Origin: Chromobacterium haemolyticum
GTDB taxonomy: Bacteria; Pseudomonadota; Gammaproteobacteria; Burkholderiales; Chromobacteriaceae
Direction of reading: 5' to 3'
NCBI RefSeq assembly: GCF_002081825.1
Contig: NZ_MUKU01000011.1
Span: 62,001 to 126,000 of the forward strand
Length of the DNA: 64,000 nucleotides
A program made the translations under genes and the position numbers. A model generated the notes under the pieces. That model saw only the letters and a list, made by a program, of their open reading frames with translations, searched no databases and had not been told where the DNA came from. Shown in pieces: positions 1 through 64,000 of the stretch. Position 1 is the first letter of the stretch; the number at the start of each line of letters is the position of its first letter.

Positions 1-413
1 TCGTGGTCAAAGCCCTGCAGATGCAGCATGCCGTGCACTAAGAGGTGGGCGTAATGCGCTTGCAGCGGCTTGTTTTGCTCGGCGGCCTCTTTTTCCACCA
101 CCGGCGCGCACAGTACCAGATCGCCGATCAAGGGCAGGCCGGGCACCGGCTCGCCCTCGTTGAGGGCGAAGCTCAGCACATTGGTGGCGTAGTCCTTGCC
201 GCGGTAGTCGCGGTTCATTTGACGGCCTTCATCCGCGTCCACGATCAGGATGCTGACCTGGGCCTGCTTGACGCCGGCTTGCAGCGCCGCCTGGCTCCAG
301 CGGCGCAAATCTGCGGGCCGCGGCAGCGCGGCGGTTTGGCTGCGCACGTCCAGGCTCAGTTCCAGGCGCGCGGCCAGGCGCGCCAGCAGCGGATTGCGCT
401 TAGCTTTTTTCAT
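1..413 (-). CDS. ybeY: Endoribonuclease YbeY, partial (C-terminus beyond window)
   Basis: Translating the minus strand from the ATG at 411-413 gives [20 protein letters not shown] and stays open to the window edge. The last visible part reads [16 protein letters not shown], the zinc-binding HGxLHLxGYDH signature of YbeY, an RNase needed for 16S rRNA 3' end maturation and 70S quality control. About 137 residues are seen, so only the tail is missing. The start overlaps the end of the upstream phoH gene by 14 bases, the usual phoH-ybeY coupling in proteobacteria. Identity is firm from the motif and the neighbour. Confidence 0.93.
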
Positions 414-1380
414 CTTGCTTGCTTTGGTATTGGTCGTAGGCGTCGACGATTTTCTGCACCAGCGGGTGGCGCACCACGTCGTCGCTCTGGAAATGATGGA
501 AATGGATGCCGCGCACCTTGTCCAGAATGCGCTCCACTTCGACCAGGCCGCTTTTCTGATGGCGGGCCAGGTCGATCTGGGTCACGTCGCCGGTGATCAC
601 CGCTCTGGAGCCGAAGCCGATGCGGGTCAGGAACATCTTCATCTGTTCCGGCGTGGTGTTCTGCGCCTCGTCCAGAATAATGAAGGCGTTGTTCAAGGTG
701 CGGCCGCGCATATAAGCCAGCGGCGCGATCTCGATCAGGTTCTTCTCGAACAGCCGGGTCACGCGGTCAAAGCCCATCAGGTCGTACAGCGCGTCGTAGA
801 GCGGCCGCAGATACGGGTCCACTTTCTGCGCCAGGTCGCCGGGCAGGAAGCCCAGTTTCTCGCCGGCCTCCACCGCCGGGCGCACCAGCACGATGCGTTT
901 GACCGTGTCGCGCTCCATCGCGTCCACCGCGCAGCCCACCGCCAGATAGGTCTTGCCGGTGCCGGCCGGGCCGATGCCGAAGGTGATGTCGTGTTGCTGA
1001 ATGGCTTTGATGTAGTAGCTCTGGCGCGGCGTGCGGCCGCGCAAATCGCCGCGACGGGTCACCAGCACCGGAACGTCTTCGTCTTCGGCGGCCGCCGTGG
1101 CGCCGTTGGGCGCGTGACGGCGCAGTTCCACCAGGCACAGTTGCACGTCGTCTATCGACAGCTCCTGTTTTTCCGCCAGCAGATAGAGCCGGGTCAGCGC
1201 CTCCACCGCGGTTTTGGCCTGTTCACCCTGCACGCGGAAGCTTTCTCCGCGGCGCTGCACGGTCACGTCCAGGCCGGTTTCTATCTGTTTCAGGTGCTCG
1301 TCCAGCGGGCCGCACAGGCGGGCCAGCCGTTCGTTGTCGACAGGGTTGAAGCTGAGGGGTTCGGCGTGCGATGTAGTCAT
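400..1380 (-). CDS. ybeZ: PhoH family ATPase (YbeZ)
   Basis: 326 residues, the normal length for PhoH-like ATPases. The P-loop GPAGTGKT is at residues 137-144 and a Walker B segment IILDEAQN lies near residue 235, followed by a TGD motif. PhoH-like proteins are cytoplasmic ATPases, often with a helicase-like fold, and are paired with the endoribonuclease YbeY, which starts inside the last codons of this gene. The ATG start matches the usual N-terminus ahead of the conserved FNP..N.RL segment. It is likely part of one operon with ybeY and possibly miaB, which lies upstream on the same strand with only the small YciI-like gene between. Confidence 0.93.
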
Positions 1381-1462
1381 GCGGCTCGTAGTCTGGGTCG
1401 TTCTGGGCGGCCCGCGGCGGGGCGGGATGGCAGATGGACAAGGGTTAAGGCTGCGGCGCTCA

Positions 1463-1750
1463 TCAAATGTTCCGCAGACAATCCAGTTCCGGCGCGCTCA
1501 TGCTGGCGTGGAACTCGGTGATTTCATAGCGGGCGAGGCCGGCGACGGCGAACGGGTCGCGCGCCAGCAGGGCCTCGAGCTCGGCGCGTTCGCCGCGCGC
1601 CAGGATCACGCCGCCGGTGCGCGGCGTTTTGCGGCCGGAAGCCAGCAGCAAACCGGAAGCGTAGCCCTGTCGCAGCCAGGCGACGTGCGCTTCCAGCTGC
1701 GCGTCGATATCGGACAGCGGGGCGATGTAGCTTAGCGAAACGATGAACAT
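1463..1750 (-). CDS. YciI-like protein
   Basis: 95 residues starting MFIVSLSYIAPLSDIDAQLE. A longer reading frame exists upstream but the conserved family start is this Met. The protein has the YciI pattern: beta strand with hydrophobic start, H-x2-WL(R) (HVAWLRQGYASG), a GG(V/I)ILA strand and a DPF (ARDPFAVAGLARYEITEF) segment. YciI-like proteins are small ferredoxin-fold dimers of mostly unknown activity. It lies between miaB and phoH on the same strand and may simply ride in that transcript. The family assignment is good; no function should be inferred. Confidence 0.85.
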   Translation of the reverse strand: MFIVSLSYIAPLSDIDAQLEAHVAWLRQGYASGLLLASGRKTPRTGGVILARGERAELEALLARDPFAVAGLARYEITEFHASMSAPELDCLRNI

Positions 1751-1834
1751 GGCGGCGTCAGCTCGGATGGAAAGCGCCAAGCATACGCCCGCCCGGGGCG
1801 GCCGGCGCAAAAAAATGGCGGACGGACGTCATGC

Positions 1835-3169
1835 TCAGACGGTTTCCGCGATCAGCGCCTCGCCCATCAGCGAGTGCGGGCGGGCTTCGGTGATGCGCAC
1901 GTCTATCATCTGCTTGAGCAGGCGCGGGTGGCCGACGAAGTTGACCACGCGGTTGTTGGCGGTGCGCCCCGCCAGCATGGTGGCGTCTTTCTTGGACACG
2001 CTTTCCACCAGCACGCGCTGCACCGTGCCCACCATGGCTTGGTTGATGGCGAAGCCCTTGGCCTCGATCACCTCGTTCAGGGCTTCCAGCCGGCGCACTT
2101 TTTCCGCGTGGGGGGTATCGTCCGGCAGATTGGACGCCGGCGTGCCCGGACGCGGGCTGTAGATGAATACGTAGCTGAAGTCGACCTCCATGTCCTTGAC
2201 CAGCTTCAGCGTTTGTTCGAAGTCGGCTTCGGTTTCACCGGGGAAGCCGACGATGAAGTCGGACGACAGGCACAGGTCCGGCCGCAGCGCGCGCAGCTTG
2301 CGGATGATGGATTTGTACTCCAGACCGGTATAGCCGCGCTTCATCGCCGTCAGTACGCGGTCGGCGCCGCTTTGCACCGGAAGGTGCAGATGGGACACCA
2401 ACTTGGGCAGCTTGCCGTAGCAATCGATGATGCGCTGGCTGAACTCGCGCGGGTGGCTGGTGGTGAAACGGATGCGCTCAACGCCCGGCACTTCATGCAC
2501 GTATTCCAGCAGCAGCGCGAAGTCGGCGATTTCGCCGTCGGACATCGCGCCGCGATAGGCGTTGACGTTTTGACCCAGCAAGGTGATTTCCTTGACGCCC
2601 TGCGCGGCCAAGCCGGCGATCTCGGTCAGCACGTCGTCGAAGGGGCGGCTGACTTCCTCGCCGCGGGTATAGGGCACCACGCAGAAGGAGCAATACTTGG
2701 AACAGCCTTCCATGATGGAAACGTAAGCCGCGCCGCCTTCCACCTTGGCCGGCGGGATGTGGTCGAACTTCTCGATTTCCGGGAAGGAGATGTCCACCTG
2801 GGGGCTGCCGCTGGATTGGCGCGACTTGATCAGGTCCGGCAGGCGGTGCAGGGTCTGCGGGCCAAACACCACGTCGACGTAAGGCGCGCGTTTGACGATG
2901 GTTTCGCCTTCCTGCGACGCCACGCAGCCGCCGACGCCGATGATCAGATCGGGCTTGGCCTCTTTCAGCGGACGGATGCGGCCCAGGTCCGAAAACACTT
3001 TTTCCTGCGCCTTTTCGCGCACGCTACAGGTGTTGAACAGGATGATGTCGGCTTCTTCCGGCTTGTCCGTCTTGATCATGCCTTCGGAGTCGGACAGCAC
3101 GTCCGCCATTTTGTCCGAGTCGTACTCGTTCATTTGACAGCCGAACGTCTTGATATATACCTTTTTCAT
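1835..3169 (-). CDS. miaB: tRNA-2-methylthio-N6-dimethylallyladenosine synthase MiaB
   Basis: 444 residues from [19 protein letters not shown]; the frame is open further upstream but this is the family start. The N-terminal UPF0004 domain carries Cys11, Cys48 and Cys82, which bind the auxiliary 4Fe-4S cluster. The radical SAM motif CxxxCxxC is at Cys156, Cys160 and Cys163. A C-terminal TRAM domain contains the QRVLVES segment. MiaB adds the methylthio group to i6A37 of tRNAs reading UNN codons. Downstream on the same strand are the YciI-like gene, phoH and ybeY, the gene order often seen in proteobacteria (miaB-ybeZ-ybeY). Confidence 0.97.
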
Positions 3170-3241
3170 TGCAGCTAGATTCCAGCGTGTTTCAGTTCGC
3201 CGCCGGGCCAAGCCCGACAAGCGCGCCGCGAGCGGCTGAGT

Positions 3242-3634
3242 TTATTGGGACGGCTGGGCGGCCGCTTCGGCTTCCCTCTGCTTCAGCATCTCCACTTCCT
3301 CGGGACGCAGCACCCAGATACGGTTGATCTGGCCTTGCATATTGAAGGTGACGCCCACAGGGCGGCCTTCCAGGCCTTCCAGTTGGCCGCGCAGCAGGAA
3401 GCGGTTGTGCTCGTCGAAGATGCGCAGGCCGGGCGCCAACGGGAACTGGCGTTCGGAACGGATGAAAATGCCGAGCAGGCTTTCCAGCAAGGAGCGGTCT
3501 TTCTTGACGAACTCGATGGTGGCGTCGTTTGCGGCGCTAACCGTGCCGGCCTTCAGTTCCATCGGCAGCAAACGGCCGGCCAGAGCCGGGGCGGCGAGCC
3601 ATGCCGCGCACAGGGCGACTATGAGTATTTTCAT
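3242..3634 (-). CDS. Hypothetical secreted or periplasmic protein
   Basis: 130 residues with a clear Sec signal peptide (MKILIVALCAAWLAAPALA, cleavage after ALA). The mature part is small and acidic with alternating strands (GRPVGVTFNMQGQINRIWVL) and ends in a charged tail rich in E, Q and A. I do not recognise a named family. A purine-rich AAGGAA stretch precedes the ATG on the minus strand. It sits just upstream of miaB on the same strand with about 70 bases between, so co-transcription is possible. Probably a genus- or family-restricted periplasmic protein. Confidence 0.7.
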   Translation of the reverse strand: MKILIVALCAAWLAAPALAGRLLPMELKAGTVSAANDATIEFVKKDRSLLESLLGIFIRSERQFPLAPGLRIFDEHNRFLLRGQLEGLEGRPVGVTFNMQGQINRIWVLRPEEVEMLKQREAEAAAQPSQ

Positions 3635-3738
3635 AAGGAATTGAATACGTTGCGCGCGATTCTATCATAGCTTGGCCAAGGGGCTGGCCAAATCTTCCTT
3701 GCAGCATAGGCGTTTTGGCGCGCCGATGAGGCCTGCGT

Positions 3739-4254
3739 TTACAAGGAGCGTTGCATGCCGACCGCGCCTTCGCCGTAGGCCTGGCGGGTGTAATCGTCGC
3801 GCGAGCAGGGCTGATAGCCAAAGCGTTTCCAGTAGCGCGCGGCGCCCTGAACCGCCACCAGCCGCGCCTGGCGCAGTCCGCGCCGCCGGCCCTGGCCCAG
3901 CACGGTTTGCACTAGGCGCGGTCCCAGGCCATGGCCGCGCGCGTCCGGGTGCAGCGCCAGATCGTGGATGAACAGGGTGTCGACCGCTTCCGGCAACTGC
4001 TCCAGCGGGCGGTTCAGGCTGGGCGGACGGCCACCGGCCCAGGGGTGGGCGAACACATAGCCCAGCAACTGTCCGGGGCGCTCCGCCACCCAGCAGGTGT
4101 CCGGGGATAGCCGGTGGCGCGAAGCCAGCGCGTCGCGGCTTTCTATCAGCGACGGTGGATAGCAGTGTTGCTGAACTTGCAGCACGGCGGGAAAATCTTG
4201 AACTTGCATCGGGCGCAGGACAATGGCGTCCTGCCGGCGACAGACTGCGGACAT
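3739..4254 (-). CDS. GNAT family N-acetyltransferase
   Basis: 171 residues. The first strand IVLRPMQVQDFPAVLQVQ, the LFIHDLALHPDARGHGLGPRL segment with the acetyl-CoA pyrophosphate-binding RGHGLG loop (family pattern R/Q-x-x-G-x-G/A), and the AARYWKRFGYQP tail strand are the standard GNAT layout. The longer start is kept because the first beta strand lies ahead of the internal Met. The substrate cannot be read from the sequence. It is divergent from the diguanylate cyclase at 4449, sharing a roughly 190-base upstream region. Confidence 0.85.
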   Translation of the reverse strand: MSAVCRRQDAIVLRPMQVQDFPAVLQVQQHCYPPSLIESRDALASRHRLSPDTCWVAERPGQLLGYVFAHPWAGGRPPSLNRPLEQLPEAVDTLFIHDLALHPDARGHGLGPRLVQTVLGQGRRRGLRQARLVAVQGAARYWKRFGYQPCSRDDYTRQAYGEGAVGMQRSL

Positions 4255-4448
4255 CGGGTGCGGGCCAATCCATGGAAGACAAAAAGCAAAGCGCGCGGCC
4301 AGAGCCGCGCCGCGTCGAAGGCGGCGATTATAGCCTCCGGGAGAGCGGGGGGCCAGCCGGCCTCGGGGAAGATTGCATGGGGGCGGTTCAGGCGCCTATA
4401 CCACAGCAAGACGCGATGTCAGACGCGTGTGGGCGGGAGCATGATGCG

Positions 4449-5492
4449 ATGACGATACCTGCGCCGGTGCGGCCGCTGGAACAAGATTTCGACGCTTATC
4501 TGATCGACGCCTTTCAATGGCGCAGCCTGGGCTTTCAGGGGGTGGGTGTGTTGGCCGCGCTGGGTTTTTTGCTGGTGCGTCGTCTGTATGGCGGCATGGT
4601 GCCGGGATGGGTGTTTCTGGCGGTGGGCCTAGGCCTGGGCGGCCTGATCCTGCTGCAGGTCTGGGCGCGGCGCGGCCGTTTCCTGCTGTTGTGGCAGGTT
4701 TTGTTCGCCATTGGCTATTGCCTGGCGATGAAGCGGGCGTTGGATGCCGGCGGTTACGGCGAGTACCTGTTGTTGCCGACGTTGGGCGTGTCGGCGCTGG
4801 TGATGTCGATCAGCATGTCCAACGTATGGCACACCCTGAGTTTTTGGGGGCTGTTGTTGTTGGTGTTCGATCCCGCGCGCGTGTTTCTGCGCTGGGGCGG
4901 CGAGCAGACGATTTACGGCTTCGGCTTTCTGGCCATCATCATCGGCGGCATGGTGTTGGTGCATCTGCAGGTGGTGCAAACCCTGCGCAGCAACCATCTA
5001 TTGTTGAACAAGCTGAGGCGGCAGGCATTTTACGATTCGCTGAGCAGCCTGCCCAACCGGCGCTCCTTTCTGCAGCAGGCGGAGTACGCGCTTGGACATG
5101 AGGGCATCGCCTTCTATCTGGCCATCATCGATATCGATCTATTCAAGCGCATCAACGACACCCACGGGCACGCGGTGGGGGATCAGACGATACGCGAGGT
5201 CAGCGCCTTGTTGGCCGAAACCTTTCACGACCAGATTTACGGCCGCATCGGCGGCGAGGAGTTCGGCGTGTTGCTGGCGGCGCGCAGCGACGCGGCGGGG
5301 CAGGCGCGGCTGGAGTGTTTCCGCCAACAGGTGCGCGCCGCCCCTTTTCCCCATGGGCAGGTGACGGTCAGCGCCGGTGTTTGTCAGGTGGGGAACGGCG
5401 GTTTGCAGCAGGCTTTCCATCGGGCGGACCAAGCGCTGTATCAGGCCAAGTCCGGCGGCCGCGATCGAGTCATCGCCTGGCAAGCGGCTTGA
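4449..5492 (+). CDS. Membrane-bound diguanylate cyclase (GGDEF)
   Basis: 347 residues from MTIPAPVRPLEQDFDAYLID; a GGGAG about 10 bases upstream supports this ATG, while a Met at 4416 is an alternative. Residues about 25-190 form five or six hydrophobic segments, followed by a GGDEF domain with DxLSSLPNRRSF, the metal-binding IDIDLFKRIND and the signature GRIGGEEF. The GG(D/E)EF core is intact so c-di-GMP synthesis is expected. The inhibitory I-site RxxD expected five residues before GGEEF reads TFHD, so the Arg is missing and product inhibition may be lost. The membrane part is not a sensor type I can name. Confidence 0.9.
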   Translation: MTIPAPVRPLEQDFDAYLIDAFQWRSLGFQGVGVLAALGFLLVRRLYGGMVPGWVFLAVGLGLGGLILLQVWARRGRFLLLWQVLFAIGYCLAMKRALDAGGYGEYLLLPTLGVSALVMSISMSNVWHTLSFWGLLLLVFDPARVFLRWGGEQTIYGFGFLAIIIGGMVLVHLQVVQTLRSNHLLLNKLRRQAFYDSLSSLPNRRSFLQQAEYALGHEGIAFYLAIIDIDLFKRINDTHGHAVGDQTIREVSALLAETFHDQIYGRIGGEEFGVLLAARSDAAGQARLECFRQQVRAAPFPHGQVTVSAGVCQVGNGGLQQAFHRADQALYQAKSGGRDRVIAWQAA

Positions 5493-5580
5493 GGGCCGGC
5501 TCCCGATACGCGGCGCGGCATTGAATTTCTGGCGGAAAAATGGTCTATTCCTCATCCGCCTTTTCACCGAGTCGCCCGCT

Positions 5581-6801
5581 ATGTCGCATTGGTTGTCCCA
5601 GATCGATCCCGATTCCGTTCGCCGCACCCCGCTGGGCGCGCGCGGCCATAATCTGCTGCTGACGCCGCAGGCCGCGCCGCAGCCGCTGTTGCTGAGCCAG
5701 GAAGAGCAGGAACTGGTGGACGGCTGGCTCAAATCGCGCCGCAATCGCATGCGCTGGAGCAGCCTGCTCGCGCTGGCGGACAGTCACGCCCTGGCGGCGA
5801 ACCTGCTGCGCCGCTTGCTGGAGGCCGGCTGGTGCGAGGTGGAACTGCACGCCGAAACCGGCCTGCGCCTCAGTCAGCTGGAACCGTTCTGGGTGCAATG
5901 GCTGGACATGTACGGCCTGCGCCATTTGCTGGGCATGGCCGACGCGCAGCCTCAGGCCGAGGTGGTGGAACTGTGGCGAGGCTGGCAGCCGCGCCATCCC
6001 TGGTTGTTGGGCCTGGCGGAAAGCCTGAGCCCGCATTTGCAATCCTCTACGCTGGAGCGCCGGCTGAAGCTGGCCCAGGCGCTGGACCAATGGCTGCTGG
6101 ACGGCTGCTGGGGCACCGAGCGCCAGTTTTCGCAGCGCGCGCTGGGGCGCAGCAAGGCTTTCGGCGCCGCGGACCGGCAGTGGTTGGCGGAGTTCGGCGT
6201 GGATCTGGAGGCCTGCGGCATCGCCGCCCACACTCCGCACGTTTTCTTGTCCGGGCCGCTGGGCTTGTGGGCCGGGCAGCAATGCCTGCTGTCCGCCGCC
6301 TTGCTGCAGCAAGGCGTGGCCTTGGGGCCGGAAGCGTTGATGAGCGTTAGCGCGGTGGAGGGCGCGATCCGCAGCGTGCGCATCGTGGAGAACCTCAGCG
6401 TGTTCCAGACGCTTAGCCAGCAAGCGCTGCCGGTGTTGACCATCTGGGTGCCGGGCCAGCCGCATCAGCGCTGGCGCGAGGCGGTTCGTCACTTATTAAC
6501 CCTGCTGCGGGTGCCGGTGCAGATCGCTTGCGATCTGGCTCCGTCCGGCATCGCCGTCGCCATGGCCGCCGGCCAGGTGGCGGAGCAGGCCGGGCGGCCA
6601 TGGTCGCCGTGGCGGATGCAGCCGGAGCAACTGACGTTGGCCAACGGCGCCCAGCCTTTGAGCGAGGCGGAGCAGACGCAGTTGGCGCGTCTGATGGGCG
6701 GCGGCCTGCCGCCCTTGCTGCACGGCCTGGCGATGGAGATGCAGGAGAAGCAGTGCAAAGTGGAGCAGGAGGCCTTGTTCATCGAGGACTGGGGAGACTG
6801 A
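5581..6801 (+). CDS. JetD/DUF2220-like Toprim-fold protein, orphan
   Basis: 406 residues starting MSHWLSQIDPDSVRRTPLGA. The C-terminal third resembles the DUF2220/DUF2399 region of Wadjet JetD and related proteins, which has a topoisomerase VI-like Toprim fold. Visible landmarks are VFLSGPLGL (221-229), the glutamate-bearing SVRIVENLSVF (265-275) and CDLAPSGIAVA (317-327). The usual acidic motif is D-L-D-P-x-G; here the second Asp is Ala (Asp318, Ala320). No condensin-like jetA, jetB or jetC genes are near, and the neighbours are a diguanylate cyclase and a symporter. The N-terminal 200 residues are helix-rich and I do not recognise them. Family link is by eye only. Confidence 0.55.
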   Translation: MSHWLSQIDPDSVRRTPLGARGHNLLLTPQAAPQPLLLSQEEQELVDGWLKSRRNRMRWSSLLALADSHALAANLLRRLLEAGWCEVELHAETGLRLSQLEPFWVQWLDMYGLRHLLGMADAQPQAEVVELWRGWQPRHPWLLGLAESLSPHLQSSTLERRLKLAQALDQWLLDGCWGTERQFSQRALGRSKAFGAADRQWLAEFGVDLEACGIAAHTPHVFLSGPLGLWAGQQCLLSAALLQQGVALGPEALMSVSAVEGAIRSVRIVENLSVFQTLSQQALPVLTIWVPGQPHQRWREAVRHLLTLLRVPVQIACDLAPSGIAVAMAAGQVAEQAGRPWSPWRMQPEQLTLANGAQPLSEAEQTQLARLMGGGLPPLLHGLAMEMQEKQCKVEQEALFIEDWGD

Positions 6802-6985
6802 ACGTCCATCGTCCTGCCCGCTGAAAACAGCCGCGCAAATCCGGCTTCGACGACCGGCGGCAAGCGGAAAAGACTGATGGGCGGCAACGCGCCGGCGATG
6901 ACATTCGGGCAAATTGGGGCGGGTGTGAAAAAACTGCCCGGCGATGGGTACACAGCGGGAAAAAGCTGCGTTATCATCGCCCCCC

Positions 6986-7077
6986 AAACCCTTGATGGCA
7001 AAGGCAAGATATCAGGGTTTTCAGGAATTGAGAGAGGCTGGCGGGGTGTCAGGCACCCCCGCCGGCCTCTTGCTTTT
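6986..7077 (+). promoter_or_regulatory. Structured leader with two tandem hairpins, second one terminator-like
   Basis: Within the 328-base gap before the symporter gene, AAACCCTTGAT (6986-6996) pairs with ATCAGGGTTT (7011-7020) with one bulge. It is followed by a strong stem at 7033-7070: AGAGGC..GGCGGGG against CCCCGCC.GGCCTCT around a short loop, then TGCTTTT. The second hairpin looks like a factor-independent terminator but lies only about 55 bases before the symporter ATG and same-strand, so it can either end the upstream transcript or act as an attenuator for the symporter. It matches no riboswitch class that I know. Confidence 0.5.
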
Positions 7078-7129
7078 GGGCCGCCGTTTTGGCGCGTGCG
7101 CGCGCCGCCAGAAGAGGAACATCCTTCCC

Positions 7130-8566
7130 ATGCTGATTGGCTTCGTCGTTGTTTATTTGTTGTTGTCCGTGGGCATCGGCCTGTATGCCGCCACTCGCGT
7201 GCGCAATGCCCGCGATTTCGCCGTGGCCGGCCGCAGCCTGCCGTTTCCCATCGTCACCGCCATGGTGTTCGCCACCTGGTTCGGTTCGGAAGCGGTGCTG
7301 GGCATTCCGGCCACCTTTATCGATAAGGGCTTCGCCGGCATCGTCGAAGACCCGTTCGGCTCGTCGATGTGCCTGGTGCTGGTGGGCCTGCTGTTCGCGC
7401 GACCGCTGTACCGGCTCAATCTGCTGACCATAGGCGACTTCTACAAACAGCGTTTCGGCCGCAATGTGGAGCTGTTTGTGTCGTTGTGCATCATCGCCTC
7501 CTACCTGGGCTGGGTGGCGGCGCAGTTGACCGCGCTGGGCGTGGTGTTCAACGTGTTGTCCCAGGGCGCGATCAGCGCCAACGCCGGCATGCTGCTGGGC
7601 GCCGGCATCGTGCTGGTGTACACGCTGTTCGGCGGCATGTGGTCGGTGGCCTTGACCGATTTCTTCCAGATGACGGTGATTGTCGCCGGCCTGCTTTATC
7701 TGACCTGGCTGATAGGCGATATGGCCGGCGGCCCGGTCAAGGTGCTGCAGCACGCGGCGGCGCAGGACAAGTTCACCATGATTCCCAGCATGTCGCCCAA
7801 GGACGTCGTCGGCTTTGTCGGCGCCTTGCTGACCATGATGTTGGGTTCGATTCCGCAGCAGGATATTTTCCAGCGGGTGATGTCGGCCAAGAACGAGAAC
7901 GTCGCGGCGCGCGCGTCCATCGTCGGCGGCGGCCTGTACCTGACTTTCTGCATGCTGCCCATCTTCATCGGCTTCGCCGCCACCCTGATCGACCCGACCA
8001 TGGTCAGCCGCTGGATGCAGCAGGATGCGCAGATGATTCTGCCCAGCTTGATCCTGGAACGCACGCCGCTGTTCGCGCAGGTGATGTTCTTCGGCGCGCT
8101 GTTGTCCGCCATCATGTCCACCGCGTCCGGTACTTTGCTGGCGCCGTCGGTGACCTTCACCGAGAACGTGCTCAGCCGTTTCATCCCGGTGATGTCGGAT
8201 CGGCAGTTCCTGTTGGCGATGCGGCTGACCGTGGTGGCTTTGGCCATTGTTACCACGGTGTTCGCGCTGTTGTCCGACGCCACCATCTACGAAATGGTGG
8301 GCAATGCCTACAAGGTGACGCTGGTGTCGGCGGTGGCGCCGTTGTTCGCCGGCTTGTTCTGGAGGCGCTCCACGCCGCAGGGCGCCTTGCTGGCCATCGC
8401 GCTGGGCCTGGGCAGCTGGCTGGCGCTGGATTGGTTCGGCCCGGCGGACCCGTTCTGGCCGCCGCAGCTGGCGGGCCTGGGCTTCAGCATTGTCGGCATG
8501 GTGGCGGGCAGCCTGCTGCCGCAGCGGCTGGGACGGCAGGCTTTGGCGGGGATGGGCCGGGCCTGA
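7130..8566 (+). CDS. Sodium:solute symporter (SSS family)
   Basis: 478 residues from MLIGFVVVYLLLSVGIGLYA, with about 13 hydrophobic segments as in SSS transporters such as PutP and PanF. Family features include the N-terminal RNARDFAVAGRSLPF, AMVFATWFGSEAVLGIP in the first broken helix, QLTALGVVFN, and LLSAIMSTASGTLLAPS, the helix 8 region that supplies sodium ligands. The substrate cannot be read off. The frame is open further upstream but the leader hairpins argue for this ATG. The next gene downstream is a minus-strand XRE-cupin regulator beyond a repeat element. Confidence 0.9.
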   Translation: MLIGFVVVYLLLSVGIGLYAATRVRNARDFAVAGRSLPFPIVTAMVFATWFGSEAVLGIPATFIDKGFAGIVEDPFGSSMCLVLVGLLFARPLYRLNLLTIGDFYKQRFGRNVELFVSLCIIASYLGWVAAQLTALGVVFNVLSQGAISANAGMLLGAGIVLVYTLFGGMWSVALTDFFQMTVIVAGLLYLTWLIGDMAGGPVKVLQHAAAQDKFTMIPSMSPKDVVGFVGALLTMMLGSIPQQDIFQRVMSAKNENVAARASIVGGGLYLTFCMLPIFIGFAATLIDPTMVSRWMQQDAQMILPSLILERTPLFAQVMFFGALLSAIMSTASGTLLAPSVTFTENVLSRFIPVMSDRQFLLAMRLTVVALAIVTTVFALLSDATIYEMVGNAYKVTLVSAVAPLFAGLFWRRSTPQGALLAIALGLGSWLALDWFGPADPFWPPQLAGLGFSIVGMVAGSLLPQRLGRQALAGMGRA

Positions 8567-8576
8567 TCCGGCCTCA

Positions 8577-8715
8577 GAACCTGTTTACGATCCGCTGTGT
8601 GTCGTGAGACCTTGCACGGTGAGCACCAGCATTCAGAATGCTGGCGTGGCCTATGCGCGCTCCGCTGCTTCAGCCGTTCTCGCTGTGTCTTGCGAGCTAG
8701 AGCGAGACAAAACGC
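8577..8715 (+). repeat. Miniature inverted-repeat element, copy 1
   Basis: A 139-base copy of a family repeated in this window. The left end reads GAACCTGTTTACGATCCGCT; the right end is diverged. The element is flanked on both sides by TCA (8574-8576 and 8716-8718), the 3-bp target duplication. The right-hand TCA is the stop codon (TGA) of the minus-strand XRE-cupin gene, so the insertion sits exactly at its 3' end. No open reading frame. Related copies are at 25106, 29105, 37080 and 48123. Confidence 0.75.
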
Positions 8716-9264
8716 TCAGAAGTTGGCCGGGGTATTGGCGCTGATGATCTCCGCCTCGTCAGGCCCGACATTGCGGAATTTGTGCGGCAGGGTGCTGGGA
8801 AAGTAATAGCCGTCGCCGGCGGAGAGAATGCTGATGTGGCCGTCCACGGTCAGCTCCACCGTGCCGCGAACCACCACGCCGCACTCCTCGCCCTCCGGGT
8901 GAGTGATCATTTCCTTGCCGGTGTCCGCGCCCGGCGAATACAGCTCGCGCAGCATGCGCATCTGGCGATTGGGGTTGGAGGCGCCGATGATCAGCAGTTT
9001 CAAGCCGTCGCGGCCCAGGTCCGGTTGTTGGTCGCGGCGGAAGGTGTAGGGGTCGCTGGGCGGCGGTTCGCCAAAAGTCAGGAACTCGGTCAGCGTCATC
9101 GGAAAGCCCTGGATCAGCTTCAATAGCGAGCTGATGGACGGGCTGACCCGGTTCTGTTCTATCAGCGAGATGGTGGCGTTGGCCATGCCGGCCCGTTTCG
9201 CCAGCTCGCGCTGCGACAGCGCGAAGTGCTCGCGCACTTGTTTGACGCGAAATCCAATATCCAT
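8716..9264 (-). CDS. XRE-cupin transcriptional regulator (PuuR-like)
   Basis: 182 residues from MDIGFRVKQVREHFALSQRE, with GAGG eight bases upstream; the open frame extends 24 codons further but this start fits the family. Residues about 5-60 form the helix-turn-helix (LSQRELAKRAGMANATISLI) and the C-terminal half is a cupin barrel (GEECGVVVRGTVELTVDG, then SAGDGYYFPSTLPHKFRN). Proteins of this layout repress polyamine or amino acid catabolism genes; E. coli PuuR is the model. The divergent neighbour is a polyamine-type transport and signalling locus, which supports but does not prove such a role. A palindrome at 9311-9327 just upstream could be its operator. Confidence 0.85.
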   Translation of the reverse strand: MDIGFRVKQVREHFALSQRELAKRAGMANATISLIEQNRVSPSISSLLKLIQGFPMTLTEFLTFGEPPPSDPYTFRRDQQPDLGRDGLKLLIIGASNPNRQMRMLRELYSPGADTGKEMITHPEGEECGVVVRGTVELTVDGHISILSAGDGYYFPSTLPHKFRNVGPDEAEIISANTPANF

Positions 9265-9588
9265 GCCTGTAACCTCGGTGGCGTGCCCTTGTCGGCCTCT
9301 GCTTAGTATTTTCGACAATTTTTCGAATAGCGTCACAGTATACTGATGTCGCCGCCGCCCATGCAGCGCAATTCGCGCTTTCTGGCCAGCTGCGGCGCAT
9401 TTTCCAAATCTGGAGCCATTTCGCCGCGTCCGTCAGCCTTTCTCTCCCCTCCGTCGCCCATCCGCCAGGCCCGCCGCCTGCGCCTCTTGCCACAACCTTT
9501 TCCGCTTTGCGTTTGATTTTTTAGACAGCGCCGCCGCGCTGCCACAGTATGGAGTCATGCGCGCCGTCCGGCGCGCCGGAGGGACGCA
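9265..9588. other. Divergent intergenic region, XRE-cupin gene to sensor kinase
   Basis: 324 bases without a convincing gene. It holds the 17-base palindrome at 9311-9327 and, on the minus strand, a TATACT hexamer at 9338-9343 placed so that transcription would start just before the palindrome. The right half (9350-9580) is C-rich on the plus strand with no clear promoter match; a GGAGGGA at about 9578-9584 serves the TTG start of the kinase. Confidence 0.6.
9311..9327. promoter_or_regulatory. Palindromic operator candidate for the XRE-cupin gene
   Basis: TTCGA-CAATTTT-TCGAA is a perfect 5-7-5 inverted repeat. It lies 47 bases upstream of the XRE-cupin ATG and immediately downstream of a minus-strand TATACT -10-like hexamer, the position expected for an autorepressor operator. 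Binding by this regulator is an inference from position and symmetry. Confidence 0.4.
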
Positions 9589-11976
9589 TTGAAAGCCTTA
9601 TTGTGGATGGCGGGGTTGGCGGCGCTGTGGCTGGCGTCGCCTAGTTGGGCGCTGAGCCTGTCTGCGGCGGAGCGGGACTGGTTGAGCCGGCTTCCTGTAT
9701 TGCGTGTGGGCGTGGTGCCGCAAGCGCCGTACGCGGTGCTGGACGCGCGCCGGCAAGCGCTGAGCGGCGCGCATGTGGAACTGATGAATCGGCTGGCCGC
9801 CGAGTTAGGGCTCAAGCTGGCCTGGACGGCCTATCCGAACAAGACGCAATTGAGCGCGGCGGCGCGGACGGGCAGCGTGGATGTCGCGCCCGGGCTGGAG
9901 CAGACACCGGCAGGCTTGCGTTACTGGCTGTTTTCCGGCCCCTTCCTGCGCATACCCTACAAGCTGGTTGGACGCGGCGAGCCGGCGGCGGCGCTGGAGC
10001 TGGAGCAACTGCCGGGCAACGTAAGGGTGGCGGTGGCCGAACCCGGCGCGGCGGCGGCTTTCCTGGCCGCCAACTATCCGGCTTTGCGGCGTTGGCCGGC
10101 CGGCTCGGACCGTTCCGCGTTGCAGCAAGTGCTGCAGCAGCGGGCGGATTACGCGGTGGTGGACGAGGCGCAGCTGAACCAGCTGCTGCGGGAGCCCGAG
10201 TTCTCGCCCTTGCGCGCGGTGGGCGACAGCGGCGCCACCCGGCTGCTGCGGCTGGCGTCGCGGCAGGACTGGCCGCAGTTGGCTACGCTGCTGGACCGGG
10301 CTTTGAGCGCGATGCCGGCGTCGCAGCGCGGCCATCTTTACACGCGCTGGGTGCAGGCGGAGCCGACGCCCTTGGGCGACAGCCTGTCGTTCTGGCGGTG
10401 GCTGAGCCAGGTTTCGGGATTGCTCATCCTGGCTTTGGTCGGCGCATTGCTGTGGCGAGGCAGGCAACAGCGGCAGATGCGGCAGGCGTTGGCGGCTGCG
10501 CGTCAGGCGCTGGCGCAACGGGAGGCCGGCGCCGAGGCCTTGCGGCTGACCCAGTTCTCGGTGGATCACAGCACGGTGGGCATTTTGTGGCTGAACTGGG
10601 ACAGCCGGCTGCGTTACGCCAACCAGGCCGCGCTGGCGATGCTGGGCTGCGCGGAGGCCGAGGCGGTGGGACAGCCGCTGTCTCGCTTCCAGCCGGACTT
10701 GGACATGGATGGCTGGCTGGATTTGTGGAGCCGAGCGCGCAGTCGGGGCCTGTTGCAGTTCGAAATCGATTGTCTGCGCGCCGACGGCGGCAGCTTGCCG
10801 GTGGATGTCTCGTTCAGTTTTCTGCGCTTCGGCGGTGCCGACTATCTGGTGGCCTTTATGCACGACGTCAGCGAGAAGCGGCAGGCGCGCGCCGCCTTGC
10901 GGGAAAGCGAGGCGCGTTTCAAGGGCATCGCTGAAAATGTGCCGGGCTTGGTGTTCCGGCTGGAGCGCGGCGACGCGGCGGAAGACCCGCGGTTGGCCTT
11001 CGTCAGCGAGGCCAGCCTGGCGCTGACCGGCTATCCGGCCGCGGACTTGCTGGCGCGGCCAGAGGGCTTGCTGGCCTTGGCGCATCCGGAGGATGCCGCC
11101 GGCCTGCGTGAGAGCTGGCGGGCGGCTTGGCGAGAGCTGAGAGACTGGAGCTGGCAGGGCCGGATTCTGACCCGCGACGGCGCGGAGCGCTGGGCCGATC
11201 TGCGCGCTAGCGCCCGCCGCCACGGCGCGGCGGGCATGGTGTGGGACGGCATCCTGTGGGATATCAGCGCCGGCAAGCGCAATGAACTGGAACTGAGCGC
11301 GTCGCGCGCCATGCTGCGAGACTTGGCCGCTCACCTCGAAACGGTGCGCGAGGAGGAGAAAGCGCATATCGCGCGCGAGGTGCACGACGAGCTGGGTCAG
11401 GTGCTGACCGTGCTCAAGCTGGAAACCTCGATGCTGGAACTGAGCCTGGGGCGGCCGGAGGGCGCGGCGGCGGAGCGGCTGGCCAGCATCAAGAAGCTGA
11501 TCACCCAGACTTTCGCCCTGGTGCGCGACGTGGCCACCGCGCTGCGGCCGCCCATCCTGAACGCGGGCCTGGCTTCGGCGGTGGAATGGCAGGCGCGTCG
11601 CTTCGAGGCCCGCAGCGGCATACCCTGTCTGGTGCTGGTACCGGAAACGCCGTTGCGGCTGGACGACGCCAAGGCGGTGGGCCTGTTTAGGGTATTGCAG
11701 GAGGCGCTGACCAATGTGATGCGCCACGCCGAGGCTCATACGGTGACCTTGCATTTGCAGGCGCAGCCGGGCGAATTGACGCTGAGCATTGTCGACGACG
11801 GCAAGGGCTTCGAGCGGCGGCCGGGGGAGGCGGGCAGTTCCTACGGCCTGGTGGGCATGCGCGAACGCCTGCTGATGTTCGGCGGCGGCCTGGAGATCGC
11901 CAGCGCGCCGGGGCAGGGCTGTAGTTTGACGGCCCGGCTGCCTTTGCGGCCGGATGAAGGGGAGGAGGAGACATGA
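9589..11976 (+). CDS. Hybrid sensor histidine kinase with periplasmic SBP_bac_3 sensor and two PAS domains
   Basis: 795 residues, starting at TTG with GGAGGGA five bases upstream. Order: signal peptide (1-22), a periplasmic solute-binding-like domain (about 35-255, LPVLRVGVVPQAPYAV onward), one transmembrane helix near 272-292, PAS domains near 320-435 and 445-560, then a HisKA_3 dimerisation domain with phospho-acceptor His599 in AREVHDELGQ, and an HATPase domain (LTNVMRHAEAHT, DDGKGFERR, GLVGMRERL). This is a NarL/UhpB-class kinase in which ligand is probably sensed directly by the binding domain. It overlaps its response regulator by four bases. The adjacent ABC locus suggests a polyamine or related ligand, by inference. 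Confidence 0.92.
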   Translation: MKALLWMAGLAALWLASPSWALSLSAAERDWLSRLPVLRVGVVPQAPYAVLDARRQALSGAHVELMNRLAAELGLKLAWTAYPNKTQLSAAARTGSVDVAPGLEQTPAGLRYWLFSGPFLRIPYKLVGRGEPAAALELEQLPGNVRVAVAEPGAAAAFLAANYPALRRWPAGSDRSALQQVLQQRADYAVVDEAQLNQLLREPEFSPLRAVGDSGATRLLRLASRQDWPQLATLLDRALSAMPASQRGHLYTRWVQAEPTPLGDSLSFWRWLSQVSGLLILALVGALLWRGRQQRQMRQALAAARQALAQREAGAEALRLTQFSVDHSTVGILWLNWDSRLRYANQAALAMLGCAEAEAVGQPLSRFQPDLDMDGWLDLWSRARSRGLLQFEIDCLRADGGSLPVDVSFSFLRFGGADYLVAFMHDVSEKRQARAALRESEARFKGIAENVPGLVFRLERGDAAEDPRLAFVSEASLALTGYPAADLLARPEGLLALAHPEDAAGLRESWRAAWRELRDWSWQGRILTRDGAERWADLRASARRHGAAGMVWDGILWDISAGKRNELELSASRAMLRDLAAHLETVREEEKAHIAREVHDELGQVLTVLKLETSMLELSLGRPEGAAAERLASIKKLITQTFALVRDVATALRPPILNAGLASAVEWQARRFEARSGIPCLVLVPETPLRLDDAKAVGLFRVLQEALTNVMRHAEAHTVTLHLQAQPGELTLSIVDDGKGFERRPGEAGSSYGLVGMRERLLMFGGGLEIASAPGQGCSLTARLPLRPDEGEEET

Positions 11977-12602
11977 TTCGAGTGATTGTGGCGGAAGACC
12001 ACACCATCGTGCGCGAAGGCATCAAGCAGCTGATCGGCCTGGCCGATGATTTGCAAGTGGTCGGCGAAGCCGCCAACGGTGGCGCGGTGTTCGACGCCTT
12101 GCGCACCGCCGTTTGCGATGTGTTGTTGCTGGATATTTCCATGCCGGGCCTGAGCGGCCTGGACGTGATTCCGCGCTTGCGGGGGCTGGCCCAAGCGCCG
12201 GCCATCCTGGTGCTGTCCATGCACGACGAGGTGCAGATGGCCGCGCGCGCGCTCAAGGCCGGCGCCGCCGGCTACGCCACCAAGGACAGCGATCCGGCGC
12301 TGCTGCTGACCGCGATCCGCAAAGTGGCCGGCGGCGGCCGCTACATCGACCCGCAGTTGGCGGACCGGTTGGTGTTCGAAGTCAATCTCAGCGACGAGAG
12401 GCCGCCGCACGCTCAGCTGTCCGAGCGCGAATTCCAGGTGTTCCAGCGCCTGGCGCAGGGCGCCAATGTCAATGAGGTGGCGCAGCTGCTGGCGATCAGC
12501 GCCAAAACCGTCAGCACTCACAAGGTCAGGCTGATGCAGAAGCTGCGCGCGCAGTCGCTGGCGGATCTGGTGCGCTACGCCATCGAACATCAGCTGTTTT
12601 AA
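11973..12602 (+). CDS. NarL/LuxR-type response regulator
   Basis: 209 residues. The receiver domain has the acidic pair E8-D9, phospho-acceptor Asp54 in VLLLDISMPG and the conserved Lys in ATKDSD. The C-terminal GerE helix-turn-helix (about 146-209) reads LSEREFQVFQRLAQG then ISAKTVSTHKVRLMQKL. Its ATG overlaps the kinase stop (ATGA), so the two are translationally coupled and form a cognate pair. The likely targets are the downstream ABC transport genes, which start 147 bases later on the same strand; a GC-rich hairpin without a T-run lies between (about 12675-12693). Confidence 0.93.
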   Translation: MIRVIVAEDHTIVREGIKQLIGLADDLQVVGEAANGGAVFDALRTAVCDVLLLDISMPGLSGLDVIPRLRGLAQAPAILVLSMHDEVQMAARALKAGAAGYATKDSDPALLLTAIRKVAGGGRYIDPQLADRLVFEVNLSDERPPHAQLSEREFQVFQRLAQGANVNEVAQLLAISAKTVSTHKVRLMQKLRAQSLADLVRYAIEHQLF

Positions 12603-12749
12603 CGCGCTTGACTGCTGCGGCGCACTAAGAATTTCCCTACAGCGCGCGCCGTTTATCCCGACGGCAAAATCCGCCGCCCGCCGATGGCGGGCGCGCGCCG
12701 CGCTCCTTAGCATGGTTGGCGTACGCATTCACTTTCAGGTGCCGCCGCC

Positions 12750-13853
12750 ATGTCCGCAGCCAGCGATGTGCTTGTCCGCTTCCTCAACGTCCAGAAAAGC
12801 TATGACGGCGAAAACCTCATCGTCAAAAACCTGAACCTGGATATCCGCCGCGGCGAATTCCTCACCCTGCTAGGGCCGTCCGGCTCCGGCAAGACCACCA
12901 GCCTGATGATGCTGGCCGGCTTCGAAACCCCGACCGGCGGCGAGATCCAGCTAGCCGGCCGCTCCATCAACCGGGTGCCGCCGCACAAGCGCAACATCGG
13001 CATGGTGTTCCAGAACTACGCCTTATTCCCGCACATGACGGTGGCGGAAAACCTGGCCTTCCCGCTGTCCGTGCGCGGGGTGTCCAAGGCGGACATTCAG
13101 GACAAGGTGAAGAGGGCGCTGGCCATGGTGCAGCTGGACGCCTTCGCCGGCCGCTATCCGGGCCAGATGTCGGGCGGCCAGCAGCAGCGGGTGGCGCTGG
13201 CGCGCGCCTTGGTGTTCGAACCGCAGCTGGTGCTGATGGACGAGCCCTTGGGCGCGCTGGACAAACAATTGCGCGAACACATGCAGATGGAGATCAAGCA
13301 CCTGCACCAGCGGCTGGGCGTGACCGTGGTCTACGTCACCCATGACCAGGGCGAGGCGCTGACCATGTCGGACCGGGTGGCGGTGTTCCACCAGGGCGAA
13401 ATCCAGCAGGTAGACGCGCCGGCCCAGCTTTACGAGCGGCCGGGCAACGCCTTCGTCGCCAACTTCATCGGAGAGAACAACCGCTTGCAAGGCACGTTGC
13501 TGAGCCAGGACGGCGAGCGCTGTCTGGTGGAGCTGGAGCGCGGCGAGCGGGTGGCGGCGCTGGCGGTGAAAGTGGGCGAGACCGGCAGCCGGGTGTCGCT
13601 GTCCATCCGCCCCGAGCGCATTTTGCTCAACGGCCATAGCGAGCACTGCGACAACCGCTTCTCCGGCCGGGTGGCCGAGTTCATCTATCTGGGCGACCAC
13701 GTGCGCGTGCGCATGGAGGTGTGCGGCAAGCCCAACTTCTTCGTCAAGCAAGCCATCGCGGAACTGGATGCCACGCTCGCCGTCGGCGACGTGGTGCCGC
13801 TGGGCTGGCAGGTCGAGCATGTGCGCGCGCTCGATCCGCTGGTTCAGGAATAG
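12750..13853 (+). CDS. ABC transporter ATP-binding protein, PotA-like
   Basis: 367 residues. Walker [10 protein letters not shown] (42-50), Q-loop (FQNYALFPH), signature [15 protein letters not shown], Walker [13 protein letters not shown] and H-loop [10 protein letters not shown] are intact; residues beyond about 240 form the TOBE-type regulatory domain ([10 protein letters not shown]). It is closest in style to PotA/PotG-type spermidine/putrescine importers. It leads a cluster with two binding proteins and two PotB/PotC-like permeases, giving a complete importer. Substrate is inferred from the family only. Confidence 0.92.
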
Positions 13854-13894
13854 CAAGGAGTGGCAGCACTCCCTTTGCAAAGGAGAACCTGAAA

Positions 13895-14935
13895 ATGACT
13901 GCAAGCATCAAGTTGGTCGTTATGACCCTGGGGTTGGCTTTCGTGGGCGAGGCCATGGCTGCCGCTCTGACCGTGATCTCGTTCGGCGGCGCCGGGAAGT
14001 CCGCTCAGGACAAGGCGTATTACGGCCCCTTCCAGCGGGCGACCGGCATCAAGGTGATCGGGGCGGAATACAACGGCGAGATGGCGAAGATCAAGGCCAT
14101 GGTGGACACCAAGAGTGTGTCGTGGGACGTGGTCGAAGTCGAGCCGGCGGCGCTGGCGCGCGGTTGCGACGAAGGCCTGTTCGAAAAGCTCGATTACAGC
14201 AAGATCGGCAAGCCGGCCGATTTTCTCGCCGGCGCGGTGCAGAGCTGTGGGATAGGCATGAACGTCTGGTCCATCGTTCTGGCCTACAACGCCGACAAGT
14301 TGAAGGCGGCGCCGGCCGGCTGGAAGGATTTCTGGGACGTGAAGACCTTCCCGGGCAAGCGCGGCTTGCGCAAGGGCGCGCAGGACAATCTGGAGTTCGC
14401 GCTGATGGCGGACGGCGTGGCGCCGAAGGAGGTTTACAAGGTGCTGGCCACCCCGACGGGCGTCGATCGGGCCTTCCGCAAGCTGGACCAGCTCAGGCCG
14501 AATATCCAGTGGTGGGAGGCGGGCTCCCAGCCGCCGCAGTTTCTGGTCTCGGGCGACGTGGTGATGAGCTCGGCCTACAACGGCCGAATTTCCGAAGCGA
14601 GGAAGGAAGGCAAGAACCTGAAGATGGTATGGAATGGCTCGGTTTACAACTACGACTACTGGGCGATTCTCAAGGGCAGCCCGCGTAAGGACGACGCGCT
14701 GAAGTTCATCCGCTTCGCCACGCAGCCGGTCAACCAGAAAGTCTATGCGGACACCATCGATTACGGCGTCACCCACCGCAAGGCGATTCAGATGCTGGAC
14801 GCGAAAATGAGCCGAGACCTGCCGACTTCGCCGAGGAATCTCGCCGTGGCGCTGAGCGAGGACACGGCGTTTTGGGTGGATAGGAGCGAGGAGCTCGAGC
14901 AGCGCTTCAACACCTGGGTGGCCAAGTCCAAGTAA
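13895..14935 (+). CDS. ABC transporter substrate-binding protein 1, PotD-like
   Basis: 346 residues starting MTASIKLVVMTLGLAFVGEA, with AGGAG upstream of the ATG at 13895. A Sec signal peptide ends near AMA-A; the mature protein has LTVISFGGAGKSAQDKAYY, EYNGEMAKIKAMVDTKSVSW and the WWEAGSQPPQFLVSGDVVMS hinge region of PotD/PotF-type binding proteins. It is a close paralogue of the protein encoded at 16343, with the same length and many shared blocks. It follows the ATPase gene by 41 bases. Its wording drifts from the downstream paralogue and it travels with the aldolase gene, so it may have entered as an added copy. Confidence 0.92.
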   Translation: MTASIKLVVMTLGLAFVGEAMAAALTVISFGGAGKSAQDKAYYGPFQRATGIKVIGAEYNGEMAKIKAMVDTKSVSWDVVEVEPAALARGCDEGLFEKLDYSKIGKPADFLAGAVQSCGIGMNVWSIVLAYNADKLKAAPAGWKDFWDVKTFPGKRGLRKGAQDNLEFALMADGVAPKEVYKVLATPTGVDRAFRKLDQLRPNIQWWEAGSQPPQFLVSGDVVMSSAYNGRISEARKEGKNLKMVWNGSVYNYDYWAILKGSPRKDDALKFIRFATQPVNQKVYADTIDYGVTHRKAIQMLDAKMSRDLPTSPRNLAVALSEDTAFWVDRSEELEQRFNTWVAKSK

Positions 14936-15009
14936 GCGCGGTTGTCGCGGCGCCGGCAGGCGCCGTCAGAGGGCCCCGATGGGGGCGGATACACATTCCG
15001 AGGCAATGA

Positions 15010-15822
15010 ATGATGGAACTCTCAGCAAAGCTCAGCCCTACCCCGCAGCAGGGCGCCCAGCCCGTGGAGTCAGAGGGGGAGCGGCAACTACGTCGAGAAC
15101 TGGCGGCCTGTTATCGGCTGATTGCGCACTTTCGCATGAGCGATCTGATCTCGACACACATCTCGGTGCGCTTGCCAGGGCCGGAGCACCACTTCCTGAT
15201 CAACCCCTACGGGCTGATGTTCGACGAAATCACCGCGTCCAGCCTGGTCAAGATCGGTCTTGATGGCCTGGCGCTGGACGAGAAAGACGCCTTGGTCAAC
15301 CCGGCCGGCTTCGTCATCCACAGCGCCATCCACTCGGCAAGACCGGATGCGCAGTGCGTGCTGCACACCCATACCCGGGCCGGGTGCGCGGTGGCGGCCC
15401 TGGCGGAGGGCTTGTTGCCGGTGAACCAGATGTCGATGGAGTTCTACGGGAAGGTGGCGTACCACGATTACGAAGGCATCGCCCTGGACCTCAACGAACA
15501 GGCGCGCCTGGTGCGGGATCTGGGCGACAAGCCGGTGCTGATTCTGCGCAACCATGGCTTGCTGACCGTGGGGGAAACGGTCAAGCAGGCTTTCCTGCGC
15601 ATGTACTACCTGGAAAAGGCCTGCGACATCCAGTTGGCAGCGCAGGCGGCCGGTGCCTTGCGCCTGCCGTCCGTGGAGGTTTGCCGGCGGACCGAGCGCC
15701 AGTTCAACGAGCCGGGGCGCGAGGTGGGCGAGCAGGAACTGAAGGACGATATGTTCATCGACTTGGCCTGGGAGGCGTTGCTGCGCCGGCTGGACCGGCT
15801 TGATCCCGGCTACAAGCTTTGA
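15010..15822 (+). CDS. Class II aldolase/adducin family protein
   Basis: 270 residues; GAGG lies 7-8 bases before the first of two adjacent ATGs. It has the class II aldolase/adducin zinc-site layout: HTHTRAG near residue 120 gives two His ligands and RNHGLLTVG near 181 gives the third, with an upstream NPYGLMFDEI substrate loop. Related enzymes are fuculose-1-phosphate aldolases, demethylmethionine-cycle enzymes and many of unknown substrate; the family does not fix one here. It is embedded in a polyamine-type ABC locus between a full and a truncated binding-protein gene, an unusual partner. Confidence 0.85.
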   Translation: MMELSAKLSPTPQQGAQPVESEGERQLRRELAACYRLIAHFRMSDLISTHISVRLPGPEHHFLINPYGLMFDEITASSLVKIGLDGLALDEKDALVNPAGFVIHSAIHSARPDAQCVLHTHTRAGCAVAALAEGLLPVNQMSMEFYGKVAYHDYEGIALDLNEQARLVRDLGDKPVLILRNHGLLTVGETVKQAFLRMYYLEKACDIQLAAQAAGALRLPSVEVCRRTERQFNEPGREVGEQELKDDMFIDLAWEALLRRLDRLDPGYKL

Positions 15823-15920
15823 CAGGGATGGGCGGTTTTCTTGACCGGACCTTGTGCCGTCGCTTGGCGAGGGCGAGCTCAAACCGGGAACCGGCGGAGT
15901 TGAAATACCGGCGGCACGGT

Positions 15921-16277
15921 TCATTCAACGGCCGCATCGCCGCGGCGCAGAAAGAGGGCAAGAACCTGAAGATCGTCTGGGACGGCAGCTTATACGACTT
16001 CGATTCCTGGGCCATCCCCAAAGGCTCGCCCAACAAGGACGCCGCCTATCGCTTCATCGCCTTCGCCAGCAAGCCGGAAAACCAGAAAGTCTATTCCCAA
16101 AACATCAGCTACGGCCCCAGCAACAAGAAAGCGTTGTCGCTGCTGGACAGAGCGGAACTGCCGGAGCTGCCCACCGCGCCGCAGAACATGAAAAACGCGG
16201 TGAAGGTGGACCTGGAGTTCTGGGCCGATCACGGCGAAAGCCTGGAGCAGCGCTTCAACGCCTGGGCCCTGCGTTGA
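15921..16277 (+). pseudogene. 5'-truncated third substrate-binding protein gene
   Basis: From SFNGRIAAAQKEGKNLKIVW to the stop this 118-codon stretch aligns without gaps to the C-terminal third of the binding protein encoded at 16343 (FNGRIAVARKEGKNLK there). Blocks such as KPENQKVYSQNI and GESLEQRFNAWA are nearly the same. Upstream of the breakpoint at about 15920 the frame reads unrelated sequence and no signal peptide or N-terminal lobe exists, so it cannot make a working binding protein. The loss coincides with the end of the aldolase gene about 100 bases upstream, suggesting a recombination or insertion joint. Confidence 0.85.
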
Positions 16278-16342
16278 TGGTCGGTTTTGAAAGCCGCGCC
16301 GGCCTCGCCGGCGTCACGATGCAGTCAACAAGGAGAATGAGG

Positions 16343-17377
16343 ATGGCAGTGAAACAAAAATTCATGATGCTGGGCGCGGCGCTGGCCTTGGCCGGCGCGG
16401 CTTCGGCCAAGGATTTGACGGTGATTTCCTACGGCGGCGCCAATAAGGGCGCCCAGGCCAAGGCCTACTACGCGCCATTCCAGAAGAGCACCGGGCTCAA
16501 GCTGGTCAGCGGCGAGTACAACGGCGAAATGGCCAAGCTCAAGGCGATGGTGGACACCAAGAGCGTGTCCTGGGACGTGCTGGAAGTGGAATCGCCGGAA
16601 CTGGTGCGCGGCTGCGACGAGGGCCTGCTGGAACGGCTGGACTACGCGCGCATCGGCAATAAGGCGGACTTCGTGCCCGGCGCGGCCCAGCCCTGCGGCA
16701 TCGGCATCTTCGTCTGGTCCACCGCGCTGGCCTACAACGCCGACAAGCTGAAGACCGCGCCGGCGGGCTGGAAGGATTTCTGGGACGTGAAGAAATTCCC
16801 CGGCAAACGCGGCTTGCGCAAGGGCGCCAAGGGCACGCTGGAGATCGCGCTGCTGGCTGACGGCGTGGCGGCCAAGGATGTCTATCCGGCGCTGGGCACC
16901 GCGGCCGGCGTGGACCGCGCCTTCAAGAAGCTGGACCAGATCAAGCCCTATCTGCAGTGGTGGGAGGCCGGCGCCCAGCCGCCGCAATACCTGGCCTCCG
17001 GCGATGTGGTGATGAGCTCCGCCTTCAACGGCCGCATCGCGGTGGCGCGCAAGGAGGGCAAGAATCTGAAAGTGGTGTGGAACGGCAACCTCTACGACTT
17101 CGACTACTGGTCGATTCCCAAGGGCACGCCCAAGCGCGATCAGGCCTACCAGTTTATCGCTTTCGCCAGCAAGCCGGAAAACCAGAAGGTCTATTCGCAG
17201 AACATCGCCTACGGCCCCAGCAACAAGCGGGCGATTCCGCTGCTGGACAAGAGCGAGCTGCCGGATCTGCCCACCGCGCCGCAGAACATCAAGGACGCGC
17301 TGAAGATCAATCTGGAATTCTGGGCCGATCACGCCGAGAGCCTGGAGCAGCGTTTCAACGCCTGGGCGGCTAAGTAA
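16343..17377 (+). CDS. ABC transporter substrate-binding protein 2, PotD-like
   Basis: 344 residues starting MAVKQKFMMLGAALALAGAA, with AAGGAG seven bases upstream. Signal peptide cleavage is likely at ASA-K. The mature protein starts KDLTVISYGGANKGAQAKAY and shows the same blocks as binding protein 1. It precedes the permease genes by 62 bases, so it is probably the original binding protein of this importer. A GC hairpin with a short T-run in that gap could lower permease expression relative to the binding protein, the usual stoichiometry for such operons. Confidence 0.93.
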   Translation: MAVKQKFMMLGAALALAGAASAKDLTVISYGGANKGAQAKAYYAPFQKSTGLKLVSGEYNGEMAKLKAMVDTKSVSWDVLEVESPELVRGCDEGLLERLDYARIGNKADFVPGAAQPCGIGIFVWSTALAYNADKLKTAPAGWKDFWDVKKFPGKRGLRKGAKGTLEIALLADGVAAKDVYPALGTAAGVDRAFKKLDQIKPYLQWWEAGAQPPQYLASGDVVMSSAFNGRIAVARKEGKNLKVVWNGNLYDFDYWSIPKGTPKRDQAYQFIAFASKPENQKVYSQNIAYGPSNKRAIPLLDKSELPDLPTAPQNIKDALKINLEFWADHAESLEQRFNAWAAK

Positions 17378-17400
17378 GCGCTCGTCCTTCATTTAGCGGA

Positions 17401-17423
17401 GGCCGCCTTTCGGCGGCCGTTTT
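17401..17423 (+). terminator. Intra-operon hairpin between binding protein and permease genes
   Basis: GGCCGCC-TTTC-GGCGGCC followed by GTTTT forms a perfect seven-pair stem with a short T-tract. It lies between co-directional genes of one transport system, so it is more likely a partial terminator or mRNA 3'-end stabiliser than an operon end. Confidence 0.65.
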
Positions 17424-17438
17424 GACGGAGTCCAAGCC

Positions 17439-18698
17439 ATGACCGCTTCCTCGGTATCTCATTCCCGCGCGTCCGCGCCGGCCCCGCTGCCTCTGAAGGC
17501 ACGGCTGGCCAGGGCGGAGCGGCTGGGCAAGCTCAAGTCGCTGGCGCTGGTGTCGCCGCTGCTGTTGTTCCTGTTGCTGACCTTCATCGTGCCCATCGGC
17601 GCGCTGCTGCTGCGCAGCGTCGACAATCCCGAGGTGGCGGGCACCTTGCCGCGGACGGTGCGGGCGCTCGCGGTCTGGGACGGCAAGTCGCTGCCGCCGG
17701 AAACGGCCTACCGCGCGCTCGTCGACGATGTGCGGCTGGCCGGCGAACAACAGACGCTGGGCGACTTGGGCAAGCGGCTGAACATGGAAGTGCCCGGCTA
17801 TCGCAGCCTGTTGGGCAAAACCGCGCGCGCCTTGCCGCTGGAGCCGGCGCCGTCTTCGTTCAAGCAGGCGTTGACCGAGCTGGACGAGCGCTGGGGCGAT
17901 CCGGCCTATTGGCTGGCGATACGCCGCAACCAGTCCGTCTACACCCCTTACTATCTGCTGGCGGCGCTGGATCACCGCATCGACGACCTGGGCGAGCTCA
18001 GCCGCGCGATGCCGGATCAGGGCATTTACCTGAGCGTGTTCGCCCGCACCTTCTGGATGAGCCTGGTGGTGACCGCGCTATGCCTGCTGCTGGCCTATCC
18101 GCTGGCTTATCTGCTGGCCAGCCTGCCCACGCGCCGCAGCAATCTGCTGATGATCATGGTGCTGCTGCCGTTCTGGACCTCGGTGCTGGTGCGGGTGGCC
18201 GCCTGGATCGTGCTGCTGCAGTCCGGAGGCCTGATCAACGCCGCCTTGCTGAGCCTGGGCCTGATCGAGCAGCCGCTGCAGCTGGTGTTCAACCGCGTCG
18301 GCGTCTACATCGCCATGGTGCACATCCTGCTGCCCTTCATGATTCTGCCCATCTACAGCGTGATGAAGGGCATCTCGCCCAGCTATCTGCGCGCGGCGAT
18401 CTCGCTGGGCTGCCATCCCTTCGCCAGCTTCTGGCGGGTGTACGCGCCGCAGACCGTGGCCGGCGTCGGCGCCGGCTGCCTGCTGGTGTTCATCCTGTCC
18501 ATCGGTTACTACATCACCCCGGCCTTGCTGGGCAGCCCCAATGACCAGATGGTCAGCTATTTCGTCGCCTTCTACACCAACACCACCATCAACTGGGGCA
18601 TGGCCACCGCGCTGGGCGGCTTGCTGCTGGCGGCCACCTTGCTGCTGTACGCGGTTTACCACCGTCTGGTGGGAAGCGAGCGGCTGCGGCTGGGCTGA
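17439..18698 (+). CDS. ABC transporter permease, PotB-like
   Basis: 419 residues, longer than E. coli PotB because of an insert of about 130 residues between the first transmembrane helix (LALVSPLLLFLLLTFIVPIG) and the second. That insert is probably periplasmic and contains repeats of charged helix, ending MPDQGIYLSVFARTFWMSLV. The C-terminal half has the binding-protein-dependent transport inner-membrane signature region (SYLRAAISLGCHPFASFWRV, an EAA-type loop without the Glu). It pairs with the permease at 18751. Confidence 0.9.
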   Translation: MTASSVSHSRASAPAPLPLKARLARAERLGKLKSLALVSPLLLFLLLTFIVPIGALLLRSVDNPEVAGTLPRTVRALAVWDGKSLPPETAYRALVDDVRLAGEQQTLGDLGKRLNMEVPGYRSLLGKTARALPLEPAPSSFKQALTELDERWGDPAYWLAIRRNQSVYTPYYLLAALDHRIDDLGELSRAMPDQGIYLSVFARTFWMSLVVTALCLLLAYPLAYLLASLPTRRSNLLMIMVLLPFWTSVLVRVAAWIVLLQSGGLINAALLSLGLIEQPLQLVFNRVGVYIAMVHILLPFMILPIYSVMKGISPSYLRAAISLGCHPFASFWRVYAPQTVAGVGAGCLLVFILSIGYYITPALLGSPNDQMVSYFVAFYTNTTINWGMATALGGLLLAATLLLYAVYHRLVGSERLRLG

Positions 18699-18750
18699 AG
18701 CGCAGCCTGGATAGCCGCTTGGACCAAACCGATACTGGAGAGCCAAACCG

Positions 18751-19578
18751 ATGCCAAGCCATCACACCTTGCCGGAAGAACGTTTGTGGTTTTACCTGCA
18801 CCGCCTGCTGAGCGGCCTGACGCTGCTGTTCCTGGTGCTGCCGGTGCTGGTGATCATCCCGCTGTCCTTCAACGGCAGCGCCTTCCTGGTCTACCCGCTC
18901 AACGGCTTTTCCCTGCGCTGGTACCAGGAGTTCTTCTCCTCGGCGGAGTGGATGCGCGCCTTGCAGAACAGCCTGATCGTCGCGCCGCTGGCCACCGTGC
19001 TGGCGATGACGCTGGGCACGCTGGCCGCCATCGGCCTGACCCGCGCCGAGTTTCCCGGCAAGGGCCTGCTGATGGCGGTGTTGATCTCGCCGATGGTGGT
19101 GCCGGTGGTGATCGTCGGCGTGGCCGGCTATTTGTTCTTCGCGCCCTTGGGCATGGACAACAGCTATCTGACGCTGGTGTTGATGCACGCGGCGCTGGGC
19201 GTGCCTTTCGTGGTGATCACCGTCAGCGCCACGCTGCAGGGCTTCAACCGCAACCTGGTGCGCGCCGCCGCCAGCCTGGGCGCGTCGCCGCTGCGGGTTT
19301 TCTTCAAGGTGACCCTGCCGCTGATCGCGCCGGGGGTGATCTCCGGCGCGCTGTTCGCCTTCGGCACGTCCTTTGACGAGGTGGTGGTGACGCTGTTCGT
19401 CGCCGGGCCGGGCCAGACGACGCTGCCGCGGGCGATGTTCAGCGGCATCCGCGAAAACCTCAGCCCCGCCATCGCCGCGGCGGCCACGCTGTTGATCGGT
19501 TTCTCGGTGCTGATGCTGCTGACGCTGGAGTGGTTGCGCGGCCGTTCCGAGCGCTTGCGCAGCCGGCCGGCCGGTTGA
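18751..19578 (+). CDS. ABC transporter permease, PotC-like
   Basis: 275 residues with six hydrophobic segments and an EAA-type loop NLVRAAASLGASPLRVFFKV contacting the ATPase. It starts 52 bases after the first permease stop and has a GGAGAG upstream of the ATG. Together with the ATPase at 12750 and the binding proteins it completes a spermidine/putrescine-type importer. This is the last gene of the cluster; a tpx gene with its own upstream region follows. Confidence 0.92.
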   Translation: MPSHHTLPEERLWFYLHRLLSGLTLLFLVLPVLVIIPLSFNGSAFLVYPLNGFSLRWYQEFFSSAEWMRALQNSLIVAPLATVLAMTLGTLAAIGLTRAEFPGKGLLMAVLISPMVVPVVIVGVAGYLFFAPLGMDNSYLTLVLMHAALGVPFVVITVSATLQGFNRNLVRAAASLGASPLRVFFKVTLPLIAPGVISGALFAFGTSFDEVVVTLFVAGPGQTTLPRAMFSGIRENLSPAIAAAATLLIGFSVLMLLTLEWLRGRSERLRSRPAG

Positions 19579-19619
19579 GATGGGCTTGGCCCTACTTTGG
19601 GAGGGGTTGAAATTCGGCC

Positions 19620-19634
19620 AGTGTGCCGCACACT
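19620..19634. promoter_or_regulatory. Short palindrome upstream of tpx
   Basis: AGTGTG-CCG-CACACT is a perfect 6-3-6 inverted repeat 43 bases before the tpx ATG. It could be an operator or a small mRNA hairpin; no regulator is identified. Confidence 0.3.
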
Positions 19635-19676
19635 AGCGGAGTCACTCACCCCTGAACCCAAATAAGGAATTCCCAC

Positions 19677-20174
<498 letters not shown>

Positions 20175-20192
20175 ACGGCGTTGCCGCAAACC

Positions 20193-20224
20193 AAACCCGC
20201 CGGTGCGAATCGGCGGGTTTTTTG
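20193..20224 (+). terminator. Rho-independent terminator of tpx
   Basis: AAACCCGCCG and CGGCGGGTTT pair around an eight-base loop and run into a T-tract, about 20 bases after the tpx stop. Confidence 0.9.
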
Positions 20225-20442
20225 CGTCCCGGCTTAGGCGACAATCCGCCATCAGGTCAAAATAATCCTATAGTGGATCCATCACAGCGGTTTTAAATCT
20301 TTATCTTCACAAGACTTCGACGTTGAGCCCTGTGACAAAGGCGCCGTCTACCCCGCTTAACGACCCACGTTCTCATGTCCCCATGCTCAAATGAAACAAG
20401 GCGTCATGCTCGCTTGCATTACGAAATGCCTCTGGAGGACTT

Positions 20443-21171
20443 ATGGCTAAGCGGCTGTTCTTTATCCTCTCATTTCTGGGATTGGTGCCAAGCTGCCTGG
20501 CGGAGCAGGCCCTGTCCTTGCAGTACCGAGACAAACCGCCCTATAGCTATAGTCAAAATGGAAAACCGGCAGGGTTTTTATTGGAGCGGACTATTGAAAT
20601 CTTGCACCGCGCGGCCGTGCCAGCGGAGTTTGAGGAAGTGCCCGCCAAGCGCATTCTTAATAATATTGAAGCAAATAAAAAACTGATCTGTTCTCCAGGT
20701 TGGTATAAAACGCCTGAGCGCGAGGCCTTTGCTCGGTTTTCCTTGGCTATTCATCAAGATAAGCCGCACTTGGTATTGGCCAACTTCAAATCCGCAAAAA
20801 ATATTCAAAAATTCAGCACGCTAAAAGCCTTGTTGGCCAGCTCCGAATTTAAAATTGGTAAAGTTGCCGGCGTTTCTTATGGAACCGAATTGGATGCGAT
20901 GATTGATCATGCAAGCGCCGCAGTGATGGATTCGACGGTAACGCCAGGCGAGCTAGCCCAAATGATTGTTTCTCAGCGCGCCGACTATATGCTGATTGAC
21001 GTCGAGGACTACAAATACCTGCTGCAGAAAAAAGAAATCGATGCCAAAAAACTGACGATCTTGTCTTTCAAAGACATTCCCGAGGGGCTTAAGCGCTACA
21101 TCATGTGCAGCAAGCAGGCCAGTCCCGAACTGATGCAGCGCATCAATCAATCCATACTGCTTGCTCCCTGA
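20443..21171 (+). CDS. Periplasmic amino-acid-binding-like protein (SBP_bac_3)
   Basis: 242 residues with a signal peptide (MAKRLFFILSFLGLVPSCLA) and the start QALSLQYRDKPPYSYSQNGK typical of family 3 extracellular solute-binding proteins. The KTPEREAFARFSLAIHQDKP segment is shared with the protein encoded at 58652 (TPERESFARFVWAYSP). There is no permease or ATPase next to it; stand-alone members of this type are common in Chromobacterium-like genomes and may serve as sensors or scavengers. AT content is visibly higher than in neighbouring genes, which hints at transfer or relaxed selection. Confidence 0.8.
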   Translation: MAKRLFFILSFLGLVPSCLAEQALSLQYRDKPPYSYSQNGKPAGFLLERTIEILHRAAVPAEFEEVPAKRILNNIEANKKLICSPGWYKTPEREAFARFSLAIHQDKPHLVLANFKSAKNIQKFSTLKALLASSEFKIGKVAGVSYGTELDAMIDHASAAVMDSTVTPGELAQMIVSQRADYMLIDVEDYKYLLQKKEIDAKKLTILSFKDIPEGLKRYIMCSKQASPELMQRINQSILLAP

Positions 21172-21279
21172 TCGAGCCTAGTGTCGACGCGCAGCTATCC
21201 CGCCATCCCCAATGCCTTGACGCCCTCCGCCAGCCTGTTTAGGCTTGGTCCCGCGTCGTGCCCAATCTCACGCCGCAGG

Positions 21280-21430
21280 GGGTAGAAGCCCATAAATTAG
21301 TTCTACCGCAGACACAACGGTCCGCTTTGGCGCCGTTACGTCTGCTGCCACGCCGTACCCATTCGGGGCGGGCCGTGGCAGGGAGCCCCATGGGCTACCG
21401 GTCGTTGTAGAACTAGCCGGTCTTCTACCC
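21280..21430 (+). ncRNA. Cloverleaf-like structured RNA, C4 antisense RNA-like
   Basis: A closing helix forms from GGGTAGAAG (21280-21288) with CTTCTACCC (21422-21430) and TAGTTCTAC (21298-21306) with GTAGAACTA (21407-21415). It encloses three hairpins: GCAGAC..AACGG with CCGTT..GTCTGC (21308-21345), TGCCACG with CGTGGCA (21346-21380), and AGCCC with GGGCT (21384-21396). Long-range pairing with three inner stems is the architecture of the phage C4 antisense RNAs that repress antirepressor translation, and the paired segments are rich in the GTAGAAC-type blocks I associate with that family. The downstream two-gene module fits a phage-derived unit. Family name is an inference. Confidence 0.6.
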
Positions 21431-21491
21431 TTGTCACGTGCCTGCCTCAGCCTCGCCTGGGCAGGTTTCCAAAGCTGACATGGAGACCGTG

Positions 21492-21836
21492 ATGACCTTC
21501 TCTACCTTGCCCCCCGCTATGCCTCCGCCCGTCGCCGCACCGTTGATGGAGCAGTTGCACCGCTGTTCAAAGCGCTTGCCCGCCGTCACTGGCGATCTGG
21601 TGCAGCTCGGCGAACTAGGCCAGCAGTTGAACCATTGCTATGTCGAACTGGACACCGCCCTGCTGCGCGGCGTGATGGACATGCGCACCGCCCACACTGG
21701 CTTATTGGCCTTGATCACCTTGTTGGAACGCCGCGACGAGCCGCTGTTGTTCACCAGCGAGGACGCGCTGGCCTTGCTGGAACCGATACAGCAACGCTTG
21801 AAACAGGGGCTGGAACACCTTAACGGCGTGCTGTGA
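21492..21836 (+). CDS. Small phage-like protein, possibly DUF1484
   Basis: 114 residues from MTFSTLPPAMPPPVAAPLME; GGAG six bases upstream favours this ATG over the in-frame Met at 21480. After a Pro-rich start it is all helical (LVQLGELGQQLNHCYVELDT, then TSEDALALLEPIQQRLKQGL). Length and helical content recall DUF1484, a family I remember from Ralstonia and Chromobacterium, but the match is from memory only. It lies just after the C4-like RNA and its last base overlaps the next gene (TGATG), so both are translated together. Confidence 0.6.
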   Translation: MTFSTLPPAMPPPVAAPLMEQLHRCSKRLPAVTGDLVQLGELGQQLNHCYVELDTALLRGVMDMRTAHTGLLALITLLERRDEPLLFTSEDALALLEPIQQRLKQGLEHLNGVL

Positions 21837-22243
21837 TGGCTATTAGGGAGAGCATTGCCATGATGAGGTTGCTGATCCAGCAAAACCAGGCTCTCAAGTG
21901 CGCCGCCCGTTTGATCATTGCTTATGAGATGCGCCTGGGGGTGATTTCTCTGGCGGAGAACAATCCAATCCATCCGGCCAACACCGAAGACATCCATCAG
22001 GAAATCAAGCAGGCGTTGACGGCTTTCCACCTTTGGCGCAAATGGCGTGGCGAGCACGAGTCTGCCCGCGCCGCTTTATTGGAGATGTGGGCGTCCGGGA
22101 AATGGACCAACCGCGATACCTGTGTGCGGCAGTGTTATCGCCTGGCGGGGTTCAAGAATATGGTCACCGCCCGCCAGGCGCTGGTGGGCGCGCCGGCGCC
22201 TTTAGTCGTCCGGAGCCAGCCCGCCCCATGGGTGAAGCTGTAG
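21836..22243 (+). CDS. Small protein of phage-like module, unknown function
   Basis: 135 residues from the ATG that overlaps the previous stop by one base; an in-frame GTG one codon earlier and ATGs at 21860 and 21863 with GGGAG upstream are alternatives. The protein is helical, basic in the middle (HLWRKWRGEHESARAALLEM) and has three Cys/Arg-rich turns (DTCVRQCYRLAGF). I do not recognise a family. Coupling to the upstream small gene and the C4-like RNA suggests one regulated unit. Confidence 0.6.
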   Translation: MAIRESIAMMRLLIQQNQALKCAARLIIAYEMRLGVISLAENNPIHPANTEDIHQEIKQALTAFHLWRKWRGEHESARAALLEMWASGKWTNRDTCVRQCYRLAGFKNMVTARQALVGAPAPLVVRSQPAPWVKL

Positions 22244-22300
22244 GCGATATCGGCAAGGCGAGTCCTCATCCGCGCAGCGAGTGCTATGGAGCGTCCTCGC

Positions 22301-23230
22301 TCACTGGCGGGTTTGTAGATGGCGCAGGCTGCCATACAGCTCCAGCAGGCGGGCGTACTCCTTGGCGTCGTAGAACTGGCAGCCGCCGCGGCCAAACTCC
22401 TTGGCCACTTCCAGCGCAAATTTCACCGCCAGCGCGATATCGATTTCATGGCTGGCGCCGGTGCCGCTGCCAGGCACGATGGTTTCGGCGCAGATGGCGA
22501 CGCCGACGACGGGCGCCGCCGTCGCGGTGGCGGGTTGCAGGATGCTGTTCAGATGATAGACCCCGTTGCCGTAAGGCGTGATGTCCTGGGTGGTGATGGG
22601 AAAGGTCACCGCCGGGCGGCCGCTGCTTCGCTCCATGATACGCAGCAGATCCTCGGCCACGCGCAGGATATAGCCTTCCTTGACGGTGGGCGAGATCGCA
22701 TAGCCCTTGTGGTTGAGAATGCGGTTGCCCTTGCTGGTGTCTATCGACAGCACGGCGTCCGCTTCGGCGGCCACCTCGTAGCGGTTCATCGTGGCGTCGT
22801 CTACCGGCGCGTCCATGAAGTCCACCGGCTGGCGCGGCAGGATGGGGGCGTCGGGACAGATATGAGTGGTGATGACCACATCGCCCGCCAGTTGATCCCC
22901 ATTGCGCTGCATCAGGGCCAGCTTCAGCGCGCAGGCGACGGCGGCGACGGCCCCGTCACCGTCTGACACCAGACCGATACGGTCGGGGCGGGCGCCGATG
23001 CCGCCCAGGCGACCGACGATGCCCAGAGTGGGCGCCGCGCCGCCGGCGCTTTTGCCATGGGAGCCGGGGATGTCGATGCGGATGAAGTCGGTGCCGCCCT
23101 TGGCGCCCTGGACGCGCGTGCTGACGGCGCGGACGCCGGGATCGGCGGCGAATCGTTCGACGATATCCTGGCCGCCCACTTTGGCGCTATCCAGCAACTC
23201 AAATGCTTGTAGGGTTTGTTGCAAGCTCAT
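22301..23230 (-). CDS. DUF1177 family protein
   Basis: 309 residues from MSLQQTLQAFELLDSAKVGG; the frame extends upstream but this is the family start. Conserved blocks are GGTDFIRIDIPGSHGKSAGG, GRLGGIGARPDRIGLVSDGDG, HICPDAPILPRQPVDFMD and GAxCAETIVPGSGTGASHEID. DUF1177 proteins have no settled function; the His/Asp-rich blocks resemble a metal-dependent hydrolase core. The gene directly upstream on the same strand encodes an OPT transporter, a pairing I have seen in other proteobacteria, so it may process an imported peptide or metal chelate (inference). Confidence 0.85.
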   Translation of the reverse strand: MSLQQTLQAFELLDSAKVGGQDIVERFAADPGVRAVSTRVQGAKGGTDFIRIDIPGSHGKSAGGAAPTLGIVGRLGGIGARPDRIGLVSDGDGAVAAVACALKLALMQRNGDQLAGDVVITTHICPDAPILPRQPVDFMDAPVDDATMNRYEVAAEADAVLSIDTSKGNRILNHKGYAISPTVKEGYILRVAEDLLRIMERSSGRPAVTFPITTQDITPYGNGVYHLNSILQPATATAAPVVGVAICAETIVPGSGTGASHEIDIALAVKFALEVAKEFGRGGCQFYDAKEYARLLELYGSLRHLQTRQ

Positions 23231-23294
23231 GTCATGCTTCCTTGTTTGGTGTCTGCTGGCATTCGCCGCTGACGGTGAGAGCGCGAGCCCGTCC

Positions 23295-24854
23295 TTAACG
23301 TTTGCCGGGCGTGGTGAACAGGGAGCCGAAGAAGCTGGCGAGCGCGTCGCCGGCAATGAAGCCGGCGGCGATCACTTCCATTGATGGTCGGGCGGCTTCC
23401 CCCCAGCGGCGGCGGATGAAGATGCGCAAGGCGATACCAAGCAGCACCGCCCAGCCTGCGGCCGCGTTGTTGATCAACAGGCCGGTGGAGAGCAGCACGC
23501 CGAGTTGGCGGCGAGGGCCGCCTAGCCATTGGATGATGGCGCCGGGAATGGCCCACAGTCCCAGAGAGTAGGCCAGGTTCGCCTGGCTGCCGGCGGCGAT
23601 GGTCTTGGCGAACACCCGCGCCGCGGGCGGCAGCAGGTCTTGGGCGAAATAGCCAGAGTGGACCAGCCAGACGACCGGGATGGCGATGACAAAGGCGGCC
23701 ATGGCGGCGAGCATCTGGATGCGGCGCCCATGTTGTTCCGCCGGCAGGTCGCTGCCATGGCCGCGAAGGATGAAGCCGGCTTTCAGATCGAAGCCCATGT
23801 CGGCGAAGGCCGGACCGGTGGCGGCGGTAAAGCCGGTCAACAGGCAGAGCGCCAAAGGGGGAAAACCGAGCAAGATGCCGATGATCAAGGTGATTAGCGC
23901 CACCGCGAATGCAGGAAACCAGCCGGAGTGCATGGCGGCGATGCCCACGATCAGTTCGTGGGCGAAGGCGGCGCAAGCGGCGTAGAGCACGAACAGCAGC
24001 AGCATGGGCAGCGCCATTTCGCTCCACAGGCCGCCCGCTAGCGCCAGCAGCATGGAGATCAGCAGATAGCCGACGGCGCCCAGGCCCAAGGCGTGGCGCA
24101 CCTCGCGGTCCGGGGTGGTGGCGCGGCCGCTATCGGCCTGCTTGCCGCGGATCGCGCCGGCCACCTGGAATAGGGCGACCAGGCCGGCGCCCACCATCAC
24201 GCCGTGCGGCAGGTAGCGGGCGTTGAGGTCGATGCCGGCGATGGGTTCGGAGTAGGCGCGCAGCAACAGGCCCAGGCCGAACATGCTCAGCGCCCAGATA
24301 TTGCCGATGAAGGCGGTGCCAAAGGCCGCCATCGGTATTTTGAGCATCGCGCCGACGATGCCGGTGGCCATGCCGGCCAGCAGCAGGCGGGCGTTACGGC
24401 CGCCCCGGTCCCCGGCGAGAATGGCCTCGGCGGTGGCGGTGCCTATCGGCCAGGCGTTGCCGGCCGGGAAGACCCGGGTGTCGAACATGCGGTAGAGCAG
24501 ATAGCCGTCCAGCAGCATGGCGGCGGCCACGCCGCAGAACATTGGCAGGATCAGCTCGGGCATGCCCATGGCCCAAGGCACGGCGATGGGCATGAGCAGG
24601 CTGTTGGCGGCGCCGAAGGTGGCGGAGGAGATCACGGTCTGCGCCAGGTTCTGGGTATGGATGGAACGATAAGGCCGAAACATGCGCCAGGGCAGTCGGG
24701 CCAGTAGCATCGCCAGCAGCGCGCCGATGATGGAGGTGCTCGGTGTGATGCCCAGGGTGCTCAGCAATTGGATGCCGATGATGGCACCCAGGATGGCGAG
24801 CGCAAGCAGCATGGCCAGGGTGGCGATGCTCGTGATCGGCTTGTCGTCTTGCAT
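23295..24854 (-). CDS. OPT family oligopeptide/metal-chelate transporter
   Basis: 519 residues from MQDDKPITSIATLAMLLALA, with about 12-14 hydrophobic segments. OPT family traits include LGITPSTSIIGALLAMLLAR, PMFCGVAAAMLLDGYLLYRM and TGFTAATGPAFADMGFDLKAG. OPT transporters move short peptides, glutathione or metal-nicotianamine-type chelates. It is followed 64 bases later by the DUF1177 gene, probably co-transcribed. The upstream region has an AGTTAACTTGCAAACT stretch with partial dyad symmetry that could be an operator. Confidence 0.88.
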   Translation of the reverse strand: MQDDKPITSIATLAMLLALAILGAIIGIQLLSTLGITPSTSIIGALLAMLLARLPWRMFRPYRSIHTQNLAQTVISSATFGAANSLLMPIAVPWAMGMPELILPMFCGVAAAMLLDGYLLYRMFDTRVFPAGNAWPIGTATAEAILAGDRGGRNARLLLAGMATGIVGAMLKIPMAAFGTAFIGNIWALSMFGLGLLLRAYSEPIAGIDLNARYLPHGVMVGAGLVALFQVAGAIRGKQADSGRATTPDREVRHALGLGAVGYLLISMLLALAGGLWSEMALPMLLLFVLYAACAAFAHELIVGIAAMHSGWFPAFAVALITLIIGILLGFPPLALCLLTGFTAATGPAFADMGFDLKAGFILRGHGSDLPAEQHGRRIQMLAAMAAFVIAIPVVWLVHSGYFAQDLLPPAARVFAKTIAAGSQANLAYSLGLWAIPGAIIQWLGGPRRQLGVLLSTGLLINNAAAGWAVLLGIALRIFIRRRWGEAARPSMEVIAAGFIAGDALASFFGSLFTTPGKR

Positions 24855-24993
24855 GGCGTGACCCCCTGATTGGCTTGCGGCGCGGCAAGCTGCGCTCACG
24901 AGAAAGTTAACTTGCAAACTAAGAGGGCGGCGTCAACGGTGTCAAGCGGCCTTGGTCGGCCCGGTTTGAGCTCTGCCGGCGTTTTGCCGTGGG

Positions 24994-25023
24994 CAAAAAA
25001 ACAGCGGCGCAAGATGCGCCGCT
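24994..25023 (-). terminator. Terminator of the cynTS transcript (minus strand)
   Basis: On the minus strand AGCGGCGC and GCGCCGCT pair around a five-base loop and run into seven T. It lies 222 bases past the cynS stop; the distance is explained by the 140-base repeat element inserted between them. Confidence 0.8.
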
Positions 25024-25105
25024 AGGCAGAAGGGCGGAATGGGGCTAGCCCCTCGTTATCCGTGAAGCGGATTTGAATCTAGAAAGGCTGAGGGACGTTT
25101 CTTTA

Positions 25106-25245
25106 GAGTCTGTTTACGATCCCGCGAGCCAGAGCGAGACAAGGCGAAAACAGCTGAGAAAGCGGAATGTACACACGGTACATGAGCATTTCGAAGGCAT
25201 TTTCAACGCCGTATCGCCGCAGCGGAGCAGATCGTAAACAGGTTC
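25106..25245 (-). repeat. Miniature inverted-repeat element, copy 2 (reverse orientation)
   Basis: 140 bases. Ends GAGTCTGTTTACGATC and GATCGTAAACAGGTTC are inverted repeats with two mismatches. Flanked by TTA on both sides (25103-25105 and 25246-25248). The right-hand TTA is the TAA stop codon of cynS. The interior has the TGTACACACGGTACA dyad and the CGAGCCAGAGCGAGACAAGG block shared with the other copies. It separates cynS from its terminator. Confidence 0.9.
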
Positions 25246-25716
25246 TTAGTACGGCTTATTGGGCAGGAACTTGCCGTCCAGGGTGATCACCGCGCGTTCG
25301 CCTCCGTCCGGGTCTTCCTCTTTGCGGATGTCCAGCTTGAAATTGATGGCGCTGATGATGCCGTCGCCAAATTTCTCGTGCACCAGCGCCTTCAGCGTGG
25401 TGCCGTAGATCTGGATCATTTCATAGAAGCGGTAAATGGTGGGGTCGGTGGGAATGCCGCCGGGAATGCTGCCGCGCAAGGGAATGGTTTGCAGCTGCAA
25501 GGCGTCGGCCGCGTTCAGGCCCAGCCGTTGGCAGACCAACTCCGAGGCGGCTTTGGGCAGCGCGTGCTGGCCCAGCACGGCGGCGGTGACATAGGCCAGG
25601 CTGAGGCCGGTGTCGGCGGCGACTTGTTCCCAGCTGAGGTCTTTCAAGGCCTTGGCGGCGAGGGCGCGAGCAGTCAGTTCTACACGGAGATCCTGATTGA
25701 TATTGGAGTGTTGCAT
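25246..25716 (-). CDS. cynS: Cyanate hydratase CynS
   Basis: 156 residues, the full family length. The N-terminal helical domain ([20 protein letters not shown]) and the catalytic C-terminal domain are both present; catalytic Arg and Glu are in [12 protein letters not shown] and the catalytic Ser in [11 protein letters not shown]. It converts cyanate and bicarbonate to carbamate, which decays to ammonia and CO2. It lies 42 bases after the carbonic anhydrase gene that resupplies bicarbonate. Its stop codon doubles as the target duplication of the adjacent repeat element. Confidence 0.97.
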
Positions 25717-25758
25717 GGGAGAGTCCTTATCTTTTGATTTGAGGGAGACGCGCCGCTT

Positions 25759-26394
25759 TCAGGCGGCGCGGGTCAGCGGAAAATCCGCCAGGGAAACGAA
25801 GCGCTGGCTGGCGTGGTCCAGGGCCAGGACGGCGCCGGTTTCGATGTCGTAGACCCAGCCGTGCAGGGTCAGCCGGCCCTGGCGCATCGCCAGCGCCACC
25901 GAGGGATGGGTCTTGAGGTTGGCCAGTTGGGCGACGACGTTTTCTTTCACCATGTCGTCCAGCCGCTGGCGGGCGTCGTCGTGCCGGCGCGCCGCGTTCA
26001 CCACTTTGGCGGAGTCGGCGTGGCGCAGCCAGCCGGCCACCGCTGGCAGATGGTCCAGGCAATGACCGTTGGCGATCGCCGTCATCGCGCCGCAGTCGGA
26101 GTGGCCGCAGACCACAATGTCGGCGACGCCCAGCGCGGCCACCGCGTATTCCACCGAGGCGGTGACGCCGCCCGGTTCCGGCCCGTAGCAGGGAACGATG
26201 TTGCCGGCGTTGCGGATCACGAATAGCTCGCCGGGTTCTTGTTGCGTCAGCAGTTCCGGCACCACACGGCTGTCCGAGCAGGTGATGAACAAGGCGCCGG
26301 GGGCCTGGCTGTCCGCCAGCTGGCGGAACAGCGCAGAACGCTGGGGATAGGCTTCCTGTTGGAATTTCAGAAAACCGTCGATGAGGGCTTGCAT
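25759..26394 (-). CDS. cynT: Beta-class carbonic anhydrase CynT
   Basis: 211 residues from [20 protein letters not shown]. Beta-carbonic anhydrase zinc ligands are seen in [10 protein letters not shown] (Cys, with the Asp-Arg dyad) and [10 protein letters not shown] (His and Cys). It keeps bicarbonate available for CynS. Together with cynS and the divergent cynR it forms the cyanate detoxification locus known from E. coli, without cynX. Confidence 0.95.
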
Positions 26395-26443
26395 GGCTTG
26401 CTCCTTGGCGGGGAAGGGATGCACCAAGGATGAGGCTTTTTTT

Positions 26444-26494
26444 CTATAGGGTCCAAGACCGATATAAAATGATTTCCATAATTATTTCCTATAG
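26444..26494. promoter_or_regulatory. CynR-type operator region between cynR and cynT
   Basis: CTATAGG (26444-26450) and CCTATAG (26488-26494) form an inverted repeat 37 bases apart in an AT-rich 110-base divergent region between cynT and cynR. This spacing and symmetry suit a LysR-type regulator with a recognition and an activation site. The second half-site is 9 bases before the cynR ATG, so autorepression is likely. Confidence 0.5.
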
Positions 26495-26503
26495 TTTTGG
26501 CGC

Positions 26504-27430
26504 ATGATTCTTCGACATATCCGTTACCTGCAGGCCGTTGTCGAGCACGGCAACTTCACTCGGGCGGCCGAGGCGCTGCATGTTTCGCAGCCCACGCTGT
26601 CGCAGCAGATCAAGCAATTGGAAGAGACGGTGGGCGCGCAGTTGCTGGACCGCGGCGGGCGGATGGTGCGGCCCACCGACGCCGGGGCGGTTTATTTGGA
26701 ATACGCGCGCCGCGCGTTGCGCGAGCTGGAGGCGGCGCGGCGAGCCACTCGGGATGTCGGCGATTTGTCGCGCGGCAGTTTGCGGCTGGCGATGACGCCG
26801 ACTTTCGCCAGCTACTTGTTGGGGCCGCTGGCGGCGCGGCTGCGCAGCCTCTACCCCGGCATCGAACTAGGCGTGCGCGAGGCGACGCTGGACGCGATCG
26901 AGCTGGCCTTGCTGGAGGATGAGATCGATGTCGGAATCGCCTTCGACCAGGCGCGCTCGGCGGAGATAGACGCGCGGCCGCTGTTTAGCGAAACCCTGGC
27001 CGTGGTGGTGGGCGAGGGCCACCCATGGCGACGACAGGCGGAAGCGGTGGACGCCGAGGCTTTGGCGCAGACGTCCTGGGCGCTATTGAGCGCGGATTTC
27101 GCCACTCGCGGCCATATCGATCGCTATTTCCGGGAACTGGGCCTGAAGCCGCGGATCGCGGCGCAGGCCAACAGCATCGGCGCGGTGATGGAGATCGTCC
27201 GCCACAGCGATTGCGCCACCATTCTGCCGAGGGCGATCACGCGGCGGCATCCGGAGCTGGGGGCTGTGGAATTGCAAACGCCGTTGCCGGCGCGCACGGC
27301 GGCGGTTCTGACGCGCAAGGCCGCGTATCGCAGCGCCGCTTTGCGGGCGTTTCTGCCGGTGTTGGACGCTTTGGGAGAGGAGTTGGAAGCCGAGGGCGGC
27401 GCGAGGCCGCCCGCGGCGGGAGCCGGCTGA
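26504..27430 (+). CDS. cynR: LysR-type regulator of cyanate metabolism CynR
   Basis: 308 residues. N-terminal helix-turn-helix FTRAAEALHVSQPTLSQQIKQLE (residues about 18-40) and the LysR effector domain from about residue 90 (LRLAMTPTFASYLLGPLAARL), with PHRGHY-type effector segments. It is divergent from cynTS, the usual arrangement of CynR. The C-terminal tail is rich in Ala, Gly and Pro and probably disordered. Effector in E. coli is cyanate or azide. Confidence 0.92.
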   Translation: MILRHIRYLQAVVEHGNFTRAAEALHVSQPTLSQQIKQLEETVGAQLLDRGGRMVRPTDAGAVYLEYARRALRELEAARRATRDVGDLSRGSLRLAMTPTFASYLLGPLAARLRSLYPGIELGVREATLDAIELALLEDEIDVGIAFDQARSAEIDARPLFSETLAVVVGEGHPWRRQAEAVDAEALAQTSWALLSADFATRGHIDRYFRELGLKPRIAAQANSIGAVMEIVRHSDCATILPRAITRRHPELGAVELQTPLPARTAAVLTRKAAYRSAALRAFLPVLDALGEELEAEGGARPPAAGAG

Positions 27431-27448
27431 GCGGCACCCGGGAGAGGT

Positions 27449-29086
27449 TTAGGCTTGCTGGCCGGCCAGCTTGCCGCGCGGCGCGCTCTCGGCGGCTTGC
27501 ATGTCGGCTACCGTGCGGGCGTCGTGCTCGGCGTCCAGGTAACGAGTACGCCAGCCGCTGTTGACGCCCCAGTAGTAGAAGGCCAGAGACACCACCGCCA
27601 CCACCGCCATGTCGGGACCGTAGGACAACAGGCCGATGCCGCCGAAGTCATGGCTGCCGATGTAGGACAGCAGCGCCATCGTCGGCAGGTAGAGCACCAT
27701 CCACAGCGCGCCTTTCAGTTCGCGGCCAAACTCGGGCCAGCCGGCGCGGGCCTGATACCAGAAGTACACCGGCAAGGCGGCCACGACCAGGAAGATGATC
27801 TCGCCGGTCAGCGGCCAGCGCGCCCAGTACAGCACCAGGGACGCGCAGACGAAGGCGAACGGCGCGATCACGCTCAGGCCGGCCAGGCGCAGCGGGCGCG
27901 GCAGGTCGGAGGCGCAACGGCGCAAAGAGGCCACGCTGATCGGGCCGGTCAGGTAGGAAATCACGGTAGCCACCGAGATCACCGCCGCCAGCGTGCCCCA
28001 GCCGCGGAAGAAGAACAGAAACACGAAGGAGATCGCCAGGTTGAACCACATCGCCGGGCGAGGGATCTGGTACAGCGGGTGGATGCGGCCGAAGATCTCC
28101 GGCATGGTGCCGTTGCGCTGCATGCCGTAAATCATGCGCGAGGTGGTGGCCATATAGGTGGCGCCGGTGCCGCTGGGGCTGACGAAGGCGTCGAAGTACA
28201 GCAGCAGCATCAGCCAGTTCAGGCCCAGCGCCATCGCCAGTTGGGCGAAGGGGGAACTGAAGTTCAGGCCTTGCCAGCCGTGGGCCAGGTCCGCCGGCGA
28301 CAGCGCGCCGATGAAGGCCACTTGCAGCGCCACATAGATCACCGCGGCCAGCAGGATGGAACCCACCACGCCGAAGGGCACGCTCTTGCCCGGATTGCGG
28401 GCTTCGCCGGCCAGGTTGATCGGGCTTTGGAAACCGTTGAAGCTGAACACGATGCCGCTGGTGGCCACCGCCGTCATGACGCTGGCCCAGCCAAACGGCG
28501 CGAAGCCGCCGGGGGTGTCGCCGCCCAGGTTGCCGGGGTGGAAGCCGCTGTAGATCAGCGCGCCCACGGTCAGCGCGGGCACGATCACTTTGAAGATGGT
28601 GATGGCGCTGTTGGCCTTGGCGAACAGGCGCACGCCCCAGTAGTTGAGCATGAAGTAGACGATGACCAGCAGCGCGGACAGCATCAGGCCGGGCGGGGTC
28701 AATTCGCCGTTGGAAAACAGTTGTTGGGCCCAGGCGTATGGCCAGGAGCTCATGTATTGCACCGAAGCCTCGGCCTCGATCGGGATCACCGAGACGATGG
28801 CGATCCAGTTGGCCCAGCCGGCGATGAAGCCGAGCAGGGAGCCGTGGGAGTAACGGGCGTAACGCACCATGCCGCCGCTTTCCGGGAACATGGCGCCCAG
28901 TTCCGCGTAGCTCAGCGCGATGGAGAGAATGATCACCATGCCGACTATCCAGGCGACGATGGCGGCGGGGCCGGCGATCTGGGCGGCGTGGGCGGCGCCG
29001 AACAGCCAGCCGGAGCCGATGATGGAGCCCAGGCCGGTCAGCATCAGGGCGACGGGGCCGATATGGCGGGAGTGTTGCTGTGTCAA
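27449..29086 (-). CDS. APC family amino acid permease
   Basis: 545 residues starting at a TTG (minus strand 29086) with AGGAG six bases upstream; the open frame continues into the neighbouring repeat element, which I take as untranslated. The N-terminal GPVALMLTGLGSIIGSGWLFG is the substrate-binding GSxxGSG loop of APC transporters, and about 12-14 hydrophobic segments follow. The length and the C-terminal extra helices recall the B. subtilis YveA aspartate:proton symporter type. Substrate remains open. Confidence 0.85.
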   Translation of the reverse strand: MTQQHSRHIGPVALMLTGLGSIIGSGWLFGAAHAAQIAGPAAIVAWIVGMVIILSIALSYAELGAMFPESGGMVRYARYSHGSLLGFIAGWANWIAIVSVIPIEAEASVQYMSSWPYAWAQQLFSNGELTPPGLMLSALLVIVYFMLNYWGVRLFAKANSAITIFKVIVPALTVGALIYSGFHPGNLGGDTPGGFAPFGWASVMTAVATSGIVFSFNGFQSPINLAGEARNPGKSVPFGVVGSILLAAVIYVALQVAFIGALSPADLAHGWQGLNFSSPFAQLAMALGLNWLMLLLYFDAFVSPSGTGATYMATTSRMIYGMQRNGTMPEIFGRIHPLYQIPRPAMWFNLAISFVFLFFFRGWGTLAAVISVATVISYLTGPISVASLRRCASDLPRPLRLAGLSVIAPFAFVCASLVLYWARWPLTGEIIFLVVAALPVYFWYQARAGWPEFGRELKGALWMVLYLPTMALLSYIGSHDFGGIGLLSYGPDMAVVAVVSLAFYYWGVNSGWRTRYLDAEHDARTVADMQAAESAPRGKLAGQQA

Positions 29087-29104
29087 AGGTATCTCCTGTC
29101 TAAA

Positions 29105-29220
29105 GAACCTGCTGACGATCCGCTGTGCGTGGTGAGGCGTCACACGGCGAGTACCGCTTCAGAATGCTGAAGCCACTTTCGCCCTGTCCCGCTCTGGCTC
29201 GCGAGATCGTAAACAGCTTC
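29105..29220 (+). repeat. Miniature inverted-repeat element, copy 3 (internally shortened)
   Basis: 116 bases with intact ends GAACCTGCTGACGATC and GATCGTAAACAGCTTC. The central CATGTACC..GTACATTCC dyad present in the long copies is missing, so this is an internal deletion. Unlike other copies it lies at the 5' side of a gene, 18 bases before the permease TTG start, and no matching flanking triplet is seen. Confidence 0.85.
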
Positions 29221-29632
29221 TGAAAACCCGACGGCCCGGTGGAGTCAGCTCCGGACGCGGCGGGCAAGCGATGGAGACAAGTTCCGACCACGACGCGCTC
29301 GCCCGGCCGTCCGAGGCGGAGGGCATGGCATGGAGAATGACGGCGTGCTGGATGCGCCGGCGCGGAGGGCGCCGGCGAGCTTGTCCCGGGTGCCGGGTGG
29401 GCCCGGTCTGATGTGCTCTTTTATAAGAGGGGGCTAATCTACCTTTGCTTTTCATTACGGTATGTAACGAAATGTACTCGCTAGCTTATTTCAAACATGA
29501 CAAAAGATTGAAGATGGCGAGCAAAAGGGCGATCTATTGCGTGTTTAGGCGGATGGCAAGACTTTGTGTGGAATAAATGCTCTAGGCGTGAGTCGGCGGC
29601 AATTTTCTGCCTAATTGACGCCGGCGCGGTGG
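29221..29632. other. Intergenic region without a recognised gene
   Basis: About 410 bases between the repeat copy and the chemoreceptor stop. The first half is GC-rich, the second half AT-rich with a CTCTTTTATAAGAG palindrome near 29412. Nothing here supports a protein or RNA gene; it probably carries the permease promoter. Confidence 0.5.
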
Positions 29633-31279
29633 CTAAGCCGGTTGTTGCCGCAGCCGCCAATCGGGCGCCTCGGCGGAAGACGCGGGTTCGGCGTCCGGCG
29701 CGTCGATGCGGAACCAGCTCAGGGTCTGATTCAGATCCTGCGCCGCGGCGGCCAGGTGCTGCATCACCGGCGCGGCTTGCTGCATTTGCTGGTCGATGGC
29801 GGCGGCGAGGTGAGCCACTTCGTGGCCGTGCTGGCGGATGTCTCCGCCGGCGCGGGCCTGGGCGGCGCTGTGCTCGCGGATGTCGGCCATCAAGCGATTC
29901 AAGCGCTCCAACCCCGCGTCCACTTGCAGCAGAGCCTGATCCAGCGCCTGTTGAGAATCCAGCTTGTCGGCGCAGGCGTCGCCGGCTTGCTCCAGCGCGG
30001 CGTGCAGCGAGCCGGTGGCGCCCTCCACGCGGCCCAACGCGTCGAAGATGCTGCCGGTGGCGGCGCGGGTGCGCTCTGACAGTTTGCGCACTTCGTCGGC
30101 CACCACGGCGAAGCCGCGGCCGCTTTCGCCGGCACGCGCGGCTTCAATCGCGGCGTTGAGCGCCAGCAGATTGGTTTGCTCGGCTACATCGCGGATCAGT
30201 CCGCTGACGCCGGCGATGTCGTCCAGGCTGAGTTGGAGCTGGCGCATTTCCGTTTGCGCGCATCCCATATTGTCGGCCAGCGTCCGCATCGCTTCGGCGT
30301 TGAGCCGGCCCAGTTCGCGCGCGCGGCCGGTATCGTCCGCCGCTTGTCGGGTGTGGGCGTCCGCCTGTTGCAGATGGCCGGCCACGGTTTGGGCGCTGTC
30401 GGCCACCGCGTGGGCCGCCTCGTTGCTGAGCTTGGCCTTGGCGCTTTGCTGGCGGCTGGCGTCGGCCACTTGCAAAGTCAGCAATTGCAGGCGCTGGCAG
30501 TCGCCGCCGCTGCGGTGGGCGTCGGCTTCCACCCGGCGCAGCAAGTCGTTCAGCTTGTTCAGGAACTGATTCAGGCGGCCGGCGGTGGCGGCCAGCTCGT
30601 CGCGGCCCTGAGCCGGCAGCCGCATCGCCAGATTGCCTTCTCCCAGCGCGTCGGCTGAAGCGGCCATCGCCTGCAACTGCCGCTTCAACCGGCGCGCCAG
30701 CGCCAATTGCATTGCCGCCACTATCAGGCTGGCCAGCGCCAGCGGGCCAAGCGTCAGCCAGGCCAGGCCTTGCAGCGTGTCCTGCAATTGCGCGGTTTCC
30801 TGGGCCAGCCGTCCTTGTTCCTGCGCCTGTTGGCGGTCCAGCAAGGTCGCCAGCGGCTGCAGGCTTTGCTGCCAGGCTTGTTCCGGAATGGACAGCGCGT
30901 CCTGCGGCGCGGTCTCGGCGATGGCCAGCGCGCTGCTCAGATTGCGCTCGTAGTCTTGCCACAATCGGCCGACTGCCTGACGAAAGGGGGCGGACTCATT
31001 GGCGGGCAGACCGGTGGCGATGTCGCCGGTCAGGCGCGCCACGGCCAGGCTGGTGTCCCGCAGCCGCGCCGGACTGTCCGGCAGCAGCGGGTCCAGCCGC
31101 GACAGCTGCAATACGCCGGCTTTGAGCTGATAGAGGCTGGCGCTCAATTGCTGACGCGCGCTGTGGCGGTCCACCGCGCGGGTCAGGCCGCTCAGCTGCT
31201 GTCCGGTGAGGATGAGGGCCAACGCCAGGCTGGCGAGGGTGAAGAGGATGGTCAGCCACAGGCGTTTGGCCAAAGTCAT
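29633..31279 (-). CDS. Methyl-accepting chemotaxis protein
   Basis: 548 residues. Two transmembrane segments (about 9-28 and about 172-192) flank a helical periplasmic domain of about 140 residues rich in Leu, Gln and Arg, of four-helix-bundle type. A HAMP domain follows, and the cytoplasmic hairpin tip reads [20 protein letters not shown], then [18 protein letters not shown], the most conserved part of all chemoreceptors. There is no C-terminal CheR/CheB tethering pentapeptide. Ligand unknown. It stands alone with divergent neighbour 31459. Confidence 0.95.
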
Positions 31280-31458
31280 GATGATGTCGTGAGTTGCGAT
31301 GCGGAAGAGCCGCAGTCTAGGCGCGGCGGATGACGGCAGAATGACATGAAGATGAATTGTCCTGTAGGGAACCCTATTGCCGAGACCATTCTTTGCCGAC
31401 GCTGTGCGACGTTGCGGCTAAAATAGCCGGGTTTGTCATTTAACTTGGTTGTTGGCTT

Positions 31459-33786
31459 ATGACTTTGCTATCCCCGGACCAGTTGGAACAGGCGCTGTGG
31501 GCGTCCACGGAACTGCTGCGCGAGCAAGTGGACCTGTACGACTACAAGAACCACGTGTTCGGCCTGTTTGTGCTCAAGCGCCTGCACGATGTGTTTGTGG
31601 AGCGGGTTCAGGCGCGCGTGGCGGCCGAGGGCATGAGCCGCAAGCGCGCCGAGGGCGTGGTGCAGGAACAATACGGCGTCTATCCGCAGCATGCGCGCTG
31701 GCCCGGCCTGCAAGAGCGCAAGAAAGGCATAGGCGAGGCGCTGGACAAGGCGGTGGCCGCCATTGAGGAGCATCACCCGGCGCTGGCCGGCGTACTCAGC
31801 GTTGCTCAATACCAGGGCCATAAGCGCTTGAGCGACGAGGTGCTGCACCCCTTGATGAACCATATCGGCGCGCTGAAGCTGGGCGACGCCGCTCTGGAAG
31901 CGCCGTCCCGTCTGGGCGAGGTCTGCGAAGGGCTGGTGCGCCGCTACGCGGCGGAGTCCGGCAAGCGCGGCGGCGCCTTTTCCACGCCGGCGCCGGTCAG
32001 CCAGTTGCTGTTGCGGCTGGCGGAGCCTCAGCCGGGCCAGAGCCTGTACGACCCCAGCTGCGGCGTGGCGGGCACCTTGCTCGAAGCTTGGCGCATGCTG
32101 GGCGCGCGGCCGGGCGGCCGCTTGCCGGACGGCCGAGTCGCGCTGGAGTTGTTCGGCCAGGAAAAACTGCCGGCCACTTGGGCGATGGCCAAGCTGTGCG
32201 CTTATTTCCACGGCGTGGAGATGAGCCTGGAATTGGGGGACACCTTGGTGGAGCCCAAGCACCTGACCCCGGAAGGCTGGCTGCCTCGCTTCGACCGCAT
32301 CGTGGCGCAACTGCCGTTCACGGTGAAAAACTGGTGGACGCCACTGGAGGCCGAGGCGGTGGAACCGCCGCCCGCCGACGGCAAGAAGCGTCGCCGCAAA
32401 CGTCCCGCCGAGCCCAACTACAAGAAGCTGACGGACGAGCATAAGCGCTTCGGCTACGGCATTCCGCCGCGCAGCTTCGGCGATTACGCCTTCGTTCAGC
32501 ACGTATTGGCCACCTTGAAAGAGGATGGTCGCGCTGCGCTGGTGATGCCGCACGACGTGCTGTTCCGCGACGGCGACGAGGGCCGCATCCGCAACGGCCT
32601 GCTGTTTGGCAGTCAAGGCCAGTCCGGCGACCGCATCGAGGGAGTAATCGCCTTGCCGCCTGCCTTGTTCTACGGTTCCGGCATGCCCACCTGCGTGGTG
32701 GTGTTGAACAAGAACAAACCGGCGGGCCTGCGCAATAAGGTGATCATCGTCGACGCCAGCAAGGAGTTCGGCCGTGGCCGGGTGCAGAACACGCTGCGGC
32801 AAGAGGACATCGAACATATCCTGCGCGCTTACCGCGCCGCGGTGGAGCAGGAAACGGAAGAGCCGGACTATCTGCGCCTGGTGGGGCTGCGCGAGATCAA
32901 GCAAGGTCACCGGGGCAATCTGAACGTGCAGCGCTACTTCGCCCAGGACGAGGCGGCCGAGGTGGTGGACGCCGAGGCCTTGGCCACTGAGCTGGCCGCC
33001 TTGCAAGAGCAGGAGCAGGCGCTGGACGCGCGGCTGGCGGCCTTCTTCACGGAAGAGCAGGGTTGGCGGGCGGAGGAGGGCGAGCTGGAGGGCTGCCTGG
33101 CTTTGACGGATGAAAAGTTGGAGTTGCTGTCCAGCCAATACGCGGCGGAGCGCAAGCTGCGCCCCAGCCGCATCCAGGCCTTGCTCAACCGCGGCTACGG
33201 CACCCGGCGCATGGGCAAGTGGAGTCCGCATCAATCGTTCAAACCCAGTCCGTTGGGGGTGGTTCCCGGCAACTGGGAGGTGTGCAAATTGGGGGAATTG
33301 GCCGCGCCGCTGGCGGCCACCGCCGAGGGCGAACTGTTGGAGGCTACCGAGGGCGGCGGCTGGCGTCGGGCCGGAGAGGGCCTGGGCACGGCGCTGCCGC
33401 CCAACGCTTTCGCCTTTGATCCGGCCCGTTTGTATCAGGGCGCGCTGGCGCGCAACGTCGACGAAGCTCCGACGCTGGCCGCGGCGGACCAAAGGGCTTT
33501 CGCGTTGGACGAAGCTCGGATCTTGCCGGCTTTCCTGGAGTGCTACCGGCAGTCGGAAGGGTGGCGCTTTTGCCTGGAACGGCTGGGCGCGGCGGTGGAG
33601 GGGGCCGAGTTCGGCTTCGAGGCGCTGGCGGAAATGCCGCTGCCCGTGCCGCCCTTGAGCGAGCAACGCAAGCTGGTGGAGGAGTTGGCGCGCCAGGACG
33701 AAGCCTTGCTTGCTCTGCAGCAGCGCCTGCAGCAATGGCAGGCGCGGCGCGACGCGCTGTTGGCGCGCTTTCCGTCGGAAGACTAA
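31459..33786 (+). CDS. Type I N6-adenine methylase-specificity fusion, catalytic motifs degenerate
   Basis: 775 residues. Residues 1-150 resemble the HsdM N-terminal helical domain (LWASTELLREQVDLYDYKNH), then GKRGGAFSTPAPVSQLLLRL and a methylase domain. Motif I is DPSCGVAGTL (198-207) instead of DPaCGTGGfL, and motif IV, normally NPPF/Y, is AQLPF (283-287), so Asn and first Pro are lost. A K/R-rich insert lies near 315-325. After coiled-coil helices (about 500-560), residues 588-775 look like an HsdS half: FKPSPLGVVPGNWEVCKLGE at its start and MPLPVPPLSEQRKLVEELAR at its end. No hsdR or separate hsdS is nearby. Methylation activity is doubtful. Confidence 0.85.
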   Translation: MTLLSPDQLEQALWASTELLREQVDLYDYKNHVFGLFVLKRLHDVFVERVQARVAAEGMSRKRAEGVVQEQYGVYPQHARWPGLQERKKGIGEALDKAVAAIEEHHPALAGVLSVAQYQGHKRLSDEVLHPLMNHIGALKLGDAALEAPSRLGEVCEGLVRRYAAESGKRGGAFSTPAPVSQLLLRLAEPQPGQSLYDPSCGVAGTLLEAWRMLGARPGGRLPDGRVALELFGQEKLPATWAMAKLCAYFHGVEMSLELGDTLVEPKHLTPEGWLPRFDRIVAQLPFTVKNWWTPLEAEAVEPPPADGKKRRRKRPAEPNYKKLTDEHKRFGYGIPPRSFGDYAFVQHVLATLKEDGRAALVMPHDVLFRDGDEGRIRNGLLFGSQGQSGDRIEGVIALPPALFYGSGMPTCVVVLNKNKPAGLRNKVIIVDASKEFGRGRVQNTLRQEDIEHILRAYRAAVEQETEEPDYLRLVGLREIKQGHRGNLNVQRYFAQDEAAEVVDAEALATELAALQEQEQALDARLAAFFTEEQGWRAEEGELEGCLALTDEKLELLSSQYAAERKLRPSRIQALLNRGYGTRRMGKWSPHQSFKPSPLGVVPGNWEVCKLGELAAPLAATAEGELLEATEGGGWRRAGEGLGTALPPNAFAFDPARLYQGALARNVDEAPTLAAADQRAFALDEARILPAFLECYRQSEGWRFCLERLGAAVEGAEFGFEALAEMPLPVPPLSEQRKLVEELARQDEALLALQQRLQQWQARRDALLARFPSED

Positions 33787-33796
33787 AGGCCCGCCG

Positions 33797-33818
33797 GCCG
33801 CCGTTGCGACGGCGGCTT
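33797..33818. terminator. Hairpin between convergent genes
   Basis: GCCGCCGT-TGCG-ACGGCGGC forms an eight-pair stem between the stops of the methylase fusion and the dehydrogenase. The T-tract is weak on both strands, so termination is probable rather than certain. Confidence 0.5.
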
Positions 33819-35172
33819 ATTTCTGCCAGTAGGTTTTGACGTTGACGAACTCGTACAGGCCGAACTCGGACAGCTCGCGGCCATAGCCTGAGGATTTGAC
33901 GCCGCCGAAAGGCAGGCGCAGGTCCGAGCTGGTATGGCGGTTGATGAACACGCTGCCGGCTTCTATTTGGCGCGCCAGTGTCCAGGCGCGCTCCTTGTCC
34001 GCGCTGTAGATGCTGGCCCCCAGGCCGAAGGGGGTATCGTTGGCCAGCCGCAGCGCGTCGGCCTCGTCGCGCGCGCGCAAAATGCCGGCTACCGGGCCGA
34101 ATACTTCCTCGTGGTAGACGCGGCAGTCCGAGTTGACCCGGTCCAGCACCGTGGCCGGATAGAAGAAGCCGGGGCTGGCCGGCATCTGTCCGCCCAGCCG
34201 CAGCTCGGCGCCGTGAGCGACGGCGTCCAGCACCTGGGCGTGCAGCGCTTCGCGCAGATCGGCGCGGGTCAGCGGCGACAAGGTGGTGGCGGGGTGGCGC
34301 GGGTCGCCGGCGCGCAGTTTGGCGGCTTCGGCGCAGAAGGCGTCAATGAAGGCTTCGGCGATTTCCGGCACCACGATCATGCGCTTGGCCGCATTGCAGC
34401 TCTGGCCCGCGTCGCGGAAGCGGGAGTTGGCCGCGTCCTGAGCCGCGGCGGCGACGTCGGCGTCGGCCAGCACGATGAAGGGATTGCTGCCGCCCAACTC
34501 CAGCACGGTCTTTTTCAGATGGCGGCCGGCCAGCGCCGCGATGGCGCGCCCGGTTTGAGTGGAGCCGGTGAAGGCCACCGCGTCGCACTGGCGGATGGCC
34601 TCTTCCACTTGATCATGATCTATCCAGGCCACGTCCAGCACCGCCAAGCCGGCGGCGCGCGCCAACTCCAGCAGACGCTGAGTGGATTGCGGCACCGACG
34701 GCGCCGGCTTCACCAGGCAGGCGTTGCCGGCCATCAGCGCCGGCACCGCGAAGCGCAGCACCTGCCAGATCGGATAATTCCACGGCATCACCGCCAGCAC
34801 CGTGCCCAGCGGCTCGAAGGCCACGCCGCTGCGGCTGGCCTGGGTGGGGATGTCCAGCGAAGCCAGCAGTTCCGGCGCCAATTGAGCGTAGTAACGGATC
34901 AACTGGGCGGATTTGTCGATTTCCGCCAGGCATTCCGCAGTGCGTTTGCCCACCTCCAGCGTGACCAGGCCGGCCAGTTCTTCGCGATGAGCTTGAAGTT
35001 GATCGGCCAGGCGCAGCAGTTGCTCGGCGCGTTCGGCCACGCTCAGCTCGCGCCAGTGGCGCTGTGCCTCGCGCAGCTGCGCCAGGGCGGCAGGCAGTTG
35101 GGATTCCGGCCAGGCGGCGCGGGTGTAGACGACTTCTCCTGTGGCGGGGTTGCAGCTGGTAAAGGCGGTCAT
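33817..35172 (-). CDS. NAD(P)-dependent succinate-semialdehyde dehydrogenase-like ALDH
   Basis: 451 residues from MTAFTSCNPATGEVVYTRAA; the frame extends 25 codons upstream but this fits the family. Aldehyde dehydrogenase landmarks are MPWNYPIWQVLRFAVPALMA, the general-base Glu in KKTVLELGGSNPFIVL, and the catalytic Cys in FRDAGQSCNAAKRM, then the EEVFGPVAGILRA segment. It is closest in style to Sad/YneI, which oxidises succinate semialdehyde, the end product of putrescine and GABA breakdown. That would fit the polyamine genes elsewhere in the window, but it is not in an operon with them. Confidence 0.85.
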   Translation of the reverse strand: MTAFTSCNPATGEVVYTRAAWPESQLPAALAQLREAQRHWRELSVAERAEQLLRLADQLQAHREELAGLVTLEVGKRTAECLAEIDKSAQLIRYYAQLAPELLASLDIPTQASRSGVAFEPLGTVLAVMPWNYPIWQVLRFAVPALMAGNACLVKPAPSVPQSTQRLLELARAAGLAVLDVAWIDHDQVEEAIRQCDAVAFTGSTQTGRAIAALAGRHLKKTVLELGGSNPFIVLADADVAAAAQDAANSRFRDAGQSCNAAKRMIVVPEIAEAFIDAFCAEAAKLRAGDPRHPATTLSPLTRADLREALHAQVLDAVAHGAELRLGGQMPASPGFFYPATVLDRVNSDCRVYHEEVFGPVAGILRARDEADALRLANDTPFGLGASIYSADKERAWTLARQIEAGSVFINRHTSSDLRLPFGGVKSSGYGRELSEFGLYEFVNVKTYWQK

Positions 35173-35391
35173 GACGTGCTGTATTCGGTTGGCAAGCAAA
35201 GACACAATGTAGCAAAAATCCCCGGGGACGGGGGTGAGCGGGGTCAATTCCGCGGTGATTTGTCATTCATATTTCTAATTTGAATAAATGATTAAATTTA
35301 TAGTTCTTTAGGTTTTATGTGACTTGCTTATAGACTGGTTCGCAATCGTCAGGCAGTGGCGTTGACGGATGGCGGGATTCAGAGGCAAGGC

Positions 35392-36401
<1,010 letters not shown>

Positions 36402-36402
<1 letters not shown>

Positions 36403-37079
36403 TGGAAGGTTTCGACTGGGCCCAATTATTGAGCATGGACTGGCTGGAAATAGGCCAGGCCACCTTGGACACGCTGACCATGCTGGGCGCCTCGTTGCTG
36501 TTCACCGTGCTGTTCGGCCTGCCGCTGGGCGTGGTGCTGTACGTTAGCTCGCCGGGGCAATTGCTGTCGCGGCCGCGCTTGTACGCCACGCTGTCCTTCC
36601 TGGTCAATGTGTTCCGCTCCTTGCCCTTCGTGATTTTGCTGATCGTGATGATCCCGCTGACGCTGAAGCTGGTGGGTACTTCGATAGGGGTGGCGGGCGC
36701 GATTCCGCCGCTGGTGGCCGGCGCGTCGCCCTTTTTCGCTCGACTGGTGGAAAACGTGCTGCGCGAAGTGGACCGGGGGGTGATCGAGGCCAGCCAGTCC
36801 ATGGGCGCCAGCCTGGGCCAGATCGTGCGTCACGTACTGCTGCCGGAGGCCTTGCCGGGCCTGGTGGGCGCGGCGACGGTGACCACGGTGGCGCTGGTGT
36901 CCTACACCGCGATGTCCGGCGTCATCGGCGGCGGCGGCCTGGGAGATTTGGCGGTGCGCTACGGCTATCAGCGTTTTCAGACCGAGGTGATGGTGGTGAC
37001 CGTGGTGTTGCTGCTGTTGCTGGTGCAGTTGATACAGAGTTTTGGCGACCGGCTGGTGCTGCGCTGTCAACGCGGCTGA
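36402..37079 (+). CDS. metI: Methionine ABC transporter permease MetI
   Basis: 225 residues from the ATG overlapping the metN stop (TGATG). Five hydrophobic segments and the EAA-type loop VIEASQSMGASLGQIVRHVL followed by LLPEALPGLVGA are those of MetI. It forms the methionine import channel with MetN. Its TGA stop codon is at the same time the left target duplication of the repeat element that starts at the next base. Confidence 0.96.
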
Positions 37080-37219
37080 GAACCTGTTCACGATCTGCTG
37101 CGCGTCGGCGATACGGCGTTGAAACCGTCTTCGAAATGCTCATGTACCACGCGTACATTCCGCTTTCTCAGCCGTTTTCGCCTTGTCTCGCCTGAGCTCG
37201 CGAGATCGTGAGTTGGCTC
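37080..37219 (+). repeat. Miniature inverted-repeat element, copy 4, inside the metNIQ operon
   Basis: 140 bases with ends GAACCTGTTCACGATC and GATCGTGAGTTGGCTC. It is flanked by TGA on both sides (37077-37079, the metI stop, and 37220-37222), a clean TNA target duplication. The interior contains the CATGTACCACGCGTACATTC dyad. It lies between metI and metQ, so it is transcribed in the operon mRNA and could form a long hairpin there. Confidence 0.92.
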
Positions 37220-37298
37220 TGAGCGCCCGGCGCTGCGGCCGCATCGAAAACCCAAGAGATTTGAACCCAACACTGTGTTGAATAGAGGAAATCGCATC

Positions 37299-38093
37299 AT
37301 GAAAAAGAATATCGCTCGCTTCGCCTTTACCGCCGTCACCGCGCTGTGGGGCGCGCAGGCGCTGGCCGCCGACCTGGTGACCGTCACCGTGGCCGCGTCT
37401 CCGGTGCCGCACGCGGAAATCCTGGAAGCCTTGAAGCCCACCCTGGCCAAGCAAGGGGTCAAGCTGGAGGTGAAGGTGTTCAACGACTACGTGCAGCCCA
37501 ATCTGCAAGTGTCCGAGAAGCGGTTGGACGCCAACTTCTTCCAGCACATTCCCTATCTGGACAAGTTCAACAAGGATCGCGGCACCAAGCTGGTCGTGGC
37601 CAGCAAGCCGGTGCACATCGAACCGTTCGGCGCTTACTCCAGCAAGTTCAAGAAAGTGGCGGACCTGCCCAAGGGTGCGACTGTGGCCATCCCCAACGAT
37701 CCGACCAACGCCGGCCGCGCTTTGCTGCTGCTGGATCAGGGCGGCGTGATCAAATTGAAGGACCGCAACAATCTGTACCCGACGGTGAAAGACATTGCGT
37801 CCAACGCCAAGCAGGTGAAGATCAAGGAACTGGAAGCCGCCACGCTGCCGCGCGTGCTGCCGCAGGTGGACCTGGCGCTGATCAACGCCAACTACGCGCT
37901 GGAAGCCAAACTCAATCCCAAGCGCGACGCCTTGTTCATCGAGACCACCTCGCCCTACGCCAACCTACTGGTGGCGCGGGCCGACAACAAGGACAGCGTG
38001 GGCGTGAAGAAGCTGGCCGCCGCGCTGGCCAGCCCGGAAGCGCGCAAGTTCATCGAGAGCAAGTACCAGGGCGCGGTGATCCCGGCGTTCTGA
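37299..38093 (+). CDS. metQ: Methionine-binding protein MetQ
   Basis: 264 residues from MKKNIARFAFTAVTALWGAQ, GAGGA ten bases upstream. The family blocks VTVAASPVPHAEILEALKPT, NDYVQPNLQVSEKRLDANFF and PYANLLVARADNKDS are present. The leader ends ALAADL without a lipobox Cys, so this MetQ should be a soluble periplasmic protein, not a lipoprotein as in E. coli. It follows metN and metI, separated by the repeat element, and ends before a strong terminator. Confidence 0.96.
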   Translation: MKKNIARFAFTAVTALWGAQALAADLVTVTVAASPVPHAEILEALKPTLAKQGVKLEVKVFNDYVQPNLQVSEKRLDANFFQHIPYLDKFNKDRGTKLVVASKPVHIEPFGAYSSKFKKVADLPKGATVAIPNDPTNAGRALLLLDQGGVIKLKDRNNLYPTVKDIASNAKQVKIKELEAATLPRVLPQVDLALINANYALEAKLNPKRDALFIETTSPYANLLVARADNKDSVGVKKLAAALASPEARKFIESKYQGAVIPAF

Positions 38094-38135
38094 GAGTCTA
38101 GTGCCAAGCCGTCCGACATGTCTGGTTGAATTGAT

Positions 38136-38160
38136 AAAGCCCCGCTTTGCGGGGCTTTGT
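38136..38160 (+). terminator. Rho-independent terminator of metNIQ
   Basis: AAAGCCCCGC-TTT-GCGGGGCTTT is a perfect ten-pair stem followed by a short T-rich tail, about 43 bases after the metQ stop. Confidence 0.9.
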
Positions 38161-38162
38161 CT

Positions 38163-38231
38163 TGTTTGCCTACAGGCTTGAAGCTGTTTTCGCCTTGTCT
38201 CGTCCTTGCTCGCGAGACTTTGAACAGGCGT
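38163..38231 (+). repeat. Fragment of the miniature inverted-repeat element (right half)
   Basis: The GCTGTTTTCGCCTTGTCTCG block and the CTCGCGAGACTTTGAACAGG right end match the right half of the family; the left half is missing. It abuts TCA at 38232-38234, the stop codon (TGA) of the nitronate monooxygenase gene on the minus strand, the same placement as in complete copies. Confidence 0.7.
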
Positions 38232-39413
38232 TCAGGCGCCGGCGAGATCGGCCGGTTTCTCCCCGGTCAGGAAATAGCGGATGGTTTCGTTGACGCTGCG
38301 CATCGCGTCGCCGAAAGGCAGCGGATCGGCGCCTCGGAAAAAAAGCCCCTTGCTCACTTCGCCGCGGAAGGCCGCCGCGAGTTTGAGATCGATGCAGAAC
38401 TGGCCCATCTTGGCCACGCCGTCGCGCAGGCCGCAGGCGCTCAGGCAATTGAGGCTTTGAGTGCAGCGCGCGGGGTCGGCCTTGGCGTTGGCCTGCAAGA
38501 TGGCCTCGCGCTTCAGATAGCTTTTCAGGAAGGGCGTCAGCACCCCGCGCGCCGGAAGGCCGGCCACGCTCATGAATTCGGCTATGTCTTCCGGCTTGGC
38601 CTCCGCCAGCGTGCGCTTGAAGTTGTCGTGCGCGTCGCCCTCGCGGGTGACGGCGAAGGCGGTGCCTATCTGTACCGCGGATGCGCCGAAGTCCTGGATG
38701 CAGGCCTTCATCTTCTCGAAGCTGTTGACGCCGCCGGCGACGATCAGCGGGATGCGCTCGCTTTCCAGTTGCAGGCTTTTGAACAACTGTCGGGTGTCGT
38801 CCAGCACTTTCTGGAAGCTGAAGCGCTCGGCGTCCAGTTCGGCGAGGCTGGCCGCGCCCAGATGGCCGCCGGCGTGTTTGGGGTGCTCGATGACGATGGC
38901 GTCCGGCAGGCGTCCCTTCTTCATCCAGCGCTTGAGCACGATGCCGATGCCGCGCGCCTCGGACAGGATGGGGATCAAGGCCACCTTGGGAAAGTCCGAG
39001 GTCATCTCCGGCAGGTCCAGCGGGAGGCCCGCGCCCATCACCACCGCTTCTGCGCCGGATTCGCAGGCTTGGCGCACATAGTCCGGATAAGAGGCCACAG
39101 CCTTCATCACATTGACCGCCACCATGCCGTGGCCCTGAGCGTAGGTCAGCGCGCCCTTCACTTCGCGATCCAGCGCAATCAGGTTGAGACGATCCAGTTC
39201 GGCCTGACCGCGCGCGTATGGCGACTGCTCAACCAGATCAGCGTGCAGATGGCGCAGATCGACGCTGGCCACGGTGCCCAGCGCGCCCTCTCGGGCGACG
39301 TGGCCGGCCAGGCTTTTGGCGGAAACGCCTATGCCCATTCCGCCTTGCACGATGGGGAGCAGAGCGCGTTGCCCTATCTGCAAGGGAGCGTAGAGCGGGG
39401 AATTTGTGGTCAT
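38232..39413 (-). CDS. Nitronate monooxygenase-like FMN protein
   Basis: 393 residues. TIM-barrel FMN enzyme of the 2-nitropropane dioxygenase/NMO group: LLPIVQGGMGIGVSAKSLAG at the start, EAVVMGAGLPLDLPEM, VIEHPKHAGGHLGAASL with the flavin-contacting HAGGH, and IPLIVAGGVNSFEKM followed by GASAVQIGTAFAVTREGDAH. Members with a C-terminal Cys-containing extension (CTQSLNCLSACGLRDG) like this one are common in proteobacteria. Substrate is probably a nitronate or related compound, by family only. Confidence 0.88.
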   Translation of the reverse strand: MTTNSPLYAPLQIGQRALLPIVQGGMGIGVSAKSLAGHVAREGALGTVASVDLRHLHADLVEQSPYARGQAELDRLNLIALDREVKGALTYAQGHGMVAVNVMKAVASYPDYVRQACESGAEAVVMGAGLPLDLPEMTSDFPKVALIPILSEARGIGIVLKRWMKKGRLPDAIVIEHPKHAGGHLGAASLAELDAERFSFQKVLDDTRQLFKSLQLESERIPLIVAGGVNSFEKMKACIQDFGASAVQIGTAFAVTREGDAHDNFKRTLAEAKPEDIAEFMSVAGLPARGVLTPFLKSYLKREAILQANAKADPARCTQSLNCLSACGLRDGVAKMGQFCIDLKLAAAFRGEVSKGLFFRGADPLPFGDAMRSVNETIRYFLTGEKPADLAGA

Positions 39414-39823
39414 TTAGCAACGATGCCGGTACGGGTGAATAAAAGGCGATCTTAGGCATGGCGGCCTTAAGAGTCTTTGCTCTAGGGCAAAAAACTAAGG
39501 ATGGCTCGCTTTTTAACTCGGAAAAACTATTGATGCTTCAATGACTTGAGCACTTGCCTCTGCCGGGTATGGCACGCAAACTTTTGATTTTAGTGAGGAT
39601 ATTTTTAGCTAAGCCATTGTGATGCGTTCAAATATGTATTTGGCATTTTTGTGAAAAGAAATCGCGCGGCGAAAGTCCAGGCAAATCCAGGGTAAAGACT
39701 TTTTGCCATCGTTGGCCTTAGCACATTCCTAAAAATCAGCTCCTGTCCATTTGGTCAGATTTCCCGGTTCAGTCCTGCTCTTACAGTGCCCGTGCCGGTA
39801 ACTTGATGATTGGAGAAAATAAA
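39414..39823. other. Divergent upstream region of cviI and the monooxygenase gene
   Basis: 410 bases, markedly AT-rich from 39480 to 39720, with no gene that can be supported. It holds the lux box at 39743-39758, a TACAGT hexamer at 39782-39787 that could be the cviI -10, and GGAGAA at 39812 as ribosome binding site. Confidence 0.6.
39743..39758. promoter_or_regulatory. CviR lux box upstream of cviI
   Basis: CTGTCC-ATTT-GGTCAG fits CTGNCC-N4-GGNCAG, the CviR binding palindrome as I remember it from the C. violaceum vioA promoter; five of six half-site pairs are symmetric. It lies 66 bases before the cviI start. It predicts positive autoinduction of the acyl-homoserine lactone synthase. Confidence 0.75.
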
Positions 39824-40489
39824 ATGGCTCATTTCTTTCCACTGGAGTTGGATAGCTTGCAGATGGAGAAGGTCAACGCGACGTCTTATGAAATTGATTT
39901 GCTGAAGTTCCGCCACCAGGTGTTTCGCGTGCAACTGGGTTGGGTACCGCCGCGGCCGGACGGCCTGGACTTGGATGATTACGACGTGTTCTCCGACAAT
40001 CTGGCGGTGATTGCGCAGCAGCAAGTGGTGGGGTCGGCGCGTTTCACGCCAGGCGATCAGCCCTTCATGATCGAGCGGGAGTTTGCCCGTTTGCTGGCGC
40101 CTGGGGAGCGCATCCGCAAAGGCGCGGGTTGTGGGGAAATCACTCGCTTCGCGGTGGGCAAGACGATTTCCGGTCGTGAGACGAGAGCGATTGCGCGCTT
40201 GTTGTATCTGAGCTTATGGGAGTGGTCGCGCGCCAACGAGGTGCGCTGGCTTTATTTCGTGGTGGAGCCGTCTTTTTATCGGCATCTGTCCCGAATGGGG
40301 TTTCCGATACAGCCGGTGGGCGTGCCAAGACCGCTGGACGGCGGAGTGATGTCGGTTGCGGGCTGCTTTGACTGGGAGCAGGCTGATCCGGAGTTCATCA
40401 AGTCGCTGCGACGGGAAGTCGCTGCGCCAAGAGAGTGCGTCCGTTCCTGGTTGGAATATGACCGTGCGCATGCTCCCGCGTGGGCTTAA
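39824..40489 (+). CDS. cviI: Acyl-homoserine lactone synthase CviI (LuxI family)
   Basis: 221 residues from MAHFFPLELDSLQMEKVNAT; GGAGAA seven bases upstream favours this Met over the one seven codons earlier. LuxI-family conserved residues are visible: Arg30 in LKFRHQVF, the acidic DLDDYDVFSDN, Arg73 in GSARFTP, and Glu105 with Arg108 in CGEITRFAV. It makes an N-acyl-homoserine lactone from SAM and acyl-ACP. It is convergent with cviR and has a lux box in front. Chain length of the signal cannot be read from sequence. Confidence 0.93.
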   Translation: MAHFFPLELDSLQMEKVNATSYEIDLLKFRHQVFRVQLGWVPPRPDGLDLDDYDVFSDNLAVIAQQQVVGSARFTPGDQPFMIEREFARLLAPGERIRKGAGCGEITRFAVGKTISGRETRAIARLLYLSLWEWSRANEVRWLYFVVEPSFYRHLSRMGFPIQPVGVPRPLDGGVMSVAGCFDWEQADPEFIKSLRREVAAPRECVRSWLEYDRAHAPAWA

Positions 40490-40505
40490 GCTGGCCGGCC
40501 CGCAG

Positions 40506-41303
40506 CTAATCGCTGACCTGGAGTCCGGGAGGCGGCAACAAGTGCATGCCCAGCACGATGGCGTGAGTGCGATTGTTGGCGTTCAGCTTGCGGATGACGT
40601 TGGCGACGTGGAACTTCACCGTTCGTTCGCTGATGTCCAGGATGGTGGCGATTTCCCAATTGGTCTTGCCGCGGCTCATCCAGTGGAAAATATCGTATTC
40701 ACGCTGCGATAGCGGCATGGAACTGGGTGTGGCCGGGGCCAGATTGGCGATGCGCACCGCAGCTTGGTGCAAGTGGGGCGTCAGACATTCCAGCATGGCG
40801 ACCAGATTGGGGTCGGAGCTGGCGTCTTTGCCGCTGACGGAGAAAATGCAACCCAGATTATTGCGTTTGGAGGCGGCGCTGAAGGTGACGCCGCTTTCCA
40901 ATCCTACGGTGGCGGCCTCGGCGATGAACTTGCGTTCTTCCTTGCCCTTGGCACGGCTGAAGCGCTCTTGCCACTGCACCGGTCCGCTGCCCAGATGGAT
41001 CTTCAAGATGGGATCGTGCTGGGCGTAGTTTTCCTCCATGTAATGCTTCAGCCATTCCGAGGGATAGCTGACATTCAAGACCCGCTCCAGCCGCTGAATC
41101 TGCTGGTGCTGGTTGATGCGACCCAGCGCCAGCACCATGTGCTCGGAAGGCGCCTGGCTGAGCAACATGTCCAGAAACCCCCTGAGCTCGGCTTCGGTTT
41201 CGATTTGTCCGGCAAGGTGAATCCATTCCAGCAACGTCCATTGCTGACTCGCGGACAAGCCGCTGGGCAGCGGCCGTGCTATCGCGGAATTTGAGATGAC
41301 CAT
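40506..41303 (-). CDS. cviR: Quorum-sensing regulator CviR (LuxR family)
   Basis: 265 residues from MVISNSAIARPLPSGLSASQ. The N-terminal autoinducer-binding domain has the family residues W (TLLEWIHLAGQ, SEWLKHYMEENYAQHDPI) and the C-terminal GerE domain reads MPLSQREYDIFHWMSRGKTN then ISERTVKFHVANVIRKLNA. The C-terminal domain is essentially that of C. violaceum CviR as I remember it, whereas the last residues (LLPPPGLQVSD) and the N-terminal domain differ. The gene ends 16 bases from the cviI stop, convergently. Known CviR proteins activate violacein, chitinase and other genes on AHL binding. Confidence 0.93.
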   Translation of the reverse strand: MVISNSAIARPLPSGLSASQQWTLLEWIHLAGQIETEAELRGFLDMLLSQAPSEHMVLALGRINQHQQIQRLERVLNVSYPSEWLKHYMEENYAQHDPILKIHLGSGPVQWQERFSRAKGKEERKFIAEAATVGLESGVTFSAASKRNNLGCIFSVSGKDASSDPNLVAMLECLTPHLHQAAVRIANLAPATPSSMPLSQREYDIFHWMSRGKTNWEIATILDISERTVKFHVANVIRKLNANNRTHAIVLGMHLLPPPGLQVSD

Positions 41304-41581
41304 GAGCAAATCTTTCTTGATCTTGTGGTTTTACGCTGCTGGATAGTAGCCCACATGCAAAAGGCATGGGAAGCGCTAACTCCTTGTTCTGGTGCCAAGA
41401 ACAGCGACTGTTGCATTCGTCGCCGACATTATAACAAATTGCCTGTCTAAAAATCCGTAAGTAGAAATAATTATATTGATCAATGACTTATTTGGTGCTA
41501 TCTGGCGGGGGGCAAACTAGGCGGGAAGTTGGGGCGTCATAAGGAAGACGCCGGGACAAGCTTGGAAAACTGGACCTTCTG

Positions 41582-42289
41582 TCAGTGTTCCCGATAACTG
41601 AAGTGCTGGAACAAAGGCGCGATCTCTTCTATCAGCTGCGGCGCGGGCCAGCCGGCCGGGGCCGGAGGCAGGGCGAAGGAGGGCGGCGGACGCAGTTGCT
41701 GCCAGTGATAGTCGGCGACGCCCAGCGCCGCCAGCCGCCGCGCCAGCGCGGCCAGTTGGATCTCATTGTGCCAGTGCGGATGTATGCTGCTGCGACATTC
41801 AAAATTACTGTTGTTTTGCAACAAACAGTGCAGCGAGGCCTCGGTCTGCTCGCCGCTGCGGGGCAAGCCGGTTAGCGCCGGATAGGCACCGAAATCGGTT
41901 TTGATGTCCAGGCCGACCCAATCCAGCAACGGCAGCACCCGCCGCAAGCGCTGCGGATACGCGCCACCGGTGTGCAGGCCGGTGGCGAAGCCCAGCGCCC
42001 GGGTCTGTTCCAGCAACGCCGGCAGCGCCGGCTCCTGCAGCGGTTCGCCGCCGGAGAACACCACGCCGTCGAGCAGGCCGGTCCGGCTTTGCAGCCAGCG
42101 CAGGGTGTCCGGCCAGCGGGTTTCGCCGTTTTGGCGCCGCAGCAGGTGGGGATTGTGGCAATAGCCGCAACGCCAGGGGCAGCCGGCGAGAAAGACCACG
42201 GCGCACAGTTTGCCCGGCCAGTCGCAGCTGGAGAACGGCGTCAGCCCGCCGATGCGGGCTGCTGCGGGGTCAGCGGGCGGTGTGTTCAC
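41582..42289 (-). CDS. nrdG: Anaerobic ribonucleotide reductase activase NrdG
   Basis: 235 residues. Radical SAM motif CPWRCGYC with Cys37, Cys41 and Cys44, followed by GVVFSGGEPLQEPAL for SAM binding and LDWVGLDIKTDFGAY. It resembles the NrdG/YjjW type that abstracts hydrogen from the glycine of class III ribonucleotide reductase. Its ATG lies inside the last codons of the 59-residue glycyl radical gene (20-base overlap), so both are translationally coupled and the activase is made next to its target domain. Confidence 0.93.
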   Translation of the reverse strand: MNTPPADPAAARIGGLTPFSSCDWPGKLCAVVFLAGCPWRCGYCHNPHLLRRQNGETRWPDTLRWLQSRTGLLDGVVFSGGEPLQEPALPALLEQTRALGFATGLHTGGAYPQRLRRVLPLLDWVGLDIKTDFGAYPALTGLPRSGEQTEASLHCLLQNNSNFECRSSIHPHWHNEIQLAALARRLAALGVADYHWQQLRPPPSFALPPAPAGWPAPQLIEEIAPLFQHFSYREH

Positions 42290-42449
42290 TGAAGCAGACC
42301 CGTTCGTCGAATTCTCCGCGCTTGCCGATATTGAAAGACTGCACCGGGCGGTGATAACCCATTACGCGGGTCCAGACTTCGCAGCGGGTGCGCTGTTCGT
42401 CGTTGAGCGGAGCGGCGTCTTGGCCGGGGATGCGGGTGGGGGGAGTCAT
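42270..42449 (-). CDS. Separate glycyl radical domain of class III ribonucleotide reductase
   Basis: 59 residues, ATG at 42447-42449 with AAAGGA six to ten bases upstream, TGA at 42270-42272. The core reads CEVWTRVMGYHRPVQSFNIG; RVMGY is the glycyl radical motif RVxGY, placing the radical at Gly31, and the tail GKRGEFDERVCFSEH resembles the end of full-length NrdD. The large NrdD gene upstream stops after its zinc site and lacks this motif. This gene is in the same frame as nrdD, separated by one TAA and seven codons. A detached domain would have to bind NrdD in trans, as YfiD/GrcA does for pyruvate formate-lyase. Confidence 0.85.
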   Translation of the reverse strand: MTPPTRIPGQDAAPLNDEQRTRCEVWTRVMGYHRPVQSFNIGKRGEFDERVCFSEHTAR

Positions 42450-42470
42450 GAGCTTTCCTTTCTTAAGGGC

Positions 42471-44183
42471 TTATGAAGGCTGGCGCGCCAGCAGTTCCGC
42501 GTCGCAGCGCGGGCAGAATTCGTGGTGACCGGACAGATAGCCGTGCTTGGGGCAGATCGAGAAGGTCGGGGTGACCGTGATATAGGGCAGGCGGAAGCGG
42601 GATAGCGAGCGGCGCACCAGTTCGCGGCAGGCGTCGGCGCAGCTGACCGCCTCGGTCATATAAAGGTGCAGCACGGTGCCGCCGGTGTATTTGCGCTGCA
42701 GCTGTTCCTGGCGCTGCAGGGCTTCGAAGGGATCGTCGGTGAAGCCCACCGGCAATTGGCTGGAGTTGGTGTAATAAGGATGAGCGTCGCTGCCGGCTTG
42801 CAAGATGCCGGGATAGCGTTTTCGGTCTTCCTTGGCGAAGCGGTAGGTGGTGCCTTCCGCCGGGGTGGCTTCCAGGTTGTACAGGTGGCCGGTGCTTTCC
42901 TGGAACTCCACCATGCGCTGGCGGATGTGATCCAGGTAGTCGCAGGCTAGTTGGTGGCCCTCGTCGCTGGTGATGTCGATGCGGTCGCCGCTGAAGTTGC
43001 GGATCATTTCATTGATGCCGTTGACGCCTATGGTGCTGAAATGATTGCGCAGCGAGCCCAGGAAGTGACGGGTGTAGGGGTAGAGGCCGTCGTCGATGCG
43101 CGTTTGCACTTCGCCGCGTTTTTTCTCCAGCGCGTCGCGGGACAGTTCCAGCAAGCGGTCGGTTTCGGCCAGCAGCGCGGCGTAGTCGCCGGCAAAGCGG
43201 TGGCCCAGACGCGCGCAGTTGAGGGTGATCACGCCGACGGAGCCGGTTTGCTCGGCGCTGCCGAACAGGCCGTTGCCGCGCTTGAGCAGTTCCCGCAAGT
43301 CCAATTGCAGCCGGCAGCACATACTGCGCACCATCTGCGGCTCCAGGTCGGAGTTCACGAAGTTCTGGAAATAGGGTAGGCCGTATTTGGCGGTCATTTC
43401 GAACAAGAGATCGGTGTTTTCGCCGTGCCAGTCGAAGTCGCGGGTGATGTTGTAGGTGGGGATGGGGAAAGTAAAGGAGCGGCCCTTGGCGTCGCCGGCC
43501 AGCATCACTTCGATGTAGGCGCGGTTGATCATTGCCATTTCGCGCGCGCAATCGCCGTAGCGGAACGGCATTTCCTCTCCGCCCAGCACCGGAATCTGCT
43601 CGGCGACGTCGTCCGGGCAGGTCCAGTCGAAGGTCAGATTGGTGAATGGGGTCTGGGTGCCCCAGCGGCTGGGCACGTTGAGGTTGTAGATCAGTTCCTG
43701 GACGCACTGGCGCACGTCGGCGTAGCTCAGCCCGTCTTTCTTGACGAAGGGAGCCAGGTAGGTGTCGAAGGAACTAAAGGCTTGGGCGCCGGCCCACTCG
43801 TTTTGAAGGGTGCCGAGGAAATTGACGATTTGGCCGCAGGCGGAGGATAGGTGGCGCGGCGGCGCGGATTCCACTTTGCCGGGAATGCCGTTGAAGCCAT
43901 TTTGCAACAGGGTGCGCAGCGACCAGCCGGCGCAGTAGCCGGACAGCATGTCCAGATCGTGGATGTGCAAGTCCCCCTGGCGGTGGGCAATGGCAACTTC
44001 CGGCGCCAGCACCCGCTCCAGCCAGTAATTGGCGGTGAGTTTGCCGGCGATGTTGAGGATCAGGCCGCCCAGGCTGTAGCCCTGGTTGGCGTTGGCGTTG
44101 ACCCGCCAGTCGGCCCGGTCCAGATATTCGTCGATCGCGGAGATGGCATCCACCATGGCGGTGGGCGCGGAAGCTGTGCTCAT
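42471..44183 (-). CDS. nrdD: Anaerobic ribonucleoside-triphosphate reductase NrdD, large part without glycyl radical domain
   Basis: 570 residues. It begins almost directly with the catalytic barrel (DEYLDRADWRVNANANQGYS), so the N-terminal ATP-cone of E. coli NrdD is absent. Active-site Cys candidates are Cys116 (SSACGQIVNF) and Cys289/290 (RSMCCRLQLDL). The C-terminus carries a zinc site C544-x2-H547...C557-x2-C560 and ends nine residues later at TAA, before the RVxGY motif. The missing motif is encoded by the next small gene. It makes dNTPs without oxygen; the upstream Anr/Fnr-type box fits anaerobic induction. Confidence 0.93.
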   Translation of the reverse strand: MSTASAPTAMVDAISAIDEYLDRADWRVNANANQGYSLGGLILNIAGKLTANYWLERVLAPEVAIAHRQGDLHIHDLDMLSGYCAGWSLRTLLQNGFNGIPGKVESAPPRHLSSACGQIVNFLGTLQNEWAGAQAFSSFDTYLAPFVKKDGLSYADVRQCVQELIYNLNVPSRWGTQTPFTNLTFDWTCPDDVAEQIPVLGGEEMPFRYGDCAREMAMINRAYIEVMLAGDAKGRSFTFPIPTYNITRDFDWHGENTDLLFEMTAKYGLPYFQNFVNSDLEPQMVRSMCCRLQLDLRELLKRGNGLFGSAEQTGSVGVITLNCARLGHRFAGDYAALLAETDRLLELSRDALEKKRGEVQTRIDDGLYPYTRHFLGSLRNHFSTIGVNGINEMIRNFSGDRIDITSDEGHQLACDYLDHIRQRMVEFQESTGHLYNLEATPAEGTTYRFAKEDRKRYPGILQAGSDAHPYYTNSSQLPVGFTDDPFEALQRQEQLQRKYTGGTVLHLYMTEAVSCADACRELVRRSLSRFRLPYITVTPTFSICPKHGYLSGHHEFCPRCDAELLARQPS

Positions 44184-44262
44184 TTCTATATCTAGTGAAG
44201 TTATCGAATGGAGGCCACTATAAATTGTGTTTTATGGTCTGTGTGGCCGAGGTGGCGATAAC

Positions 44263-44276
44263 TTGACGCGGATCAA
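44263..44276. promoter_or_regulatory. Anr/Fnr-type box upstream of nrdD
   Basis: TTGAC-GCGG-ATCAA differs in one base from the Fnr/Anr consensus TTGAT-N4-ATCAA. With the minus-strand TATAGT at 44217-44222 as -10, the box is centred about 60 bases before the likely transcription start, a usual class I activator position. Confidence 0.7.
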
Positions 44277-44465
44277 GCGCGGCGCTTTTGGGAGAAGGCG
44301 ACGCTTGTCAGGCCGGTGAAAACGGCTTGTTGAGCGCGATTCTCGTATTGTTTGCGGCGACGCATGGCTTATGCTGGATGGGATGCCGCCGCGCCGCAAA
44401 CGCCGCTTCTGAGCGGCCGCCGTTGGCCCTGGGGCATATTGTTGCCAACTTGATGCTGTTTCATT

Positions 44466-44485
44466 GAGTCTGTTGCAACAAACTC
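44466..44485. promoter_or_regulatory. Operator-like palindrome
   Basis: GAGTCTGTTGCAACAAACTC is a 20-base inverted repeat with one mismatched pair and a perfect TGTTGCAACA core. It lies in the region between nrdD and the LysR gene, about 280 bases from nrdD. Bound factor unknown. Confidence 0.4.
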
Positions 44486-44686
44486 ATGGCATTCAGCCCG
44501 AATCAGGTGCATACTTGGATTGCATAGAAAATAGGGCGATGTATTTTCAAGCAAGCTGTAAAAACTATATGACAAAGTGCGCTCCGCGAGCGGTGCAGTG
44601 GGGAAGCTGCGGTCGGTTCTGTTCCTGGCGTGGATTTGTCCATGAAGATGCATTCACAACAATTTGCAAGTTCTTCTTTAATCATT

Positions 44687-44709
44687 AAAGGGTATGGTGT
44701 ACCCTTTTT
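44687..44709. terminator. Terminator-like hairpin upstream of the LysR gene
   Basis: AAAGGGTA-TGGTG-TACCCTTT is a perfect eight-pair stem followed by TT. It ends any transcript coming from 44464-44688, or may serve as a regulatory dyad 100 bases before the LysR start. Confidence 0.5.
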
Positions 44710-44808
44710 AAAGAGATACTACTTAATAATGTTATCAGCATTGTCAAATCCAGGGCGTCCGTCCGGGCGTGAAGGGTAGGCGATGCCGAGCCTGGAACAT
44801 CCCTGATT

Positions 44809-45774
44809 ATGGACACCTTAAAAGCATTGATGGTCTTCATGACCACGGCGGAAAACGGCAGCTTCTCCGACGCCGCACGCAAGCTGGGCGTATCGCCGGC
44901 CGCTATCAGCCAGAGCATTGCCCGGCTGGAGCAGGAGCTGGAGGTTCGCCTGTTCAACCGCACCACGCGCCAATTGACGCTGACCGAGGACGGGCGCCGT
45001 TTCTACGCCCAGTGCCGCGGGCCGGTGAACAATCTGGATTCGGCGATCAACCAGCTGAAAGCCAGCCGCGACGAGCCGGCCGGCCATCTGCGGGTCAGCA
45101 TGCCCAACTCCTTTGGCCGGCGTTTCATCTTGCCCATCATGGGCGAGTTCTGCGAGCGCTACCCCAAGGTGCGGGTCTTCTTCGGCCTGGACGACCACTT
45201 CAGCGATTTGATCGAGGACGGCTACGATGTGGGGGTGCGTTCCGGCATGATGCCGGATAGCCGCATGGTGGCGCGCAACCTGGCGCAGATGCCGCTGTAC
45301 GTGGTGGCGTCGCCGGGGTATTGGGATTTGCATGGCCGCCCGAGCGCTCCGGAGGAACTGAGCAACCACGATTGCATCAATTTCCAGTTCCCCACTTCCG
45401 GCCGTCTGTTCAAGTGGGAGTTCGACCGCAAGGGCGAGCGGATTCCGCTGGAGGTCAACGGCACTTACACCTTGAACGAGATGGAGGCGGTGGCCGAGCT
45501 GGCGCGTCTGGGCATGGGCGTGGCCCAGTTGCCGGGCCACGAGGTGGTGCATCTGATCCGTTCCGGCGAGCTGGAGCCGGTGTTGACCGATATGGTGTCG
45601 CTGGAGCGTTCGATTTACATCTGCTTCCCGCATCGCGACCACATCGCGCCGCGCACCCGGGTGTTCGTTGATTTCGTGGTGGAGAAATTGGCGGATCATC
45701 CGGACATCATGGCGGATTTGCCGGGCCTGGATTTGAGCGCCAAACGCAAGGCGGCTCAGAAAAACTCAGCCTGA
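44809..45774 (+). CDS. LysR-family transcriptional regulator
   Basis: 321 residues. N-terminal helix-turn-helix GSFSDAARKLGVSPAAISQS (residues about 17-36), then the effector-binding domain from LRVSMPNSFGRRFILPIMGE. It is of the CrgA/PecT-like group without a close metabolic neighbour that would define its role. The following gene, a PuuB-like oxidase on the same strand, is separated by a terminator. AT-rich sequence and a dyad precede the start. Confidence 0.88.
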   Translation: MDTLKALMVFMTTAENGSFSDAARKLGVSPAAISQSIARLEQELEVRLFNRTTRQLTLTEDGRRFYAQCRGPVNNLDSAINQLKASRDEPAGHLRVSMPNSFGRRFILPIMGEFCERYPKVRVFFGLDDHFSDLIEDGYDVGVRSGMMPDSRMVARNLAQMPLYVVASPGYWDLHGRPSAPEELSNHDCINFQFPTSGRLFKWEFDRKGERIPLEVNGTYTLNEMEAVAELARLGMGVAQLPGHEVVHLIRSGELEPVLTDMVSLERSIYICFPHRDHIAPRTRVFVDFVVEKLADHPDIMADLPGLDLSAKRKAAQKNSA

Positions 45775-45795
45775 TCCGGTCTCCGCTTCATCCGA

Positions 45796-45822
45796 AAGCC
45801 AGCGCTCGAGCTGGCTTTTTTG
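45796..45822 (+). terminator. Rho-independent terminator of the LysR gene
   Basis: AAGCCAGC-GCTCGA-GCTGGCTT followed by a T-run lies about 22 bases after the stop codon. Confidence 0.88.
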
Positions 45823-45947
45823 TTGTCTTTTTACCGCCGCGAGCCATCCTTTCTCCTAGGTGTTGTTAAATATAATGAGCGCGTGTATTGTGTTTTTATA
45901 CCAATCATGAACGGACGCCACGCGTTCGCTTTGCCAAGGAGACAGCC

Positions 45948-47240
45948 ATGAACGCGCCGGCCCGACAGGAACATACGAGCTCTTATTACGCCGCCTCGGC
46001 CAATACGGCGCCGGAGCGCCCGTCCTTGCAAGGGGCTTTGCAGGTTGATGTCTGCGTGATCGGCGCCGGCTACACCGGCTTGTCCGCGGCGTTGCACCTG
46101 GCGGAGCGCGGTTATCAGGTGGCGGTGCTGGAGGCGGCGCGGGTGGGCTGGGGCGCGTCGGGCCGCAACGGCGGCCAGATCGTCAACAGCTACAGCCGCG
46201 ATATGGATGTGATCGAGCGCCGGCACGGCAAAGCGGCGGCCGAGGGGTTGGGCGCGATGGCGTTCGAAGGCGGACGTATCATTCGCGAGCGCATCGAGCA
46301 GTACGGCATCCAGTGCGATCTGAAAACCGGCAATGTGTTCGCCGCCTTCACCCAGAAGCAGTTGGACGAGCTGGCGGCCAAGAAGCGTTTGTGGGAGCGT
46401 TACGGCCATACCGGTTTGCAGTTGGTGGATCGCGAGGGCATGCGGGGCATCGTGGCGTCGGATCAGTACGTCGGCGCCTTGCTGGACAACTGGGGCGGGC
46501 ATATCCACCCCTTGAACCTGGCGTTGGGCGAAGCGGCGGCGCTGGAGTCTCTGGGCGGGCGGATTTTCGAGCAGTCTGCGGCGCTGAAGATTCATCCGGG
46601 CGGGCGGGTGAGGGTGGAAACCGCCGGCGGCGAGATCAGTTGCCGCTTCCTGGTGGTGGCCGGCAACGCTTATCTGGGCGATCTATTGCCGGCGCTGGCG
46701 GAGAAGAGTCTGCCTTGCGGCACCCAGGTGCTGACGACCGAGCGCTTGCCGGAAGCGCTGGCCAAGAGCCTGTTGCCGGGTGACCACTGCGTCGAGGATT
46801 GCAATTTCCTGTTGGACTATTACCGGCTGACCGCCGACAACCGGCTCTTGTACGGCGGCGGCACCGTGTACGGCGCGCGCGATCCGGGCGAGGTGGAGCG
46901 GCTGATTCGCCCCAAGATGTTGAAAACCTTTCCGCAGCTGGCGGATTACAAGATCGAGTTCGGCTGGACCGGCAATTTCTCGCTGACCTTGTCGCGGCTG
47001 CCGCAGGCCGGGCGCATCGGCGACAATGTCTATTACTCGCAGGGATGCAGCGGCCACGGCGTGACTTACACCCATCTGGCCGGGCGTTTGCTGGCGGAGG
47101 CCATCGACGGCGACAGCCGGCGCTTTGATCGTTTCGCCGGCCTGCCGCACTATCCCTTCCCCGGCGGACGCGCGTTCCGCGTGCCGATGCTGACCATGGG
47201 CGCGTGGTGGTATGGGCTCAGGGACCGCTTGGGGCTGTGA
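45948..47240 (+). CDS. FAD-dependent oxidoreductase, PuuB-like gamma-glutamylputrescine oxidase
   Basis: 430 residues from MNAPARQEHTSSYYAASANT, AAGGAGA upstream. The FAD-binding dinucleotide motif is VCVIGAGYTGLSAALHLAER (about 35-54), followed by the DAO-family ARVGWGASGRNGGQIVNSYS and a C-terminal GCSGHGVTYTHLAGRLLAEA flavin-contact segment. SYYAAS and GGQIVN are typical of PuuB/OrdL-type amine oxidases. It would oxidise gamma-glutamylputrescine or a related N-substituted amino acid, linking to the polyamine uptake genes; no other puu genes are adjacent. Confidence 0.87.
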   Translation: MNAPARQEHTSSYYAASANTAPERPSLQGALQVDVCVIGAGYTGLSAALHLAERGYQVAVLEAARVGWGASGRNGGQIVNSYSRDMDVIERRHGKAAAEGLGAMAFEGGRIIRERIEQYGIQCDLKTGNVFAAFTQKQLDELAAKKRLWERYGHTGLQLVDREGMRGIVASDQYVGALLDNWGGHIHPLNLALGEAAALESLGGRIFEQSAALKIHPGGRVRVETAGGEISCRFLVVAGNAYLGDLLPALAEKSLPCGTQVLTTERLPEALAKSLLPGDHCVEDCNFLLDYYRLTADNRLLYGGGTVYGARDPGEVERLIRPKMLKTFPQLADYKIEFGWTGNFSLTLSRLPQAGRIGDNVYYSQGCSGHGVTYTHLAGRLLAEAIDGDSRRFDRFAGLPHYPFPGGRAFRVPMLTMGAWWYGLRDRLGL

Positions 47241-47241
47241 G

Positions 47242-48000
47242 TTAGTCGTCGGGGGCGAGGCGGCGTTCGCGGTTGGCGCTGCCAGCTTCGCCCACCGCGC
47301 GGTTGCGGCCCGCGTTCTTGGCCGCGTACAGATACATGTCGGCGCGGTGCAGCAGGGTTTCCGGCATGTCGTCCACGGTTTGGGTGGCCACGCCGATGCT
47401 GGCGGTCAAGCGATTCACCGCCGGCAGTTCGGTCTGCGCCAAGCGCTGACGGATATCATCGGCCAGCGCCATCGCGCCGCTCTGCTCGGTTTCCGGGCAA
47501 ATCAACAGGAATTCGTCGCCGCCCCAGCGCGCCACGGTGTCCAACTGGCGCGCGCGTTTTTGTAGTAGTTCGCCGAAGGCGGCCAGCACTTGGTCGCCGG
47601 CCAGGTGGCCGTAATTGTCGTTGACGTCCTTGAAGTGGTCGATGTCCAACAGCAGCACCGAGAACGGCCTGCGGGTGCGGTAGGAGCGCTCGGTTTCGCG
47701 TTCCAGAATGGTGTTGGCCTGGCGGCGGTTGGCCAGGCCGGTGACCGCGTCTTGGCCGGCGAGGGTGTTGAGCTCTTGCAGCATGGCGTGGGATTCGCGG
47801 GCGCGGCGGTAGGCGAACAGCGCTAGCGATACGGCCAGGTTGACGCAAAGCAGCAGGGCCAGCGCCATGGTTTGCGCATTGCCATCGCCGGAGTTCAGCC
47901 ATTGGTAACGTTCTGCCAGCCAGAATATCAGCAGATTGGCCAGGAGCAGGGTGGCCAAGTCGAGCAAGATCTGCCGCAGGCTGAACAGGCGTGACTTCAT
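47242..48000 (-). CDS. Diguanylate cyclase (GGDEF) with two transmembrane segments
   Basis: 252 residues. Two hydrophobic helices (about 11-29 and 43-63) and a GGDEF domain with DAVTGLANRRQANTI, LLLDIDHFKDVNDNYGHLAG and signature ARWGGDEFLLI. The inhibitory RxxD I-site (RQLD, five residues before GGDEF) is present, in contrast to the cyclase at 4449. Convergent with the PuuB-like gene, whose stop is one base away. No sensory domain can be recognised. Confidence 0.92.
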   Translation of the reverse strand: MKSRLFSLRQILLDLATLLLANLLIFWLAERYQWLNSGDGNAQTMALALLLCVNLAVSLALFAYRRARESHAMLQELNTLAGQDAVTGLANRRQANTILERETERSYRTRRPFSVLLLDIDHFKDVNDNYGHLAGDQVLAAFGELLQKRARQLDTVARWGGDEFLLICPETEQSGAMALADDIRQRLAQTELPAVNRLTASIGVATQTVDDMPETLLHRADMYLYAAKNAGRNRAVGEAGSANRERRLAPDD

Positions 48001-48122
48001 GGGGCTTGGGCCGTTTCCGATGAGTGCAGGCCGCCGGGAGGCGGCTAGATTGCGTTGATTCTTTTCGGATTAGCCCAAACTTGGCTCGGCCACAAGGCGC
48101 GCGTGCCGGCAGCACCTTATCA

Positions 48123-48265
48123 GAACCTGTTTACGACTTGCTGCGCGTCGTGAGGCGTCAGACGGCGAGCACCGCTTCGAAATGCTCATGTACCACGTGT
48201 ACATTCCGCTTTCTCAGCGGTTTTCATCTTGCTTAGTCCTTGCACTAGAGATTTTGAACAGGAGA
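48123..48265 (+). repeat. Miniature inverted-repeat element, copy 5
   Basis: 143 bases. Left end GAACCTGTTTACGACTTGCT, central TGTACCACGTGTACA dyad, and a diverged right end (GATTTTGAACAGG). Flanked by TCA on the left and TTA on the right; the right triplet (48266-48268) is the TAA stop of ubiT on the minus strand. The mismatch suggests an old copy. Confidence 0.82.
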
Positions 48266-48700
48266 TTAAACGGCCATGAAGCGCGCCAGCGGCGTGGCGC
48301 TCCAGTCCACGCTGTCCAGCAGGTTCTTGACGATGAGCCCCAGCTCGGTGTCGCCCTCAATCAGCAGTTTGCGGTGGAAAAACAGCGTGTCCGGGTCTTC
48401 CTCGCGCAGCATCATCCGGGCGAAGTCGGCCAGCGTGGCGGAGAGCTGCAAATCAGGCGCTTCGTCGTCCTGGTCGCGGCGGAAGCCTTGTTCGTCGGCG
48501 CGGAAGCGCAGTGTCAGGCCGGCGTCCAGCACGCGAATGGCGAAGCGGCGGCCGGTCAACAGCGCCATGTCCGCCGGCAGTACGCCGCGCCGGGCCAGTT
48601 GATTGAGGCTGGCGGCCAGCAGCCAGGCCGGCGGCGCGGCCGGCAGCCGGGACAGCAGCGCAGCGGCGGCGGAGGGCAGGGCGAGATCAGGAATGCGCAT
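48266..48700 (-). CDS. ubiT: Ubiquinone biosynthesis accessory factor UbiT (SCP2 domain)
   Basis: 144 residues. SCP2 sterol-carrier-like lipid-binding domain with LEGRRFAIRV-type strand (LTGRRFAIRVLDAGLTLRFR), LSATLADFARMMLREEDPDT and FFHRKLLIEGDTELGLIVKN; the RLxIEGDxExG block is diagnostic of UbiT/YhbT. It binds quinone precursors for the oxygen-independent pathway with UbiU and UbiV. Its start overlaps the ubiV end by 14 bases. The stop codon touches repeat copy 5. Confidence 0.93.
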   Translation of the reverse strand: MRIPDLALPSAAAALLSRLPAAPPAWLLAASLNQLARRGVLPADMALLTGRRFAIRVLDAGLTLRFRADEQGFRRDQDDEAPDLQLSATLADFARMMLREEDPDTLFFHRKLLIEGDTELGLIVKNLLDSVDWSATPLARFMAV

Positions 48701-49616
48701 GGGAGGCTCCTATGGCTTGATTGCCGGCCTGGCCGCGCCAATAGCCGTCCACCAGTTCGGCGTCGGCATGGAGTCCGCTGGCGGCTTGCAGCGTGTCCGG
48801 GTCGGCGCCGTCCAGCGCTTGGCGGAACAGGGCGACGACGTCGCTGGTGGCGCGCGACTGCGGACTGACGCGCACGGCGTCGACGCCGATGGCGGCCAGG
48901 CCGCGTAGATGCGGCAGCAGGCTGTGGCAGCCGGCGGACAGGGTCTGGATGCCGTTGAGGGTGAGGAAGTCCTGCTGGTCCTGGGTGCGCATGGTCAGCC
49001 CGTCCGGGTGTTCCAGGCAGCGGAACTGGCAGTCGTCCTTGCTCAGATTGTAATGACGGGCGGTGAAGCAACGCGCGGACAGCGCCAGCGGCAGCTTGCC
49101 CCAGGCGAACAACTCTGTGGCGATGGGCGCGCCGATCTCGGCGTAGCGGGCCAGCAGTTGAGCCAAGGTGGCGCGGTCCATTTCCACCGGCGGCACCCAG
49201 CGCTCGGCGCCCCAGTCGCGGATCAGCTTCAGGGTGTCGGCGTTGTAGATGTTGAGATGCGGGCCGGCGACGAAGGGCAGGTCGTGCTCGCGCGCCAGCT
49301 TGATCGCGCCCAGATCGTTGGCCTCCAGCGCGATGTCGCCGTTGGCGGCCAATTGGCGCGCGCGGCGCAGATCGGATTCGCTCTCCAGCAGCGCCTGGCA
49401 GCTGAGCGTGACGCGCTTGCCGGCGGCGGCCAGGTCGCGCGCCAAGGAGATCCAGTCCTGCGGCCGCATCTGCTGGCGGCGCGAGCACACCACTTCGCCC
49501 AGATAGATCCGGTCCAGCGGCCAGTCGGCGGCGGCGGCGTAGAAGTCCAGCAGGGTGTCGCGCGGCCAGAAGAACAACACCGGCCCCAGAGTCAATTGCA
49601 GATTAAGGCTTGTCAT
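48687..49616 (-). CDS. ubiV: Oxygen-independent ubiquinone hydroxylase subunit UbiV (U32 family)
   Basis: 309 residues. U32 peptidase-like fold, with DRIYLGEVVCSRRQQMRPQD near the start and the four cluster cysteines of the UbiV type: one in EVVCSRR and three in ARCFTARHYNLSKDDCQFRC. UbiU-UbiV carry 4Fe-4S clusters and hydroxylate the quinone ring without oxygen. It lies between ubiU and ubiT on one strand and overlaps ubiT. Confidence 0.94.
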   Translation of the reverse strand: MTSLNLQLTLGPVLFFWPRDTLLDFYAAAADWPLDRIYLGEVVCSRRQQMRPQDWISLARDLAAAGKRVTLSCQALLESESDLRRARQLAANGDIALEANDLGAIKLAREHDLPFVAGPHLNIYNADTLKLIRDWGAERWVPPVEMDRATLAQLLARYAEIGAPIATELFAWGKLPLALSARCFTARHYNLSKDDCQFRCLEHPDGLTMRTQDQQDFLTLNGIQTLSAGCHSLLPHLRGLAAIGVDAVRVSPQSRATSDVVALFRQALDGADPDTLQAASGLHADAELVDGYWRGQAGNQAIGASHAHS

Positions 49617-49641
49617 TGGCGGTTTTCCATGGGGGCGGCGC

Positions 49642-50658
49642 TCATTTCCACGGCCGGTTGTAGGCGCCCAGCGTTTGCTGTTGTCCTTCCGACACTTTGT
49701 TCAGCGCCTGGTGCCAGGCCGGGCGCGCCTGGAAGCGCGCGCCGTCGCGGCCGGCGGCGTCCAGCGCTTCGCGCAGCGCTCGCGTCACCTGGGCCACGTA
49801 AGCCGGGCTGCGCTGGCGCCCTTCCACCTTGATGGCGGCGACGCCGCTGGCGATGATTTGCGGCAGCATGTCCAGCACATTGAGGCTGGTGGGTTCTTCC
49901 AGCGCGTAATAGGTTTCGTCGCGCACCTGGAAGCGACCCTTGCACAGCGTCGGGTAGCCGGCGGGTTCGTCGTCGCGGTAGCTGTCGATCAGGATGTGGT
50001 TGAGGCGGGCGTTCATGCGCTGCCCGTCCGGCTCCCAGCGCACGAACTTGGCCGGCGAGCACACCCCGTGTGTGTTGGGCGATTCGCCGGTGGCGTAGCT
50101 GGACAGCTGACAGCGGCCTTCCACCATCACGCACAGGCTGCCGAAGCCGAAGACTTCGATCTCGACGTCGGTGTGTTCGATCACGTGGCGCACCTGATCC
50201 AGGGTCAGCACCCGAGGGAGCACCGCGCGGCGGATGCCGAACATGTCGCGCGCCAGATTGATGGCTTCGTAATTGGTGGCCGAGCTTTGCACCGACATGT
50301 GCAGGCGCAGCTCAGGGTGGCGTTCTGCGGCGTAGGCCATCAGGCCCAGGTCGGCCAGGATCAGCGCGTCGGCGCCCAGGGCCGCGCCTTGGTCCACCGC
50401 CGCGCGCCAGCGGCCGGCGTCGGCGCCTTGGGCGAAGGTGTTGATCGCCAGCAGCACTTTGCGACCGTGGCGATGCGCATAGGCGATGCCTTCGCGCGCG
50501 CTGGCGTCGTCGAAATTCAGCCCGGCGAAATTGCGGGCGTTGGTCTGGTTTTTCAGGCCCAGGTAAACGGTGTCGGCGCCGTTGTCCACCGCGGCCTTGA
50601 GCGCCGGCAGGCTGCCGGCGGGGCAGACCAGCTCGGGCAGGGATGTGTGCAGAGCCAT
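49642..50658 (-). CDS. ubiU: Oxygen-independent ubiquinone hydroxylase subunit UbiU (U32 family)
   Basis: 338 residues. U32 signature region EVFGFGSLCVMVEGRCQLSS with the cluster Cys ligands, NTHGVCSPAKFVRW and TLCKGRFQVRDETYYALEEP. N-terminus PELVCPAGSLPALKAAVDNG and TVYLGLKNQTNARNFAGLNF are typical. Functions as heterodimer with UbiV (next gene, 25 bases downstream). First gene of the ubiUVT operon here; a terminator-like hairpin separates it from the SirB2 gene upstream, so a promoter in the short gap is likely. Confidence 0.95.
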   Translation of the reverse strand: MALHTSLPELVCPAGSLPALKAAVDNGADTVYLGLKNQTNARNFAGLNFDDASAREGIAYAHRHGRKVLLAINTFAQGADAGRWRAAVDQGAALGADALILADLGLMAYAAERHPELRLHMSVQSSATNYEAINLARDMFGIRRAVLPRVLTLDQVRHVIEHTDVEIEVFGFGSLCVMVEGRCQLSSYATGESPNTHGVCSPAKFVRWEPDGQRMNARLNHILIDSYRDDEPAGYPTLCKGRFQVRDETYYALEEPTSLNVLDMLPQIIASGVAAIKVEGRQRSPAYVAQVTRALREALDAAGRDGARFQARPAWHQALNKVSEGQQQTLGAYNRPWK

Positions 50659-50691
50659 CTTGGTCGGTCCGGTTTAAAACCCACCGACGAT

Positions 50692-50718
50692 AACAAGCCC
50701 CGCGTCGCGGGGCCTTGT
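50692..50718 (-). terminator. Hairpin after the SirB2-like gene
   Basis: ACAAGCCCCGCG pairs with CGCGGGGCCTTGT (one bulged base); on the minus strand it is followed by a weak T-rich tail. It would terminate the SirB2-like transcript before ubiU. Confidence 0.6.
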
Positions 50719-50751
50719 TCTGGGTCAAGCGCAGGCCGGGCGCCTGGAGAA

Positions 50752-51138
50752 TCAGAAGAAGGGCACTACCATCTTGGTCTTGGCCACCAGCACGATGTAG
50801 AACACCGCGACCAGCGCGCAGAGGAAGGCGATCAGCCGGGTTTGCGGCGTTTTGCCGCGGCGCAGCGCGATGGTGCCCAGCGCCACGTAGAGCACCAGGC
50901 CCACGATCTTGGCCAGCAGCCACGGGCTTTGCAGGATGGGCCAGCCGCCCATGACCACCAGCGCGATGGCACAGCCCAGCAGCAGGGTGTCGATGACGTG
51001 GGGCAGGATGCGCACCGGCTTTAGCGCCAGGAGGTGCTGTTTGCCGCCCAGCATCAGGCCGCCGCGCACGGCGAACAAGAGAATCGACAGATAGGCGAAG
51101 CCCATGTGGGCGTGTTTGACGATCAGATAAGGATACAT
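50752..51138 (-). CDS. SirB2-like membrane protein
   Basis: 128 residues from MYPYLIVKHAHMGFAYLSIL; the frame extends upstream but this is the family start. Four hydrophobic segments. The KHAHMGFAYLSILLFAVRGG opening and LKPVRILPHVIDTLLLGCAI are the SirB2 pattern; conserved His residues in the membrane suggest heme or metal contact, although function is not established. Stands alone between ubiUVT and the pilin operon. Confidence 0.85.
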   Translation of the reverse strand: MYPYLIVKHAHMGFAYLSILLFAVRGGLMLGGKQHLLALKPVRILPHVIDTLLLGCAIALVVMGGWPILQSPWLLAKIVGLVLYVALGTIALRRGKTPQTRLIAFLCALVAVFYIVLVAKTKMVVPFF

Positions 51139-51154
51139 AGGCGTCCGGAAGTTA

Positions 51155-51210
51155 AAAACCTGTTGAATGTCCGCTGCGCTTGGTGAAACCTTGGGCAAGC
51201 TTTAGGGCTT
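51155..51210 (+). repeat. Possible fragment of the miniature inverted-repeat element (left half)
   Basis: AAACCTGTTGAATGTCCGCT followed by GCGC..GGTGAAACCTTG resembles the left half of copy 1 with several mismatches, preceded by TTA (51152-51154). No right inverted repeat is seen. It lies between the minor pilin operon end and the SirB2 gene. Confidence 0.45.
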
Positions 51211-51218
51211 GAGCGCGC

Positions 51219-53222
51219 TTAACGATAGCGCGCCCATAATACCCGCGCCGCGCCCGTTTGCGGGTTCGGCGTGCCGCCGCCGCCTTCGCCCGGCAAACCG
51301 TTCTGACCGCTGATGTCGATCACGGTTTCCGCGCCCAGGCTGTTCAGCGGCCGGTTCGGCGGCGGAGCGCCGGGCGGCCGGCTTTGCAGCGCCGCGCTGA
51401 CAGAGCCGTAGATATGCGTGCTGCCGGCGGTGTCCAGCGTGTCGCCGGCCAACACCGCGCCGTGTATCCGATTGCTGGCGCCCAGCTTGATCTTGCCGCC
51501 GCTGAAAGCTTGGGCCGCATCGTAGCCGCCGGCCAGCAAGGCGATGCCGAGCAGAGGGGATTCGCGCAGCGAACTCCGGTCCGCGCCGCAATGGTTCAGC
51601 GGATAGACCTCCGGGAAGTCCGCGCTGCGGCATACTCGCGCCGCGCCGGCCTGGCGCAGGCTCCACAGTTCGACATTGCTGCTGGTTTCGATGTGGCCGG
51701 TGGCGAGGATGGCGTTGTCCAGCCGGCCGTACAGCGACAGATTGCCTTCGAACAACGCCACGCCGGGCAGCATGCCCTGAGGCGGCTTGAGGCGCAGCAG
51801 CCATTGCTGTGTGGTGCTGCCGGACAAGCAGCTCTCCGCGTCGCTCTCGCATAGTCGCAAGGCCGGCTGGCCGGCCACCGGGGCACAGCGCTTGCCGTCG
51901 GCCTGCAAGGCCGGGCATAGATCGTTGCGCTGCCAGTCGTCGGTCCGCTGCCGGCCCAGCCGGTAGACCGCGCCGTCCGGTACGCCGGCCACGTGTTGCA
52001 GCCGGACGCGGATGCGCTGCAAGGCGTCGGAGGAACGGTCCGCCGCATCCCAGTAGACGATGAGGTTGGCGGCATCGCGGTAATCGTTGGCGTTGATGCG
52101 GGTCGCGCCCAGTCGGAACTCGGGCACCGGTTCCAGCGGCACTTTCAGCCCGGCCTGATGGCGTACCCGCACGGTGTTCGGCGGCGCTTGGCGCGGTTGG
52201 CCGGCGGCGTCGAAGATCGGCGCGCCGTTGTGGGTGAAGGCGCCGCCGATGAGGCCGTCGTCGATGTTGGCGTTGCCGCGGCTGTCCAGCAGGCCCTGGG
52301 CGCGCAAGGCGTTTAGCCGATTGCTGCTGCTGGTGCGCACATCGCCTTGGCTCAGCAATTGCGCGGAAACGGCGACGTTGCCGGCCAGGGTCACGTCGCC
52401 GATGGCGGCCAGCCGGCCCACCCGTTCGCCGCTGCTGCCGATCGCGCCGTTGGCGGCGGCGGTTTCCACGTCGCTGCCGCTGCCCATGACGATGTTGCCG
52501 CGCGCTTTCAGCGTCAGGAACTGGCCGCTGTTGACGCGGATGTCGCCGTTGCTCCACAGGCTGAGCGGGGCCTGGCCGTCGCCGCGGGCCGGATTGCCCT
52601 GGAACAGGATGTCGCCGGTGGCCTGGATCGCGCTGACGCCGCTCAGGCTGCCGCTGGTGTCCACCGCGCCTTCCACTTGCAAGAGCGCGTCCTTGGCGCC
52701 GGTGACCACAATATTGCCGCTGGTGGACAGGCCGCCGCGGATTTGCGCCGCGGCGTTGGCGGCCGGTGGCGGGGGCGTGCCGTTCAATTGGTAGACCACT
52801 TCCAGCGTCACCGTGGCGTCGCCGCTGCGGGCGGTGATCCAGGCGGCGACCTTGTCGTCTTCGACCACGGCGCCGGCGGCGCGCGGCGCCGGCAGCAGCT
52901 TGATCTGGAGAGCGTCGGCCAGCGCCTGGCTTTCCAGCGGCAAGCTGGCGCGGTCCAGGCTCAGCGCCGCGCCGTCCCGTTCCAGCGCCTTAATTTGCGC
53001 CGGCGTCAGCGCCGACAGGTATTGCCGCACCAATTCCGCGCCTGTCCAGGCGCGCCACTGCGCTTCGCTATTGCCGCGCAAGGAGCGGGTCAGTTCCTGC
53101 TGGCCACGCAGGTGGTGCATGCCGCCCAGGGCCAGCGCGGTCAGGGCCATGCCGGTGAGCAGCACCATCAGTACCGCGGCGACGCCGCGTTGCCGGCGCG
53201 GCGGGAGGGGGCGGGCCTTCAT
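51219..53222 (-). CDS. Large PilX/GspK-like minor pilin with beta-rich repeat region
   Basis: 667 residues. A prepilin-like N-terminus (QRG then VAAVLMVLLTGMALTALALG) lacks the Glu at position 5, as in GspK/PilX-type tip pilins. After about 170 residues a region of short glycine-bounded strands follows (GNIVVTGAKDALLQVEGAVD, GDILFQGN, GDVTLAGNVAVSAQLLSQGD, GGKIKLGASNRIHGAVLAGD), resembling a bactofilin or beta-helix pattern, with a Cys-rich segment near 440-480. Typical PilX is about 200 residues, so this is a fusion-like expansion. Last gene of an operon with four overlapping minor pilin genes; no pilY1 follows. Confidence 0.75.
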   Translation of the reverse strand: MKARPLPPRRQRGVAAVLMVLLTGMALTALALGGMHHLRGQQELTRSLRGNSEAQWRAWTGAELVRQYLSALTPAQIKALERDGAALSLDRASLPLESQALADALQIKLLPAPRAAGAVVEDDKVAAWITARSGDATVTLEVVYQLNGTPPPPAANAAAQIRGGLSTSGNIVVTGAKDALLQVEGAVDTSGSLSGVSAIQATGDILFQGNPARGDGQAPLSLWSNGDIRVNSGQFLTLKARGNIVMGSGSDVETAAANGAIGSSGERVGRLAAIGDVTLAGNVAVSAQLLSQGDVRTSSSNRLNALRAQGLLDSRGNANIDDGLIGGAFTHNGAPIFDAAGQPRQAPPNTVRVRHQAGLKVPLEPVPEFRLGATRINANDYRDAANLIVYWDAADRSSDALQRIRVRLQHVAGVPDGAVYRLGRQRTDDWQRNDLCPALQADGKRCAPVAGQPALRLCESDAESCLSGSTTQQWLLRLKPPQGMLPGVALFEGNLSLYGRLDNAILATGHIETSSNVELWSLRQAGAARVCRSADFPEVYPLNHCGADRSSLRESPLLGIALLAGGYDAAQAFSGGKIKLGASNRIHGAVLAGDTLDTAGSTHIYGSVSAALQSRPPGAPPPNRPLNSLGAETVIDISGQNGLPGEGGGGTPNPQTGAARVLWARYR

Positions 53223-53914
53223 GCGGGGGCCGCCAGATTGGTCAGACAGCTGGCGAAGCTGCGGCTCTCGCCTTGTTGCGCGTTGTCGTAGTTGAGCAGC
53301 AGCTGGGGAAAGGTCTGGCTGGCCGCCGTTGCCGCCGCATAGGGCCAGCAGGGCTGTTCCAGCCGCAAAGCCATGTTGAGCCTATGGCGCGGCGGCAGCG
53401 GCCCGGTCAGCGCCCGTGCCCGCCATTGCGAAGGCTGGCTTAGCGCGTCTGAGATGACGGCGCAGTCGTCGGCTTGCAGCTGGTACACGACGCTGTTCTG
53501 CCCGGCCTCGCCCAGCCGGGCCACGCCGCGGCAGGCGTAAGCGCCGGCGTCCAGCTGCGGGCGATAGCGCCACACCGCGGCGTTGGCGCTGCCGGAGGCC
53601 ACCGGCGCGGCGCTGAGCGCGGTGACGGCGCCGTCGGCGTCCAGGCGCAAATCGCTTATCGACAGCAGCTGCAGGTTCTGTTCGCGGCCGCCGCCGGCGC
53701 CGAAGCCGGCTTCCTGCGCCTGCTGCTGCACGCTAAGCAAGGCCGCCATCAACTGGCTGTCCCGCTGCGCCAGTTTGGCGCTGCCTTGGTCCGGGTCGAA
53801 CACGCTGCGCGCAGTCTGTCGATACAGGGTCAGCATCGCCAGCGTGGTGATCAGCGCCAGCAGCATGCCGATCAAGAGCTCCAGCAGGCTAAAGCCAGAG
53901 GCGCGTTTATTCAT
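53219..53914 (-). CDS. Type IV minor pilin, PilW-like
   Basis: 231 residues. Class III prepilin leader MNKRASG then FSLLELLIGMLLALITTLAM with Glu at +5. The body has QAQEAGFGAGGG and a C-terminal disulfide pair candidate (CWPYAAATAA, SFASCLTNL). PilW-type proteins prime pilus assembly. Its stop overlaps the next gene start (ATGA) and its start overlaps the PilV-like gene by eight bases. Confidence 0.88.
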   Translation of the reverse strand: MNKRASGFSLLELLIGMLLALITTLAMLTLYRQTARSVFDPDQGSAKLAQRDSQLMAALLSVQQQAQEAGFGAGGGREQNLQLLSISDLRLDADGAVTALSAAPVASGSANAAVWRYRPQLDAGAYACRGVARLGEAGQNSVVYQLQADDCAVISDALSQPSQWRARALTGPLPPRHRLNMALRLEQPCWPYAAATAASQTFPQLLLNYDNAQQGESRSFASCLTNLAAPA

Positions 53915-54296
53915 GATTGCTCAGGCTTAGGGTGGACGAGGCCGCATCCCGCAGTTGCAAGGTTTGGCCGCGCAGCGCGGCCTTGGCGGAGATCTTGGCG
54001 CCGCCGTTTTGCGCTTGGCCGCGCAGCGTCACCGCGGGCGTGGAACGGCAGGCCAGCCGCGCGGTGGCGCTGACGCCGCTGGCCAGCGGCCAGTCGTCGG
54101 CGCTGTCGCAGGGCAGGCCGCCCTGTTGCAGCTGTTCCCGCGCCTTGCTCAGGGCCAGCGCGTGCTGTTGCAGTTGCTGTTGGCTGCCCAGACTCCGCGC
54201 ATTGACGAAAACGATGCCCAGGCCGGTCAGCATCAGCAGCAACATGGCGATCAGGCTTTCCAGCAGGCTGACGCCGTTTTGCGCCTTATAAGTCAC
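53907..54296 (-). CDS. Type IV minor pilin, PilV-like
   Basis: 129 residues. Leader MTYKAQNG then VSLLESLIAMLLLMLTGLGI, Glu at +5. Short, one Cys pair (LPCDSADD, RLACRST). Position between FimT-like and PilW-like genes and the VSLLESLIAML start make PilV the best name. Overlaps both neighbours, so the five genes are translated as a block. Confidence 0.87.
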   Translation of the reverse strand: MTYKAQNGVSLLESLIAMLLLMLTGLGIVFVNARSLGSQQQLQQHALALSKAREQLQQGGLPCDSADDWPLASGVSATARLACRSTPAVTLRGQAQNGGAKISAKAALRGQTLQLRDAASSTLSLSNHE

Positions 54297-54789
54297 CGCT
54301 GAGCTCCTGTTGAGTCCCGCGAATGCAGTAGACCGGCCGCGTGCCGCAGACTACGCCGGCCGCTTGCGTCGCCAGCGGCTGGCCCTGGTTGTTCAAGGCC
54401 AGGCATTGCGCGGCGGGCGTCGTCAGGCAGTTTCTCCCCAGCGTCACCGGGCGGGGCGCGGCGGCGCGCCACAGCGCCGCGCCGTGGCAGCGCTCGCCTT
54501 GGGTGCCGCTGGCCGGCGCGCCGGCGAATACGCACAACTGGCCTTCGGCGCTGGACATCAACACCGCGGCCGCTTGGTCCGGCGGCGTGGCCTGCGGGTT
54601 GCTCAGCGCCGCGGCCTGGGTTTGGGCGTAAGCCCGAGCTAGTTGGCTGCGGCCCAGCGCCAGTTTGTGAGCGTCGCTCCAGCCTTGCGCCAGCGGCACG
54701 CTGAGCAGCGCCAACAGGCCGATCAGCGCCAGCGTCGCGCACAATTCCATCAGGGTCAGGCCGCTCTGGCGGCGGGGCTGGGTCACCAT
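54286..54789 (-). CDS. Type IV minor pilin, FimT/GspH-like
   Basis: 167 residues. Leader MVTQPRRQSG then LTLMELCATLALIGLLALLS, Glu at +5. The GspH/FimT body follows (HKLALGRSQLARAYAQTQAA), and the C-terminal part holds several Cys (GERCHGAAL, GRNCLTTPAAQCLALN, VVCGTRPVYCIRG). FimT proteins are minor pilins; in naturally competent bacteria some bind DNA. Overlaps the PilE-like gene by seven bases. Confidence 0.87.
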   Translation of the reverse strand: MVTQPRRQSGLTLMELCATLALIGLLALLSVPLAQGWSDAHKLALGRSQLARAYAQTQAAALSNPQATPPDQAAAVLMSSAEGQLCVFAGAPASGTQGERCHGAALWRAAAPRPVTLGRNCLTTPAAQCLALNNQGQPLATQAAGVVCGTRPVYCIRGTQQELSGDL

Positions 54790-55214
54790 TGGGTCCGGCA
54801 GTCGGCGCTGCTGGTGTTGGCGCTTTGATCCGCGCCGTCGAGCTTCAACACGCAGCCGGACAGCTGCGGGCTGACGCCGCTGGCGGTGAGCAGGAAGCTG
54901 CCGCCCTGGGGTTGGTAGCGATAGTTGAATTCAGGCTGCGCCGGCTGCCAGCTATTGTTGCCCAGCGCGGCGCGGATGGCGCTGGCGTTGTCCGCGCTGG
55001 CGGTGGGGTAAGCCAAGTGCAGCAGTTTGTGATTTTCCAGGGCCAGGCTCAAGGCCATCAGGTCGCTCTTGGCGGTATTGGCCTTGGCGGCCTGTACGTG
55101 GCGCTGGTAGGACGGCACCGCCACCAAGAGCAGGATGCCGACGATGGCGGCCACCACCATCATCTCGATCAGGGTGAAGCCGGAATGGCCTTGAGGCCGG
55201 ACGAATGCGCTCAC
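54783..55214 (-). CDS. Type IV pilin-like protein, PilE-type minor pilin
   Basis: 143 residues, starting at GTG (minus strand 55214) with AAGGCGAT upstream. Leader MSAFVRPQGHSG then FTLIEMMVVAAIVGILLLVA with Phe at +1 and Glu at +5. The C-terminal Cys pair (SGCVLKLDGA, SADCRTQW) encloses a D-region as in PilE. It begins a five-gene overlapping operon of minor pilins and is divergent from recC. Minor rather than major pilin is inferred from context. Confidence 0.88.
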   Translation of the reverse strand: MSAFVRPQGHSGFTLIEMMVVAAIVGILLLVAVPSYQRHVQAAKANTAKSDLMALSLALENHKLLHLAYPTASADNASAIRAALGNNSWQPAQPEFNYRYQPQGGSFLLTASGVSPQLSGCVLKLDGADQSANTSSADCRTQW

Positions 55215-55426
55215 GACATCGCCTTGTTAAATAAACGTCATATTTTAGCGTTATTGGATCCATATTGGTATTGATTGGCATCAATATGCTTTGTAAATAT
55301 CCTGTCGAGATGCAAGCCGCCGCCGATACGTTGCGGCTCGGCATAATCTGCCGCGCGCGGCGCATGCGGTCGATCCGGGCCGCGGATGCTACACTTGGCC
55401 TGATTTCACCACCCGTCGATTCCCTC

Positions 55427-58400
55427 ATGCTGCTTCTTTACCAGTCCAACCGCTTGGAGCAATTGGGCCAGCTGTTTTGCGGCATGAGCCAGAGCTTGCC
55501 GCTGTCTGATCCCTTCGCGCCGGAAACCGTGATCGTGCAGAGTCGCGGCATGGGGCGCTGGATCACGCTGGACCTGGCGCGCAGCAACGGCGTGGCCGCC
55601 AATCTGGACTTCGTGTTGCCGGCGGCCTTCGCCTGGAGGCTGATGCAGCGGGTGATGCCGGAGCTGCCGCGCAAGTCCTCGTTTGCGCCGGAAGTGCTGA
55701 GCTGGCGGCTGATGGAGCTGCTGCCCACGCTGGAGGGCGAGCCTTTTCTCGCTCTGTCGCGCTATCTGGAGGGCGGCGAGGCCGCCTGTTTCGAGCTGGC
55801 CGGCAAAGTGGCGGACATCTTCGACCAATACTTGGTGTTTCGGCCAGATTGGATCCGCGGTTGGGAGGCCGGCCAGTTGCAGGACTTGGGCGAGGACGAA
55901 GCCTGGCAGGCCGCGCTGTGGCGGCGGCTGGCCGACAGCGATTCCAGCCGCCATCGCGTGCGCATGCTGGATGAATTCTTCGCCGAACTGAAGGCCGAGC
56001 ACTTGCCGGAACGAGTGACGCTGTTCGGCATCGCCAGCCTGGCGCCCATGTATCTGGCCCTGGTCAAGCGCCTGTCCCAACTCACCGACGTCTGCCTGTT
56101 CACCCTCAATCCCTGCGAAGCGTATTGGGGCGACATCGTCGACGCACGTCGCAAGCTCAAGCTGCGGCAAAAGGGCGATTTGTTCGCCACCGAGGGCCAT
56201 CCCTTATTGGCCTCCTTGGGCAAACAGGGGCGTGATTTTTTCGAGTTGATCGCCGAAGACAGCGAACTGGACGCGCGCCCCTTGTTCGACGCCCCGCGCG
56301 GCGATGCGCTGCTGGCGAGGCTGCAACGCGACATCCTGCAATTGAACGACCCCAAGGACGCGCCGCGGCCGCTGGCGGCGGACGACGAGTCGGTGCAGAT
56401 CCACGCCGCCCACGGGCCGATGCGCGAATTGGAGGTGTTGAAAGACCGCTTGCTGGCGATGTTCCGCGACGACCCGAGTCTCAATCCCGCCGACGTGGCG
56501 GTGCTGACGCCGGACATCAATAGCTACGCGCCCTATATCGACGCCGTATTCGGCGCCCGTCCGCAGGAGGACGCGGCGCCGGATATCCCTTACAGCATCG
56601 CCGACCGCCGCATCGCGCGGGAAGAACCGTTGCTGGCCAGCTACGCCGCCTTGCTGGATCTGGCGGACTCCCGCTTCGCCGCCGATCAGGTGCTGGCCTT
56701 GCTGGACGCGCCGGCTCTGCTGCGCCGCTTTGGCTTGGACGACGCCGACGTGCCCTTTGTGCGTCAATGGGCGCGGGAAGCCGGCATCCGCTGGGGGCGG
56801 GACGCCGCGCACAAGGCGGCGCTGGGCTTGCCGGCGGATCCCGTGTTTACCTGGCGCTGGGGTCTGGACCGGCTGCTGCTGGGCGCGGTGTTGCCGCCGG
56901 CCTTGGCCGGAGACGACAGCGGCCTGTACGCCGGCCTGCTGCCGCACAGCAGCGCTCAGGGCCAGCTGGCGGAAGCGCTGGGGCGTTTCGCCGCTTGCTA
57001 CAGCGAACTGGAACGGGCGGCGGAGGAATGGGCGCTCCCGGCCAGCCCTGCGCGGTGGGCGGAGCGGCTGCAGCAGGCTTGCGAGCGTTTGTTCGACGCC
57101 GACGCCGACGACGAGAAAGCGCTGGAAGTCCTGCGCGGCGCGCTGGCGGAATTGGCGGAGGACGCGGAGCTGGCCGGTTTTGAACAGCCGGTGGGCTTGC
57201 CGGTGGTGCGGGACTGGCTCAAGCGCAAGCTCACGCTGGCCTCTCCGCTGGGCTTTCTTTCCGGCGGCGTCACCTTCTGCGCGATGGTGCCGATGCGCTC
57301 CATTCCCTTCCGCGTGCTGTGTCTGATCGGCATGAACGATGGCGCTTACCCGCGCGACGAACGCCCGGTCAGCTTCGACTTGGTGGCGCGCCATCCGCGC
57401 CGCGGCGACCGCTCGCGGCGCTTCGACGACCGCTATCTGTTTCTGGAGGCCATCCTCTCCGCGCGCGAAAAACTGTACTTGTCCTATGTGGGGCAGTCCG
57501 CCCGCAGCGGAGAAACCCTGCCGCCGTCGCCGCTGATCGCCGAGTTGCTGGACTGCTTCTCCGCCATGTGCGGCCAGGATCTCGGCCGGACCTTGACGGT
57601 GCGCCATCCGCTGCAGCCATTTTCGCCTGCCGCCTACGACGGCGCGGATCTGCGGCTGGCCAGTTTCGAGCCCACCTTCGCTGCGGCCTTGTCTCAGCCG
57701 GAGGCCGCGCCGCGTTCCTTCGCCGGCGTTTTGCCGCCGGCGGCGCTCAGCGGCGTGGTCAATCTGCATGATTTCATCCGCTTCTGGCGCAATCCGGTGC
57801 GCGCCTGGCTGGCGGACCGGCTCGCCATCCGTTTGTTTGGCGGCGACGAGGAGTTGCCGGTGCGCGAGCCCTTCGCCGTGGACGGCGACGCCAGCCAGGC
57901 GGTGCGCAGGCAACTGGTGGACGCCATGTTGCACCGCCGTCCGCAAGCGCCGGTGCGCGAGCGCGTCGCCGCCGCCGGCCTATTGCCGCCGGCCGCGCTG
58001 GGCCGGGCCTGGCTGGTGGAGGAGGCGCGTTCCAGCGTCAAGCTGGCGGCGCGGCTGCCGGCCGCTCTGAGCCGGGACGTTCTGCCGCCGCAGCCGGTCC
58101 ATCTGCACGCGGCCGGTCTCACCCTGGTGGGCGAGCTCACCGGGCTGCGTCCCGAAGGTCAGCTGGACTTTGTCGTCGGCAAGATCAACGCCGCTCAGCG
58201 CGTGGCCCTGTGGCTGAGCCACCTGATTCTGTGCGCGGCGCGGCCGCCGGGCGTGGCCTGCCGCACCGTCTGTTACGACGATGCCGGCAGCCTGCTGTTG
58301 GAGGACGAGCCGGAGGCCTTGGCCTTGCTGGAGCCGTGGCTGGCGCGTTGGCGTCAGGGGCAGGATCAGCCCTTGCCCTGGTTCGGCCGCACTAGTTGGG

Positions 58401-58636
58401 CTTACGCCGAGGCCTTGGCCGCGGAGCCGGAGCGGCGCGACAAGGCGATGCAGAAGGCGCTGGAGAAGTGGGATCCAAGCTTTGTTCGCGAAGGCGGCAT
58501 GGCGCAAAAGGACGAGGCCGCGATCGCGCTGGCCTTTCGCCATCAGCAGCCGCTGGACGATCCTCTGTTCGCGCAACTGGCGGAAACACTGCTGCTGCCG
58601 CTGGCGGAACGGCTACAGGGCGGCGGCGAGGATTGA
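55427..58636 (+). CDS. recC: Exodeoxyribonuclease V gamma subunit RecC
   Basis: 1069 residues from MLLLYQSNRLEQLGQLFCGM; the frame opens further upstream but this is the family start. RecC blocks include PETVIVQSRGMGRWITLDLA, ADIFDQYLVFRPDWIRGWEA, GGVTFCAMVPMRSIPFRVLC and IGMNDGAYPRDERPVSFDL, and PLMDP-like C-terminal region DPLFAQLAETLLLPLAERL. It recognises Chi in the RecBCD complex. In most relatives recC is followed by recB and recD; here the next gene is a minus-strand binding protein 15 bases away, so recB and recD are elsewhere or missing. Confidence 0.93.
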   Translation: MLLLYQSNRLEQLGQLFCGMSQSLPLSDPFAPETVIVQSRGMGRWITLDLARSNGVAANLDFVLPAAFAWRLMQRVMPELPRKSSFAPEVLSWRLMELLPTLEGEPFLALSRYLEGGEAACFELAGKVADIFDQYLVFRPDWIRGWEAGQLQDLGEDEAWQAALWRRLADSDSSRHRVRMLDEFFAELKAEHLPERVTLFGIASLAPMYLALVKRLSQLTDVCLFTLNPCEAYWGDIVDARRKLKLRQKGDLFATEGHPLLASLGKQGRDFFELIAEDSELDARPLFDAPRGDALLARLQRDILQLNDPKDAPRPLAADDESVQIHAAHGPMRELEVLKDRLLAMFRDDPSLNPADVAVLTPDINSYAPYIDAVFGARPQEDAAPDIPYSIADRRIAREEPLLASYAALLDLADSRFAADQVLALLDAPALLRRFGLDDADVPFVRQWAREAGIRWGRDAAHKAALGLPADPVFTWRWGLDRLLLGAVLPPALAGDDSGLYAGLLPHSSAQGQLAEALGRFAACYSELERAAEEWALPASPARWAERLQQACERLFDADADDEKALEVLRGALAELAEDAELAGFEQPVGLPVVRDWLKRKLTLASPLGFLSGGVTFCAMVPMRSIPFRVLCLIGMNDGAYPRDERPVSFDLVARHPRRGDRSRRFDDRYLFLEAILSAREKLYLSYVGQSARSGETLPPSPLIAELLDCFSAMCGQDLGRTLTVRHPLQPFSPAAYDGADLRLASFEPTFAAALSQPEAAPRSFAGVLPPAALSGVVNLHDFIRFWRNPVRAWLADRLAIRLFGGDEELPVREPFAVDGDASQAVRRQLVDAMLHRRPQAPVRERVAAAGLLPPAALGRAWLVEEARSSVKLAARLPAALSRDVLPPQPVHLHAAGLTLVGELTGLRPEGQLDFVVGKINAAQRVALWLSHLILCAARPPGVACRTVCYDDAGSLLLEDEPEALALLEPWLARWRQGQDQPLPWFGRTSWAYAEALAAEPERRDKAMQKALEKWDPSFVREGGMAQKDEAAIALAFRHQQPLDDPLFAQLAETLLLPLAERLQGGGED

Positions 58637-58651
58637 GGCGGCCGACCCGGC

Positions 58652-59473
58652 TTATTCCTCCGGATACGGCGCTTCGAAGTGTTGCTGGTACAGAGCCTGG
58701 ATTGAGCCGTCCCGCCGCATGCCGGTCAAGGCTTGCTGAAAGGCGTCCACCACCGGCCGCGGCACGCTGCTTTTGCTGAAGATGAAATAGGCGCCGCCGA
58801 TATTCCAGACAGGGGCGAGCGGCACGATCTCCGGTCCCGCAGGCTGGGCCTGCAGCGCCGCGCGCAGGGTGGCGCTATTGGCCAGCAACAGGTCTAGCCG
58901 CTTGGCCCGCAGTTTTTGGATATTGATGTCCAGCGTCGGCCCGATGTCCACGCTGACCGTGGGTGGCGGCAGTTTCAGCCAGGCGTCGATGTTCGCCCCG
59001 TAGCTGTCGCCGCGGGTGACGCCGAGGATGAGCTGGCCGTGCTTGCCCAGGTCCTCCAGCCGGTGCGTCGGCCATTGCGCGGCGCGGCTGCGCAGGCCCC
59101 ACAAACGCACGGTGGTGGGGCTGTAGGCCCAGACGAAGCGGGCGAAAGATTCGCGCTCAGGCGTTTTCAGCGCTTCCATCGCCAAGTCCACCAATCCGTT
59201 TTTCAGGCTCAGCAAGGTGCGCGGCCAGGGCATTTGCTGATAGTTGAGCCGGCAGCCGGTCCGGCGCGCGGCTTCGTTGAGAACGGCGACGGAGTAGCCG
59301 TCCAGCTGTTGGCGCGCGGACAGGTAGTGGTAAGGGGGCCAACTGTCCCAGCCTACGCTCAACTCCCGGGTGCAGACGCTGACGGCCGGCTGAGGCGCGG
59401 CCAGGACCGGTCCGGCGCATAGCGCCGCGGCAGAGGCCAGGCCGTGGACGGCGAGGCGGAAAAGTCGGCGCAT
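58652..59473 (-). CDS. Periplasmic amino-acid-binding-like protein (SBP_bac_3)
   Basis: 273 residues with a signal peptide (MRRLFRLAVHGLASAAALCA, then LAAPQ). Mature blocks ELSVGWDSWPPYHYLSARQQ, LDGYSVAVLNEAARRTGCRL and TPERESFARFVWAYSPTTVR are those of family 3 binding proteins of the stand-alone type, like the one at 20443. No transporter genes adjoin. It is convergent with recC. Ligand unknown. Confidence 0.85.
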   Translation of the reverse strand: MRRLFRLAVHGLASAAALCAGPVLAAPQPAVSVCTRELSVGWDSWPPYHYLSARQQLDGYSVAVLNEAARRTGCRLNYQQMPWPRTLLSLKNGLVDLAMEALKTPERESFARFVWAYSPTTVRLWGLRSRAAQWPTHRLEDLGKHGQLILGVTRGDSYGANIDAWLKLPPPTVSVDIGPTLDINIQKLRAKRLDLLLANSATLRAALQAQPAGPEIVPLAPVWNIGGAYFIFSKSSVPRPVVDAFQQALTGMRRDGSIQALYQQHFEAPYPEE

Positions 59474-59587
59474 GGCGAGGCTCCGGCGGGGGATGCTTTA
59501 CTATAGCCGGGCGAAGGCTGGGGATAACTTTGCGTAGCCGTGCGGATCTGTGGATAAACGGGAAGGGGCCGAAGACGGCGGGAATGC

Positions 59588-59617
59588 GAAAAGGGTCAGC
59601 TTGCGCTGACCCTTTTC
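59588..59617 (-). terminator. Terminator after the tRNA-Met pair
   Basis: AAAGGGTCAGC-TTGC-GCTGACCCTTTT is an eleven-pair stem with T-runs on both strands, directly downstream of the tRNA genes in their direction of transcription. Confidence 0.88.
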
Positions 59618-59621
59618 ATTT

Positions 59622-59698
<77 letters not shown>

Positions 59699-59733
59699 GT
59701 GAAGACTTGTCGAAAACAACTCTTCGCAAACTG

Positions 59734-59810
<77 letters not shown>

Positions 59811-59894
59811 ACGTTTTCGATGCACGAGTGCACCGAGACGCGAAATATACGCAGCCGAAAGCAGGCTGTCAACAAGATTCTCGCGGCGGCCGGC

Positions 59895-61055
59895 TTACAG
59901 GGTGTAGCAGCGATCGCCGCGCAGGAAACCGTTCCAGTCTATGCTGATGTTTTTGCCGAAGCCTATGGCCTTGAACAACTCGCCCATTTCCGACGGAGAC
60001 AGCAGCTTCTGCACCGCGGCGGCGTGCGGCAGATAGCCGGCGGCGTCGGCCGGGTCCAGTTGCTCCAGCAATTGGGTGATGCCGGCGTTGATCAGGAATT
60101 GAGCCTGGGTGGTGTAGCCGATCAGGTCCAGTCCGGCGTCTATGCCGGCTTGGGCCGTCGCGCTGAAATCAACGTGGCAGGTCAAGTCCATCAGGCCGGG
60201 AAGGAAGAAGGGATCGTCCACGGTATGGTGGCGGTAATGGCCTATCAGCGTGCCCATATGGCGCTGCGGGTGATAGTACTCGGCGGCGGGGAAGCCGTAA
60301 TCCAGCAGCAGCACGGCGCCGCGCGCCAGCTTCCGCGCCAGGGTGTGGAGGAAACCGATATTGGCCGGGCTGATTTCGGAAACATAGTCGTCGTGACGCG
60401 GCTGGATGGCCTGGGCCAGTTGCAGTAGTTGCGGGTCTTCGATGGCGCGGTCCGCCCAGACGAAGCGTTCGCCGTCCAGCCCCACGCCGCGCTGTTGCGG
60501 TTCGGGGGTCCAGTGGATCAGCTCGCAGGGCATGGCGTCCAGCACTTCGTTGCCGATGATCACGCCGTCCAGCTGTTCCGGCAACTGATCCAGCCACTGC
60601 ACGCGCTCGGCCAGATGAGGCAGCGCCTGGCGGATATTGTGTTGCTGGCGCTCGATCAGGTCCGGCGACAGGTCGACGATGCAATAGCGTTCCGGCAGCG
60701 CGTCCAGCGCTTGCAGTTCGCTGAGGATGTCGATGGCGAGCTTGCCGGTGCCGGCGCCAAATTCGTAGAGAATGTTGGCGGTTTGCGGCAGCAGCTCCGC
60801 CAGCTGGCGCGCCAGCGCGCGGCCGAACAAGACGCTCATTTCCGGCGCGGTGGTGAAGTCGCCGGCCGCGCCCAGTTTACGGCTGCCGGCGGCGTAGTAG
60901 CCGAGGCCGGGCGCGTACAGCGCCAGTTCCATGTAGCGGGAGAACGGCATCCAGCCGCCGTGCTGGCGGATTTCCGCCTGGATGGCGTGGACGAGGCGTT
61001 GGCTGATGGCCAGCGCGTCGGCGCTGGCGGCGGGTAAGGTGGTCATGGCGGTCAT
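59895..61055 (-). CDS. SAM-dependent methyltransferase, MidA/NDUFAF7 family
   Basis: 386 residues; an in-frame Met three codons in is an alternative start. Family blocks GGWMPFSRYMELALYAPGLG, GDFTTAPEMSVLFGRALARQ and the SAM-binding ILYEFGAGTGKLAIDIL, followed by GNEVLDAMPCELI and YGFPAAEYYHPQRHMGTLIG. The mitochondrial relative methylates an Arg of complex I subunit NDUFS2; bacterial substrate is less clear. Neighbours are unrelated tRNA genes and a secreted protein. Confidence 0.9.
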   Translation of the reverse strand: MTAMTTLPAASADALAISQRLVHAIQAEIRQHGGWMPFSRYMELALYAPGLGYYAAGSRKLGAAGDFTTAPEMSVLFGRALARQLAELLPQTANILYEFGAGTGKLAIDILSELQALDALPERYCIVDLSPDLIERQQHNIRQALPHLAERVQWLDQLPEQLDGVIIGNEVLDAMPCELIHWTPEPQQRGVGLDGERFVWADRAIEDPQLLQLAQAIQPRHDDYVSEISPANIGFLHTLARKLARGAVLLLDYGFPAAEYYHPQRHMGTLIGHYRHHTVDDPFFLPGLMDLTCHVDFSATAQAGIDAGLDLIGYTTQAQFLINAGITQLLEQLDPADAAGYLPHAAAVQKLLSPSEMGELFKAIGFGKNISIDWNGFLRGDRCYTL

Positions 61056-61107
61056 CCTGCTACAATGTGCCGCGATTGTGGTGGAAACTGAGAGACAGGA
61101 GAAGAGG

Positions 61108-61656
61108 GTGAGCGGATTTTACCGTTGGATGGCCGGCTGCGCGGGCGGCCTGTTGCTGGGGCCGGCGCTAGCGGCGCCGCAGTGGGCGGTGTCGAAACCG
61201 TATCCGGACAATCCTTTGCAAGTGGCCAGCCTGGACGGCGAGGCGACGGTGGGGCGCAGTCGTTTTCCGGCGAGGCTGGAACTGGCCTGCCGGGCCGACA
61301 GCCCGCCGCTGCGGCTGTCGCTGCATGTGTCCGACCAACTGGGCGGTTGGGACGTGCGTCCGTTCGAGGGACCGGGCGGCCTGGGCGAGCGCCGCAAGCT
61401 GAAACTGAGCGTGAGCGGGCTGCGTCGCAGCGTGGACAGTCATTTTGCCGGCTGGTACGAGGCGAGCGGCCGCTTTGTGTTCGAGTGGCCGTCGCGAGGC
61501 GAGTTCTTCGCTTGGCAATCCGCCACGCACAAGGAGCTGCTGGTGACGATAGACGGCGCCAGCCGCAAGCACGGCAAGCTGGTGGCGCGTTTCGCCTTGC
61601 CGCAGTCCAGCCAGGCTGCTCTGGCGGTGGCCCAGCCCTGCATGGGCAAGAAGTAA
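61108..61656 (+). CDS. Hypothetical secreted protein
   Basis: 182 residues from a GTG with AGGAGA seven bases upstream. A signal peptide is visible (SGFYRWMAGCAGGLLLGPAL, cleavage at LAA). The mature part has strands such as LELACRADSPPLRLSLHVSD and ATHKELLVTIDGASRKHGKL, two Cys, and no motif I recognise. Divergent from the methyltransferase gene; followed 75 bases later by the pteridine reductase-like gene on the same strand. Confidence 0.72.
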   Translation: MSGFYRWMAGCAGGLLLGPALAAPQWAVSKPYPDNPLQVASLDGEATVGRSRFPARLELACRADSPPLRLSLHVSDQLGGWDVRPFEGPGGLGERRKLKLSVSGLRRSVDSHFAGWYEASGRFVFEWPSRGEFFAWQSATHKELLVTIDGASRKHGKLVARFALPQSSQAALAVAQPCMGKK

Positions 61657-61731
61657 GCTGCGCCGGCGTCATCGCGGCGCAACGCGTGTATGGGAGCCTG
61701 CGGCGGCAGGCGGCGATTCAGAGGAGCGGGA

Positions 61732-62493
61732 ATGGCGGATCAGGGGACGACAGGGGAACAGCGGGTGGCGCTGATCAGCGGCGCGGCGCGGCGCGTGGGC
61801 GCGGGCATCGCCCACCATTTGCATGCGCGCGGCCTGCGGGTGGTGCTGCACTATCGCGGTTCGCGCGGCGAGGCGGAAGCCTTGGCGGCGGAACTGAACG
61901 CGGCGCGGCCGGACTCCGCGCGGCTGCTGCAGGGCGATTTGCTGGACACGGCGGCTTTGCCGGCGCTGGCGGCGCAGGCGGTGGCGGCGTTCGGACGGCT
62001 GGACGGCTTGGTGAACAACGCGTCCAGTTTCTTCCCCACCGAGGTGGGCCGGATCGACGAGGCGGCCTGGCATGATCTGATGGGCAGCAATCTGAAGGCG
62101 CCTTTATTCCTGTCCCAGGCGCTGGCGCCCGAGCTGGCCAAGCGTCGCGGGGCCATTGTCGGCATCGCCGATATCCATGTGGAGCGGCCGATGGCTCGGC
62201 ACGTGGTTTACAACCTGGCCAAGGCCGGCCACGCCCAGCTGATTCGCAGCCTGGCGATAGAGCTGGCGCCGACGGTGCGGGTCAACGGCGTTTCGCCCGG
62301 GGTGAATCTGTGGCCGGAGGACAACGCGTCTTTCGATGCGGCGGAGCGCGCGGCGATAGAGGCCAGCATTCCCTTGCGCCGCACCGGGGTGCCGGAAGAC
62401 ATCGCCCAGGCAGTGGCTTTCCTGCTGTTGGACGCCGGCTACGTTACCGGCCAGATTCTGGCGGTGGACGGCGGCCGCAGCGTGGTGCTGTAG
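61732..62493 (+). CDS. Short-chain dehydrogenase, pteridine reductase-like (FolM type)
   Basis: 253 residues from MADQGTTGEQRVALISGAAR, GAGGAG upstream. The cofactor motif is SGAARRVGAGIA, which has the Arg-containing TGx3RxG form of pteridine reductases binding NADPH. VNNASSFFPTEVG, the catalytic Asp-containing GIADIHVERP and the YxxxK pair VVYNLAKAGH follow, then the C-terminal TGQILAVDGGRS. It would reduce dihydropterins such as dihydromonapterin. The gene precedes ttcA on the same strand with about 100 bases between. Confidence 0.87.
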   Translation: MADQGTTGEQRVALISGAARRVGAGIAHHLHARGLRVVLHYRGSRGEAEALAAELNAARPDSARLLQGDLLDTAALPALAAQAVAAFGRLDGLVNNASSFFPTEVGRIDEAAWHDLMGSNLKAPLFLSQALAPELAKRRGAIVGIADIHVERPMARHVVYNLAKAGHAQLIRSLAIELAPTVRVNGVSPGVNLWPEDNASFDAAERAAIEASIPLRRTGVPEDIAQAVAFLLLDAGYVTGQILAVDGGRSVVL

Positions 62494-62595
62494 GCGCGGG
62501 AGGGGTTGGCCGCGCCCGCGCCATATTCATCGTCATGGATTTTGCCGCGGAAAAACAGTAAAATCTCCTGTTTTTCAATTTCTTAGCCGTACTCC

Positions 62596-63573
62596 ATGTC
62601 CGAAGCAAGCAGCGTCCTCGACGACAAGGCCAAAAAGGCCGTGTTTGAAGGCAATAAACTGGCCAAGCGCCTGCGCCACCATGTGGGTGACGCCATCAAT
62701 GACTTCAATATGATAGAAGAGGGCGACCGCGTGATGGTCTGCCTGTCCGGCGGCAAGGACAGCTATACCTTGCTGGACATTCTGCGCGGCTTGCAAAAGT
62801 CCGCGCCTATCGATTTCTCCATCGTGGCGGTCAATCTGGACCAGAAACAGCCGGGCTTCCCCGAGCACGTGCTGCCGGAATACCTGGACGCCATCGGCGT
62901 GGAGTACCGCATCGTCGAAGAAGACACCTATTCCATCGTCAAGCGGCTGGTGCCCGAAGGCAAGACCACGTGCAGCCTGTGTTCGCGGCTGCGTCGCGGC
63001 ATTCTCTACCGCGTGGCCGACGAATTGGGCGCGACCAAGATCGCGCTGGGTCATCACCGCGACGACATCCTGCACACTCTGTTCCTGAACATGTTCTACG
63101 GCGGCAAGCTGAAATCTATGCCGCCCAAACTGGTGTCCGACGATGGCCGCCACATGGTGATCCGCCCGCTGGCTTATTGCCGCGAGAAGGATATTGAACG
63201 CTACGCCGCGCTGCGCGAATTCCCCATCATTCCATGCAATCTGTGCGGCTCGCAGCCCAATCTGCAGCGCCAAGTGGTCAAGGAAATGGTCAACGACTGG
63301 GACCGACGCTTCCCCGGCCGGCTGGAGAGCATGTTCCGCTCGCTGCAAAATGTGGTGCCGTCCCACCTGGCCGACACCGCTTTATTCGACTTTGCCGGCC
63401 TGAAGACCGGCGACGCGCCGTTTGAAGGCGGAGACACCGCTTTCGACAAGGAAGAATTCCGCGATCCGCCGCCGCCGCGAGACGAGGAGGCGGAAGCGGC
63501 GCCGAAGAAGCGCACCATCAGCATTCTGGATTCGCGCAGCCCGGCGAGCGAGGGATCCGGCTGTGGCGCGTAG
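62596..63573 (+). CDS. ttcA: tRNA 2-thiocytidine biosynthesis protein TtcA
   Basis: 325 residues. PP-loop [17 protein letters not shown] near residue 50, the cluster and sulfur-relay cysteines in [14 protein letters not shown] and [14 protein letters not shown], and the conserved [20 protein letters not shown]. TtcA is an Fe-S-dependent ATPase that thiolates C32 of certain tRNAs. The tail after about residue 275 (acidic, Pro-rich, [17 protein letters not shown]) is longer than in E. coli. Its last codons overlap the next gene start. Confidence 0.96.
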
Positions 63574-64000
63574 AGCCTTGCATCCGTTCCGCCGCCGCGT
63601 GCGCGCCGCTGTGGATGAAATGCCGGAGGTGGAGATATCGGAGGCCGGCAATATCCGCTCGCTGCATCTGGGCTCGGAAACCATACAGAGTTCGATGGAC
63701 CTGGATGAGCCCGCCGAACTGGTGTTGTCGTATAGCCGCGCGATGATGGGTTTTCTGCTGTGGAACGACGAGCCGCAGCACATTTTGCAGATTGGGCTGG
63801 GTGGCGGCTCGCTGGCGCGCTTCATTGATGAGTATTTGCCGGACGCGGTCAGCGTGGCGGTGGACATCAATCCCCAGGTGATCGCGGTGGCGCGGGCTTT
63901 TTTCCAGTTGCCGGAGGAAGGCGACTTTTTCGAGATCATCGAGGCCGACGGCGCGGACTACGTGAAAATTTTCCGCGGCTCCACCGATGCCATCCTGGTG
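63563..64000 (+). CDS. Spermidine synthase-like protein, partial (runs off window)
   Basis: Reading from GTG at 63563, which overlaps the ttcA stop, or ATG at 63620, gives [20 protein letters not shown], then [20 protein letters not shown] and a SAM/decarboxy-SAM site [20 protein letters not shown] with [20 protein letters not shown]. This matches the spermidine synthase-like methyltransferase fold (the G-G-S-L-x-R loop, the acidic strand end). About 146 codons are visible. It may be a polyamine aminopropyltransferase or one of the many spermidine synthase-like proteins of unknown activity. Confidence 0.82.

Follow-up and report, generated by a model that had tools for sequence, protein, structure and literature searches.

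Class III ribonucleotide reductases (RNRs) are described as bearing their radical on the catalytic chain. An nrdD operon of Chromobacterium haemolyticum raises the question of where the radical resides when that chain stops short of its glycyl radical loop and the loop is found on a small ORF of its own. The operon lies on the minus strand of the window, i.e. the whole stretch of 64,000 nucleotides analysed here, and its ORFs run in the order nrdD, glycyl radical domain (GRD) ORF, nrdG, with the following features.

44263..44276, no strand assigned: FNR/Anr-like palindrome TTGACgcggATCAA, 93 bases upstream of the nrdD start
42471..44183, minus strand: nrdD core, 570 codons (570 aa), with catalytic barrel, MCCR finger-loop motif and C-terminal zinc site; TAA stop at 42473..42471
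43311..43322, minus strand: MCCR motif of the NrdDh4 type, residues 288-291 of the core, read from the sequence; the motif is described in PMC4493059
42504..42554, minus strand: zinc site of the core, C544 x2 H x9 C557 x2 C560, read from the sequence; putative ligands by family likeness
42456..42461, minus strand: AAAGGA, Shine-Dalgarno-like site of the GRD gene, read from the sequence
42270..42449, minus strand: separate GRD gene, 59 aa, ATG at 42449, containing RCEVWTRVMGYHRPV
42357..42359, minus strand: GGT codon of the predicted radical glycine, Gly31 of RVMGY, its role taken from the NrdD family
41582..42289, minus strand: nrdG, NrdG2-type activase, 235 aa, GTG start at 42289, with a TIGR02495 match

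An earlier note on this DNA had described a 570-codon nrdD ending in TAA and devoid of RVxGY, a 59-codon gene in the same frame with its own AAAGGA and ATG, and an nrdG overlapping the end of that gene by 20 bases. The coordinates agree throughout, except that nrdD ends ten residues after the last zinc cysteine (residue 560) and not nine; between its TAA and the ATG of the GRD gene lie 21 bases. The palindrome upstream was matched twice in the window against 0.07 matches expected, and its sequence suggests that the nrdD operon may be under FNR/Anr-like regulation.

The Pfam profile NRDD (PF13597) aligned to the core over profile positions 2-528 of 562 (567.7 bits) and to the 59-aa ORF over positions 532-562 (32.3 bits; cut-off, 26.2). 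Since the profile is divided between the large and the small protein, the radical-bearing end of NrdD lies on the second ORF. The window core has no C-terminal GRD in the same chain, its PF13597 match stopping at position 528, and RVxGY is absent from its 570 residues; within the operon, this glycyl radical loop is present on the small ORF. The core scored 1006.7 bits against NF006126 (cut-off, 548) with an alignment starting at position 95, and it lacks the N-terminal ATP-cone region. GLFGSAEQ starts at residue 305 of the core, and the Phe that in NrdDh4 takes the position of the radical Cys at the finger-loop tip was located there by eye only. The nrdG product scored 166.8 bits against TIGR02495 (NrdG2; cut-off, 131.15), and this activase adjoins the core and the GRD. 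In Pfam searches at E up to 1, the 59-aa protein matched PF13597 only and not PF01228, whose sole match in the genome falls in a long 755-aa frame. Purifying selection acts on the small ORF: over the 34 codons of its conserved part, comparison of the window (L001) with a relative (L031) showed 10 synonymous changes and no nonsynonymous one, and changes were mostly synonymous across 13 pairs. The glycine and the preceding cysteine are kept in 204 of 204 parsed cellular GRDs (one truncated GRD was left unparsed).

The earlier note had reasoned that close relatives with an uninterrupted nrdD would make the split a local mutation or an artefact. Within the genus (19 genomes), we found five split loci (G000, G011, G014, G015 and G022), 13 uninterrupted NrdDs and one genome without NrdD. 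The best stretches of the 13 matched the window core with phmmer E values of only 1e-19 to 8e-9; being so distantly similar, they belong to another lineage and do not represent a fused form of this gene, and the lineage of the window is split in 5/5. In the window's family, where PF13597 matched 54 of 61 genomes, members with this lineage likewise encode the GRD on a separate ORF, which occurs in each of the three relative frames and behind each of the three stop codons, at distances from a 4-base overlap to about 200 bases. Two exceptions were seen, a broken core (G044) and a one-base deletion in a C run that leaves the GRD out of frame with its ATG (L033 of G022), and the loci of G053 and G009 are interrupted by contig ends.

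For the order, 399 genomes were drawn evenly, and 106 had this NrdD above the NF006126 cut-off; 105 of these loci were retrieved, G250, a partial match, being left unclassed. Tabulating split against fused forms, as the earlier note had proposed, gave a separate GRD gene in 99/106 genomes, a fused one in six (all in family f37) and the one unclassed case. The separate GRD ORF was downstream inside the retrieved stretch in 95 of the 106, and elsewhere in the genome in four, each time with nrdG: beyond a contig end in G053, on another contig in G116, and ~9 kb and ~2 kb from the core in G068 and G124. A sample of the phylum added 11 genomes above the cut-off, eight split and three fused. Fusion in the six order genomes and in some others indicates that separation is not required.

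Named organisms gave the same picture. In Cupriavidus necator H16, whose GRD gene lies on pHG1, the core, a 66-residue GRD and nrdG are annotated as three genes, and the core (676 aa, 76.19 kDa) lacks RVxGY. Siedow et al. 1999, working on H16 nrdDG, reportedly gave NrdD a mass of 76.2 kDa, which would equal that computed for the core alone. The H16 nrdDG genes have been reported as essential for complete denitrification (PMC2864759), and as the H16 locus is split, this indicates that the split system works in a cell. The split also occurs on plasmids of Bradyrhizobium diazoefficiens and Sulfuricurvum kujiense (Campylobacterota), among 10 regions examined of 29 plasmid records with a GRD match, and, unannotated, in Paracoccus denitrificans and C. 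metallidurans; at the H16 and S. kujiense loci, RefSeq annotates the small protein separately as 'nrdD'. Fused forms among the examined plasmid regions were those of Actinomyces oris, Acidiphilium multivorum and Geoalkalibacter subterraneus. Scanning named genomes with the GRD alignment matched at least 581 stretches, of which 572 encode a relative. The best 80 of these at least 581 loci comprise 77 split, one fused and two with the GRD only; this list is biased towards Pseudomonas-like sequences by the first query row, itself Pseudomonas-like, and includes Pseudomonas nitroreducens, P. fluorescens, Stutzerimonas stutzeri, Halomonas socia, Marinobacter oulmenensis and Thiobacillus thioparus, P. 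aeruginosa not being among them.

A single origin of the split was rejected, the AU test speaking against one clade of all split forms (p 0.0001). The split label changed eight times on the larger tree, with at least five changes forced by starred branches, and five times on a 59-row tree, with at least two forced; the number and direction of splits and re-fusions are unsure because these are quick trees with long branches (L098, L099, L101, L103 and L185). A link between the split and absence of the ATP-cone, considered in view of the window core, found no support: there is room for a cone in 92 of 126 split rows (34 without) and in eight fused rows against four without, by a rough criterion, namely where the core lies within its open frame, under which L031, L040 and L044 are probably misplaced because open frames extend beyond true starts.

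A close cysteine pair (CC, CxC or similar) follows the zinc site in 32 of 130 split cores, the window core having none, and the tails of 12 of 129 GRDs contain a cysteine pair. Class I and class II RNRs use C-terminal cysteine pairs as redox arms. Splitting frees the C-terminus of the core and, by analogy, a cysteine pair there could act as a redox arm.

We modelled the window core and GRD with AlphaFold2 as one chain, the TAA being read as glycine. This read-through model had a pTM of 0.85 and a mean pLDDT of 81, with values of 72-89 in the GRD blocks, about 55 in the 571-590 linker and down to 42 in the finger-loop region. It aligned from end to end with NrdDs carrying a covalent GRD, namely 8p2s_B (Z 34.3; 85..735) and 4u3e_B (Z 33.8; 2..647); in P. 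copri NrdD, the GRD comprises residues 676-739 (PMC11226230). The one-chain model places the GRD, with its radical hairpin at model residues 602-613, in the canonical position of NrdD, a predicted docking that is partly imposed because core and GRD were modelled in one chain. In the scheme that we propose, the 570-residue core would supply the barrel, the finger loop and the zinc site, and the 59-residue protein would supply the radical glycine in trans. Its hairpin loop would enter the core at the site that the covalent C-terminus occupies in other NrdDs, NrdG would abstract a hydrogen from Gly31 of the small protein, and the radical would then move to a cysteine of the core for nucleotide reduction to start. 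A possible benefit is that oxygen cleavage at the glycine would cost only a cheap, replaceable part.

Other explanations of the locus were weighed against this scheme. Readthrough, which the earlier note had kept as an alternative, or frameshifting could join the two ORFs into a single-chain NrdD and leave the separate start unused, and the window, with both ORFs in one frame and a single stop between them, is what this would look like. Among relatives, however, frames are random: relative to nrdD they are distributed 41/43/43 over the 127 separate GRDs with a core at hand, with gaps from -29 to +376 bases and with TGA (86), TAA (26) and TAG (15) as the upstream nrdD stops. These 127 belong to a set of 129 that counts the window twice (L102) and from which the unparsable L033 and L099 were dropped; GRD starts were picked by a script on the best Shine-Dalgarno match with ATG preferred, so that the 127 ATG starts and 128 Shine-Dalgarno matches in the set are favoured by the choice of start. 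The GRD and nrdG moreover lie on another contig in G116 and kilobases from the core in G068 and G124. Readthrough is thereby excluded as a general mechanism, and we regard it as highly improbable. A sequencing error or a recent local mutation that broke one nrdD would explain the same-frame ORFs and single stop of the window, G011 and G015, but not the same layout in 99/106 order genomes with this NrdD, nor the split in 77 of the best 80 named loci of the Pseudomonas-leaning list, and this explanation is barely tenable. Comparison of many genomes rules out error, local mutation, readthrough and frameshift alike.

The small ORF might instead be translated as a regulator or a decoy, the core obtaining its radical in another way, and we found no experiment on the small protein that would speak to this. 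Such a role is very unlikely, given that the core lacks RVxGY while all parsed GRDs keep RVMGY, that the GRD fits the canonical place in the model and that its gene sits between nrdD and nrdG. With high confidence, we interpret the operon as a three-component class III RNR made of a core, an in-trans GRD and NrdG; the three-part enzyme proposed in the earlier note is supported by the conservation of this arrangement across many families.

GRD genes were also found on their own. With the GRD profile, 7 of the 399 order genomes had two or three GRDs, and all seven have a core of the window type. The extra GRD has neither core nor nrdG in the retrieved stretch in G136, G164, G301, G386 and G311 (two copies), is at a contig start in G412 and lies ~2 kb from an nrdG-like piece behind a radical SAM gene in G229. 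Several lone GRDs have phage or mobile-element genes as neighbours, which include those for a neck/tail completion protein (L267), an endolysin (L269), a tail fibre assembly protein with an integrase (L271) and a DUF3363 protein, a weak relaxase match (L268); a GRD copy in a Thiobacillus MAG (L253) adjoins a large tail protein, and the neighbours tested at L266 and L265 matched no named family. On two Allochromatium plasmids a GRD is annotated as 'nrdD', and the annotation of the displayed stretch lists neither a core nor nrdG. For 12 lone or displaced GRDs, the 300 bases upstream contain no FNR-like box.

In IMG/VR, 161 stretches encode GRD relatives. At the best 80 of these 161 viral loci, no core or NrdG was found in the retrieved stretch, several stretches being short. 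In whole viral records, which may be partial, the GRD part was the single PF13597 match in 30/30, and an NrdG2 match was absent from 26/26 tested, these records being possibly fragments and carrying no completeness estimate. Portal, terminase, endolysin, DNA polymerase, helicase and replication initiation were among the 25 commonest families of 90 proteins near viral GRDs. PHROG 4132 ('unknown function') was matched by 8/8 GRDs tested (six viral, one prophage and the window's own). Searches of the isolated phages of INPHARED found no close GRD relative (P0001 had one weak match, L301 two and L351 none); the phage evidence consists of IMG/VR contigs, prophages and PHROG 4132. Among 81 lone GRDs (80 viral and one plasmid; 68 distinct), the radical glycine is present in 81/81 and the preceding cysteine in 80/81, local identity to the closest cellular GRD has a median of 72%, and 11 have an extra cysteine-rich N-terminus.

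For the lone GRDs of phages, prophages and plasmids, the most likely role is that of a spare radical subunit of a host core, a reading by analogy of which we are less sure. As regards those of phages, they could alternatively inhibit or hijack the host enzyme; the cysteine-rich N-terminus of 11/81 would suit this role. Against it stand the complete retention of the radical glycine, the near-complete retention of its preceding cysteine, and the precedent of phage T4 Y06I, a validated spare part for pyruvate formate-lyase (PMC8683613), and we consider inhibition or hijacking rather unlikely. The spare-part reading extends to a wider proposal, to which we give an even chance: NrdD-type GRDs would be exchangeable radical subunits, to bacteria with the split enzyme the radical piece would be a consumable, phages, prophages and plasmids would carry only the GRD to keep or restore the anaerobic dNTP supply of the host, and in some cores the cysteine pairs of the freed C-terminus would serve as redox arms, as they do in RNRs of classes I and II. 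The earlier note had called the radical domain detachable and possibly replaceable; the lone GRDs support this indirectly, and exchange of the part remains a proposal.

The operon shares its core fold, zinc site, RVxGY loop and NrdG with class III systems that have a covalent GRD (T. maritima 4u3e, P. copri 8p2s, S. thermophilus 9d3x and phage T4 1h7a; model Z 30-34), but in this operon the radical loop comes from a gene of its own with a separate start, and the core lacks the ATP-cone region. The window core has MCCR in place of SCCR in common with NrdDh4 of RNRdb (PMC4493059), where the text consulted on NrdDh mentions no separate GRD, unlike the situation here. In YfiD/GrcA of E. coli and Y06I of phage T4, a free GRD likewise serves a larger enzyme and is phage-borne in one case (PMC8683613); those proteins are of the pyruvate formate-lyase type and repair an enzyme with a GRD of its own, whereas here the GRD is of the NrdD type and would be obligatory because the split core has none. 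The window GRD would work like YfiD but is not a member of the YfiD family. The class II NrdJab of Pseudomonas aeruginosa (PMC4520616; PMC4860495) is also an RNR made of two polypeptides, but of another class, and here the separated piece is the radical-bearing domain. Phage nrdD genes have likewise been reported in pieces, attributed to introns, inteins or fragmentation of a single gene (PMC3653736), in contrast to the lone phage GRDs, for which no core was found.

A full-text literature search found neither a separate NrdD GRD nor lone NrdD-type phage GRDs described; while class III RNR itself is known, a class III RNR with its radical domain in trans appears to be an undescribed variant. 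Only two spare parts, both for pyruvate formate-lyase, have been validated, and spare parts for other glycyl radical enzymes were considered possible (Andorfer et al. 2021, PMC8683613). The matches of lone GRDs to PHROG 4132 lead us to propose a function for this phage protein family and, with it, a new form of phage support for anaerobic DNA synthesis. A lineage common in the Pseudomonadota samples searched, and present on one Campylobacterota plasmid, appears to carry its radical on a separate, cheap subunit, which makes the spare-part question directly testable in an enzyme that provides DNA precursors. If the proposal is true, these GRDs would be the first spare parts that serve any glycyl radical enzyme besides pyruvate formate-lyase.

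Lone NrdD-type glycyl radical domains (GRDs) were found on viral contigs and in prophage or plasmid contexts. They comprise the best 80 of 161 IMG/VR matches (L279-L358), together with L253, L266-L269, L271, L272 and the plasmid loci L183 and L362. Neither a core gene nor nrdG was found beside any of these domains within the stretches fetched, some of which were short; the viral records may be partial. In 11 of 81 lone GRDs the N-terminus is extended by some 30 residues, rich in cysteine, that look like a zinc site.

Lone GRDs with the cysteine-rich N-terminus, among them:
L289, L296, L306, L329, L337, L340, L342, L343, L354

Cysteine pairs were also observed at the C-termini of split NrdD cores (32/130) and in GRD tails (12/129), where they possibly act as redox arms.

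Split cores with a C-terminal cysteine pair, examples:
L032, L043, L082, L092, L157, L160

At L033 (genome G022), a C run one base shorter shifts the GRD into a different frame from its own ATG, reflecting either a true defect or a sequencing error. L270 (genome G229) carries, at 2079-3974, a second GRD; behind it come a radical SAM gene of the B12-binding type, identified with Pfam, and then an nrdG-like piece.

Two further features of the window were recorded:
39803-41309, ORFs that, judged by eye, we take to resemble an acyl-homoserine lactone synthase and, convergent with it, a LuxR-type regulator
55271-55284, another palindrome resembling an FNR site, the second in the window, TTGATTGGCATCAA

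Within the window's genus, two unrelated class III ribonucleotide reductase lineages alternate from species to species (L005, L006, L008, L011-L015, L018-L020, L023, L027): the fused lineage occurred in 13 genomes and the split lineage in 5, and none carried both together.
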